Part shown: positions 1 through 44,503 of the stretch, one piece after another
Position numbering within the stretch: the stretch's first letter is position 1
Layout of the letters: each line of letters starts with the position of its first letter
Assembly (NCBI GenBank): GCA_002839095.1
Contig: PGXL01000014.1
Coordinates: 1 to 44,503 of the forward strand
Reading direction: 5' to 3'
Origin: Tenericutes bacterium HGW-Tenericutes-2
Lineage (GTDB): Bacteria > Bacillota_I > Bacilli_A > Acholeplasmatales > Acholeplasmataceae
DNA length: 44,503 nt
Notes under the pieces: generated by a model
The model's database searches: none
Told to the model about the DNA's origin: nothing
Seen by the model: only the letters and a program-made list of their open reading frames with translations
Made by a program: the position numbers and the translations under genes

Positions 1-32
1 TTCGTAGCGATATATCAAGTAAATCCTTCTTT

Positions 33-55
33 AGCCATATGATTGTGGCTTTTTT
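33..55 (+). terminator. Rho-independent terminator of a gene left of the window
   Basis: A 5-bp stem (AGCCA 33-37, TGGCT 46-50) is followed by five T. It points rightward and sits before the nitroreductase promoter, so it probably ends a plus-strand gene whose coding part lies outside the window. The short stem makes it a modest call. Confidence 0.55.
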
Positions 56-117
56 AGATAAGTTAATTGAAAAGACTTGATATATATTAGAATACCATTA
101 TATAGAAGCAAAACCAA

Positions 118-146
118 TTCACATATTCTTCTTTTGATGATATAAT
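118..146 (+). promoter_or_regulatory. Promoter of the nitroreductase gene
   Basis: The -35 box TTCACA (118-123) and the -10 box TATAAT (141-146) are 17 bp apart, and a TG one base before the -10 makes it extended. The predicted start is near 153, leaving a leader of about 17 nt that holds little more than the ribosome binding site at 158-164. Confidence 0.7.
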
Positions 147-169
147 ACATCATGTTGAAGGAGGTCACT

Positions 170-778
170 ATGTCAAAGCTAACTGAACGTAGATCGATTA
201 GAAAATACGATCCTACTGTAAAAATTACCAAAGAAGAAATGAAAGAGATTCTAGAAAAAACAAATCGTGCGCCATCAAGCATGAATATGCAACCTTGGAG
301 ATATTTTATTGTAGAATCCCAGGAAGCGAAGGAAAAATTAAGACCCGTTTTATATGGAAATCATCTGCAGCTAGATACATCTGCTGCCATGATTTGTATA
401 TTTACAGATCTAAAGAAATATGACTATGCTGAAAAGATTTATGATAAAGCAGTTGCTGCTGGATTAATGCCTGAAGAGATTAGAGAAAAACAACTGAAAA
501 ATATTGCCAATATGATTCCTTCCTTATCTGAAGAAGGCATTGAAAAAGGCGGTTTAATTGACTCAGGGCTTGCTGCAATGCAGTTGATGCATATTGCAAG
601 AGAGCATGGCTATGAAACCTGTTCAATTGGTGGATTTAGACATGAAAAAATTGCAGATGCCTTAGGTATTGATTCAAACAGATATAAGCCTGTGATGATA
701 GTATCCATTGGAAAAGCAGCTGACGAAGGATATCCATCCATTAGACTCGATGTTGAAGATGTCGCAACTTGGTTATAA
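170..778 (+). CDS. Nitroreductase family FMN oxidoreductase
   Basis: This 202-residue protein begins ERRSIRKYDP, the FMN-phosphate binding motif of the nitroreductase fold, followed by APSSMNMQPWRY, the usual second cofactor-contact segment. The central GGLIDSGLAAMQLMHIAREHG and the glycine-rich IGGF stretch also fit. Family members are cytoplasmic flavoproteins that reduce nitro compounds, quinones or flavins with NAD(P)H; the substrate here cannot be read from sequence. I start at ATG 170 because AAGGAGG (158-164) lies six bases upstream; an in-frame ATG at 152 would precede that site. The gene is monocistronic, with its own promoter and a terminator directly downstream. Confidence 0.88.
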   Translation: MSKLTERRSIRKYDPTVKITKEEMKEILEKTNRAPSSMNMQPWRYFIVESQEAKEKLRPVLYGNHLQLDTSAAMICIFTDLKKYDYAEKIYDKAVAAGLMPEEIREKQLKNIANMIPSLSEEGIEKGGLIDSGLAAMQLMHIAREHGYETCSIGGFRHEKIADALGIDSNRYKPVMIVSIGKAADEGYPSIRLDVEDVATWL

Positions 779-781
779 ATG

Positions 782-808
782 AAAAAGCCAAAATTTTGGC
801 TTTTTTCT
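782..808 (+). terminator. Bidirectional terminator between nitroreductase and ABC genes
   Basis: A perfect inverted repeat (AAAAAGCCAAAA against TTTTGGCTTTTT, 782-805) has a T-run on both strands. It can end the nitroreductase transcript rightward and the HAD-ABC operon leftward. Confidence 0.85.
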
Positions 809-825
809 TTTTTTGATGCATTGAA

Positions 826-3234
826 TTAAATATCGTATTGAGATAATATTTGAGCAGGTGTTTTTCTTAAGAGTAAGAAGATTGGATACATTCCACCTAA
901 AATATTGACACCATAGACAATCAAGACACCAACTAAAATGGTTAATGGATTGACGATAAATAATCTAAATTGTCCGAAAAATGATTGTGACGCCTCAAAC
1001 ATTGCTACTGATGATAGAATGAATCCTATCGCAGATGAGATGGTTGATAAAATCAATATTTCAACAAGGAATGATGTGAATATTTCACTTTTTTTCATAC
1101 CTAATGCTCGGTATACTGATATTTCATAGATTCTAGAAACCATCGATGAATGCATAATGAAATAGAATCCAATTAAAGTAAACCCTATAACAAACAATGT
1201 TACGATTGTTGTTGTAACTCTAGTTGTAACCATTGCTTGATTAAACAAGTTTCTAATATAAACTCTTTCAGAGATTGCAGTTAAATCATCTTCAGTCATT
1301 TCTTGAATCACTTCTTCTTGATTACTTGCTAAAACAAAATAACTGAATGTTGAATCAAATCTTGCTCTTTCAACAATGGAATCACTAACAATGAAAATAA
1401 GCTTTTCATCTGTGAATACCCCACTTACAACAATTCCATCATGAATTGTTTTTGGCCATACATTATCTGGAGCAGCTCCAAACAATTGTTGGTAATATGC
1501 TGAAGAAATCAAAATTTGACTTCCTGTAGGTATACTTCCATGCGTAATATCATCTGTATCGATATAAGAAATATTAGTGTATTTAACAAGTAGTGCACCA
1601 TGAGTAACTTCACCCATAACATTTGCATTCGTAAATGCTCTACTTCCATAAATCACTTGAATATCACTATTTAGAATACCAGTGACTTTGACTGGTTTTC
1701 CATTGACAGAAAACTTTTCGATCAATAAATGATTATAGCTCCAAATACCATATTCAGGACCATTTCTATCGACAATGGAGTCTGCAAGCTTGCTTGTGAT
1801 CATGATTTCATCATCAGCAACTGCCATTCTACCCTTAACTAGCTTATTTCTGTTTGCATGATCGATTAAATCAAGTCTTGCGGTGAAATTCAGCATTGGT
1901 TCATTTTCATTCAATGGATCTAAGATATCAACACGCAAAGTACCCAAGGTATTAATATAATAGTCAGAATCACCTAAACCGTAGCTTAGCATCTTAGAAT
2001 AGCTTGTTTTATTTGCATAATTCGTATCTTGTACGCGTATATAATCCGCTTCATAGCTTAAGCTAGAATAATCAGGAATCATCGTCGCTGCAGCCATCGC
2101 TACAACAACTCCAATGACTGCTCCAGATAGGATAAACGCGAATAGCATTAATTTCCCTTTTCTTGAGGAGTATATAATCTTTTGAATTGCAAGCATGACA
2201 ACCTGTTTGATTGATACAATCGTTTTAAATTGTCGATGTACGTTGGTGTTATCTAATGCTTCTGACTTAAAGGTTGTTTCTAATAGTTCTTCTTTATTTT
2301 TCTTGACATAATGCTCATCCTTGATAACTAAATTGGAGGAGTTATCCAATAATTTAACCTTTTGAATGGATGAATCCACATCTAAATATAAGGTTCTATT
2401 CTTAACGATCAATCTAATTTTTAGTGGTTCTACTGTCTGTTTTGAATCATTATATAATGATAGAGACACATGACCATCACCAATTTGACTAATATTTTCT
2501 AAATCCTTTAAATAGATTGTGTTATCATCAGTTACTGTATGTTCATGATTCGATTCGTTTTCATAATCATTAATGACTTTACCATCCTTGATTTCGATGA
2601 TTCGATCACCATAAATATTTGCGATATCTCTTTCATGCGTTACTAAAACAACAAGCTTTTCCTTAGAAATCTCTTTAATAATATTCATGATATCTAAGGT
2701 ATTCTTAGAATCAAGATTTCCTGTAGGTTCATCTGCAATAATAACTCTTGGATTTTTAACAAGTGCACGTGCGATGGCAACTCTTTGTTGCTGTCCACCT
2801 GAAAGCTGTGTTGATTTCTTCTTGCGATATGGATACATATTGACAGCATTTAAAATATAATTGACTCTATTTTCTACAATAGCTGGATCGTTGATTCCAA
2901 TCATCTTTAAAACAAGAGCAATATTATCATATACACTCATTTGAGGTAATAAGTTATAGTTTTGGAAAATATAACCAATCGATTCATTACGAATCTTATC
3001 CCAAGTTGATGATTTATATCTATTGATCACATCATGATCGAACTCAATCGTACCCTGCTGAACACTATCAAGACCACCAATAACGTTTAATAATGTGGTT
3101 TTCCCTGACCCTGATGCTCCAAGTAATACAACTAAGCCTTTATCTGGAAAATCAAGTGTCATGTCATTTAAAACATGGATTTCGTTACGTTTTCCTCTAA
3201 AGAAATATTTATTTAATCCTTTGACCTTAATCAT
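826..3234 (-). CDS. ABC transporter, fused ATPase and FtsX-type permease (second of pair)
   Basis: The 802-residue protein has an N-terminal ABC ATPase: Walker [10 protein letters not shown] at 39-47, signature LSGGQQQR at 144-151, Walker [14 protein letters not shown] from 164. A linker of about 130 residues leads to a first membrane helix near 360-385, a large extracytoplasmic domain, and three C-terminal helices (about 675-790) of the FtsX/MacB type. MacB-class proteins transmit force across the membrane to export lipoproteins, toxins or peptides, or sense peptide antibiotics. Translation is coupled to the preceding homologue: its stop lies 2 nt before this ATG and the site GGGAGGAA overlaps its last codons. 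The two probably form a heterodimer. Substrate unknown. Confidence 0.88.
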
Positions 3235-3236
3235 GA

Positions 3237-5510
3237 TTATTCCTCCCTACTTGAGACAATCGATTCTATTACGGATTGTCTAAATATCTTCTTGTTAAAT
3301 CTTAAGCCTAACCATGCGCCGAAGAGTAAGAAAATAATAATTAACATGATATAATCAGTAAATTCCATGAACTGAATGATTTCATAGATACTAGCTACAT
3401 AATTACTTAAAATAAATAGCACTGCAAACATGAGAACCGCACTTATTGCAGCGATAAATACTTGTTCTAATACAACAAGCCGTGCTAGGGTCACCTTATT
3501 CGTTCCAATGGATCTAAAAATTGCAAAATCCTTCTTTCTAGATTTCATGATATTTTTAGAAACCGCGTGAACAATTGAATAGAGCAATAGTCCAAATAAG
3601 ATAATGAAGATACCTGTAAATAAGCCCATCACAAATGCTAGAATACCAGCTCCTGGATTTGGTATATTTGCTGGATAAATAACTCTATATATGTCTTGGT
3701 TAATCGCATCAATTGCTTTATTTCCATCATTAATACCCTTGACTGATAAAGATAAAACTTTTCTATTTTCTACCTTATAAAAATGCTCTAATTCATCTAA
3801 AACATAATCTTCTAAATACGTGCCTAATGCTTCACTCATTGAAGCAAAGTAAGGTTCAAATGTCCCTATTTTATATATACTCACGTTAGGAACTGTTATC
3901 GTTAATTCTTCACTTTGTTCATAGTTGCTAGTATTATAAAAAAAACCAGTAAATGATAATTCTTTAATCTCAAGTAGCTCTGGTGTTCCTGCTTGATCAG
4001 CATTGAAAACAATTGCTATTCCACTTTGATCGGTCATTCCTCTATTGATATTGTATTGATTACTGTCATAAGTGAATGTCATCCCCCAATTGATATGGTC
4101 AATTAAGTTATTTTTAGCAGTACCATCAATTGAATATTGTTCAATATCTGGATTATCTAAAAATGCATCCGTAAAATAAAGAATATTCGCTTTAGCTTTA
4201 TCAATACCAGTAATCTTAAACTTACCTACAAAGTCTTCATTGACATTAGGATTTGTATATTGTGACGCAGTACCAATATATACCTCATCACCGACTTTAT
4301 AATTGGTCCAATTATGACCAATAACAATTTCATTTGCTAAAACAGGTAAAGTTCCATCAATATCTAGGTTTGATAGTGTAGCTGCTGCGTCTGTACCACT
4401 GACTGGTTGCCATGAATTATAATATTTGTATATACCAGTATCATAGATATTCTCATCTGTAAAAACATATAAACGCAGGCTATTATAAAATGATAGTCCG
4501 TGCTCATAAACCTTTGAGACAAATCTAATATTTTCAAAATACTCAAGATCATCTGCATCAAAGTCAATTCCATCTCTTCTTTCAACTAATAGTCTAGTGA
4601 CAGGAACATTGGGAAAACGATTGGATTGCTGAACGTTAATATCTCTAATTTGTCCTTCTCTCCATGAATAGGATAAAGTAAATGCAATCATGACTATCAT
4701 TTGCATTAATGTCAAAAATATTAATCTTTTAGGAGTTGAAAATAGTGATCTTAATGTAAATCTAAGAAGTGTAGCGATACTCATTTTTTGAGGAACTGGA
4801 GCTACATATTCCTTTACATCTTCAATTTTCTTGTATTTCTTATCTTCTACAACTTCCCCATCGTGCATTTTGATTTTGCGAGTCGCAAATTCTTTGATTT
4901 GATCATAATCGTGAGTAACGACAATGATTAGTTTATCCTTAGAAATATCATGTAATACCTTTAAAACTTGAGCACCTGATTGAGAATCTAAGTTTCCTGT
5001 TGGTTCGTCAGCAACAATAATAGGACAGTCCTTTGCAAGTGCTCTTGCGATGACTGTTCTTTGCTTCTGTCCACCTGATAATTTAGATGCTTTATGATTT
5101 TTATGGCTTAATAAACCTACTTTTTCAATTAATTCTAAGGCTCTTTGTTTTCTCGTTTTTGGATCGTATCCTTGAACCTCTAGAGCAAGTAATACGTTTT
5201 GAAGAACTGTGAATGAATCAATAATGTTATAGTTTTGAAAAACGAAACCAATATTGGTTCCACGATATTTTTCCCAATCAGAAATGGTGAAATGAGAGGT
5301 TTCTTCTCCAAATAAATAGAGCTCACCATCTTCATATCCATCTAAACCACTAATGACGTTAAGTAATGTCGATTTCCCTGAACCAGATTCCCCTGTGACT
5401 GCAACAAATTCACCAAGGTCAAATTCAAGGTTTACCTTTTTCATCCCTACGGATACTGTTTCTTCACTCTTGTAATATTTTGATACATTCTCTAATCTGA
5501 TCATACTCAT
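3237..5510 (-). CDS. ABC transporter, fused ATPase and FtsX-type permease (first of pair)
   Basis: The 757-residue protein has the same order as its downstream partner: Walker A GESGSGKST at 40-48, signature LSGGQKQR near 145, Walker [14 protein letters not shown] near 165, one membrane helix at about 258-285, a long extracytoplasmic region, and three C-terminal helices. Both ATPase halves look catalytically intact, so the pair could form two active sites. The start overlaps the end of the HAD phosphatase gene by 4 nt (ATGA), so the three genes form one operon. The extracytoplasmic domains of the two fusions differ, as expected for partners rather than recent duplicates. Substrate unknown; peptide or lipoprotein handling is an inference from the MacB class. 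Confidence 0.88.
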   Translation of the reverse strand: MSMIRLENVSKYYKSEETVSVGMKKVNLEFDLGEFVAVTGESGSGKSTLLNVISGLDGYEDGELYLFGEETSHFTISDWEKYRGTNIGFVFQNYNIIDSFTVLQNVLLALEVQGYDPKTRKQRALELIEKVGLLSHKNHKASKLSGGQKQRTVIARALAKDCPIIVADEPTGNLDSQSGAQVLKVLHDISKDKLIIVVTHDYDQIKEFATRKIKMHDGEVVEDKKYKKIEDVKEYVAPVPQKMSIATLLRFTLRSLFSTPKRLIFLTLMQMIVMIAFTLSYSWREGQIRDINVQQSNRFPNVPVTRLLVERRDGIDFDADDLEYFENIRFVSKVYEHGLSFYNSLRLYVFTDENIYDTGIYKYYNSWQPVSGTDAAATLSNLDIDGTLPVLANEIVIGHNWTNYKVGDEVYIGTASQYTNPNVNEDFVGKFKITGIDKAKANILYFTDAFLDNPDIEQYSIDGTAKNNLIDHINWGMTFTYDSNQYNINRGMTDQSGIAIVFNADQAGTPELLEIKELSFTGFFYNTSNYEQSEELTITVPNVSIYKIGTFEPYFASMSEALGTYLEDYVLDELEHFYKVENRKVLSLSVKGINDGNKAIDAINQDIYRVIYPANIPNPGAGILAFVMGLFTGIFIILFGLLLYSIVHAVSKNIMKSRKKDFAIFRSIGTNKVTLARLVVLEQVFIAAISAVLMFAVLFILSNYVASIYEIIQFMEFTDYIMLIIIFLLFGAWLGLRFNKKIFRQSVIESIVSSREE

Positions 5511-6166
5511 AGTTTGTTTTCCCCTTTGATTATTTCTAACAGTTGATTTGGGTGATGAATAATATAATCTGCATTATGCTCAATGAGCAGTGATTCAGAT
5601 CGATAACCCCAGGTCACCCCAACACTTTTAACAAGTGCATTGGAAGCTGTTTCCATGTCAACCTCTGAATCTCCTACATATAAAACTTCTTCCTTTGTTA
5701 ATCCTAATAAATCTAGTGCTTTATATACCATATCTGGAGCTGGCTTGATCGGTATTCCTTTTACCTCACCAACAGATGCATCAAATAGATTTAAAAACAT
5801 TTTAATATTGAGTTCCTCTACTAAATGCTCGAATTTATTCGAACAAACAGCAAGCTTAATATTTTGTTTTTTCAATGATATTAATAAATCTATTATACCC
5901 GGGTAAGGTCCTGTATGAACAGAACTATGTTGGTCATAATGTGCTTGATAAATAGCAAAGACTTCCTTAACCTCTTCTAATGTATAGGATTTTGGTGTAA
6001 CGCGTTCAATTAACTTGAATGCACCATTTCCTACAGCAAGCTTTATATCATCATCTGTTTTTTCTGGTAAGTTCTTTAAACGTAATGCGTGATTTACACT
6101 AATTCTGATATCATCTAGTGTATTTAATATTGTTCCGTCCATGTCAAATATGATGCCTTTAATCAT
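5507..6166 (-). CDS. HAD-family phosphatase, phosphoglycolate phosphatase-like
   Basis: The 219-residue protein carries all HAD motifs: DMDGT at 8-12 (nucleophile and acid/base Asp), a serine in AVCSN, a lysine in GIPIKPAPDM, and GDSEVD for magnesium. The helical cap inserted after motif I is the C1 type of the Gph/PpaX branch, which removes phosphate from small metabolites such as phosphoglycolate or pyrophosphate. The substrate is not predictable. The site AGGGGGT lies five bases before the ATG. It is the first gene of an operon with the two ABC fusions, overlapping the next by ATGA; a functional link to the transporters is not evident. Confidence 0.85.
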   Translation of the reverse strand: MIKGIIFDMDGTILNTLDDIRISVNHALRLKNLPEKTDDDIKLAVGNGAFKLIERVTPKSYTLEEVKEVFAIYQAHYDQHSSVHTGPYPGIIDLLISLKKQNIKLAVCSNKFEHLVEELNIKMFLNLFDASVGEVKGIPIKPAPDMVYKALDLLGLTKEEVLYVGDSEVDMETASNALVKSVGVTWGYRSESLLIEHNADYIIHHPNQLLEIIKGENKL

Positions 6167-6190
6167 AGTGGACCCCCTTGTGTTTTTATT

Positions 6191-6218
6191 ATTATAGCAT
6201 ATAAGAAATGCATGTCGT
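6191..6218 (-). promoter_or_regulatory. Promoter of the HAD-ABC operon
   Basis: On the minus strand, ACGACA (6218-6213) and TATAAT (6196-6191) are 16 bp apart, with a TGC extension of the -10. It lies 24 bases from the HAD start codon. The -35 is a 4/6 match. Confidence 0.6.
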
Positions 6219-6235
6219 GATTGTCTCTTTGTATC

Positions 6236-7273
6236 TTATCGATTATTTTGGTTAATTTTTACTCTTCTCTTTAAATCATTCGATTTCAAGGCTTCTTCCA
6301 TGATGTGTATTACATTCAAAGCAAAGCTTTTATCATCATCCATGTTTGGATAGCTGATGATATCTCTATAAAACTTATCATAAAACTCAAAGTGAGTTCC
6401 TAAACGTAGCGGTATATCCTTTTGATCTGTTGGGCTTAAAGAAAATACACTCTTCAAACCTGAAGTCTGATAATGCTCATTCGTTTTAAAATGAACACAG
6501 TCAGGCTGATCAAATCCGTATTTTGCATAGGATGCTTTTGTGCCGATGATTTCAAATCTTGGACCAGGGAATCTGGTCAGCTTATCAGCACCTAAAAAGC
6601 ATGTGAAATTGTTATAAAAAAGTGTTAGCTCAAAATGATCATCCACTAAAGCATTTTCACGATCAAGAAATAAATCACATGACAGTTCATTTGGTAAACC
6701 GAATAGCTCTATCGCATGATGGACTAAATGTGGAGCTAAATCATAAAACACTCCTGCCATTAAAGTATCTTTATCTCTCCAAGCATTTTTAACCATTGGA
6801 TCATAGGTATCAAATCTCGATTTAAAGGATACTAGCTTTCCAAAATCATGTGTTTTTAATAATTCCTTGATGGTAATAATATCACCATCATATCTTCTAT
6901 TATGAAATACTCTTAATATTCTCTTATTTTTTGAGGCTAGCTGATATAATTCATTCGCTTCTTTATATGTTTCTACAAATGGCTTTTCAACAACGACATG
7001 TTTAAAGTGTTCTAATGCAAGCTTTGTGTAGGAGTAATGCACATCATTAGAGGTAGCAATGATAATTAAATCAATTTCAGGATCTGATAAAGCTGTTTCA
7101 TAATTTGATATCACTTGAATTCTTGGATATTCTTTTTCTAGTTCAGCTTTTCGTTCTAAATTTGTAGTCATTACATATTTAATTGTAAAATTTTGATGTG
7201 TGTAAAGTGGTGGAACGTGGAAAAATTTACCGGACATTCCATAACCAATAATAGCAACCATAATCTTTTTCAT
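6236..7273 (-). CDS. Gfo/Idh/MocA family NAD(P)-dependent oxidoreductase
   Basis: The 345-residue protein opens with the Rossmann segment AIIGYGMSGKFFH (G-x-G-x-x-G, residues 8-20) and has VVVEKPFV near residue 93, the EKP motif whose lysine contacts substrate and cofactor. The C-terminal half forms the alpha/beta substrate domain (VFYDLAPHLVHHAIELFG). The GKFFHVPP form of the N-terminus matches the branch of E. coli YdgJ and YhhX. Members oxidise or reduce sugars, inositols or related polyols; substrate unknown. AAAGGTGAT precedes the ATG, and the promoter (TGGTATAAT) lies in the 100-bp divergent gap shared with ssrA. Confidence 0.87.
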   Translation of the reverse strand: MKKIMVAIIGYGMSGKFFHVPPLYTHQNFTIKYVMTTNLERKAELEKEYPRIQVISNYETALSDPEIDLIIIATSNDVHYSYTKLALEHFKHVVVEKPFVETYKEANELYQLASKNKRILRVFHNRRYDGDIITIKELLKTHDFGKLVSFKSRFDTYDPMVKNAWRDKDTLMAGVFYDLAPHLVHHAIELFGLPNELSCDLFLDRENALVDDHFELTLFYNNFTCFLGADKLTRFPGPRFEIIGTKASYAKYGFDQPDCVHFKTNEHYQTSGLKSVFSLSPTDQKDIPLRLGTHFEFYDKFYRDIISYPNMDDDKSFALNVIHIMEEALKSNDLKRRVKINQNNR

Positions 7274-7335
7274 GATATCACCTTTTCTTTGATGTTATTA
7301 TACCACTCTTATTTATGTTAAAATAAGGAAAAGTC

Positions 7336-7364
7336 TTTACAAAGAAAATCGTTTGATGTAAGAT
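7336..7364 (+). promoter_or_regulatory. Promoter of the tmRNA gene
   Basis: TTTACA (7336-7341) and TAAGAT (7359-7364) are separated by exactly 17 bp. Transcription would start around 7371-7374, at or within three bases of the mature 5' end. Confidence 0.7.
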
Positions 7365-7373
7365 ATATGCGCT

Positions 7374-7713
7374 GGGGATGTTCTGGATTCGTCACGGCAT
7401 GGACTAAAGTATAAGCATGTCATGGTCGCTCATGTAAAAAGGCCGAGGTTATAATAACCGGAAACCAATCTTTACAATTCGCTGCCTAAGAAAAGGTGCG
7501 AGCCAAATTTGAATTTACTTACGGTTCTAATGCGGCCCAACTTTAGTAAGTTATACTTATTGAAATTCCTATATCAATAAAAGAACTCTATAGGGTAGTA
7601 TTATAGTCATTTGTTCATTTCGATTATAGTATGAATTCATAAATGGAATAAACATGTAGAAAGTACTTTAGAAAGTGTTTTGCACAGGGGTTCAAATCCC
7701 CTCATCTCCACCA
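7374..7713 (+). ncRNA. ssrA: Transfer-messenger RNA (tmRNA), one-piece
   Basis: The RNA rescues stalled ribosomes and tags the unfinished protein for proteolysis, with SmpB. The 5' end GGGGATG (7374-7380) pairs over seven positions with CATCTCC (7703-7709), followed by discriminator A and an encoded CCA (7711-7713). The T arm is AGGGG, loop TTCAAAT, CCCCT (7686-7702). The 5' segment GGATGTTCTGGATTCG is the conserved tmRNA start. A reading frame ending TTA CAA TTC GCT GCC TAA (7472-7489) gives a tag ending SLQFAA; the resume codon is probably GGA at 7460 (GNQSLQFAA), but it could lie slightly upstream. Length is 340 nt. The 3' end from 7690 onward is duplicated at 11708, see the island entry. 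Confidence 0.95.
7690..7707. repeat. Left direct repeat (attL candidate) in ssrA
   Basis: GTTCAAATCCCCTCATCT, part of the tmRNA T arm and acceptor strand, recurs exactly at 11708-11725. Similarity continues, with substitutions, through the terminator, where a 26-bp block (7725-7750) is identical to 11742-11767. Confidence 0.75.
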
Positions 7714-7726
7714 ATTTTTTATAGAT

Positions 7727-7752
7727 AAAACGGCTTAATTAAGCCGTTTTTT
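7727..7752 (+). terminator. Terminator of ssrA
   Basis: A 24-bp perfect palindrome (7727-7750, core CGGCTTAATTAAGCCG) ends in TTTTTT. It starts 13 bases after the CCA end. Confidence 0.9.
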
Positions 7753-7861
7753 GTTTATTTTTTCTCTTTTATTTAACATTGAGTATAAAGGAATAATTTA
7801 CATTTAGAAAAAGAACAATACAACTTACATCAAAATTCGGTTCTCAGGACTTAATAACTCA

Positions 7862-8161
7862 TTACTCTACGCCGTATTTTTTTAAAACAAAACTCTGTGT
7901 ACGGATCATTAAAAAACCAACAAAAACGAGCATTGTATAAAAAACTATTGCATGAAATAACTCATTATCAGGATAACTTAAGAATATATTATATATTGTT
8001 CCTAGTAAACCTAAATAAATAATTGTAGGAATCAAAGTGTAAAACCCTGCTTCAATAAATTTCAAATGCTTGATGTATTTAAACATAACTAAAAAGCATA
8101 TAATGAAAAATCCTAAGAATGGTATCAAAAGAATTAAATATTGTTTTTTTACAGTACTCAT
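7862..8161 (-). CDS. Small integral membrane protein, unknown (island)
   Basis: A 99-residue protein with about three membrane helices (roughly residues 7-28, 38-60, 70-88) and a basic C-terminus. I do not recognise a family. The ribosome binding site AGGGGG, five to six bases before the ATG, is strong, which supports real expression. It is the island gene nearest ssrA and is separated from the next minus-strand gene by 282 bp, so it is probably transcribed on its own. Confidence 0.65.
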   Translation of the reverse strand: MSTVKKQYLILLIPFLGFFIICFLVMFKYIKHLKFIEAGFYTLIPTIIYLGLLGTIYNIFLSYPDNELFHAIVFYTMLVFVGFLMIRTQSFVLKKYGVE

Positions 8162-8443
8162 ACTAAGCCCCCTAAAGATAAATTATAGACTGGGTAAAAA
8201 TAACATCGACTAAATCTCTTTAGTCCATTGCAAAGTCATCTTCAAATAGTTTATATTCATGTAATCACAAATAAGTTATCTATTCATCAATTCTAACACT
8301 CAATTTTAGCTCTTAATGAAAAAAGTGAAATGATTTGAATATTTAGGACACCTAGACCTTTCAGTTTTCTATGCATATGGTATCATAACCCACTGTTTAA
8401 ATTCCATACCAATCCAAAAATAACTTTTGCTGAATAAGTCTAC
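8162..8443. other. Non-coding spacer inside the island
   Basis: No gene is seen here. It holds a 7-bp hairpin, GACTAAA (8208-8214) and TTTAGTC (8219-8225), with no T-run on either strand, so it does not look like a terminator. Confidence 0.5.
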
Positions 8444-8995
8444 TTACCCACTATTTTCTTCAATAATATTGTTTAATGTGAAGAGGATTGAGTACATAAG
8501 TATCTGATTGTTTGGAAATCCACCTACATCAGAACCACTGTAATATACATCATGTTGCGGTGTAAATGTTAGTGTAATTAAATCAGAATCTATGTCTCGA
8601 GGATCCATCAAATCATTTAGCAATGAACTATTTGATTTTTTATTATTTGCAATTAATATATGGAAAAATCTATTTCTATAGAGAAAATTTATCTGTTCAA
8701 GTGTTCCAAATTCGTCATTTTTGTATTTATTCATATCAATTATCAAAAAATTATATGGGTTGTTTGAGCTACCTTGAATTTGGTCAATTGATGTTATATA
8801 TATTGGAGTATAGTCTTCATTAAAATCAAAATCATCACTGAAAATATACACATTAGCATGTTTTTCTTCAATTGAATTTATTATATCGAAATAGTCCATC
8901 GGTATTCCTAAAGGTGGATTCTTTTCAGGAGGAAAAAAGAATATGAAGTATAAAGCTAAAAGAATCAAAAAAAATAGCACAATAATTCTCTTCAT
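8444..8995 (-). CDS. Membrane-anchored protein of unknown function (island)
   Basis: The 183-residue protein has one N-terminal hydrophobic helix (residues 4-21) directly after MKR, with no lipobox or clear cleavage site, so it is most likely anchored with the rest outside. The remainder is acidic and alternates short beta-like segments (NVYIFSDDF, NFLIIDMNKY, FFHILIANNK) with loops, as in a small alpha/beta domain. I do not recognise the family. AGGGGG lies about ten bases before the ATG. The next gene upstream is 166 bp away, so it may have its own promoter. Confidence 0.65.
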   Translation of the reverse strand: MKRIIVLFFLILLALYFIFFFPPEKNPPLGIPMDYFDIINSIEEKHANVYIFSDDFDFNEDYTPIYITSIDQIQGSSNNPYNFLIIDMNKYKNDEFGTLEQINFLYRNRFFHILIANNKKSNSSLLNDLMDPRDIDSDLITLTFTPQHDVYYSGSDVGGFPNNQILMYSILFTLNNIIEENSG

Positions 8996-9161
8996 TTTTA
9001 TATATCCCCCTAAATAATGTGATTTTTTATAATAGCTCTAATTTGGCTTGATTGTATAACTTTCTAGCTACTTTGTCAATATTGGACTAGGTGTTTTTTA
9101 TTAGATAGTAATAACCGTTCATATTCTTACAAATCTTCAAAATCCTCAATGCTTCTCAAAC

Positions 9162-10196
9162 TTATATATTGCCTAGTTGTGAACCAACATCCATCCAATC
9201 AGATTCTATAATAATTGTTTCAGTAATGAAATCATAAATAATAATCTTTACCTGTTGTGATTTGATTAGTGATCCAAATGTTCTAACTTGCTTACAAAGC
9301 AATTCTCTTTCACTAATAACCATCCCATTACTATATTCCATATCTAAATCAATTTGATTGATGACAGTGAACTCCTGGTTCAATAAATTGATTTTCTTAT
9401 TGTAAACTTGATCTTCTATAATAAAGTTATCATACATTTTTATTGACCCGTAATCAGCAGCTAAAAAGTAAGATAATTCTATAGATTCTGAATCGACCCA
9501 GAGTCCTTTAGTTTCACTAGTAAAATTACCTTCTAAAAATAATAAAGTTTCTTCATTGATTACCATGTAATTACCCATATTGGAATTTACTGTTGTAATT
9601 ATCTCATTGTCTAAGTCATATATATAGTCAAAGTTTTCCACATCAATATTCGGATAATTTAGATTGATGTATAATTTGTTATTTTCATAGTAAACATCTA
9701 TATAACTATAGTAGTTAACTGGACTGATAGATATATCACCAATTAACTCTCCAGATGAAATGTCATATGTCAGGAATCTCATTGGATTGCTGCTAAATGT
9801 GTAAAACACAATGACATTTTCATCATAGTAACAAACATTATAGAATCCTTCATCAGCAGTTGAATCGATAGAAGTGTATTCCAGTGTATCAAGGTTAAAT
9901 AATTGATATGATGAAACACTTCTTGCTTCGTAATCACTTAACCTGAGTAGAATTTGATTTCCTATTAGACCAATTGTATAGTATCCACTCAATGTTTCAA
10001 CTATATATAACTCATTATCCTTAAAATAACCAATAGATATATTTTCAGTTTTTTGATTATATTCTGTAAAATAATACTTACTGTTATAATTTCCAATGAA
10101 AAAGATTTTTTTGCTGCTTTGATCTACTTCAATCCCACAAGCTGTTAACAAAAACATACTTAACAAAAAAACAAATATCAATATTATTTTTTTCAT
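9162..10196 (-). CDS. Lipoprotein of unknown function (island)
   Basis: The 344-residue protein starts MKKIILIFVFLLSMFLLTAC; the lipobox LTAC predicts lipidation of Cys20 and attachment to the outer membrane face. The rest is rich in Tyr, Asn and Ile with repeated short beta strands (such as YFKDNELYIVETL and YYENNKLYINLNY), which resembles beta-propeller lipoproteins, though I cannot assign a family. I start at ATG 10196 because it overlaps the stop of the upstream gene as ATGA; an in-frame GTG four codons earlier lies inside that gene. It is the last gene of a three-gene overlapping set with two small membrane proteins. Confidence 0.75.
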   Translation of the reverse strand: MKKIILIFVFLLSMFLLTACGIEVDQSSKKIFFIGNYNSKYYFTEYNQKTENISIGYFKDNELYIVETLSGYYTIGLIGNQILLRLSDYEARSVSSYQLFNLDTLEYTSIDSTADEGFYNVCYYDENVIVFYTFSSNPMRFLTYDISSGELIGDISISPVNYYSYIDVYYENNKLYINLNYPNIDVENFDYIYDLDNEIITTVNSNMGNYMVINEETLLFLEGNFTSETKGLWVDSESIELSYFLAADYGSIKMYDNFIIEDQVYNKKINLLNQEFTVINQIDLDMEYSNGMVISERELLCKQVRTFGSLIKSQQVKIIIYDFITETIIIESDWMDVGSQLGNI

Positions 10197-10462
10197 AGTA
10201 CAATCCACACCATCAATCCGTATAATAATACAATTTGAAAAACACCAAATGTAGCTAGGTTAATAACAAGACTCCAAAAGGATTTTGATTCATTATTTTC
10301 AAGTTCTCGGTTCGATATTTGATTTATAACGACAAGAAAGACTACAAAGAGAATAAAGTCAACGAATAAAACGACTGTTGAAATGATTTGAGGTAGAAAA
10401 AAAGTAATACCTAAGATAATGTAGAACAAAATTGCCGGTATAAGTCTCTTCATTAATTTCAT
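10193..10462 (-). CDS. Small membrane protein, unknown (island operon)
   Basis: An 89-residue protein with about three membrane helices (roughly 8-25, 27-47, 65-87) and a short polar segment, SNRELENNESKS, between the second and third. Family not recognised. Its start lies one base after the stop of the upstream 98-residue gene, and the site GGAGGGG is formed by that gene's last codons; its own stop overlaps the lipoprotein start. This tight coupling suggests the three products are made in fixed ratio and may form a complex. Confidence 0.7.
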   Translation of the reverse strand: MKLMKRLIPAILFYIILGITFFLPQIISTVVLFVDFILFVVFLVVINQISNRELENNESKSFWSLVINLATFGVFQIVLLYGLMVWIVL

Positions 10463-10463
10463 C

Positions 10464-10760
10464 CTAAACCCCTCCTGGTAGATACTGAGTTAAAGAACTA
10501 AGAAAAACAAAGATAGCAAGACAGAAACACCCTATTATGTAGATAATATTCACTAGATTCACATTCTTATAAAACATCACATCTAGGCATAATCTCTTTA
10601 GTTTATTGATAATAGCAAAATTAAAAATCAAGATTAGAAAACACGAAAAAAATATAAATAGATTTAACAGAACACTAGACCTAAAATACACTATGAACAA
10701 TGGTATGTACATAATTGGTAAAACATAAAAGTAAAGCATAAAAAGTTTTTCTTTTTTCAT
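10464..10760 (-). CDS. Small membrane protein, unknown (first gene of island operon)
   Basis: A 98-residue protein with two to three N-terminal helices (about 7-28, 30-50) and one near the C-terminus (about 70-90), with a basic loop (NKLKRLCLDV) between. No family recognised. AGAGGGGAG lies just before the ATG. It begins an overlapping three-gene set and is preceded by a leader of about 190 nt that contains a strong hairpin. Confidence 0.7.
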   Translation of the reverse strand: MKKEKLFMLYFYVLPIMYIPLFIVYFRSSVLLNLFIFFSCFLILIFNFAIINKLKRLCLDVMFYKNVNLVNIIYIIGCFCLAIFVFLSSLTQYLPGGV

Positions 10761-10837
10761 AGTCTCCCCTCTTCGCTAAAAACCCTTCAATCACTACTAT
10801 TGATTATTAATTACTAAATTTTTGTGCTTCGAAACAT

Positions 10838-10862
10838 AAGATTCGTGTGATTAACGAATCTT
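10838..10862 (-). promoter_or_regulatory. Hairpin in the leader of the island operon
   Basis: AAGATTCGT (10838-10846) and ACGAATCTT (10854-10862) form a perfect 9-bp stem with a 7-nt loop, which can be extended on the minus strand past a bulge. No T-run follows, so an RNA-structural or stabilising role is more likely than termination. It lies about 80 nt before the first start codon. Confidence 0.5.
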
Positions 10863-10959
10863 TCGCAATCATGATAGTCATATATGTCATATATTCAGCG
10901 TTTTTAAACTAAATAGAACTATATGAAAACCCCCGTCACAACGTTTAGTATTTATTATT

Positions 10960-10965
10960 ATTATA
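10960..10965 (-). promoter_or_regulatory. Candidate -10 box of the island operon
   Basis: TATAAT on the minus strand is preceded at 18 bp by TTACCT (3/6 match). Transcription would start near 10953, giving a leader of about 190 nt. The -35 is weak. Confidence 0.4.
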
Positions 10966-11102
10966 TCTTATTTTAGTAACTATAGGTAAAGAATCCTGTT
11001 TCTATTAATAGTCTTACACTCAAATTCCGTCAATTTGATAGTAAGAATAATCAATTCCCTCAATTAAAGAAGTAATTTATGGGTATAACAATCATAGCTA
11101 AT

Positions 11103-11184
11103 AAAAAAAGTGTATCTTTACACTCTAGAAACAGTCGTCATCACCTATAAGACGCAGCAACTTGGGACGAACAAAACTGTTTCT
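11103..11184 (-). ncRNA. Candidate small structured RNA with terminator (island)
   Basis: On the minus strand, AGAAACAGT (11184-11176) and ACTGTTTCT (11135-11127) close a 58-nt hairpin with a possible inner GACG/CGTC stem. Two bases later comes a second stem AGTGTA/TACACT (11124-11109) followed by six or more T, a good terminator. No reading frame leads into it, so it may be an independent RNA or the end of a non-coding transcript. No promoter box was identified. Confidence 0.4.
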
Positions 11185-11350
11185 AACATTATTAATGCCA
11201 TTCTTACTTTAGATATTTTTTTTGAAGTGTTTTAGAAAGAAAAAATCATCCTTTGATAATCATGCTGCTTACAGCTAATTCTTTTATATTAATATTAAAT
11301 AAAACAATAATCATGCTAAAATATAATCAAATTACAAGGGAGATAAATCT

Positions 11351-11683
11351 GTGTTGAATAGATTACTAAAAGACGATAGAAAAATTAATATGATAATTCT
11401 TATTACCGGTATTCTCAACTACCCATTAGGTTTATGGGGAGTAAAAATTCCAGGTAATGTTTTAAATGAATTGGGTCTAGATGATATTATGCTTCTTTCT
11501 ATCTTGTTTGCTTGGATTATATCCTTAGTTGCAACAATAGTATGTCTAACTCGCATTCAAAGAAATTTAAGAAGCAAGGCACTTTGGATTGGTTTTATAT
11601 TGAATTTTATTTATCTAGTTACACCTGGCATCATTTTAATTTGGGCATTTTTGCGACTTATTATCTTTGGCATTGGTCATTAG
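11351..11683 (+). CDS. Small integral membrane protein, unknown (island)
   Basis: A 110-residue protein with about three membrane helices (roughly 17-35, 45-67, 77-105) after a charged N-terminus (LLKDDRKINM). It starts with GTG at 11351, eight bases after GGGAG; no ATG start is better placed. It is the only plus-strand gene in the island and ends 24 bp before the degenerate ssrA repeat. Family not recognised. Confidence 0.65.
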   Translation: MLNRLLKDDRKINMIILITGILNYPLGLWGVKIPGNVLNELGLDDIMLLSILFAWIISLVATIVCLTRIQRNLRSKALWIGFILNFIYLVTPGIILIWAFLRLIIFGIGH

Positions 11684-11707
11684 TTATTAGCATATCTATA
11701 ACCTTCT

Positions 11708-11725
11708 GTTCAAATCCCCTCATCT
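11708..11725. repeat. Right direct repeat (attR candidate), degenerate ssrA 3' end
   Basis: An exact 18-bp copy of 7690-7707. It begins at the last base of the T-stem 5' strand, so no T arm can form, and the positions matching the mature 3' end read TTAGCCA instead of CCACCA, so it is not functional RNA. Confidence 0.75.
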
Positions 11726-11743
11726 TAGCCAATATCTATAAAT

Positions 11744-11767
11744 AAAACGGCTTAATTAAGCCGTTTT
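11744..11767 (+). terminator. Duplicate of the ssrA terminator
   Basis: The same 24-bp palindrome as behind ssrA, followed here by ATTGTT rather than a long T-run. It may now end the transcript of the 110-residue gene and that of osmC from the other strand. Confidence 0.7.
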
Positions 11768-11792
11768 ATTGTTATGCTTATTCAATTTCACT

Positions 11793-12191
11793 CTATTTTG
11801 TTTCAAATAATACAACCAATTCAATATTAGCTACCTTTGATACAGTCTCATGAATTGAACAAAACTTCGCACCTAATTCTGCAGCCTTATTAAGCTTTGC
11901 TTCATCGGATCCATTATATACAATCATTTCAATCTTTACATAATCAAGAGTTGCTATTGCATCATCTCTTTTGTTACCTGAAACTTCGATTGCTACATCA
12001 GTAAATGTCAATCTCATCTTATTTGCAACACTTAAAAAAGTTGCATAAAAACAAGAAGCAATTGAACCAAATAATAAATGGTATGGCTTCATTCCTTGAT
12101 CTTGGTTGCCTAACTTAATTGTGCCGGTTGGTGAAGTCATCTCACCAACAAAATCTTTATCAAATGTTACTTTTACAACGTCTGCTTTCAT
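11793..12191 (-). CDS. OsmC/Ohr family protein
   Basis: The 132-residue protein has the OsmC fold pattern: an N-terminal beta sheet, KPYHLLFGSIASCFYATF with the first cysteine (about residue 47), and KFCSIHETVSK with the second (about 110). In the family the two cysteines reduce organic hydroperoxides. The length is usual for OsmC. AAAGGAGA lies nine bases before the ATG. A 15-bp palindrome lies between the promoter -10 and the gene and may bind a redox regulator. Whether it belongs to the Ohr, OsmC or YhfA branch cannot be settled by eye. Confidence 0.82.
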   Translation of the reverse strand: MKADVVKVTFDKDFVGEMTSPTGTIKLGNQDQGMKPYHLLFGSIASCFYATFLSVANKMRLTFTDVAIEVSGNKRDDAIATLDYVKIEMIVYNGSDEAKLNKAAELGAKFCSIHETVSKVANIELVVLFETK

Positions 12192-12224
12192 AAAAAATAC
12201 TCTCCTTTAGTTTATTGAACTTGA

Positions 12225-12269
12225 GTGAAATGATTTCACCCACATGATTGATTCGTCTATATTATTATA
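12225..12269 (-). promoter_or_regulatory. Promoter and palindromic operator of osmC-like gene
   Basis: An extended -10 (TG-A-TATAAT, box at 12269-12264) is followed by the palindrome GTGAAATGATTTCAC (12225-12239, 7-bp arms around one base). Its place just past the transcription start fits a repressor site. It could also act as a short hairpin behind the MFS gene, but it lacks a T-run. Confidence 0.5.
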
Positions 12270-12312
12270 TCATTTCAACCTCTATAATCATCATCTTATA
12301 TAGGCATTCATC

Positions 12313-13536
12313 TTATACTGTTGGTAAATCAGCAGCTATTTCATTTTTTGATTCAGAATTTAAACTTTCATGGAGCATATTGGATTGGTTTATATGTAAT
12401 AAAATAAATACCGATACTCCAACAAATAAAAGAATAATTAGATAAAGATATCCTGTCCATCCAAGCAAATCCATTACTGTACCAGATATTGAAGTTCCTA
12501 TGATAGAACCCAACCCATAAGCTGTAAACATGACACCATATTTCTTTGAGTATTGTTTAATACCATAAAACTCTTTAATGGTTGCTGGTACAATAGCAAG
12601 CCAAGCACCCAGGTTAAACCAAAATAATCCAAATGAAATGACATATAAAACAATATGTTGTCCTTGATTGATTAACCCTATAAATGAAGCTAAAGAAATC
12701 AAACTCAAGCTAAGGAGCACAGAAAATCTGAAACCTTTTTGATCCATTAACTTACCAAAAATTGGTCTTGCTATTCCATTCATTAAAGCGAAAAATGATA
12801 AGGATAAAGTGACTTCTCTTACATCAAACTCATAATATACAACACCAATTTGATAGGATAATCCAATCATCATCAACCCAATGGTTGTTGCGATTACAAA
12901 TAATCCATAAATACGTTTAAAAGGTTTTAACTTCTCATAGGTAAGTATATCTGGAGCAACAGATTTAAAATCAGAATATTCCTTTAAGATAAATAAATAG
13001 GATAAAGGAAGCTGAATTACTAAAAATAAAATACTGAAGGTTAAAAATGTTTGATGAAGACCTATATTTTGAATAAGTGTACTAGCTAAAGGAGCAGTTA
13101 TTAATGGTGACATTCCAAATCCTAGTAAAATAAGTCCTGTCATTAATCCACTTTTTTTAGGATAAAGTTTTTGAACCATATAGATTGGAACACCATAAAC
13201 CATCCCAACTCCAGTTCCTATCAATAAGCCATAGGATATAATTAATAAGAAATATGCACTTGATATACTGGATATAAACCATCCGAAGGCGATGAGCAAA
13301 GTGCCTATAAAAACAAATTTTCTTAGTCGCTTAGGTTTAAGCAATCGACCTGATATCATCATCGATAAAGCATAAAAGAATAATGATGTCATATATGGAA
13401 TACCACTTAAGAATGTGCCGATTTGATATTCTGCTTCGATGTGATATCTAAATACACTGTATGCATATACAGTACCCATCAGTAGCATCATCAATATACT
13501 TGATAAGATCATAAGTGTATGTTTTCTTTGTTGCAT
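12313..13536 (-). CDS. MFS transporter, OFA (oxalate/formate antiporter)-like
   Basis: The 407-residue protein has twelve predicted membrane helices and MFS signatures: MGTVYAYSVFR in helix 1, SGRLLKPKRLRKF between helices 2 and 3, and GKLMDQKGFR between helices 8 and 9. The pattern of a tyrosine-rich first helix and YGLLIGTGVGMVYGVP in helix 4 fits the OFA family, which exchanges small monocarboxylates. Substrate unknown. AAGGAG lies six bases before the ATG, and the gene has its own promoter. The C-terminal 20 residues are polar and cytoplasmic. Confidence 0.82.
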   Translation of the reverse strand: MQQRKHTLMILSSILMMLLMGTVYAYSVFRYHIEAEYQIGTFLSGIPYMTSLFFYALSMMISGRLLKPKRLRKFVFIGTLLIAFGWFISSISSAYFLLIISYGLLIGTGVGMVYGVPIYMVQKLYPKKSGLMTGLILLGFGMSPLITAPLASTLIQNIGLHQTFLTFSILFLVIQLPLSYLFILKEYSDFKSVAPDILTYEKLKPFKRIYGLFVIATTIGLMMIGLSYQIGVVYYEFDVREVTLSLSFFALMNGIARPIFGKLMDQKGFRFSVLLSLSLISLASFIGLINQGQHIVLYVISFGLFWFNLGAWLAIVPATIKEFYGIKQYSKKYGVMFTAYGLGSIIGTSISGTVMDLLGWTGYLYLIILLFVGVSVFILLHINQSNMLHESLNSESKNEIAADLPTV

Positions 13537-13569
13537 GATGGTCTCCTTATTTCATGAAAAATCCTTTTT

Positions 13570-13597
13570 ATTATAACATAAACATATCCTTACACAA
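13570..13597 (-). promoter_or_regulatory. Promoter of the MFS gene
   Basis: On the minus strand TTGTGT (13597-13592) and TATAAT (13575-13570) are 16 bp apart, with a TG extension. Confidence 0.6.
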
Positions 13598-13671
13598 CAC
13601 TCATATACTTTATTGGAATTATGTAACTCTTATGTTTATAAAAATACTTCATTTAATATTATTCAGTCATC

Positions 13672-13739
13672 AAAAAAAAATAATTCTCATTTAAACATCT
13701 ACTATCATCATTAGTAGAGTTTAAACTTAGAGAATTATT
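13672..13739 (-). terminator. Long hairpin terminator of the GGDEF/HD-GYP gene
   Basis: A 61-bp inverted repeat (13679-13739) has three paired blocks: AATAATTCTC with GAGAATTATT, TTTAAAC with GTTTAAA and TCTACTA with TAGTAGA, separated by small bulges. On the minus strand it runs into nine T. It is unusually long for a terminator in this window. Confidence 0.75.
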
Positions 13740-13758
13740 AGATAAACAAAGACTACTT

Positions 13759-15690
13759 CTATATATTTTTAGGAATTATTTCTTCTATAAAAACCTTTAC
13801 CAACTTAGGATCAAACTGTGTATTTGCATATTTATTCAGTTCATTAATCGCAAATTCAACGGATTGAGCCCTTCTATAAGGTCTATCGGCTGTCATTGCT
13901 TCAAATGCATCACAAATGGAAATAATTCTTGAGAAATAGGGAATATCCTCTCCTACAATTCCATTTGGATAACCACTTCCATCGTATTTTTCATGATGAG
14001 TTAATGCATATTTAGCAATATCAGAATATTCATCTGCTGCTCTTAAAATATGATATCCCTTTTCTGTATGTGTCTTCATCATTTCAAATTCTTCAAAAGT
14101 TAATTTTGCAGGCTTCATTAAAATAGCATCTGGAATTGCGATCTTTCCTATATCATGAAGTATAGCAGCATAGGATAGTTCATTTAAGTCATCCTTTTCT
14201 AATCCCAATGCCTCACCCATAGCAATACACAATTTTTGAACACGATCAGAATGCGTTTTTTCTATTTCATATTTATTATTCAATGTTTGTAAAATGCCTC
14301 TGATTGCATTATTTCTAATGCTTGTTCCATCAAGAACTTTTCTACTGTACATATTGGTTTCTGCTTCTCTTAAGATATCTTCAATCTTCACATCTGGATT
14401 ATTTTTGACTGCATAACCAATGGATACAGAAAGTTTGATATTGTTAAATTCTAGTTTTTCGATAGATTGATGAATCTCTCTAATACATGATTTCAAGGTT
14501 TCTTCATCCATATACTCAGCCAAAAATGCAAACTCATCACCACCGAGTCGAAATACTGAGCCACAATCCTTCGATATTTTCTCCAAGCTCTTTGAAATCA
14601 TTTTTAAAACTTCATCACCACTTTTGAAGCCGTAAGCATCATTGATGATTTTTAAGCCATTTAAATCCATCATCATCACACCGATAGGATATTTCTCCTC
14701 CTGATCTAATCTAATGAATTCTTCTGTAAAAAATGATCGATTCAGTAATCCTGTCAGCTTATCATGTTTGATTGCATATTCTAGATTTAGTTCCTTTTTA
14801 ACTTGCTCAGTAATGATTTCAACGTATGAAATAATACCACCAATATTACCATCCTTATCATACCAAGGTCTAGTCGACCAAATGGTATACATTTTTTCAC
14901 CTGTGCTTCGAATGAATGTATCTTTGTTTTCACCAAGTATCTCTCCTTGAAGTGATCTTCTGTGAGCTTCCTTAAACTTTTCAGGTAAATCGGGAAACAA
15001 TTCATAGTGGTTTTTTCCGATGATGTCATCAGTTAAGCTGAATTGATTTTTAAATTTATTGCTCACATAAATATAATTCATGTTTTTATCATAAATCGCG
15101 ACTCCGCCATTATTATTTTCAATTACATGCTCTAGTAAGTAATTGACATGTTCTTTTTCTCGAGTCGCTTCTTTTTCCATTGTAATGTTATTTATAATTC
15201 CTGAAATAGCCTTAGGTGAACCATCTGGATTGATGAATAAAACCTTGGCATAGCAATGAATCCATTGCTTATTCCCATTAGAATCAACTAGGCGATATTC
15301 AAAATCAATAAAGTCTTTTTCCCCTGATCTGAGCTTTTCAAACTCCATATCAAACAATTCTTGATCCTGGCTCAATGTTAATTCCTTCCACTGTCCAAAT
15401 GTTATATTTTTATAATCAAGTTGATCGTGATGAATAATATCCTTAAAAAGCTCATCAACAATGAGCCTATCTGATCCATAATGCCAGCCCCAGAGACTTG
15501 ATTTGGTTGCATATAAAATAGTGTTAATTCTATCATTTTTTTTAACTAACTCTTGATTCATTCTTTGCATTTTTTTATTTTCATAAGCAGAGTATAAGAA
15601 TAAAATCGTTACGAGTAATGCAACGACAATCACTGAAATCAATAAAATAACTGTTGAACTTAAAAAAATATTATAGCTAATCTTCATCAT
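13759..15690 (-). CDS. Membrane PAS-GGDEF-HD-GYP protein (c-di-GMP turnover)
   Basis: This 643-residue protein has one N-terminal membrane helix (about 5-35), a coiled segment, two PAS domains with PAC-type ends (about 50-170 and 175-285), a GGDEF domain with intact RLGGDEF near 383, and an HD-GYP domain with HDIGK near 512 and HHEKYDGSGYP near 565. GGDEF domains make c-di-GMP and HD-GYP domains degrade it, so the protein may do both or be biased by its sensors. The RxxD inhibitory site before GGDEF is absent (KDCG). I start at ATG 15690 because AGGGTGG lies just upstream; an in-frame ATG 12 codons earlier has no such site. A long hairpin terminator follows. Confidence 0.88.
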   Translation of the reverse strand: MMKISYNIFLSSTVILLISVIVVALLVTILFLYSAYENKKMQRMNQELVKKNDRINTILYATKSSLWGWHYGSDRLIVDELFKDIIHHDQLDYKNITFGQWKELTLSQDQELFDMEFEKLRSGEKDFIDFEYRLVDSNGNKQWIHCYAKVLFINPDGSPKAISGIINNITMEKEATREKEHVNYLLEHVIENNNGGVAIYDKNMNYIYVSNKFKNQFSLTDDIIGKNHYELFPDLPEKFKEAHRRSLQGEILGENKDTFIRSTGEKMYTIWSTRPWYDKDGNIGGIISYVEIITEQVKKELNLEYAIKHDKLTGLLNRSFFTEEFIRLDQEEKYPIGVMMMDLNGLKIINDAYGFKSGDEVLKMISKSLEKISKDCGSVFRLGGDEFAFLAEYMDEETLKSCIREIHQSIEKLEFNNIKLSVSIGYAVKNNPDVKIEDILREAETNMYSRKVLDGTSIRNNAIRGILQTLNNKYEIEKTHSDRVQKLCIAMGEALGLEKDDLNELSYAAILHDIGKIAIPDAILMKPAKLTFEEFEMMKTHTEKGYHILRAADEYSDIAKYALTHHEKYDGSGYPNGIVGEDIPYFSRIISICDAFEAMTADRPYRRAQSVEFAINELNKYANTQFDPKLVKVFIEEIIPKNI

Positions 15691-15856
15691 AGGCCACCCT
15701 AAAAAAATATAGTCTTTATGATACAACTACAGTTTAACATTTTGATTAATTTATTCGCTTCTATATGCTTTTATTTATTATGTTTCCATTTTTTAACTTC
15801 ATTTTTTATAAAAAAGACATATTTTTCTATTTAAAAAAAGTAAATCAAAATCTTGA

Positions 15857-15886
15857 TTGACATTTTTTCTTATTTAATGTTATACT
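15857..15886 (+). promoter_or_regulatory. Strong promoter of the ZIP transporter gene
   Basis: A perfect TTGACA (15857-15862) and TATACT (15881-15886) are 18 bp apart with a TG extension. A 6-bp inverted repeat, AATCAA and TTGATT (15843-15858), overlaps the -35 and might be an operator; no known metal-regulator box is evident. Confidence 0.75.
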
Positions 15887-15926
15887 TAATTATATTTTAA
15901 GGTATACATTAATTTTGGAGGTTTTT

Positions 15927-16718
15927 ATGAATAATATAGCTTTAGGTTTTCTCGTTACATTGCTCGCTGGTCTAGCAACTGGATTAGGTAGTTTGTTTGC
16001 GTTTCATAAGAAGACAAACCATCATAAATTTTTATCATTTGCACTTGGTTTAAGCGCTGGTGTAATGATTTACGTATCTTTTATTGAGATATTTCCAAAG
16101 GCTTTTCAGTCACTAAGTGAAGCTTTTAGTACAGATCTGGCTTACTTTTATACAACGTTAGCATTTTTCATTGGAGTAGGAATCATCGCATTCATTGATT
16201 ACATCATACCAAATGAGCATAATCCACACGAACTACATGGTCAAGAAGAAACTGAAGACACTAAAAAGAAAAAATTGATGCGTCTTGGTGTATTTACTGC
16301 TTTAGCGATTGCAATTCACAATTTCCCTGAGGGTCTGGCGACCTTTATTGCAACCGTTGCAAAGCCAGAGCTTGGTATCTCTATTGCTATTGCCATAGCA
16401 ATTCATAATATTCCAGAAGGTATTGCCGTAGCAATTCCAATCTATCATGCAACAGGATCTAAGAAAAAAGCTGTCATATGGACCTTTTTATCCGGCTTAG
16501 CAGAACCAGTTGGTGCTGTCATTGGTTTTCTACTGCTTAGAACCGTATTTAATGAACTAACGTTTGGTTTCTTATTTGCTGGAGTAGCTGGTATCATGGT
16601 CTATATTTCACTCGATGAACTGCTTCCTGCAGCAGAAAAATATGGTGAACATCACTTGTCTATTATTGGCGTGATTTCTGGAATGATGATTATGGCACTG
16701 AGCTTGGTTTTACTATAA
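15927..16718 (+). CDS. zupT: ZIP family divalent metal transporter (ZupT-like)
   Basis: The 263-residue protein has eight predicted membrane helices and the two ZIP metal motifs, AIHNFPEG (about residue 130) and AIHNIPEG (about 160), in helices 4 and 5, which form the metal path for zinc and other divalent ions. A histidine-containing loop (NEHNPHELHGQEE) between helices 3 and 4 is the usual variable metal-rich loop. The start is ATG 15927; GGAGG lies five bases upstream, and an in-frame TTG at 15915 overlaps that site. Monocistronic, with strong promoter and terminator. Direction of transport is inward in the family. Confidence 0.9.
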   Translation: MNNIALGFLVTLLAGLATGLGSLFAFHKKTNHHKFLSFALGLSAGVMIYVSFIEIFPKAFQSLSEAFSTDLAYFYTTLAFFIGVGIIAFIDYIIPNEHNPHELHGQEETEDTKKKKLMRLGVFTALAIAIHNFPEGLATFIATVAKPELGISIAIAIAIHNIPEGIAVAIPIYHATGSKKKAVIWTFLSGLAEPVGAVIGFLLLRTVFNELTFGFLFAGVAGIMVYISLDELLPAAEKYGEHHLSIIGVISGMMIMALSLVLL

Positions 16719-16723
16719 CAAAA

Positions 16724-16755
16724 AAAGGAAGAATTAAATCTTCCTTTATTTTTTT
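16724..16755 (+). terminator. Bidirectional terminator behind the ZIP gene
   Basis: AAAGGAAGA and TCTTCCTTT (16724-16732, 16739-16747) form a 9-bp stem with T-runs on both strands. It serves the ZIP gene and the convergent lipoprotein gene. Confidence 0.85.
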
Positions 16756-18345
16756 CTATAGAAAGTAATTGAAGGCGATGACTTCTCCATTTTCTCTTAA
16801 TAAATAAATGATAGAGGCACCTCGAATTGTCTTATAATATCCAATATATTGCGTTGTTTCTAAGAATTCGCCATCGATATCATAATGATGATAGAATCCA
16901 GTAAAACCATCTCTAATCATGAACATTCCGTTAGGTAAAGTAACCAAAGAACTATAGTTCGTATATGGTGATGTAGAATACGGGAGTGTCATTATTTTTT
17001 TCGTGACATTGCTCTCAAAGTTCACATGCATGACATCATAAGAGGAATCCGTAACTTGATCTGCATATATTGCATGCTTGTTATCCATCGCGTTAAATAG
17101 CATGACATCAGACAAGACAAGTTCTACTCCATTCTTATAAATATTCTGACAATACATGAGTTCGCATCTAACTTTATTCAAAACTAGATGATTATAACTC
17201 ATCGATGTATAAATAAAATCTTCTTCTATTTTTAACATTTCTGTACGGTTAAAATCATATACATAAATGTCATTACTGTTAGGCTTCTCAGCTAGATAAA
17301 ATGTTTCTCCTACTTGATAGACCTCAACTGCATTGGTTGATTGTGTAATATCGATATTTTTATTAAAAAACGTCACGTAACTTTTTGAGAGCTTCATCGC
17401 TTGAATTTGATTATTTCTGTTTTGATTATCCGTAACCAAGTAATCTACCCCATCATCTTCAGCTAACAATGGAACGAGTTGAAACGAATTTTCTTCTGCA
17501 TCAAATTGATATAGCTTTTTATTGATAACAAAATACACATATTTTGATAATACATCCAATCTTTGTACTGAACTACAACTATTATCTAAAATAACTTTGG
17601 TTTCAGTGGTACCTTTATATAAAGTTACTTCACAAGTGCTATTATTATCTTTTCCAATCAGTATGATTTCATTATCCTTATTTTCAACGTATTTACTTGA
17701 TCCAAGAAATACCTGATCAGAGCTTTCTAATAATAACTCAAACTTTTCATCAAGGACAAAGATTTTATCCCAAGCTTCAATAACATATCCATTTGCTCCA
17801 GCATGAACAAATTTAGGATCTCTCCCAAAATCTATTGGTAGTTTTATACCTTCTTTTTTATCCATATCATATTGCATAATAAAGGTTATATTCCCATTTC
17901 CGCTAACCTTTGCAGCACTATCTGTTGCAATCAGTAAACTGTTTGTTGGGTTATACCCTAAAATTGCTGGTGTAGTAAATTGTTGTTTGAATAAATTATC
18001 AAATATATCATGTTCTTCTAGAACTTTATTTTTATAGCGATAAAAAACTCCATTCCAATTTAAAAAGACCAGTTCTTCTTCATCATGATAGATAATCGTG
18101 TTATCCTTAAAGCCATCCTTGATAGACATATCGATAAGCAAATCACTATATTCTTCACAAAATGGAGCTCTTTCGATGTTTGAGTACTCAGAAAAACCTA
18201 ATAATGGACTACTATCAAGATTCTTATAGGTACATCCATTCGAAATGATGGTTTCTTCACTTTTTTCGCCTGGATCAACTATATCAGTACAACCAGCTAA
18301 AAAAAGCATAACAATAAAAATAATAAAACATAAATACTTTTTCAT
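16756..18345 (-). CDS. Large lipoprotein of unknown function
   Basis: The 529-residue protein begins MKKYLCFIIFIVMLFLAGC, a lipoprotein signal with lipobox LAGC at Cys19. The mature part has repeated short segments of the type YVIEAWDKIFVLDEKFELLLES, VYFVINKKLYQFDAEENSF and YLAEKPNSNDIYVYDFNR, as in beta-propeller or surface display repeats. Six cysteines in the mature part (for example NGCTYK and NNSTCEV) could form disulfides outside the cell. No family recognised. GGGGGT precedes the ATG. The island lipoprotein at 9162-10196 has a similar character; whether they are related needs alignment. Confidence 0.75.
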   Translation of the reverse strand: MKKYLCFIIFIVMLFLAGCTDIVDPGEKSEETIISNGCTYKNLDSSPLLGFSEYSNIERAPFCEEYSDLLIDMSIKDGFKDNTIIYHDEEELVFLNWNGVFYRYKNKVLEEHDIFDNLFKQQFTTPAILGYNPTNSLLIATDSAAKVSGNGNITFIMQYDMDKKEGIKLPIDFGRDPKFVHAGANGYVIEAWDKIFVLDEKFELLLESSDQVFLGSSKYVENKDNEIILIGKDNNSTCEVTLYKGTTETKVILDNSCSSVQRLDVLSKYVYFVINKKLYQFDAEENSFQLVPLLAEDDGVDYLVTDNQNRNNQIQAMKLSKSYVTFFNKNIDITQSTNAVEVYQVGETFYLAEKPNSNDIYVYDFNRTEMLKIEEDFIYTSMSYNHLVLNKVRCELMYCQNIYKNGVELVLSDVMLFNAMDNKHAIYADQVTDSSYDVMHVNFESNVTKKIMTLPYSTSPYTNYSSLVTLPNGMFMIRDGFTGFYHHYDIDGEFLETTQYIGYYKTIRGASIIYLLRENGEVIAFNYFL

Positions 18346-18451
18346 TTTGTACCCCCAAATTAGTTTTTAAAAATTTTGAACTCTTTATAAGTCATTATAT
18401 CTTATTCATATCCAGCAAACAATAGAGTCTAAACAAATAAATATATTTAGG

Positions 18452-18480
18452 TTGTATATATGCATCTATAGTGGTAAAAT
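18452..18480 (+). promoter_or_regulatory. Promoter of the ytr-type operon
   Basis: TTGTAT (18452-18457) and TAAAAT (18475-18480) are exactly 17 bp apart. Confidence 0.65.
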
Positions 18481-18496
18481 GATATCAAATATACGT

Positions 18497-18514
18497 TTAA
18501 TACAGTTAATACAG
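18497..18514. repeat. Tandem 9-bp repeat in the ytr leader, candidate operator
   Basis: TTAATACAG occurs twice head to tail, 17 bases after the -10 and just before the ribosome binding site of the GntR gene. The position fits an autoregulatory site for the encoded repressor, although YtrA-type regulators usually bind inverted repeats. Confidence 0.5.
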
Positions 18515-18529
18515 TTTTGAGGTGAAAGA

Positions 18530-18871
18530 TTGAACGAAAAAGTGGATTTATACATGCGTATTAAATCACATATCGAGCACTTAATACATGCTGGAGCTTT
18601 TTTAGAAGGTGAAGCATTACCAAGTGTTAGAAAAATAGCGCTAGATATGGGAGTTAATCCAAATACAGTGATGAAAAGCTATCAATCTCTTGAAAGGGAT
18701 GGTTTAATTGAAATCATACCTAAAAAGGGTGCTTTTGTTAAGTCCTTTCAATCCATAAACCATCCAAAACTAAAAGAACTTGACTCAATCATCAATCAAT
18801 TGAAGCTCGATTATAGCAGTGATGATATTATTAAGTATATACAATCATTATTAGGGGGAAATAAAAAATGA
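18530..18871 (+). CDS. GntR family regulator, YtrA type
   Basis: The 113-residue protein is a GntR winged helix (about residues 5-72, with GEALPSVRKIALDMGVNPNTV as the recognition part) and only a short C-terminal helical tail, the size of the YtrA subfamily, which lacks a ligand domain. YtrA regulators repress an adjacent ABC transporter operon. The start is TTG at 18530, preceded by GAGGTGA. The stop overlaps the next start as ATGA, so regulator and transporter are co-translated and probably autoregulated. Confidence 0.88.
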   Translation: MNEKVDLYMRIKSHIEHLIHAGAFLEGEALPSVRKIALDMGVNPNTVMKSYQSLERDGLIEIIPKKGAFVKSFQSINHPKLKELDSIINQLKLDYSSDDIIKYIQSLLGGNKK

Positions 18872-19743
18872 TAACGGTTAATAACATTAACAAATCCTTT
18901 GGAGATTTGCACGTTCTAAAGGATATTAATTTATCACTGAATAACGGTACAATTTTTGGATTGGTAGGTATCAATGGTGCTGGAAAATCAACATTCTTAA
19001 GATTGTTATCTGGTGTATTACTTCCAGAATCTGGAAATATTTTATTCGATGAGAAAGAAACACTTAATGATGAAGCAAATCGCATGAATGTATTTTATTT
19101 GTCCGATCAGCCTACACATACACTTTACATGACCATCAAGGATTTAAAGGAATTATACAAAGTCTTTTATCCGTTTGATGATGAACAATTTCAAGCCATT
19201 TTAGCACTATTTAATTTGACAGAAAAAATGTCATTAAGTCACATCTCTAAGGGTATGAAAAGACAGGCATATATTGCTTGTGCTTTCGCATCCAAAGCAA
19301 AATATTTACTGCTTGATGAGGTTTTTGATGGACTAGATCCTGTAGCAAGACTTAAATTCAAAAAGCTAATGATTGATCATTCTAGCGATGACAAGATTTT
19401 TATACTTACAAGTCATTCACTCCGTGAGCTTGAAGATATTTGTGATGAATTTGGTATTATCGATGAAGGTCATTTTAAAAAATTCGGGCATTTAAGTGAT
19501 GAGTTATCTAAGCTTATGAAATACCAAATTATTCTAAAGGATAAGCTTCCATACACATTTTCAAATCCAGCATGTCATATACTTCATCAACAGCAAGATG
19601 GCCGAGTACTCACCTTAATCATAGAAGGCATTCATCCACCTCTAGAAGAAATTATTGATCAAAAGGACTATCATGCTATTGATGAGTTATCTATTAGCTT
19701 TGAAGAGTACTTCATCGTATATCAAGGTGGTGCTTCCAAATGA
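18868..19743 (+). CDS. ABC transporter ATP-binding protein (YtrB-like)
   Basis: A 291-residue ATPase: Walker A GINGAGKST near residue 36, a signature region reading ISKGMKRQ instead of LSGGQ (as in YtrB-type proteins), and Walker B YLLLDEVFDGLD. The switch histidine is in ILTSHSLRELED. The C-terminal 80 residues are a small accessory domain. It overlaps the regulator gene by ATGA and the permease gene by ATGA. In Bacillus, ytr operons respond to antibiotics that interfere with cell wall precursors; the substrate here is unknown. Confidence 0.87.
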   Translation: MITVNNINKSFGDLHVLKDINLSLNNGTIFGLVGINGAGKSTFLRLLSGVLLPESGNILFDEKETLNDEANRMNVFYLSDQPTHTLYMTIKDLKELYKVFYPFDDEQFQAILALFNLTEKMSLSHISKGMKRQAYIACAFASKAKYLLLDEVFDGLDPVARLKFKKLMIDHSSDDKIFILTSHSLRELEDICDEFGIIDEGHFKKFGHLSDELSKLMKYQIILKDKLPYTFSNPACHILHQQQDGRVLTLIIEGIHPPLEEIIDQKDYHAIDELSISFEEYFIVYQGGASK

Positions 19744-20795
19744 AAAATTACTTAATTTATTTAATAAAAACTAAATGGCTACAGACCTTGATTATTGCTT
19801 TTATTCCTACCTTAATCTTTGTTCTTAGTATCATGGTAAACATTAGAAGATTTTATAACATCAATATCGTATCTTATTACAATCATTATAGTGCACCAAC
19901 CATATTTTTTACTGCACTTATATTTATGATGATTATTATTCCAATTATTGTTATCTTTAGGATGAGTATTTTTAGAAACTCTAAGGATGTTGACCTTTAC
20001 TATAGTCTTCCAATTTCTAGAAAAAACCTACTCTTTACACAGCTTTTATTTGGATTTATCCAGCTTGTAACGATTTGGTCTGTAATGTTTCTTTCTGGAT
20101 TACTTGTCTTTACTATTTTATCCAATGGTTATTTTTATACTGGAATGCTTCTGCTTGGCTATTTAACAGTTATTTTCTATATAGCAGTTATCTATGGCAT
20201 AACTTCATTCTTATTCCTAAGAGGTAACACCATTGTCGATGGCATTGCATTCATCATTATATTTAACACAGCATGTCTATTTATATCTTGGTTCTTCGTA
20301 CAAAACATTTTCAGAGCGTTTAGTTTAACTGAAGCATTTGCATATAATCCCTACTACTCAGTTAGTTTAATATTTCAACACTTCATCTATTACTCTTTAC
20401 CAAACCAAACGAATCTATTTAGAGGCATAAACAGGGAAAATATAGCTGCAGTTATTCTTAATACCTCTGGCTTTACATTGTTATCTAGTTTAGGATATTA
20501 TTTATCCTTCAAATTTATAAAGAATGAAAAAACTGAACAGATAGGCAGAATTAGCACGAGCAAATTTGGTTATGTTTCACTGATACCTATTAATCTATTC
20601 TTTGGCATATCTAGCATTTATTTTATAACACTCTCTGTGACTTGGGTTCCAGTAAGTGTCTTAGCAGCTGCAGGCTTTATTGGGTTTTTCATTATGCGTA
20701 GATCCGTAAGATTAAGATGGATAGACGTGATTTCAGTTATTGCTCCAATCATTTTAAGTATCATCATGATGAATATCATTCACGCTTACAATTAG
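19740..20795 (+). CDS. ABC transporter permease (ABC-2 like)
   Basis: A 351-residue protein with about eight membrane helices, including pairs near residues 15-32, 55-75, 100-125, 135-160, 165-185 and three near the C-terminus. The motif DLYYSLPISRKNLLFTQ after helix 2 is typical of ABC-2 permeases in ytr-type operons. It overlaps the ATPase start/stop as ATGA, so it is the partner of that ATPase. Confidence 0.82.
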   Translation: MKNYLIYLIKTKWLQTLIIAFIPTLIFVLSIMVNIRRFYNINIVSYYNHYSAPTIFFTALIFMMIIIPIIVIFRMSIFRNSKDVDLYYSLPISRKNLLFTQLLFGFIQLVTIWSVMFLSGLLVFTILSNGYFYTGMLLLGYLTVIFYIAVIYGITSFLFLRGNTIVDGIAFIIIFNTACLFISWFFVQNIFRAFSLTEAFAYNPYYSVSLIFQHFIYYSLPNQTNLFRGINRENIAAVILNTSGFTLLSSLGYYLSFKFIKNEKTEQIGRISTSKFGYVSLIPINLFFGISSIYFITLSVTWVPVSVLAAAGFIGFFIMRRSVRLRWIDVISVIAPIILSIIMMNIIHAYN

Positions 20796-20818
20796 ATTAA
20801 AAGAAGGGGGGATTTTAA

Positions 20819-21346
20819 ATGACTAGTTTTACAAAACTCACTATAAAGCATTTTAACAATCTACTACTTTTTTTCTTACCGTCAGTTATCTTTTTTACTA
20901 TAGCATTTACACCAAGTTTACAGTTTTTACTTAGGTGGTATCTGAATTATTCTGGCAATTTTATTTTTGGGTTTTTATTATATTTACTTATTTTTTCAAT
21001 CTTATATGCTATTATCCAATATGTATTGAATAAGAAAAAGGAACCACCTTATATCCAAGAAAGTTCCTTTTCCACCTATTTTCTTTTTATTCATATTTTT
21101 ACATTTATCATTTTTATTTATATGTTAATCTCAACTATATTTTTAACCTATCATTACGGGGTAGCAGATTTTCTTTATCGTCTTGTTGCATATATTATTG
21201 CTTTACTCATTGTTTATATACCTATACAATTTCTAGTGTTTATAGAGGACTCAAACATACTATCAGTTTTGTTTTCATTTTGTATAAGGTTTTTTCTTCA
21301 AGTTATTTTTTTCGCTATAGTCTATATGTTTTTAGTTGCTGCATAG
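20819..21346 (+). CDS. Membrane protein of unknown function in ytr-type operon
   Basis: A 175-residue protein with five or so hydrophobic helices (about 15-33, 43-62, 85-110, 118-138, 145-172). No family recognised. AAGGGGGGA lies seven bases before the ATG, 23 bp after the permease gene, so it is the last gene of the operon. It may be a small second permease or an accessory subunit. It ends 2 bp from the stop of the convergent AlkD-like gene, with no obvious terminator. Confidence 0.7.
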   Translation: MTSFTKLTIKHFNNLLLFFLPSVIFFTIAFTPSLQFLLRWYLNYSGNFIFGFLLYLLIFSILYAIIQYVLNKKKEPPYIQESSFSTYFLFIHIFTFIIFIYMLISTIFLTYHYGVADFLYRLVAYIIALLIVYIPIQFLVFIEDSNILSVLFSFCIRFFLQVIFFAIVYMFLVAA

Positions 21347-21348
21347 TA

Positions 21349-22074
21349 CTACATGTTTTTCAATCTTGCAACTCTACTATATTTAGGCTGTGTGCTATAT
21401 CTAGCTATATAGTCACTTGCACTTTGAATATTACATTGATTTCTAGCCACCAATGGCATTATATGGCCAATATGTGCCGCAACCTCTGTTGCTAAATCAA
21501 CCAAGACAGGTACATGTAACCCTGCCATAACAACAGCATTATTCATCGCGTTTTGGATGGTTAAAGGCTCTTTATTTATGGTCTTTGCGATTAAATTCAA
21601 TGCATCTATCCCTAATTCTATATTCAAGGTTTCTAGTGGCTCTAAACGAAAATAAGTCGATAACATACTAAAACCACCATAGCGGATATTTGAATCCTGA
21701 TCTGTTATAAAGGATAGAATCCACTGGTGTCTTTCACCTTTTTGAATCAATAGTGATGATAAAGCTTGATCAACAATTGATGTTGATTGAGCCTTTTTTA
21801 ACCATTTTTTTGTTGTATCCAAATCGAGCATTTTAAAGTCTGCAATGATGGATGCTAGCATCAAATATTCGAATATATTCGATTCATAAAGTTCTAGAGC
21901 CAAACGATGATTTATTCCTATTTTTGTACCTAGATCTCTAATGTCTTTCATTGTTAACCCAAGAACTTCAAGGGATCCTGATTTATTTTCTTGAACTTTT
22001 TTTACTTTAGGCTGTGCATGCTCTTGCATAAATTCTTCTACATCTTTTATATCTTGTTTCAGTGTTATACTCAT
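21349..22074 (-). CDS. AlkD-like DNA alkylation repair family protein (HEAT-like)
   Basis: The 241-residue protein is almost fully helical. LGLTMKDIRDLGTKIGINHRLALELYESNIFEYLMLASIIADF and the following KKWLKKAQSTSIVDQAL match the pattern of the AlkD family, which removes cationic alkylated purines from DNA without base flipping. The key arginine region reads IRYGGFSML instead of RR-containing helices, and the last 50 residues (with NQCNIQSASDYI) differ, so activity is uncertain. AAGGGGG precedes the ATG; it follows the DUF4287-type gene by 12 bp. Confidence 0.62.
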   Translation of the reverse strand: MSITLKQDIKDVEEFMQEHAQPKVKKVQENKSGSLEVLGLTMKDIRDLGTKIGINHRLALELYESNIFEYLMLASIIADFKMLDLDTTKKWLKKAQSTSIVDQALSSLLIQKGERHQWILSFITDQDSNIRYGGFSMLSTYFRLEPLETLNIELGIDALNLIAKTINKEPLTIQNAMNNAVVMAGLHVPVLVDLATEVAAHIGHIMPLVARNQCNIQSASDYIARYSTQPKYSRVARLKNM

Positions 22075-22086
22075 ATATCCCCCTTA

Positions 22087-22644
22087 TTATTTGGACTCTT
22101 CATAGGCTTCCTTTAAATACTTGAATACGTCGTTATTTAATTCACTAATTTGAGAAATTTTAACTAGATATTGACACATACTTCCCTTGGGTTGTTCTTC
22201 AAATTGTGGGTTTTGAATTGATTTTTTTATATTAATCCCAATTTCCATTCGTGAATTCGTCTTTGGTCCAATCATCGCGAACTGTCTTTTTTGTTTAAGG
22301 CTAACATAACCTTTTTTAGGTACAATTTCAAATCCACCAAATTTTTCAATTTCTTTCATGATGGTATCGTGAATCACTCGAAATTTCATTTTCTCCCCAC
22401 TATAAATCTCATCAAGAACTTGATTCATTGTTTTACCTTCGGCCAAGCTTACTCCATCAGTCTTCATCATATAGTGTGCCAATGTGTTAGCATATCCATA
22501 GCTTAATCCAAGCTGATTCATAAAGAGTGTTCTAATGTCACTGTGTTTTTCCAATTTGCTGTCCAAATAAATTTTTCTAATTTCTGGTTCTTTTTTGCCT
22601 GTCATCTCTGTCATTTTTTCAAAAAATATTGTTTTTTCATCCAT
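22087..22644 (-). CDS. DUF4287/DUF5655-type protein
   Basis: A 185-residue cytoplasmic protein. The N-terminal half (EMTGKKEPEIRKIYLDSK ... LGLSYGYANTLAHYM) resembles DUF4287, and the C-terminal half (FRVIHDTIMKEIEKFGGFEIVPKKGYVSLKQKRQFAMI) resembles DUF5655, two domains often found together. Function unknown. I start at ATG 22644, with GGAGGA nine bases before; an in-frame TTG at 22659 lies in that site. It forms an operon with the AlkD-like gene. Confidence 0.65.
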   Translation of the reverse strand: MDEKTIFFEKMTEMTGKKEPEIRKIYLDSKLEKHSDIRTLFMNQLGLSYGYANTLAHYMMKTDGVSLAEGKTMNQVLDEIYSGEKMKFRVIHDTIMKEIEKFGGFEIVPKKGYVSLKQKRQFAMIGPKTNSRMEIGINIKKSIQNPQFEEQPKGSMCQYLVKISQISELNNDVFKYLKEAYEESK

Positions 22645-22747
22645 GATATTTTCCTCCAATTTAGATATAACGACATGTGTATAATTAAAGTTCTTTTCTT
22701 TATTATAACACTTATGTTTATTGTATATAATGACTACACTTTCAAAT

Positions 22748-22775
22748 AAAAACGCGCTACTTGAGCGCGCTTTTA
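22748..22775 (-). terminator. Terminator of the second GGDEF/HD-GYP gene
   Basis: CGCGCT and AGCGCG (22753-22758, 22764-22769) form a GC-rich stem, followed by TTTTT on the minus strand and TTTT on the plus strand. Confidence 0.75.
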
Positions 22776-22780
22776 TCCTA

Positions 22781-25684
22781 TTAGTTATTCATTTCGTTTG
22801 AATCTAGTATTTTGTTTACAAATATTTCTGCAATCTCAGGATCAAACTGACTACCTGAACATCTCTTAATCTCTTTAATCGCATCTTCTAAACTCATTCC
22901 CTTACGATAAGGTCTATCCGCTGTCATCGCTTCAAAGGAATCAGCAACATTAATAATTCTTGAAAATAAAGGTATCTCAGTTCCCTTTAAACCCTTTGGA
23001 TATCCTCTTCCATCCCAACGTTCATGATGAGATAAAGCATATTCAGCGAGGCCGGAATATTCATCAGCTGCCTTTAATATTTGATAGCCTACTAAAGTGT
23101 GTGTTTTGATGATTTCATATTCTTCATCTGTTAATTTCCCTGGTTTGTTTAATATCGCATCTGGTATAGAAATTTTTCCGATATCATGATACATTCCTGC
23201 TAACTCAAGTAAATCAAGTTCTTCTTGTTGAATACCAAGTTCCATTCCGATTATTTTACAGAATGAGCTCACACGCTTAGAATGAATTTTTTCTTCCTGA
23301 TATTTATCAGTTAATGTATTTAAGATTGCCTTAATGGCATGATTTCTAATGCTAGTTCCAACAGTGACCTTATGTCGATATAAGTAATTTTCAGCGGTGC
23401 TTAGTAACTCATCAATATCCTTAGATGCATCATTGATCACATCATATCCGATAGCTAGTGATATTTCGATATTGCCAATAACAATATCCTTTGTAAGTTT
23501 AACAATACTATCCTTGTATGCTTGCATTTTTAATGGATCTGTCTCTGGCACGAGCACTGCAAATTCATCTCCACCAATTCTAGCAACAACATCATCATTA
23601 CCGAAAACCTTCATTAATAGCTTTGAAACCATCTTAATCGTGATATCACCTTGGGTATGACCATATGCATCATTAATGATTTTTAGACCATTGATGTCAA
23701 TCATCATAATACCTAAAGGATATCTATTTTTAGTCGTAAATCGATGATAGGAGCGTACAAAATATCTTCTGTTATAAAGATTAGTTAAATAATCATGATA
23801 GCTTAAGTATTCTATTTCTTTTTGTTTTTGTCTTTCTAAGGTTATATCTTCTGAATGCAGAATATATCCATTTAGCTTGTTATCCATAATCAGTGGAGTA
23901 ATCGATAATTTTAAGATTCTTCTTCCTGATTTTGTTGTTTCATAAAGATTTTTTTCTTTTACTAGATCAAAATCATATTCGATTTCGATGCCAATATGTT
24001 CAAAATTAGCTATTTTTTCTACTAACTCAGGGTTTAAATTGGGGTTAGTAAATAATTCCATTCCCTTTAGCTTTTCTGGATAGACAACACCAAATAATTC
24101 GATTGCTGCATCGTTTGCATACATATGCCTTCCGTTGGCATCAAAGAATTCGATTGCTACTGGTGATTTTTCGAAAATTGCTACATATTTTTGATTACTT
24201 TCATATAAATCATGTTCAAGTTTTTTTCTCTCGGTAATATCTTGAGCAGCCCCAGAAATACTAATTATCTTCCCTGCCTCATCAGTTTCTGCTTCTCCTT
24301 TTACCCACATCCAACCACTAGAACCATCATTTTTAATTGTTTCTAGTTCGAGTTCATAAGGAACTCCTTCTTTGCTTGTTAAGGCAAGTGCTGCGGACAA
24401 TTTTTCCCAACTTGGTCTTGTGAAAAGCTTCATATGCTCTGTATATGGTAGAGGTGGAATGGTTGGATCAAATCCATACATTTTATACAGTTCCTCAGAC
24501 CATATAACCTGCTTTGTCTCGATATTTAATCGCCATGTACCTAAATGAGCAATTTTTTGTGACGTTAATAAATCTTTTTCTCTAAGTTTTTGTTCTTCTT
24601 CTAGTCTTTTTCGGTTTGTTATATCATCAATGATGACTGCGAATTGACCTTCTTGAGGAGAATATGCAGAAACACGGTAGTATCGGTCAAGTGATTTTGA
24701 ATAATTCTCAAGTTCGATTGGATTCCCTGTTTGAGCTACTTTTCCAAACGAATCAATCCAGTATTTTTCAGTTTCAGGCATTATTTCAAGAACAGTTTTT
24801 CCAATAATATCTTCTTTTTTCAATCCTGTTAGACGTTCATAGCTGTCATTGACGTTGATGAATCGATAATCTGTTGGTTCACCATTTTCATTAAAAATCA
24901 TTTCATGCAAAGCGAGTCCTAAATGCATTTGAGTGGTGAGCAATTTATATTGTTCCTCACTCTTTTTTAATAATTCTGTCAAAGAATCTTTTTCTAAATT
25001 GATTTGCTTAAGCATTTCATTTTCTTTTATGGATTTTTCTAATCGCTCCAATTGATTTTGTTTATCTTCATTTTGAGCTTGAAGTGAATCATTAATTTGA
25101 GTGATTTTTGATAAATGAATGAATTGCTTGCGATTCATTTTTTCTATATTATATGTTCCAGCCATTCCGATAACAATTGCACCTGCAAAAAATATAGAAC
25201 TATATATAAATAGATTAGTTAAATTTTGATTCACAATGAGATGGCCAATGATGAAAACTAGTAATATAGACCAACCAGCAATGGTTGCGTAGATAAATCT
25301 GAGTTTGCTTAATAAAAAACCTGAAAAGATGACCATGAAAAGACCACCATAGTAAACAATATTTTCCGGCTTAAGCAAAAGCATATAGACGATTCCAACA
25401 CCTCCGGTAAAAAATCCAAAGGAAATGACGAACTGGTTGAGTTTATAGAAGTATTTTGTATAGGTTAATATAATACTTAAACTAAGTATAGGGATAACAA
25501 CTGCATACCTTATCATGATTAAAGTATTTAGTATTTCTGGAAAATAAACCAGATCTATAAAACCAAACAACCCATAAATCAAGATGAATATAAGAAAAAT
25601 ACCTCTAATATAGAGGGGATCGGTGAATTGTTTGGATTGCAAAAATTCTTTCTCGCTACTAGAATCAAATCCTCTTCTCATCAT
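22781..25684 (-). CDS. Multi-pass membrane PAS-GGDEF-HD-GYP protein (c-di-GMP turnover)
   Basis: A 967-residue protein. About seven membrane helices (residues 25-195) form an N-terminal sensor, followed by a coiled coil (195-250), three PAS domains (about 250-360, 370-480, 490-605), a GGDEF domain with RIGGDEF near 704, and HD-GYP with HDIGK near 832 and HHERWDGRGYP near 893. Both catalytic motifs look intact, so synthesis and hydrolysis of c-di-GMP are possible. The RxxD inhibitory site reads GNDD. Start ATG 25684 (a second ATG follows directly), preceded by GAGGTAGC. It shares domain order with the protein at 13759-15690 but has a different sensory front. Confidence 0.88.
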   Translation of the reverse strand: MMRRGFDSSSEKEFLQSKQFTDPLYIRGIFLIFILIYGLFGFIDLVYFPEILNTLIMIRYAVVIPILSLSIILTYTKYFYKLNQFVISFGFFTGGVGIVYMLLLKPENIVYYGGLFMVIFSGFLLSKLRFIYATIAGWSILLVFIIGHLIVNQNLTNLFIYSSIFFAGAIVIGMAGTYNIEKMNRKQFIHLSKITQINDSLQAQNEDKQNQLERLEKSIKENEMLKQINLEKDSLTELLKKSEEQYKLLTTQMHLGLALHEMIFNENGEPTDYRFINVNDSYERLTGLKKEDIIGKTVLEIMPETEKYWIDSFGKVAQTGNPIELENYSKSLDRYYRVSAYSPQEGQFAVIIDDITNRKRLEEEQKLREKDLLTSQKIAHLGTWRLNIETKQVIWSEELYKMYGFDPTIPPLPYTEHMKLFTRPSWEKLSAALALTSKEGVPYELELETIKNDGSSGWMWVKGEAETDEAGKIISISGAAQDITERKKLEHDLYESNQKYVAIFEKSPVAIEFFDANGRHMYANDAAIELFGVVYPEKLKGMELFTNPNLNPELVEKIANFEHIGIEIEYDFDLVKEKNLYETTKSGRRILKLSITPLIMDNKLNGYILHSEDITLERQKQKEIEYLSYHDYLTNLYNRRYFVRSYHRFTTKNRYPLGIMMIDINGLKIINDAYGHTQGDITIKMVSKLLMKVFGNDDVVARIGGDEFAVLVPETDPLKMQAYKDSIVKLTKDIVIGNIEISLAIGYDVINDASKDIDELLSTAENYLYRHKVTVGTSIRNHAIKAILNTLTDKYQEEKIHSKRVSSFCKIIGMELGIQQEELDLLELAGMYHDIGKISIPDAILNKPGKLTDEEYEIIKTHTLVGYQILKAADEYSGLAEYALSHHERWDGRGYPKGLKGTEIPLFSRIINVADSFEAMTADRPYRKGMSLEDAIKEIKRCSGSQFDPEIAEIFVNKILDSNEMNN

Positions 25685-25860
25685 CTTCTGCTACCTCATC
25701 AAAAAGTTTTCTTTTTTCATTAATATTTCATTCAACATATGAATTAAAGTCGTTTACAACATGAATATATTATACAATACACAATCATAAAATCACTGTA
25801 ACTTAAGGTATTCTTAATATATGTTTTTATAAATTAATTCAATAATGATGATTTTTTAAT

Positions 25861-25886
25861 AAAAAAAGATGCCTTTAATAAAAGGC
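25861..25886 (-). terminator. Terminator of the NERD-like gene and its operon
   Basis: GCCTTT and AAAGGC (25871-25876, 25881-25886) form a 6-bp stem with a 4-nt loop, followed on the minus strand by ATC and seven T. Confidence 0.8.
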
Positions 25887-25901
25887 AGTCTATTTGCGTT
25901 T

Positions 25902-26768
25902 TTATACATTTTTGATATCTCTAAACAGTTGATATATCTTATATAACTGAAAATCATTAAACACCGTCTTTTTAGTCTTCAAATGCTCCATAAATTCATC
26001 TTTAGTATAAATTGAAGATATCGTTCTTGAGATGTTTTCCTCTCCCATTAACATTTCTGGAGAAAAGATCAATGCATTCTCAAACTCTACATCAAACACT
26101 TCATTCAGCAGGTTAATTTTCTTTTGATTTTGAGCAATTGGGCTATTTGCTATATTCTGGCGAATCCATTTTTCATACCTTCTAACTCGCTCCATCTTAT
26201 GCATATTAAATAGGTTGTAATCAGTTGTTTTTTCTAGCTTTAATTCTTCTAATTGCTTAGGACTTGCTCTCACAATAACATCGAGACTGAGATTCATGCA
26301 TTCGATGGCATAAATTCCAGTTGTGTGAAATAATAGAAGATCTACCGTTTTTATAGAACTCAGTTTTTCTTTATTAGGAATTTTATATTGATGCAGCAAA
26401 TAATATCTTTTGCCGATTGTATCTCTAATCGCGTTAAACACAGAAATCTCAAAATTAAGTTCTCGTTCAAGAATATCCTTATTAAATGGTCTTTCAGTCT
26501 CCTTATAATATGGCGTTTCCAAATATTCGCTTTTTAGTTTATGCATGCGCATCTTTTTAATAATCCAATTTGTTAATAGGTAAATGAGAAAAGCTATTGC
26601 TAGGGCAATAACTAAAATCAGTAAAATCCTACCATACTCAATAATAAACAAAACCAAAAGCATGCCGATAAATGCTACCCCAGCTAACAAGAACTCAACC
26701 ATCATCTGTTCAGGTGTTAAATGGTGATAACGAAAACGTCTATGGCTATAAAACCTTCTTCTTCCCAT
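25902..26768 (-). CDS. Membrane-anchored NERD-like domain protein
   Basis: The 288-residue protein has a basic N-terminus (MGRRRFYSHRRFRYHH) and two membrane helices (about 24-46 and 48-68). From about 100 it resembles the NERD nuclease-related fold: LEREL ... VFNAIRD ... YYLLHQYKIP ... KTVDLLLFHTTGIYAIECMN. NERD enzymes keep D and E-x-K; here D and E are present but the lysine position is methionine (IECMN), so nuclease activity is doubtful. AGGGGTGGG precedes the ATG. It is the last gene of the Ndk-cupin-QueG operon, 40 bp behind the QueG gene. Confidence 0.6.
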   Translation of the reverse strand: MGRRRFYSHRRFRYHHLTPEQMMVEFLLAGVAFIGMLLVLFIIEYGRILLILVIALAIAFLIYLLTNWIIKKMRMHKLKSEYLETPYYKETERPFNKDILERELNFEISVFNAIRDTIGKRYYLLHQYKIPNKEKLSSIKTVDLLLFHTTGIYAIECMNLSLDVIVRASPKQLEELKLEKTTDYNLFNMHKMERVRRYEKWIRQNIANSPIAQNQKKINLLNEVFDVEFENALIFSPEMLMGEENISRTISSIYTKDEFMEHLKTKKTVFNDFQLYKIYQLFRDIKNV

Positions 26769-26808
26769 ACTTTCCCACCCCTGGTAATCTATATACCTTA
26801 ATTATATA

Positions 26809-27738
26809 TCATTTTTGTTTTAATTTATCCAATATTTTAATGGCTGTTTCCTGATACCAAGGCATTTGATGTTTCAAAATAGATAATTCTATTAAGTCAT
26901 TAAAATCCGAGTTCTTTTGCTTTTGTAAAATGGTAAGAGCATTGCGCATTAAAATCGTTTTTCCCTTCCACAAGTAAGACATATCGCTATACTTTTCCTT
27001 AAATATTTTTTCTGAATCTGTAAATAAGTCAACTATTGAAACCATTTCTTTACCAGATAGTTCAAATTCTGAGTGGACCTTCTTTCCTTTTTTAATATTC
27101 TTAGGACAAACCATCTGACAAATATCACAACCAAATAATGAATAATTCGATTCTATTTCATCGTCTGATAACACTTTTTTGGTTTGATTATAGTGACTCA
27201 TGCACTTATCCACATGAAAGCCACCTTCATATAATGCACCTGGTGGACATGCGTCAATACATTTTCTACATGTTCCGCAATCATCAGTAATCTCTAGAAC
27301 ATATTCGTTATCTAGAGAAACATCGATGAATACAATACCTAAAAACATATAGGTCCCTAAATCTTTATTGATAATTAGTTGATTTTTACCGAAATACCCA
27401 ACTCCAGCTAATGTAGCAGCTAATCTTTCATTGTGTGGATGATTATCAACACCTAATTGATATGCATAGGGTAATTGTTTCATGACATCATCAATTCTTT
27501 TCTTTAATACTTGATGATAATCACTTCCAAAAGTATAAAAAGACGGAACTAAATGTGTTTTTGTATGCTTAAAAAAACGCATAGGATAAGCAAGTCCTAC
27601 GACGACCATCGTTTGATAATCGACATGTGGGACATTCTTACCCATTCTCTGCGCTTCTTCTAAGTATCTTTTGGTGTGAATGATGCCGCAAACATCAAAC
27701 TGCGACTCAAATAATTGCTTTAACTCGGTATTAGTCAA
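26809..27738 (-). CDS. queG: Epoxyqueuosine reductase-like protein (QueG), short form
   Basis: The 309-residue protein has GYFGKNQLIINKDLGTYMFLG, the cobalamin-domain segment of QueG, and a ferredoxin domain with eight cysteines: CGTCRKCIDACPP, one cysteine in VDKC, and FGCDICQMVCPKN, enough for two 4Fe-4S clusters. QueG reduces epoxyqueuosine to queuosine in tRNA. The C-terminus holds only one HEAT-like repeat, shorter than in typical QueG (about 380 residues). I start at TTG 27738, seven bases after AAGGAAG; an earlier in-frame TTG at 27759 has only a close AAGG. The rest of the queuosine pathway is not in the window. Confidence 0.85.
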   Translation of the reverse strand: MTNTELKQLFESQFDVCGIIHTKRYLEEAQRMGKNVPHVDYQTMVVVGLAYPMRFFKHTKTHLVPSFYTFGSDYHQVLKKRIDDVMKQLPYAYQLGVDNHPHNERLAATLAGVGYFGKNQLIINKDLGTYMFLGIVFIDVSLDNEYVLEITDDCGTCRKCIDACPPGALYEGGFHVDKCMSHYNQTKKVLSDDEIESNYSLFGCDICQMVCPKNIKKGKKVHSEFELSGKEMVSIVDLFTDSEKIFKEKYSDMSYLWKGKTILMRNALTILQKQKNSDFNDLIELSILKHQMPWYQETAIKILDKLKQK

Positions 27739-27762
27739 AAAAACACTTCCTTTAATCAAACC

Positions 27763-28110
27763 TTAATATTTATGGCCTTCTTTTGGAACGATGCAAATAA
27801 ACTTGAAGGTCTTATGACCTGTATTTCTAAATTGATGCAAAGTATTTCCAGGAACAAAGGCGTAATTACCGACAGTAACTGGTGTCACAACACCAGCTAT
27901 TTCTAGCACTCCTTCACCCTCAAGAAAGTAATTAATGTGTGGCCAAGGATGTTGATGCTTCGGTGAAAATCCGTCCTTTTTTAGTTCAACAACTCTCATG
28001 ACGTGATCATTCCATCCTTCATTTTCTGAAACAAGAATCTTCATGCTTGCTTCATGAACTAAAGGACCAGTGAATTCAATATTTTTTAAATTTTTAACAT
28101 TTCCTATCAT
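27763..28110 (-). CDS. Cupin domain protein
   Basis: A 115-residue single-domain cupin. Motif 1 HQHPWPHINYFLEGEG supplies two or three histidines and a glutamate for a metal; motif 2 PGNTLHQFRNTG supplies a histidine. Such small cupins bind ligands, isomerise or oxygenate small molecules; nothing points to one. It lies 8 bp after the Ndk-like gene and 24 bp before the QueG gene, so it is in the middle of the operon. The ribosome binding site is weak (TAGGTAAG). Confidence 0.85.
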   Translation of the reverse strand: MIGNVKNLKNIEFTGPLVHEASMKILVSENEGWNDHVMRVVELKKDGFSPKHQHPWPHINYFLEGEGVLEIAGVVTPVTVGNYAFVPGNTLHQFRNTGHKTFKFICIVPKEGHKY

Positions 28111-28118
28111 ATTCTTAC

Positions 28119-28574
28119 CTATTTGTGTTCAAACCAAAGTTTGAGCTCCCTTTCAACACTTTCTTTTGAATCTGATGCGTGAATTAAATTATTAACCATT
28201 CTTTTTTCGCTGACTGCTTGATCAATAGAATCTAAACCAAATCGTCCTCTAATTGATAAAGGTAACGCCTTAGAAGGATCGGTTGCTCCAATTAATTCGC
28301 GAACTTCATGAATCACATCATTTGAATCCTTTGATATTTCAAAAGCCAAAACCTTTTTACCTAAAAATGCTCTTAATACTCCATCTTTAAAGTAATCTTT
28401 GTTAACTGCTTTAATAACTTCCTCATAATGACTTAATATAAGCTTTTCATCAACAATAACTTCCATACTTCTTTCAATATGATATTCATGATCTAAAAAG
28501 AATTGAATCAATTCATTTTCAAGATGTCTTTCGATTGTGTCTGGTTTAAACATAATAAAGGTTGATTGTTTCAT
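28119..28574 (-). CDS. Nucleoside diphosphate kinase-like protein, divergent
   Basis: The 151-residue protein follows the Ndk plan: TFIMFKPD near the N-terminus (lysine for phosphate), LIGATDPSKALPLSIRGRFG, and NNLIHASDS with the catalytic histidine. Ndk interconverts nucleoside di- and triphosphates. Departures are RGRF for RGDF, HAS for HGS, and an insertion before the histidine (GLDSIDQAVSEKRMV). The activity-bearing residues appear present. I start at ATG 28574, six bases after GGAG; an ATG four codons earlier overlaps the site. First gene of a four-gene operon. Confidence 0.8.
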   Translation of the reverse strand: MKQSTFIMFKPDTIERHLENELIQFFLDHEYHIERSMEVIVDEKLILSHYEEVIKAVNKDYFKDGVLRAFLGKKVLAFEISKDSNDVIHEVRELIGATDPSKALPLSIRGRFGLDSIDQAVSEKRMVNNLIHASDSKESVERELKLWFEHK

Positions 28575-28738
28575 AATAGTCTCCATTTTTTTATTCTATG
28601 GTTCTATTATATCTTAATTCTTCTTCGTTTTTTGAGTTTTCGATTTAGATATTGCTGCTATCTTGATCAATTGGAATGAATATGGTTTCATTTTTAATTT
28701 GAATATCATATAATGATTAGGTGACTAGGAGAATTGAC

Positions 28739-29653
28739 ATGAATAAAAACTTAGCAAGAATCATTTTAATAACTGCAGGATTCATTTGGGGATTTGGATT
28801 TATTGCCAATAAATACATTTTAGATAACGGGTGGAGCTATTCACAGCTCTTGTTTGTTCGTTTTATAGTTGCTAGTATTTCTATTTTTATCATTTTTAAC
28901 AAAAAAATTCGACAGACAGATAAAGAGACTATAAAGGCTGGTTTATTTTTAGGTATATTTTTGTTTCTAGGATATTTCTTTCAAACCTGGGGCTTAGCGC
29001 ATACAACAGCATCCAATAATGCACTCATTACCGCTGCATATATATTTATGATGCCAATCATCATCTTTATCTTTGATAAAAAAAGAGTTGGAAATCAAAC
29101 AATTTTAGCTGGCATCATCGTGATGTTAGGTATATCTTTAATCTCAGTTGATTTTAATGAATTAACTGTAGCCAGTGGCGATATCTTAACCTTTATAGGA
29201 GCATTTTTCTATGCATTCCATATCTTTTTTCTAGGCAAGAAAGCGAAACAAAAGGACCCTTATGTCCTCATGGCATTCCAACTACTTATCTTTACTTTCT
29301 TTGCTACAATCAATATGCTATTTTCTGGTGGTTTACCTAAGGATGTTTTATCATCTGACTTAAATATTAGTGTTTTAGCTGCCGCAGTTGGTATTGGGTT
29401 TTTAGGAAGCTTTGTAGGCTTTGTTTTACAAAGTGTTGGACAGAAATATGCAAATGAAGCTGAAGCTGCAATTCTAATTTCAACTGAAAGTCTATTTGGT
29501 CCGGTGCTAGCAATTCTTTTTTATAATGATCCCTTCAATCTATTTATATTATTTGGAATCATCTTCGTTTTCCTAGGGATTATTCTAAGTGAGACAGACT
29601 TAAAGAAAATGAAATCAAAGAGAAAAAAATTAGAGCTCAATCAAGAAAAATAA
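28739..29653 (+). CDS. DMT superfamily (EamA) transporter
   Basis: A 304-residue protein with ten predicted membrane helices in two EamA repeats: GFIWGFGFIANKYILD ... TASNNALITAAYIFMMPI in the first, SGDILTFIGAFFYAFHIFFLGKKAK and EAEAAILISTESLFGPVLAILF in the second. Members export or import small metabolites such as amino acids or nucleosides. The C-terminus is basic (KKMKSKRKK). Start ATG 28739, seven bases after AGGAG; an in-frame GTG at 28721 precedes that site. A TATAAT at 28709 may be its -10. Confidence 0.86.
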   Translation: MNKNLARIILITAGFIWGFGFIANKYILDNGWSYSQLLFVRFIVASISIFIIFNKKIRQTDKETIKAGLFLGIFLFLGYFFQTWGLAHTTASNNALITAAYIFMMPIIIFIFDKKRVGNQTILAGIIVMLGISLISVDFNELTVASGDILTFIGAFFYAFHIFFLGKKAKQKDPYVLMAFQLLIFTFFATINMLFSGGLPKDVLSSDLNISVLAAAVGIGFLGSFVGFVLQSVGQKYANEAEAAILISTESLFGPVLAILFYNDPFNLFILFGIIFVFLGIILSETDLKKMKSKRKKLELNQEK

Positions 29654-29680
29654 CGGTCAAATCGACCGTTATATTTTTTT
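29651..29680 (+). terminator. Terminator between DMT and mscS genes
   Basis: TAACGGTC and GACCGTTA (29651-29658, 29664-29671) form an 8-bp stem followed by T-runs; on the minus strand TTATTTTT also follows, so it may work both ways. Confidence 0.85.
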
Positions 29681-29696
29681 TATGTCTTCCTCATTT

Positions 29697-30641
29697 TTAG
29701 GATTTCTTTTCCTCATCATCTTGATGAATAACAAGTTGTGGAAATGGGATCATAATGTTATTTTTCTCGAACAATAAAATCATTTCTCTATTCAATGCTC
29801 TTCTAACTCTATTCTTATATAACTCGTCAGTTTTCGCACTTACTCTAATGACAATTGATGAATCAGCAAGTGAGTCTAATCCATCATAAAAGGGTCCTTC
29901 TTGAATTTCTGGAATGTTATTTTTTATTGAGTCAAGATTATCTATTATCACCTTTTCAATCTTTTTAAGATCTGAACCGTATTCTATAGATATCATACAC
30001 ATCGCAACAGATGGGTTGATCGAAGTATTAATCGCTCCTCTAACATCCGAATTATTGATGATTAATACATCTCCATTCAAATCCTCTACCTTGGTAATTC
30101 TAATGCCTATTTCTTTAACAACACCACGGTGGCTTCCAATTTGGATGATATCACCAACTACAAACTGCTTTTCAAATATAATGAACAATCCAGCAAATAT
30201 ATCCTCAATCAGTGATTGTGCGCCAAAACTTAAAGCTAGTCCTAAAATACCAGCACCTGCTAACAAGGTAGGTGTCTGAACTCCCCATGCTGATAGAATT
30301 AGAAATGCAGCAATGATAAAGCTTAAATATCTCACAATTGAACCAAACAATTTTCCAAGAGTAATACTTCGATTCTTTTTGTTGGTTGTTAATATGATTA
30401 AAAACTGAAATACCTTGTTTAAAACCCAGATAAAAATAATGATTGCTATACTCTCTAAGATGGTCACATAGTGATTGGTTATAAAGTTAATAATATTAAA
30501 GAACTTACCAATTGAATTTTCAATTATAAGAGCGAAGGTTGTGCCTGGAAAAATAACACTGGCTAAACTTCCTACAAGAATAAACACAATAACAGTAATT
30601 CCAACAATAAATAATTTAGTTTTTTCACTCACTTTAATCAT
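29697..30641 (-). CDS. mscS: Small-conductance mechanosensitive channel, MscS family
   Basis: The 314-residue protein has three or four membrane helices, then AGAGILGLALSFGAQSLIEDIFAGLFIIFEKQFVVGD, the pore helix and following beta domain of MscS, and the C-terminal cytoplasmic domain. The Ala/Gly pore pattern is intact. It opens under membrane tension and relieves osmotic stress. GGAGGAGTT directly follows the stop of the upstream surface-protein gene, 11 bp away, so the two are co-transcribed. Confidence 0.88.
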   Translation of the reverse strand: MIKVSEKTKLFIVGITVIVFILVGSLASVIFPGTTFALIIENSIGKFFNIINFITNHYVTILESIAIIIFIWVLNKVFQFLIILTTNKKNRSITLGKLFGSIVRYLSFIIAAFLILSAWGVQTPTLLAGAGILGLALSFGAQSLIEDIFAGLFIIFEKQFVVGDIIQIGSHRGVVKEIGIRITKVEDLNGDVLIINNSDVRGAINTSINPSVAMCMISIEYGSDLKKIEKVIIDNLDSIKNNIPEIQEGPFYDGLDSLADSSIVIRVSAKTDELYKNRVRRALNREMILLFEKNNIMIPFPQLVIHQDDEEKKS

Positions 30642-30652
30642 AATAACTCCTC

Positions 30653-31972
30653 CTAAGGTTTAATTGTTTGATCATACAAAACATGATAAATCAAATATGA
30701 AGTTCCGTTATAAACTCTGATCACAATTTGATAGCTTGATAAATTGGGGATATTAAAGCTGAAATTCTGATACTTTCCATTTACATCAGGTATAAATCCA
30801 TAGCTCATTCCTTCTACATACATTGGGTATTCTCCTGAAGTATCATAAATAACATAACTCACATTTTGAAAATAATGATTTGGATCATTTAAATATACAT
30901 CAACATGATATAGATCTATATCTTTATTGATATCAAAATCGATTTGATAATCCCCTAATGTCTCTACTTCTTCTTCAATTAGGATTATGGATTCATTTCT
31001 CAGTGTAATTGGATTTTGATATGTTGCAGTAACAATTACTTTGTAAATGCTATTTTTCCTTAGCTTATCAAATACAATTTGAGAGTTTGTTGTGTGCATC
31101 ACATCATCATTTCTTAAATACTCAATTACAATAGATTTCACTTTTTGCTTACCAAAATATAGATCAAACATATAGGTAACTTGCTCATCATTCATGCTAT
31201 CAGGATAAAATGAGTATTCAATCAAGTTTTGATCAACATGCTCAAGGTAAATTGATGATTCTAACTTATACGGTACTGCAAAGTATAACTCATCTAAAAT
31301 AACTGTTCCACCTGTCAACAACTCAGCCTCTAAGTAAAGATGAACCTTAACATTATAGGTAGGAACATCCATAATATCGATGATATATCTACTTTGGGGA
31401 ATTATAACATCATCATATATAGGGCTCATCATTTCATCAATGAATGCATAATATAGATATATATCTCCATAAATATTTTCTTCGTCTTTAACTAAAACCT
31501 CAATTTGATAATGATGATTCCATTCAAAGGATTCAATAAGTCTATTTGATATGATTGCTCCACCAGAGCGTTCTTCAGTTTTTATTGTTTGTTCATCTAG
31601 TCTTTCATTGCCAAAACCCTTTGATCCATAAACTGTTAGTTTATACATAGTGTTTGGATCTAATCCTTCAAAGATTCCGACATTCGTTCCAAGTTCAAGA
31701 GATCTTGATATATTCACAAACTGATTGGATAAAACAATTGTTAAAGTATTTAAATCTAATGCTTGATCCTGATCAGTTATTTCAACTTGATAAATGATTT
31801 CAGTTTGAAAAACTTTTAGGTTGACTATCGATGCTTTTGGACTTGATGGAATGAACACTATTGTAGCAATCACAGCTACAGTTGCCATAACAAAAGAGGA
31901 CATCCACGTTTTTAGGATCTCCAATCTTGATTTTATTTTTTTCTGTTCGGATAGCTTTTCCTTATTTGGCAT
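30653..31972 (-). CDS. Surface protein with fibronectin III-like repeats
   Basis: The 439-residue protein has a charged cytoplasmic N-terminus (NKEKLSEQKKIKSRLEIL), one membrane helix (about 24-43), and about four beta-sandwich repeats, marked by phrases such as LDPNTMYKLTVYGSKG and LRKNSIYKVIVTATYQ, typical of fibronectin III domains. No enzyme motif is seen. It is probably anchored with the repeats outside. It shares an operon with mscS. Homology of the repeats is judged by eye. Confidence 0.65.
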   Translation of the reverse strand: MPNKEKLSEQKKIKSRLEILKTWMSSFVMATVAVIATIVFIPSSPKASIVNLKVFQTEIIYQVEITDQDQALDLNTLTIVLSNQFVNISRSLELGTNVGIFEGLDPNTMYKLTVYGSKGFGNERLDEQTIKTEERSGGAIISNRLIESFEWNHHYQIEVLVKDEENIYGDIYLYYAFIDEMMSPIYDDVIIPQSRYIIDIMDVPTYNVKVHLYLEAELLTGGTVILDELYFAVPYKLESSIYLEHVDQNLIEYSFYPDSMNDEQVTYMFDLYFGKQKVKSIVIEYLRNDDVMHTTNSQIVFDKLRKNSIYKVIVTATYQNPITLRNESIILIEEEVETLGDYQIDFDINKDIDLYHVDVYLNDPNHYFQNVSYVIYDTSGEYPMYVEGMSYGFIPDVNGKYQNFSFNIPNLSSYQIVIRVYNGTSYLIYHVLYDQTIKP

Positions 31973-32077
31973 TTATACACCCATAGAAATATAAACCATC
32001 AATGCAATCGTTGCTGCTATTTATATTCATTATAGCGCTTTATTTATTAATATTAACTCTATTTTTAATATTTTTAT

Positions 32078-32106
32078 AAAAAAAACTCCTTCCTATTTGG
32101 AAAGAG
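32078..32106 (-). terminator. Terminator of the GH18 gene
   Basis: On the minus strand CTCTTTCC and GGAAGGAG (with one U-G pair) form an 8-bp stem with a 5-nt loop, followed by eight T. Confidence 0.8.
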
Positions 32107-32117
32107 CTTTATTATCA

Positions 32118-34097
32118 TTACTTATTCAAACCTAAGCGAAGTGCGAGGAGTAATGTACCTGTTGTATCTGTCCCATTTTCCCAAAACATCATTCCACCTA
32201 ATTCATTTTCTAAGATGTAGGCACTCTTATCTGCTATTGATCTTGGGTCATCATAGGAGATAAACTCAGTTCCATCATTTTTAACAATGTAAGGAACTCC
32301 AGCACTTGCATCATAATACCTTGTATAATTACTACTATTTAAATAATTATTAACGATATATGCATAATATACTGAACCATCTCCAGTCCATGTAGACCAT
32401 GTCTGCGTGGATTGATTGAAGCTTCTTAATTGTTTCATTCCATAAAATGCAACACCAACAATGATTTTACTATATGGAATGTTAAAGGTCTCGTTATATA
32501 TTTGAACGCTTTCTTCAATTGAACAGCTTGTCAAGGTTCTTCCTACATTGAATGTCGCATGATGATAAGTCGTATCCTTGAATAAAGCATTTTGGTAATA
32601 GCCATTACTTGATGTCATACCGTAGGTCATCATATTGATATAATCTAGGTATTGCTGGGAATTGATTAAGTCATACATCGGCGGCTGCCACATACCTCCA
32701 GCGATTGCTGCAGTTACAAGATGGTTGGGATTATTTTCCTTTACCTTTGTATAAACAACTCGCATCAATTCAGTAAAGCGTGTTTGCTCTCCAGATTTAG
32801 GAGTTTCCCAATCGATATCTACACCATCAAAACCATAGGTGTTGATCATTTCAACGATGTTATCTGCAAACTTGTTGACTAGTGAAGGACTTGCTGCAAT
32901 TGTAGACCATTTAGATTCTGGTGCTACTGACATGATTACCCAATTTCCGTGCAATCTTGCTCTAGGTATAATATAGGTTTCTACATTGGATAAATATGCA
33001 GTACCATTCAGTGATGCATCCTCAGAAGCGATGATAAATGCAGTATTGATGATATCTAATGTCTCGAAAAACTCGTTAGTTAATATATGATAATTACGGT
33101 AAATATAGCTGGATGCAATTCCAGTGGATAGCTCTTTGTAGCCATCAACTTCAATTTCATATGTTTTTACGCTATTATAATCATCAGATGTGATATTTGC
33201 TGTTAGGGTCACTACAGTATCATGATAAGGTCTTTGATAAATACCTGTCGTGCTTATCGCGTAGGCTTCACTTGTTTCCCACTCGATTTGATACTTACTA
33301 TAACTTGTTGGTAATGTAAGATCAGTTGTTGCTTTAACAGGAATAAATCCATTGATATAAGATTCTAATTCTTCCACTGAATACCCCTCCCAAACTGCTT
33401 GATAGGTGATACTTGTAATTAAATCCTTTGCTTGATATCTTGGAAATGTTTGAACGATGTTTGTTCCATCACTCCATCCAACAAAGATATATTCATTTCG
33501 AATTGGAACAGGAAGTAGCTCACTTTGATTCATTTCTCTACTAAAATCAAATGTAATCAGTTCTTCAGGATAAAATGAAACCTTCAAATCACCTGTAGTG
33601 TATGTGTTTAACTCTTGATCAAATAGTAGAAATAACCTTTCATCCTTATTATTCACATAGCTCTTAAATATATCCTTGGCTTCTTCATCAATTAATTGAT
33701 CGTGAAGAGCTAGAATATAATCATAATCGGGTAAATCTAGGTTAGATACTGATGATTTAGCATAATCCTTTCCTACAACTTCATAGGCTTTATGTGCATC
33801 ATTATAGACAATAAAAACCTTATAAAACCATCTTAGGGAAACATCCTTTGTATCTACTAAGGTAAAGGCAGCACCTGTTGTGTTGTTGAGATCAGTAATG
33901 ATTAACTCATCTTTAGCTTCAACCGTTGTAAAAATATCACTATTCCAACTTCCACCATCAAGCTTAAATGTGACATCGATATCGACATATTCGGTAGGAT
34001 TGGATATTGTTGGTTGACTATCGTCTATAGGTTCAGTGCATCCATAGAGTGTAAATATTAAGATGGCTAACCAGATCATTGGTGCTATTTTTTTCAT
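32118..34097 (-). CDS. GH18 family glycoside hydrolase lipoprotein (chitinase-like)
   Basis: The 659-residue protein starts MKKIAPMIWLAILIFTLYGC, with a lipobox at Cys20. About 45-235 contains a Listeria-Bacteroides type repeat (VTFKLDGGSW ... FVGWSDGTNIVQTFPRYQA), followed by an Ig-like domain (about 240-315). The C-terminal GH18 barrel has DGVDIDWE near 423-430, with the catalytic glutamate, plus MMTYGM and GVAFYGM. GH18 enzymes cut chitin or related N-acetylglucosamine polymers. It is probably displayed on the cell surface. Monocistronic, weak AAAGTGAG site before the ATG. Confidence 0.87.
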   Translation of the reverse strand: MKKIAPMIWLAILIFTLYGCTEPIDDSQPTISNPTEYVDIDVTFKLDGGSWNSDIFTTVEAKDELIITDLNNTTGAAFTLVDTKDVSLRWFYKVFIVYNDAHKAYEVVGKDYAKSSVSNLDLPDYDYILALHDQLIDEEAKDIFKSYVNNKDERLFLLFDQELNTYTTGDLKVSFYPEELITFDFSREMNQSELLPVPIRNEYIFVGWSDGTNIVQTFPRYQAKDLITSITYQAVWEGYSVEELESYINGFIPVKATTDLTLPTSYSKYQIEWETSEAYAISTTGIYQRPYHDTVVTLTANITSDDYNSVKTYEIEVDGYKELSTGIASSYIYRNYHILTNEFFETLDIINTAFIIASEDASLNGTAYLSNVETYIIPRARLHGNWVIMSVAPESKWSTIAASPSLVNKFADNIVEMINTYGFDGVDIDWETPKSGEQTRFTELMRVVYTKVKENNPNHLVTAAIAGGMWQPPMYDLINSQQYLDYINMMTYGMTSSNGYYQNALFKDTTYHHATFNVGRTLTSCSIEESVQIYNETFNIPYSKIIVGVAFYGMKQLRSFNQSTQTWSTWTGDGSVYYAYIVNNYLNSSNYTRYYDASAGVPYIVKNDGTEFISYDDPRSIADKSAYILENELGGMMFWENGTDTTGTLLLALRLGLNK

Positions 34098-34284
34098 AAT
34101 TTCTCACTTTCTTTGCTGTGATTTACCATTAGTATAGTCGAAGACTACGCCATGTGCAAGGTATAGGCTAGATGTTTATTTGTTTATTCTTATTATGTAA
34201 GAAACTTTCATTTTTCATCTAAAACCAATCAAATCATTAATTATCCATTATACTAATAGTAAGCGATACATGCTGAGGTATATA

Positions 34285-35214
34285 ATGATTAGAATTCTTG
34301 ATCCAATGAATCTTGATTTAATTTATGCTTATTATATGAAAAAGACATTGTCAAAAATGACATTTGTTTTGTTAAGTCAACCTGAATTTAAAGCTATAGT
34401 CAATCAAGGCCTTATTGCAGTTGATCAAGAAAAACATCGAATCAACGGTTTTATTCTCAGTCATATAAAAGATGGAAAAAGCTATATAACTATGCTATAT
34501 GGAGAATCTATAGAGGTAAAACAAGCTCTTCTTAAGTTCTATGATTCAATGATGATTAAAGAAAGCATCAAGGAATCTTGGATTCATTTCTTTAATCCAA
34601 TCTCCTTAGCATGGTATCCACTTCAAGATATTGTTCATCCTTGCTATCAAGGAGTACCATTATCAGGAAGTGATTATGATTTATACCTTAAAAATGGTTA
34701 TCATTCTCATAGTATACAAGATACTTATTATCTTGATTTAAATGATTTTGAAATGAAGCTTGAAGTGATAGAGCAAATTGAAAAAAATAAGCTTGATGGA
34801 ATAGAGATTGCCTTATATGATTCTAAAAAGCATACAAAAATAGAAGAGTTTGCAGATGAAATAAAGGCTTCGCATTGGAAAGACGTTATTTTAGAAAACT
34901 TAAGACTTCCTAATCCATTCCCACTTTTGGTTGCTTTAAAAAATAATCAAGTGATTGGATTTACAGGGCCTTTAAGAGTTGAAGAGAGTAAAAGAGGATT
35001 TTTTGCAGGAATTGGTGTACTAGATACTGAACGCGGTAAAAAAATAGGAAAAACCCTGTTTTTCTCGCTTTGTCAAACCTTAAAAGCGATGGGTTCCTCC
35101 TATATGACTTTATATACTGGAAGAGATAATCCAGCAAAATACATATATTTAAGTGCTGGATTTAAGGTTGTTCAAAGTTTTTCAACCATGAAAAAGACCT
35201 ATGAATTATTCTAA
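34285..35214 (+). CDS. GNAT family acetyltransferase
   Basis: A 309-residue protein with a C-terminal GNAT domain: GVLDTERGKKIGKTLFFSLCQTLKAMG is the acetyl-CoA binding motif A, and LYTGRDNPAKYIYLSAGFKVVQSF the following strand and helix. The N-terminal half looks like a second, degenerate GNAT unit. Substrate unknown. I start at ATG 34285, five to six bases after TGAGGT; an ATG five codons earlier has no site. The 3' end overlaps the convergent racemase gene by 9 bp. Confidence 0.8.
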   Translation: MIRILDPMNLDLIYAYYMKKTLSKMTFVLLSQPEFKAIVNQGLIAVDQEKHRINGFILSHIKDGKSYITMLYGESIEVKQALLKFYDSMMIKESIKESWIHFFNPISLAWYPLQDIVHPCYQGVPLSGSDYDLYLKNGYHSHSIQDTYYLDLNDFEMKLEVIEQIEKNKLDGIEIALYDSKKHTKIEEFADEIKASHWKDVILENLRLPNPFPLLVALKNNQVIGFTGPLRVEESKRGFFAGIGVLDTERGKKIGKTLFFSLCQTLKAMGSSYMTLYTGRDNPAKYIYLSAGFKVVQSFSTMKKTYELF

Positions 35215-35895
35215 TGCATATTGAACTACAGCATCAACGTGTATTTTCAAGGTGTTCAATAATGGAAGTTCAATATCATGATCGTTAATTATTAAAGGAA
35301 GTTCTGTACAGCCTAAAATAACCGCTTCAATACCATTTTTTCGATGTTTCTTAATAATCTCTAACAATCTATTTTTACTACTATCTAAGAGAATACCTCG
35401 AATGAGTTCTAAATAGATTGTTCGATGAATAAATGCTTGATCCACTGAATCTGGGGTCACTAAATCTATCTGATCTTCCTTAAAAATTGTAGGATACATC
35501 TGACTTTGCATCGTATAAAGTGTTCCCAAAAGTAACACTTTTTTTATTTTCTTTTCCTTAGCAAAAGCTAAAGTCGATTTTACAATATGAACAACCTTAA
35601 GATTAGATCTTTTTTCAACTTCATCAGCAACGATGTGCATGGTATTTGCACAGATAACTAAAAAATCAGCACCTTGATTTTTAAGTTTGATTGCTTCTTC
35701 TGATAATTTATTGGTTACTTCACCCCATAGGTTCTTTTCTAATAAAAGTTCTAACTCATGATAGTCATATGAATACATCATGATTTTCGCAGAATGAGAG
35801 CCATTCAATTGATTTCGAACACCTTCATTGATTAGTTTGTAATAATCTATTGTGGATTCAAAGCTCATTCCACCAAGCATTCCAATGGTTTTCAT
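35206..35895 (-). CDS. Aspartate/glutamate racemase family protein
   Basis: The 229-residue protein has MKTIGMLGGMSFESTIDYY at its start and two catalytic cysteines, in ICANTMH (about residue 83) and GCTELP (about 195), as in PLP-independent aspartate racemases. It would interconvert L- and D-aspartate or glutamate. I start at ATG 35895, about ten bases after AGGAG and just past the stop of the upstream epimerase gene; an ATG seven codons earlier lies inside that gene. Confidence 0.88.
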   Translation of the reverse strand: MKTIGMLGGMSFESTIDYYKLINEGVRNQLNGSHSAKIMMYSYDYHELELLLEKNLWGEVTNKLSEEAIKLKNQGADFLVICANTMHIVADEVEKRSNLKVVHIVKSTLAFAKEKKIKKVLLLGTLYTMQSQMYPTIFKEDQIDLVTPDSVDQAFIHRTIYLELIRGILLDSSKNRLLEIIKKHRKNGIEAVILGCTELPLIINDHDIELPLLNTLKIHVDAVVQYALE

Positions 35896-35899
35896 ATCA

Positions 35900-36856
35900 T
35901 CAAATCTCCTTTTCATTAGTAAGTTGATTTAGTTTTTCTAATGTGTTTAATAAATTCTGAGGGATATTGAGTGTATCCTTTATCTTTAGATAATCCGCAT
36001 AGGCGCGCTTTAACCCTTTAATCATATCTGTTTCTATGTCACTATATTTTCTTATTTTTTCGACACTTAAAATATTGTCATAATCAAAAAATGGGAAAAA
36101 GGATCTGGATTCAATTTCATATTCTTTTGTATCAATAAACTTAATCCTAGCTTTTTTTCCAGTAACTTTCTCACAAAGATAAACCCATTCATCAAAATGA
36201 GGTGCAACTAGGTTTCCAACATTATAAATTCCTGCTGGAATTATATTGAGTAAAGCTTCCTTAATCTGAATTGCTAAATCATTTGCATAAACAAATTGGA
36301 TTTGATTATTTGTCTTAGGAATATATATTGTCATATTTTCTTCAATCATTTTAAAGATTAACCGCTCTCTTAGGACATAATTCTCCTCACCATAGACCAC
36401 GGGAGGTCTTAGCATAATTAGTTTATCTTTATCTATCACTGATGATAAATATGCTTCAGCTTCTACTTTATTTCTTGCATAATCCTTAAATGGAGAGTCT
36501 CCACCTAGTTCTTCATCTTCCTTAAAGGGTGTGGATAGCTTTTGTATATTATAGACAGCACTTGAGCTAATAAATACTATTTTTTTCATTTGATTGACTT
36601 GAATTGAATTGATTAAAATTTCTTCATGAGTCTTATTTAATCCAGATACATCCACAATATAATCGAAGCGAAGGTTTTCTAATACACTCTTCATTTCTTT
36701 TTGATTATTTCTATCTGCCTTTAGCTCAGTCACCTTTGGATCATTAAGTGGTTTATTCCCGCGATTTAAAACATAGGTATCAAACGTATCCTTTAGCTGC
36801 TCAACAATTCTTTTTCCAATAAAATAGCTTCCGCCCATGATTAGTAATTTATCCAT
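35900..36856 (-). CDS. NAD-dependent epimerase/dehydratase (SDR family)
   Basis: The 318-residue protein opens LLIMGGSYFIGKRIVEQL, an extended-SDR Rossmann motif, and has SSSAVYN and YARNK, giving the catalytic Ser, Tyr and Lys. VYANDLAIQIKEAL fits the nucleotide-sugar epimerase group; the substrate is unknown. Start ATG 36856, five bases after GAGG; an in-frame GTG two codons earlier overlaps it. First gene of an operon with the racemase. Confidence 0.83.
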   Translation of the reverse strand: MDKLLIMGGSYFIGKRIVEQLKDTFDTYVLNRGNKPLNDPKVTELKADRNNQKEMKSVLENLRFDYIVDVSGLNKTHEEILINSIQVNQMKKIVFISSSAVYNIQKLSTPFKEDEELGGDSPFKDYARNKVEAEAYLSSVIDKDKLIMLRPPVVYGEENYVLRERLIFKMIEENMTIYIPKTNNQIQFVYANDLAIQIKEALLNIIPAGIYNVGNLVAPHFDEWVYLCEKVTGKKARIKFIDTKEYEIESRSFFPFFDYDNILSVEKIRKYSDIETDMIKGLKRAYADYLKIKDTLNIPQNLLNTLEKLNQLTNEKEI

Positions 36857-36957
36857 ATTCACCTCAAAGTATGTTATAAACCCATTTTATCATTTTTGAA
36901 TATGGTTTTCTTCTGATAAGTCAAAAAAGAATACTCTTTTACAAGTTGCTTAAATAA

Positions 36958-36985
36958 TTTACTTATTTTAAGTACATGGTATACT
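36958..36985 (+). promoter_or_regulatory. Promoter of the F420-reductase-like gene
   Basis: TTTACT (36958-36963) and TATACT (36980-36985) are 16 bp apart with a TGG extension. Confidence 0.6.
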
Positions 36986-37017
36986 AATGGCATAAAATTA
37001 AGAAGGATGTGAATGGT

Positions 37018-37653
37018 ATGAAATTTGGAATTATTGGTTCTGGAGATGTTGGTAAAACACTAGCAGTCGCATTAAATGATAAAGGTCAAGAGGTCATGCT
37101 ATCCAGCAGAGCTCCTGAAAAATTAGCGTCATTTATTGCTGAAAAGCCTCATATTTTGGTCGGCAATCCCTTTGAAACAGCAAGCTTTGGAGAAGTAATC
37201 ATCAACGCAACACCAGGTTTAAACTCACTAGATGCCCTACTTCCCTTAAAGCATGCCCTTTATGATAAGACATTAATTGATTTATCAAATCCTTTGGAGT
37301 TTCCCGATTTAACATTATCAGTTGCAAACACAGATTCCTTAGGTGAGCAAATTCAAAGACTCTTACCAGAAACTAAAGTGATCAAAACATTAAATACTGT
37401 CAACGCTAAAATTATGGTCAATCCATCAAGTCTAGGGACTCTAGAGCATGTGATGTTTGTGTCTGGCAATAACTTTATTGCTAAGCAGGTTGTCATTGAC
37501 ATTTTAAAGGATTTATTTTTGTGGAAGCATGTCATTGACCTTGGTGATATCAGTGGTGCTAGAACACAGGAAATGCTACTACCTTTATGGCTTAAGCTAT
37601 ATCAAAAGATTGGTAGCTCAGCATTTAATTTCAATATTGTGAAAAAAGAATAG
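37018..37653 (+). CDS. NADP oxidoreductase, F420-dependent reductase-like family
   Basis: A 211-residue Rossmann protein beginning MKFGIIGSGDVGKTLAVAL, with MLSSRAPEK for the 2'-phosphate of NADPH, IINATPGLNSLD, and LIDLSNPLEF. This matches the family of F420:NADP oxidoreductase-like proteins, many of which work without F420 as NADPH-dependent reductases. Substrate unknown. ATG 37018 is ten bases after GAAGGA; an in-frame GTG three codons earlier is too close to it. Monocistronic. Confidence 0.82.
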   Translation: MKFGIIGSGDVGKTLAVALNDKGQEVMLSSRAPEKLASFIAEKPHILVGNPFETASFGEVIINATPGLNSLDALLPLKHALYDKTLIDLSNPLEFPDLTLSVANTDSLGEQIQRLLPETKVIKTLNTVNAKIMVNPSSLGTLEHVMFVSGNNFIAKQVVIDILKDLFLWKHVIDLGDISGARTQEMLLPLWLKLYQKIGSSAFNFNIVKKE

Positions 37654-37663
37654 CTATATATAA

Positions 37664-37697
37664 AAATGAGTCATCCGATTTGGATAACTCATTTTTT
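37664..37697. terminator. Bidirectional terminator
   Basis: AAATGAGT-ATCC and GGAT-ACTCATTT pair with one mismatch around a short loop, with T-runs on both strands. It lies between two convergent genes. Confidence 0.85.
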
Positions 37698-37699
37698 CT

Positions 37700-38845
37700 T
37701 TATCGCTCTTTATTTTCTAGGTAGCATTCGATGATTTTACTAGCTATATATGGAATATCTTCTATTTGATTTTGAGCACCGAAGGAAATACGAATCGTAC
37801 CTGTCTTTTCGATGTTTTCTTGCTTGATAGCTCTTAAAACATGTGAGGGTCTAATATCTGTTGCATTGCATGCACTTCCTGTTGATACATAGATATGCTC
37901 TTTATCCAGTGCAAATGCTAAGTCAAAGCTTCGTATAGAATCAAATGAAAGACTTAGAACTCCCGGAAGTCTATTTTTACCGATCTCTGGCCCATTTATT
38001 CTAATCGTTGGAATTTCTTTTTTAAGTAGATTAAATAAAGCATTTGATAGTGCTAATAGATTTTTTTTATATTCATGTAATGATTGAAAAGATAGCTCAA
38101 GAGCTTCAGCAAGTCCAATAATACCAACTACATTTTCAGTTCCTGAGCGTAGTCCCTTCTCCTGCATACCACCATGAATGAGATTCTCAATTTCTATAGA
38201 TTCTCTTTTGTAGAGCATTCCAATCCCCTTAGGTCCATAAAATTTATGGGCTGAAAAAGTCATTAAGTCAATCGATAACTCTGTTAAATCAATCTCATGA
38301 TTACCAACCATTTGAACTGCATCTACATGCAAAATAATGTTATGCTTCTTGCATATATCACGCACTTTATCAATATCTTGAATCGTTCCAATCTCATTAT
38401 TTCCCCAGATGATTGAAACCATCAATGTGTTTTTATTGATCTTATTTTCTAATTCCTTTAAATCAATAAATCCTTTTTCATCCACATGGATTTGATGTGT
38501 ATGATAGCCTCTTTTTTCCAAATATTCACAGGTGTGAATGGTAGCATGATGCTCAATCTCTGAAATAATTATTTCATTTTTATCAGGATTTTTATCAGCA
38601 TAACCCAATATTGCCCAGTTGGTAGCTTCAGTTCCACTCGAGGTAAAAAAGAGTTCAATAGGCTTACAGTTTAAAATGGAAGCTATTTTTCTTCTTGACT
38701 CATTAATCGCTTTTTTAGTTTGTGCTCCAAGCTCATGAACTGAGGATGGATTACCATAAAAATCCTCTAAAAAAGGCTTCATTTTTTCATAAACCAAAGG
38801 GTTTATCGGTGTAGTTGCAGCATGATCTAAATAGATTTTTTTCAT
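37700..38845 (-). CDS. Cysteine desulfurase (NifS/IscS-type)
   Basis: The 381-residue protein begins YLDHAATTPINP, has FTSSGTEATNWAILG, the PLP lysine in SAHKFYGPKG (about 200), and the active cysteine in STGSACNATD (about 326) in a long group I loop. It supplies sulfur for iron-sulfur clusters and tRNA thiolation. The start lies 2 bp after the stop of the 97-residue gene, whose last codons form the site AAAGAGG, so both are translated together. No scaffold protein gene is adjacent. Confidence 0.93.
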   Translation of the reverse strand: MKKIYLDHAATTPINPLVYEKMKPFLEDFYGNPSSVHELGAQTKKAINESRRKIASILNCKPIELFFTSSGTEATNWAILGYADKNPDKNEIIISEIEHHATIHTCEYLEKRGYHTHQIHVDEKGFIDLKELENKINKNTLMVSIIWGNNEIGTIQDIDKVRDICKKHNIILHVDAVQMVGNHEIDLTELSIDLMTFSAHKFYGPKGIGMLYKRESIEIENLIHGGMQEKGLRSGTENVVGIIGLAEALELSFQSLHEYKKNLLALSNALFNLLKKEIPTIRINGPEIGKNRLPGVLSLSFDSIRSFDLAFALDKEHIYVSTGSACNATDIRPSHVLRAIKQENIEKTGTIRISFGAQNQIEDIPYIASKIIECYLENKER

Positions 38846-38847
38846 AG

Positions 38848-39141
38848 CTACCTCTTTATTGTTATATACATATCTTTTATATTTTCAATATCAATAAAGC
38901 TATAAGATTCAGTCAAATCATTAATGCTTAACTCACTTACTTCAACACCCTTAAATTGGTTCAAAAAGCCATCAACAAGCTTTTGAATTGCATAGGATTG
39001 ATGAATGATGCAGGGTTCTTCATCATCAAAAAGCTCTACAGATTTTTTCTTGATATCAAGATATTTTATCGGTAGATTGAGTGGATTACCCTTAAAGATA
39101 ATATCTTTATTTTGATTGGTAATGATAATCTTAAGCTTCAT
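38848..39141 (-). CDS. Small conserved-looking protein, unknown
   Basis: A 97-residue cytoplasmic protein with no membrane segment and one cysteine (EEPCIIHQSY). It alternates short strands and helices (KIIITNQNKDIIFKG ... SFIDIENIKDMYITIKR). No family recognised. AGGAGT overlaps the end of the thioredoxin-CcdA gene, and it ends 2 bp before the cysteine desulfurase start, so it is likely linked to one of those functions. Confidence 0.7.
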   Translation of the reverse strand: MKLKIIITNQNKDIIFKGNPLNLPIKYLDIKKKSVELFDDEEPCIIHQSYAIQKLVDGFLNQFKGVEVSELSINDLTESYSFIDIENIKDMYITIKR

Positions 39142-39150
39142 GGATTACTC

Positions 39151-40299
39151 CTAAATCATAAAGAATAGATAATATAGTAGGATTGCAAGAAAGACCAATG
39201 CATTGAATAATTTAATCCAATGTAGTTTTTCTCTTAAGAAGTTAGAAATTGCTTGAATGGATTGTGTCTTATATGCAATCAATGTGATGATAATTAATGG
39301 AAGTACAAAGATTAAATTATAGATGACTAGTAATAATAAGCCTCTTCCAACATTTTCAGTAAAGTGAATCAAATGAAGGATTGCAGTTAAATAGGCTTGT
39401 CCTGTACATAAGAACTCAGTAATTGAAATCACTATCCCAATTAGAAAGGTGATTACATAAATCATCTTACTACCTTCATCCATTTTCTCTGTGAACTTTT
39501 CCATCAGTCTACGGTTAAACTTTTGGATTCCTTTTGGAAGTTGATTTTTAATTAGATTATATTTTTGCAATATAGTTACAACAAAATCATAGAAATTGAG
39601 TAGGAATAAGACTCCTGCAATTCCGATAATAATCCAAGGTAAGGTTTTAACTAAAAAGGATAAAAACCGGAGCTGATATAAATATTGATAGAGTATAGTA
39701 CCAAATAGGAAATAGCTAATAAAGATTGCAGCAATAAATGTAAATGCTACTGGGAGTAATACATTTTTCTTTTTTGTAAATCCTAGTAGCGAAATAAAGA
39801 GTAATAGCATCGCAATCGCACATGGGTTTACACCATCAACAAATCCTAGTAAAACAAAATAAACGAGTGAAAAACTACTTGGTGGTGCAACCATGATTTC
39901 GAGCATTGGTGTATTTTCTGCAATATCTCTAATTGAAAAATTATCAATTGCAGTATTGATAGCTTCTCTCCCTGCAAAATATTGATCTCCAACAAAAATG
40001 ATAGGAACCAATCCTTCATTGGGTGGAACATCAAAAGTGAATTGATAATTCCTAAATGTTTCCGTATTCTTCTTATCATCCTCTAGAATATACTTTTTTA
40101 CAGTAACACCCTGAGCCTCAAGTCTTTCAAATGCTTGGTCTGTGCTATCTAGATTTTGGCATACCGAGCAATATATGGAACCGAAATATACTGCATCATA
40201 AGCTTCTTCTGCAGCATCTATAGATAACGGACTAAATCTTATCAAAGATAATCCCATAAAAATTAAAAAAATCGTTATAAAATAAATTATTCTTTTCAT
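39151..40299 (-). CDS. Thioredoxin-like domain fused to CcdA/DsbD-type membrane protein
   Basis: A 382-residue fusion. A signal-like helix (1-22) precedes a thioredoxin-like domain with CSVC at 44-47 (about 33-125), outside the membrane. About seven membrane helices follow, with GFVDGVNPCAIA (about 156) and TEFLCTGQAY (about 298), the two redox cysteines of CcdA. Such proteins carry electrons from cytoplasmic thioredoxin to outside substrates. The gene precedes the 97-residue gene and cysteine desulfurase and has an extended -10 (TGCTATAAT, 40350-40345). Confidence 0.86.
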   Translation of the reverse strand: MKRIIYFITIFLIFMGLSLIRFSPLSIDAAEEAYDAVYFGSIYCSVCQNLDSTDQAFERLEAQGVTVKKYILEDDKKNTETFRNYQFTFDVPPNEGLVPIIFVGDQYFAGREAINTAIDNFSIRDIAENTPMLEIMVAPPSSFSLVYFVLLGFVDGVNPCAIAMLLLFISLLGFTKKKNVLLPVAFTFIAAIFISYFLFGTILYQYLYQLRFLSFLVKTLPWIIIGIAGVLFLLNFYDFVVTILQKYNLIKNQLPKGIQKFNRRLMEKFTEKMDEGSKMIYVITFLIGIVISITEFLCTGQAYLTAILHLIHFTENVGRGLLLLVIYNLIFVLPLIIITLIAYKTQSIQAISNFLREKLHWIKLFNALVFLAILLYYLFFMI

Positions 40300-40360
40300 C
40301 TTGTCTCCAATAACTGATTATATTGACTTATTCTTCCAATTCATATTATAGCATGATACC

Positions 40361-40390
40361 AAAAAATAAAAAACGAGAATCATATCTCGT
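40361..40390 (-). terminator. Terminator overlapping the HMA stop codon
   Basis: On the minus strand ACGAGA and TCTCGT (40390-40385, 40378-40373) form a stem followed by six T. The TGA stop of the HMA gene lies in the loop. Confidence 0.75.
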
Positions 40391-40607
40391 CTATTGAATA
40401 GCCTCTATTTTTGACTAAATCTACAATTGCTTTTGGTGAAATAACATCTTGATCATATTCGATTAAAACCATATCCTCTTCAAAATCTGGAGTTACCTTC
40501 AAAATACCATCCATACACTTTAAGTAAATCAAAATGGGTTGACCACAATGTCCACAAGTGCATCCCTCACAGGTAAGTCCAGTCATCTTATATTTGATCA
40601 ATTTCAT
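40380..40607 (-). CDS. Cys-rich heavy-metal-associated (HMA) domain protein
   Basis: A 75-residue ferredoxin-like metal-binding domain. The HMA site GLTCEGC (Cys13 and Cys16) is followed directly by TCGHCG, adding Cys18 and Cys21, with Cys31 further on. The rest (GILKVTPDFEEDMVLIEYDQDVISPKAIVDLVKNRGYSI) is the usual HMA fold. It probably binds a soft metal such as copper or zinc. I start at ATG 40607, one base after the PNP stop; the site is weak and translation is probably coupled to PNP. Confidence 0.72.
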   Translation of the reverse strand: MKLIKYKMTGLTCEGCTCGHCGQPILIYLKCMDGILKVTPDFEEDMVLIEYDQDVISPKAIVDLVKNRGYSIDEI

Positions 40608-40608
40608 T

Positions 40609-41433
40609 TCATTTACCAATCTTTTCAACAATATTTTTAACTAAGGATTGAAAACTAGATCTCACTTCTTTTGCTACATCTAAAACCTCTTGATGAGAAA
40701 GCTTTTGAGGTAGGATACCTGAAGCCATATTGGTCAAACAAGAAATTCCTAAGACCTTCATCCCCATGTGGGATGCAACTAAGGCTTCTGGTACAGTGGA
40801 CATGCCAATAGCATCTCCACCTAAAATACGTATCATTCTGATTTCTGCTGGAGTTTCGTAGGAAGGACCTGTCCACCATGCATAGACACCTTCTTGAAGC
40901 TTTATTTTTAACTCTTTACCTGCATTCTTAGCAACTTCTCTTAGTTCTTTAGTATATATTTCAGATGCATCTGGAAATCTTGGTCCAAATTCATCTAAGT
41001 TTTTACCAATTAAAGGATTATAAAATGTTAGATTCAAATGATCAGAAATAACCATCAATTCTCCTGGTTTGAACTCCTTATTGACTGCACCGCATGCATT
41101 CGTGAGTATTAATTGATTTACACCGAGTAGCTTTAAAATTCTAACCGGATAAGTAACTACATCCAGCAGATACCCTTCATAGAAATGATATCTACCAGAA
41201 AGTGCAGCTACAGCTACACCATTTAAATAACCTAAAACAAGCTTTCCATGATGACCTTCAACGGTTGGTTTAGCAAAATGTGGAATGCTTTCAAATGGTA
41301 TTTCAACAATTTCGGTCATTTCATCAGTTAATGATCCTAGACCAGAGCCTAATATTAGGCCAATTTTTGGCTCTAAGGGTGTAATTTTTCTTATATATCC
41401 TATGGATTCATTCATCATTTCAATTGAGTTCAT
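40609..41433 (-). CDS. Purine nucleoside phosphorylase, trimeric type
   Basis: The 274-residue protein has GLILGSGLGSL (phosphate loop), EGHHGKLVLGYLNG, LSGRYHFYEGY, TNACGAVN and VYAWWTGPSYETPAEIRM, all typical of the PunA-type phosphorylase. It splits purine nucleosides with phosphate, feeding purine salvage. The ATG follows GGATGG; TATAAT at 41482-41477 is a likely -10. First of a cluster with the HMA gene. Confidence 0.93.
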   Translation of the reverse strand: MNSIEMMNESIGYIRKITPLEPKIGLILGSGLGSLTDEMTEIVEIPFESIPHFAKPTVEGHHGKLVLGYLNGVAVAALSGRYHFYEGYLLDVVTYPVRILKLLGVNQLILTNACGAVNKEFKPGELMVISDHLNLTFYNPLIGKNLDEFGPRFPDASEIYTKELREVAKNAGKELKIKLQEGVYAWWTGPSYETPAEIRMIRILGGDAIGMSTVPEALVASHMGMKVLGISCLTNMASGILPQKLSHQEVLDVAKEVRSSFQSLVKNIVEKIGK

Positions 41434-41543
41434 ATTTTTCGTCCATCCATTTCTTCGTCATATTGTGTGCATTTCTATTATACATGACAAGAAGAAAAAA
41501 AGAAAAGAACGCGACAATAAAAGCCATAACCTATTAAAAGTAA

Positions 41544-41581
41544 GAAACCGGTTTCCTTTTATTCATTTCATATGGTAAAAT
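41544..41581 (+). promoter_or_regulatory. LacI-type operator and promoter of the GH81 gene
   Basis: The perfect 12-bp palindrome GAAACCGGTTTC (41544-41555), with central CG, has the form of LacI-family operators. It overlaps the expected -35, while TAAAAT (41576-41581) is a good -10. Repression relieved by a sugar signal is likely. No LacI gene is in the window. Confidence 0.6.
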
Positions 41582-41618
41582 AAAGATATGAATTCTTTTG
41601 AATTCTATGGAGGTTTCA

Positions 41619-44375
41619 ATGATTAGAAAAATAATGTTACTATTTTTATCACTTTCACTTTTAGTGCTTTACGCATGTAAGAGTGCACCAACTCCTACAG
41701 ATTCCGAGGATACGATAGAATTACCACAAGAAATTAAAGCGGTATCTGGACTAGATGATATCACTGTTACACAATATGAGTATTTTAATCCTTTAAAAAA
41801 TGTTTCTGTAATCAATGAGAAGGATGAAAATATTTCATACCTGCTCAATGTCACTGGTCATGTGAATTACGGTCAAGCAGGGAACTACACACTTACCTAT
41901 CAAATGAATTATGGTGATGATATAATCAATGAATCCAGAGTAGTAAGTGTTACTCCTGGAACAATTGTCAGAGAAACCAACACACGCAATCAAATTGTTG
42001 GAACGATCATTAACAAAAATGCAGGTTCCTATAGAATTGGTAGTGCAAGTGATCTCGATCACCCTATCCAACCACAATTACTCAATCAAGATTTATTAAG
42101 TGCTGCTGTTCCATCCAATGGTTGGTGGACTTCTTTACTTGCTGCAAATTATGGTGGCTCTAATGGTATTTATACAAACCCATTACGTTCCTCATTTTCA
42201 AATGATGGAGTTGAAATTACAAACTCAGGTGCTGGTTTTGTTCAATATTGGAATCCTGATGGATACAATACAATGGCAAACTTCTCCTTAGCACTTCCTG
42301 ATATTCACCTAAAAACGACTTCTCTGAATCTTGGATATAGAACACATGTAGTTGACTATAGTGATACAACAGTTAGTGTTGCTATGCGTAACAATAATGA
42401 TCCTAAGGATGATATGGTCATCACTTATGCTCAAGGATCGCCTTATATCTTTGCAGAGGTTGCTAATCCATTAACTCCTTATTTAACTCTTGGAGCAAAC
42501 GGTGTAGCAAGCTATGAGTATTTTTCTGTAGCTGGTAACCAAATCAATACTTCTACTTATACGGGTAGCGGTATTGTAATCAAGTTTGTACAAAAGCATA
42601 TTGGTTATGAGACATATAGACCTGCTCAGGTTGGTCAACCAATTTATGGCGATCGTTACTTTTTAGTAAGCACTCCTAATGAAACAACATTCAATTTAAC
42701 TTCAAACAATCATCCTCAAGGACTTTTAAACAAAATCAGTATGAATTTAGGCTCTTCTAACTATTTTTCAGTTGCTGCTATTCAAGAATTAGATGAAGCT
42801 ACATTTTATCATACACACGCTTATACGAAAACCTTAGCTGGTGATGTATCCTATAATATCAATCATCAAACCAGTATGGTAGAAACGAACTATAATTTAT
42901 CAACTCAACATTTAAAGGCTGGTAATAATGAAGAGGCTGTTCAGTTTTTAATGCCTCATCATTACCAAAATAGTGATGCAGAGCTTACAAATTATGAATT
43001 TGAAACCATTAGAGGATTCCTAAAATTAATGGTTGGTTCTCACTTTAAGACGATTTTATCATTTCATGGACTTCTTCCAGCAATGACTAAACCATCAAAT
43101 TCAGAATTTAATGAAGTGAATATGGCATCCTATCTTGCTGATTTAAATATGAGAACAGATATTAATGATACAGAAAACTTCTTAAATGATGAGGGTCCAT
43201 ATTGGAATTCAAAAGCTATTTATCCGCTTGCTCAAGGGATTATTATCGCTGATCAAATCGGGGATGAGGCACTAAAGCTCTCATTTATCTCGAAGCTTAG
43301 ATACGTTTTAGCTGATTGGTTTACCTTCAGTTCAACCAATGATGACCGTTATCTATATTACAATGAAGCTTGGGGGTCAGTATATTACTCAAATAATGAT
43401 TTCAATACTGCTAGTGAATTAAGTGACCATAGCTTTACTCATGGTTATCTGATCTACGCATCAAGTGTTCTTGCAATGTATGATGATACTTTTGTAAATG
43501 ATTACGGTGATATGGTAGACCTCTTGTTAAATGATTATATGTATCCTAAAAAGAATGACTATGAATTCGCTTATCTAAGATCATTTGATCCATGGGCAGG
43601 TCATACTTGGGCACATGGCTTTGGAACCTTTGCAGAAGGAAATAATATCGAATCCTCTAGTGAAGCAATCCAGTCATGGGTAGGTGGATATTTATGGGCA
43701 TTAGAAACTGGTGATGAAGAATTAAGAGATGCTGCAATTTATGGGTTTGCTCATGAATTAAGCTCTGCTAAAACCTATATGTTTGATTATTCAGAAACAG
43801 TATTTAAGGATAAATATAGTCAGTACGCAGCAGTAGCAGGTATGATTTGGGGTGGAAAGTATGATTATGCGACATGGTTTGGCGCAAATCCAACCTTCAT
43901 CTATGGTATTCAATGGCTTCCAAACGGAGAATACATATCCAATTATGCAATCAATGACTTCGAGAGAAATCGTTTATCAGAAATCTACACAACTTACTTA
44001 GCTGCGAAAAATCAGACAATTGACACATGGTTTGCAAATATGTGGAGTATTCAAGCATTAATCAACCCAGATATAGCAATCAGCCAGTTCAATCCAACAA
44101 AGATTTTAAATGATGATTATCCTTCGGATTTATCACAAACCTATTATCTCATCCATGGATTAAAAACCTTTGGCAGCCGTACAACAAGCTATACAATGAA
44201 ACTACATCCACACGCAGCATCCTCACTTTATATCAATTCAAGTGGAGAGGTTTACGCAATGATTTGGAATGCAAGTGATTCCTCAGAAACTGTAACATTC
44301 GTTAGTTCAACAGGAACTCAAATTCAAAAAACAGTTTCAGCAAAGAGCTTTACCTCTGTGAAAATTGCAGGATAG
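41619..44375 (+). CDS. GH81 family endo-beta-1,3-glucanase lipoprotein
   Basis: The 918-residue protein starts MIRKIMLLFLSLSLLVLYAC, a lipoprotein signal with Cys20. A DUF5011-like Ig domain follows (about 35-110), then the GH81 catalytic region: SNGWWTSLLAANYGG near 168, SFDPWAGHTWAHGFGTF (about 653-670), and EGNNIESSSEAIQSW near 675, where the two glutamates of ESSSE are the conserved catalytic pair. GH81 enzymes cut beta-1,3-glucans such as laminarin. I start at ATG 41619, five bases after ATGGAGG; earlier in-frame starts lie before that site. Confidence 0.88.
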   Translation: MIRKIMLLFLSLSLLVLYACKSAPTPTDSEDTIELPQEIKAVSGLDDITVTQYEYFNPLKNVSVINEKDENISYLLNVTGHVNYGQAGNYTLTYQMNYGDDIINESRVVSVTPGTIVRETNTRNQIVGTIINKNAGSYRIGSASDLDHPIQPQLLNQDLLSAAVPSNGWWTSLLAANYGGSNGIYTNPLRSSFSNDGVEITNSGAGFVQYWNPDGYNTMANFSLALPDIHLKTTSLNLGYRTHVVDYSDTTVSVAMRNNNDPKDDMVITYAQGSPYIFAEVANPLTPYLTLGANGVASYEYFSVAGNQINTSTYTGSGIVIKFVQKHIGYETYRPAQVGQPIYGDRYFLVSTPNETTFNLTSNNHPQGLLNKISMNLGSSNYFSVAAIQELDEATFYHTHAYTKTLAGDVSYNINHQTSMVETNYNLSTQHLKAGNNEEAVQFLMPHHYQNSDAELTNYEFETIRGFLKLMVGSHFKTILSFHGLLPAMTKPSNSEFNEVNMASYLADLNMRTDINDTENFLNDEGPYWNSKAIYPLAQGIIIADQIGDEALKLSFISKLRYVLADWFTFSSTNDDRYLYYNEAWGSVYYSNNDFNTASELSDHSFTHGYLIYASSVLAMYDDTFVNDYGDMVDLLLNDYMYPKKNDYEFAYLRSFDPWAGHTWAHGFGTFAEGNNIESSSEAIQSWVGGYLWALETGDEELRDAAIYGFAHELSSAKTYMFDYSETVFKDKYSQYAAVAGMIWGGKYDYATWFGANPTFIYGIQWLPNGEYISNYAINDFERNRLSEIYTTYLAAKNQTIDTWFANMWSIQALINPDIAISQFNPTKILNDDYPSDLSQTYYLIHGLKTFGSRTTSYTMKLHPHAASSLYINSSGEVYAMIWNASDSSETVTFVSSTGTQIQKTVSAKSFTSVKIAG

Positions 44376-44503
44376 CTAGTTAAATAATACAAAAGGGCAA
44401 AATCAGAAAGTATTTGATTAAAACAGACAATTAAATAAAAAGAGTAGAGTTATGTATTTGCATAGCTCTATTTTTGTTATATAAATATATTGAGAGGAGG
44501 TTT
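44376..44503. other. Right end: terminator and start of the next gene's ribosome binding site
   Basis: A strong terminator at 44445-44475 is followed by GAGAGGAGG at the very end of the window, so the next plus-strand gene begins just outside. Confidence 0.6.
44445..44475 (+). terminator. Terminator of the GH81 gene
   Basis: TAGAGTTATG and CATAGCTCTA form a 10-bp stem with one U-G pair and a 6-nt loop, followed by TTTTT. Confidence 0.85.

Follow-up and report, generated by a model that had tools for sequence, protein, structure and literature searches.

The window analyzed here, 44,503 nt long, is contig 39 of an assembly that comprises 52 contigs and 2.30 Mb; its upstream proteins have homologues in metagenome genomes of the Acholeplasmataceae and Tenericutes. 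It carries an apparently intact tmRNA gene, ssrA, followed by an intrinsic terminator, a 4.0-kb interval with six open reading frames (o1 to o5 on the minus strand, o6 on the plus strand), a partial copy of the ssrA 3' end together with a second terminator, and the chromosomal gene osmC (Table 1).

Table 1. Features of the region between ssrA and osmC, in window coordinates
Feature	Position	Strand	Basis
ssrA (tmRNA), apparently intact, putatively restored; holds the attL-like core	7374..7713	+	ARAGORN; Rfam RF00023, 138 bits
attL-like copy covering T arm and acceptor, GTTCAAATCCCCTCATCTCCACCA	7690..7713	+	sequence comparison
Proximal intrinsic terminator	7725..7757	+	stem-loop folding; identical in G019
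o1, 99 aa, hydrophobic and on inspection TM-like, without family match	7862..8161	-	ORF, family searches
o2, 183 aa, N-terminal hydrophobic segment	8444..8995	-	ORF, homologue search
o3, 348-aa lipoprotein (lipobox LTAC by inspection)	9162..10208	-	homologue search, structure model
o4, 89 aa, small hydrophobic, travels with o3	10193..10462	-	ORF, comparison
o5, 98 aa, small hydrophobic, travels with o3-o4	10464..10760	-	ORF, comparison
o6, 110 aa, hydrophobic	11351..11683	+	ORF, homologue search
attR-like degenerate ssrA 3' copy, GTTCAAATCCCCTCATCTTAGCCA	11708..11731	+	genome search, shuffle test
Distal terminator, palindromic	11742..11770	+	stem-loop folding
osmC, chromosomal flank outside the putative island	11793..12191	-	family match, relatives

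The partial copy of ssrA spans 11708-11775 and begins in the T arm. The sequence-only reading of this DNA had pointed to an 18-bp recurrence of the T arm and acceptor, to similarity continuing through the terminator, and to a second copy that starts at the T arm and has a mutated mature 3' end, and all three hold. The 18 bp, GTTCAAATCCCCTCATCT, are identical at 7690-7707 and 11708-11725 and lie in direct orientation; the acceptor end changes from CTCCACCA to CTTAGCCA in the downstream copy (three substitutions); and a 26-bp block, ATAAAACGGCTTAATTAAGCCGTTTT, is identical between 7725-7750 and 11742-11767. The end point of 11768 given for the copy was right in taking in the terminator but slightly short, since similarity runs a few bases further and is gone by about 11775. 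When the whole genome was searched with ssrA plus its terminator, the 11708 copy was returned at E = 1.7e-15 and no further ssrA-end copy was found; the other two matches were both palindromic terminators on the opposite strand. The self-copy of the tail scored 36, against a maximum of 26 among 30 shuffles of the interval. An intact tmRNA gene accompanied, on the correct side and in direct orientation, by a displaced fragment of itself is the arrangement by which a tDNA-integrated island is recognized, and the window shows it.

Both stem-loops are much more stable than shuffled sequences (z = -5.1 and -6.3). The distal terminator is a 13-pair palindrome, with a terminator-like stem also on the osmC side, and because it is palindromic it can also serve the convergent osmC gene. 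Genome G019 matches the window over 87 bp (7714-7800), proximal terminator included, and diverges beyond about 7800. Since these 87 bp are shared, they could be native flank rather than the end of an element; the two genomes would then have in common either an element end or a native 87-bp segment, the left boundary in the latter case lying nearer 7800.

The interval itself is unusually AT-rich. Its GC content is 27.6%; elsewhere in the genome, 213 overlapping windows of 4 kb average 33.2 +/- 1.5% (sd), and none is as low. Searches of o1 to o6 against Pfam, PHROGs, NCBIfam and PADLOC gave no significant match beyond the lipoprotein signal, only weak hits at chance level, and found no genes for integration or transfer, or of ICE/IME type, in the interval; PHROGs likewise gave no viral gene. 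Neither an integrase nor a recognizable remnant of one was detected inside it with Pfam, PHROGs and a remnant search, and no transposase ORF or transposase family was found there. The seven Phage_integrase matches in the genome all lie on other contigs. The structure model of o3 is beta-rich but of low confidence (pLDDT 55). Among genus relatives the only o3 homologue (65%) is on the 7.4-kb contig G004:C146, where o3-o4-o5 have their one relative as a 1.6-kb stretch, 72% identical; that contig carries no tRNA gene and no ssrA. The o6 protein has no homologue in the 19 genus relatives. No homologues of o2 or o3 were found in viral contigs, and an ssrA-end search of viral contigs yielded 85 hits, too unspecific to interpret. 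The relatives of o2 lie at other loci than those of o3-o5, which makes the interval a mosaic and not one intact ancestral element.

Comparison with related genomes places this interval in a locus that changes from genome to genome. Next upstream of ssrA is an HAD hydrolase gene in all 14 genus genomes with enough upstream sequence, some of which have a GFO/IDH/MocA gene between the two. On the other side, the first gene downstream of ssrA differs in every genus genome compared. The osmC gene follows ssrA at 1.1 kb in G002, 1.2 kb in G015, 3.3 kb in G014 and 4.1 kb in the window, and the MFS transporter gene that comes next past osmC in the window recurs in G003, G006, G014 and G016. Since both flanks of the interval are conserved, it is a variable slot, replaced or absent in relatives. 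The sequence-only reading had named as evidence against itself a gene content between ssrA and osmC that is the same in every relative. This is decisively not so: in all three other genomes with ssrA and osmC on one contig (G002, G015 and G014) these genes are entirely different from those of the window. It had also proposed that relatives might show an empty site or an integrase at this position. The integrase exists, in a genome of the same order (G031, below); an exact join of ssrA-terminator to osmC was not found among 20 genus genomes, G002 having the terminator, one gene and then osmC. The G016 assembly is interrupted precisely at the CCA of the tmRNA, as it might be if ssrA were followed by different sequences within that population, although other causes are possible. 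In G015 an rsmH-like (16S rRNA methyltransferase) gene lies between ssrA and osmC (L063:6049-7083), and an rsmH-like gene is also found near osmC in G012. In G004:C13 (L054) ssrA is followed, after some 100 bp that hold no usual-type terminator, by one ORF about 3,100 codons long.

Degenerate copies of the ssrA end are also present downstream of ssrA in G012, at 3.1 kb, and in G040, at 7.7 kb. The insert in G012 includes an IS3-type transposase ORF between ssrA and the tail copy, and the ssrA-adjacent inserts of both G012 and G014 carry IS material, with IS-like ends judged by eye. Those of G012 and G016 begin with a common segment of 163-167 bp, 91-95% identical between copies, that includes a terminator-like stem of its own; by analogy, this segment may parallel the proximal terminator of the window as a putative element-borne part. 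Elsewhere in G012, contig C32 (L072:520-727; L060) has an inverted extra ssrA 3' end with about 190 bp of flank, which adjoins the rsmH-like gene near osmC. This contig begins with GGGTGCTAAAATT-type repeats, as does G017:C23 (L073).

The integrase-bearing form of the site is found in G031, a member of another family of the same order, in an array at L298:3742-11479 with ssrA on the minus strand. There, ssrA is followed by a 6.3-kb element, an ssrA-end copy (ACTCCCCTCATCTCCACCA), a 1.2-kb unit and a second ssrA-end copy, after which comes a AAACGGCTTA-type terminator; terminators of this type directly follow ssrA in several genus relatives of the window. The 6.3-kb element encodes an AbiH protein, a tyrosine integrase (domains Phage_integrase, Arm-DNA-bind_4 and SAM_3), an HTH-S24 repressor and an HTH protein, whereas the 1.2-kb unit has one membrane-protein ORF and no integrase. 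In this array the native tail and terminator of G031 were plainly pushed downstream by the integrase-bearing element and the second unit, and the position of the 1.2-kb unit beside that element looks like accretion. By analogy, the array shows the likely integration machinery for the window's site. Within the genus of the window no integrase linked to ssrA turned up, nor did a G031-type integrase in the window's own genome; G031-like integrases of G082 and G002 were rejected as ssrA-linked because no ssrA end lies beside them. With its AbiH gene, of the abortive-infection family, the 6.3-kb element is also a candidate small satellite-like element.

A block of genes without convincing family matches, set between a tmRNA gene and a worn copy of its tail, is the usual footprint of inserted mobile DNA, and the T arm is a typical integrase subsite. 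We consider it likely that the interval represents a site-specific genomic island, CIME-like and decayed, which has no integrase and extends from the ssrA T arm (about 7690-7707) as far as 11707. This agrees with the sequence-only reading of an old island now without a visible integrase, which gains support from the ssrA-end repeats, the hotspot and the G031 form. Several lines of evidence argue for it: the tail copy, the only one in the genome, begins in the T arm and is found on the downstream side with the same orientation as ssrA; the interval is low in GC and stands between conserved upstream genes and an osmC/MFS far flank, with ever-different genes directly downstream; G031 has an integrase-bearing element and ssrA-end copies at the same site; degenerate copies occur also in G012 and G040; the inserts of G012 and G016 share an end with a terminator of its own; and two relatives have an o2 homologue next to the 3' end of a tRNA-Ser gene (below). 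The case is weakened by an interval that is mosaic and has no integrase, by the 87 bp shared with G019, which could be native flank, by the lack of a clean empty site, and by the placement of G031 in another family while the window's own genus has no ssrA-linked integrase. Under this model a tyrosine recombinase would have integrated a circular element into the ssrA 3' end, with the crossover within the T-arm block. The element's own copy of the tmRNA tail would have restored ssrA and brought the proximal terminator with it, and the native tail and its terminator, the present distal one, would have been pushed downstream to 11708-11770. The integrase may have been lost later, or the unit brought in by the integrase of another element, so that what now lies between the attL-like and the attR-like site is lineage-specific cargo. 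The displaced acceptor end would then have drifted, while the palindromic terminator persisted, presumably kept intact because it also ends osmC.

Other origins have to be weighed against this island. Incoming DNA with an ssrA tail might have entered a variable locus by homologous or illegitimate recombination, through about 65 bp of homology or IS activity and no site-specific recombinase. Homology that covers both tail and terminator would suit such an event, as would the mosaic cargo and the IS material in the inserts of G012 and G014; yet the homology has its edge in the T arm, where integrases typically act, comparable ssrA-end copies flank an integrase-bearing element in G031, and the window's interval yielded no transposase, so that we regard this route as improbable. 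The main alternative put forward earlier was a segmental duplication, in which the tail of ssrA would have been copied along with its terminator, with insertion or divergence between the copies later on. It would account for a copy in which the gene tail is accompanied by the terminator. However, a tandem duplication would also copy DNA of the interval, none of which is duplicated at either edge; moreover, the interval has a deviating GC content, and no relative has it at this position. This origin is disfavored to the point of being very unlikely. There is next to no chance that a terminator or small RNA arose independently at the place of the second copy and matches the 18 bp by coincidence: the palindrome is a plausible osmC terminator, but the ordered match (E = 1.7e-15) and a score of 36 against a shuffle maximum of 26 refute coincidence.

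Several known systems bear on the island thus proposed. In the Islander signature, a tDNA-integrated island has a restored tDNA and a displaced fragment (PMC4383910). The window island resembles these in its ssrA target, same-orientation 3' fragment downstream, T-stem subsite and length above 2 kb; it differs in its mutated acceptor end, in homology extending through the terminator and in having no integrase, so that Islander's integrase filter would reject it. The ssrA-GIs of Dehalococcoides come closest in their setting: they share the hotspot downstream of ssrA, the ssrA 3' direct repeats, the low GC and the strain-specific cargo, and the 15 of 31 that lack a module for integration have been put forward as cis-mobilizable elements (PMC3146451). 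Their insertion was inferred in the T loop, with serine recombinases (DsiB) and rdhA cargo (PMC3146451), whereas the window's cargo is small membrane proteins and lipoproteins and the sole integrase seen at the site, that of G031, is a tyrosine enzyme with Arm-DNA-bind_4; because the Dehalococcoides islands use serine recombinases, the match is one of situation, not of enzyme. Like a cis-mobilizable element (CIME) as defined in PMC5704250, the window island has att-like sites at both ends and no integration or transfer genes, unlike it in that three substitutions in the attR-like copy may have inactivated that site; judged on sequence, it is CIME-like, a candidate for membership. Acholeplasma virus L2, from the same bacterial family, integrates at tRNA genes (PMC7466169) and is thus a precedent for tDNA targeting in this family, with a tRNA-type target; target and element differ, and PHROGs gave no viral gene in the window's interval.

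The proposed element is of a known and ordinary kind, the decayed genomic island, here at a strong ssrA insertion hotspot in relatives of Acholeplasma. A text search of open papers found no description of an ssrA insertion hotspot in Acholeplasmataceae, and a literature search combining Acholeplasma, tmRNA and integrase returned no relevant paper. A single order now offers, for direct comparison, an element with an integrase, a unit without one and a decayed island. Moreover, islands can be bounded by a gene tail plus terminator, and island finders that depend on an integrase would miss them.

A second tDNA shares one cargo gene with the window. G001 (80%) and G011 (71%) have homologues of o2, and in both genomes the homologue follows the same tRNA-Ser(CGA) gene at a distance of about 1 kb. 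A 57-bp terminator segment directly follows this tRNA gene in G001; in G011 it lies about 1.9 kb downstream, beyond o2. The same cargo gene thus stands beside two tDNA 3' ends, ssrA and tRNA-Ser, in three genomes that have the gene alone in common, and this distribution fits cargo travelling with tDNA-targeting elements, as far as three genomes go. One could speculate, with a low expectation of being right, that ssrA and some tRNA 3' ends in Acholeplasmataceae are shared docking sites for very small cargo units (1-4 kb) that lack an integrase, can each carry in a terminator and are moved in trans by the integrases of other elements; such a cassette-like economy would place o2 at both ssrA and tRNA-Ser. 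The upstream flank of tRNA-Ser(CGA) is common to all 16 genus genomes with sequence there, the downstream flank is of several unrelated types, and the genus has its second variable slot on the 3' side of this gene (L328:6383-7848, L329:8164-9977).
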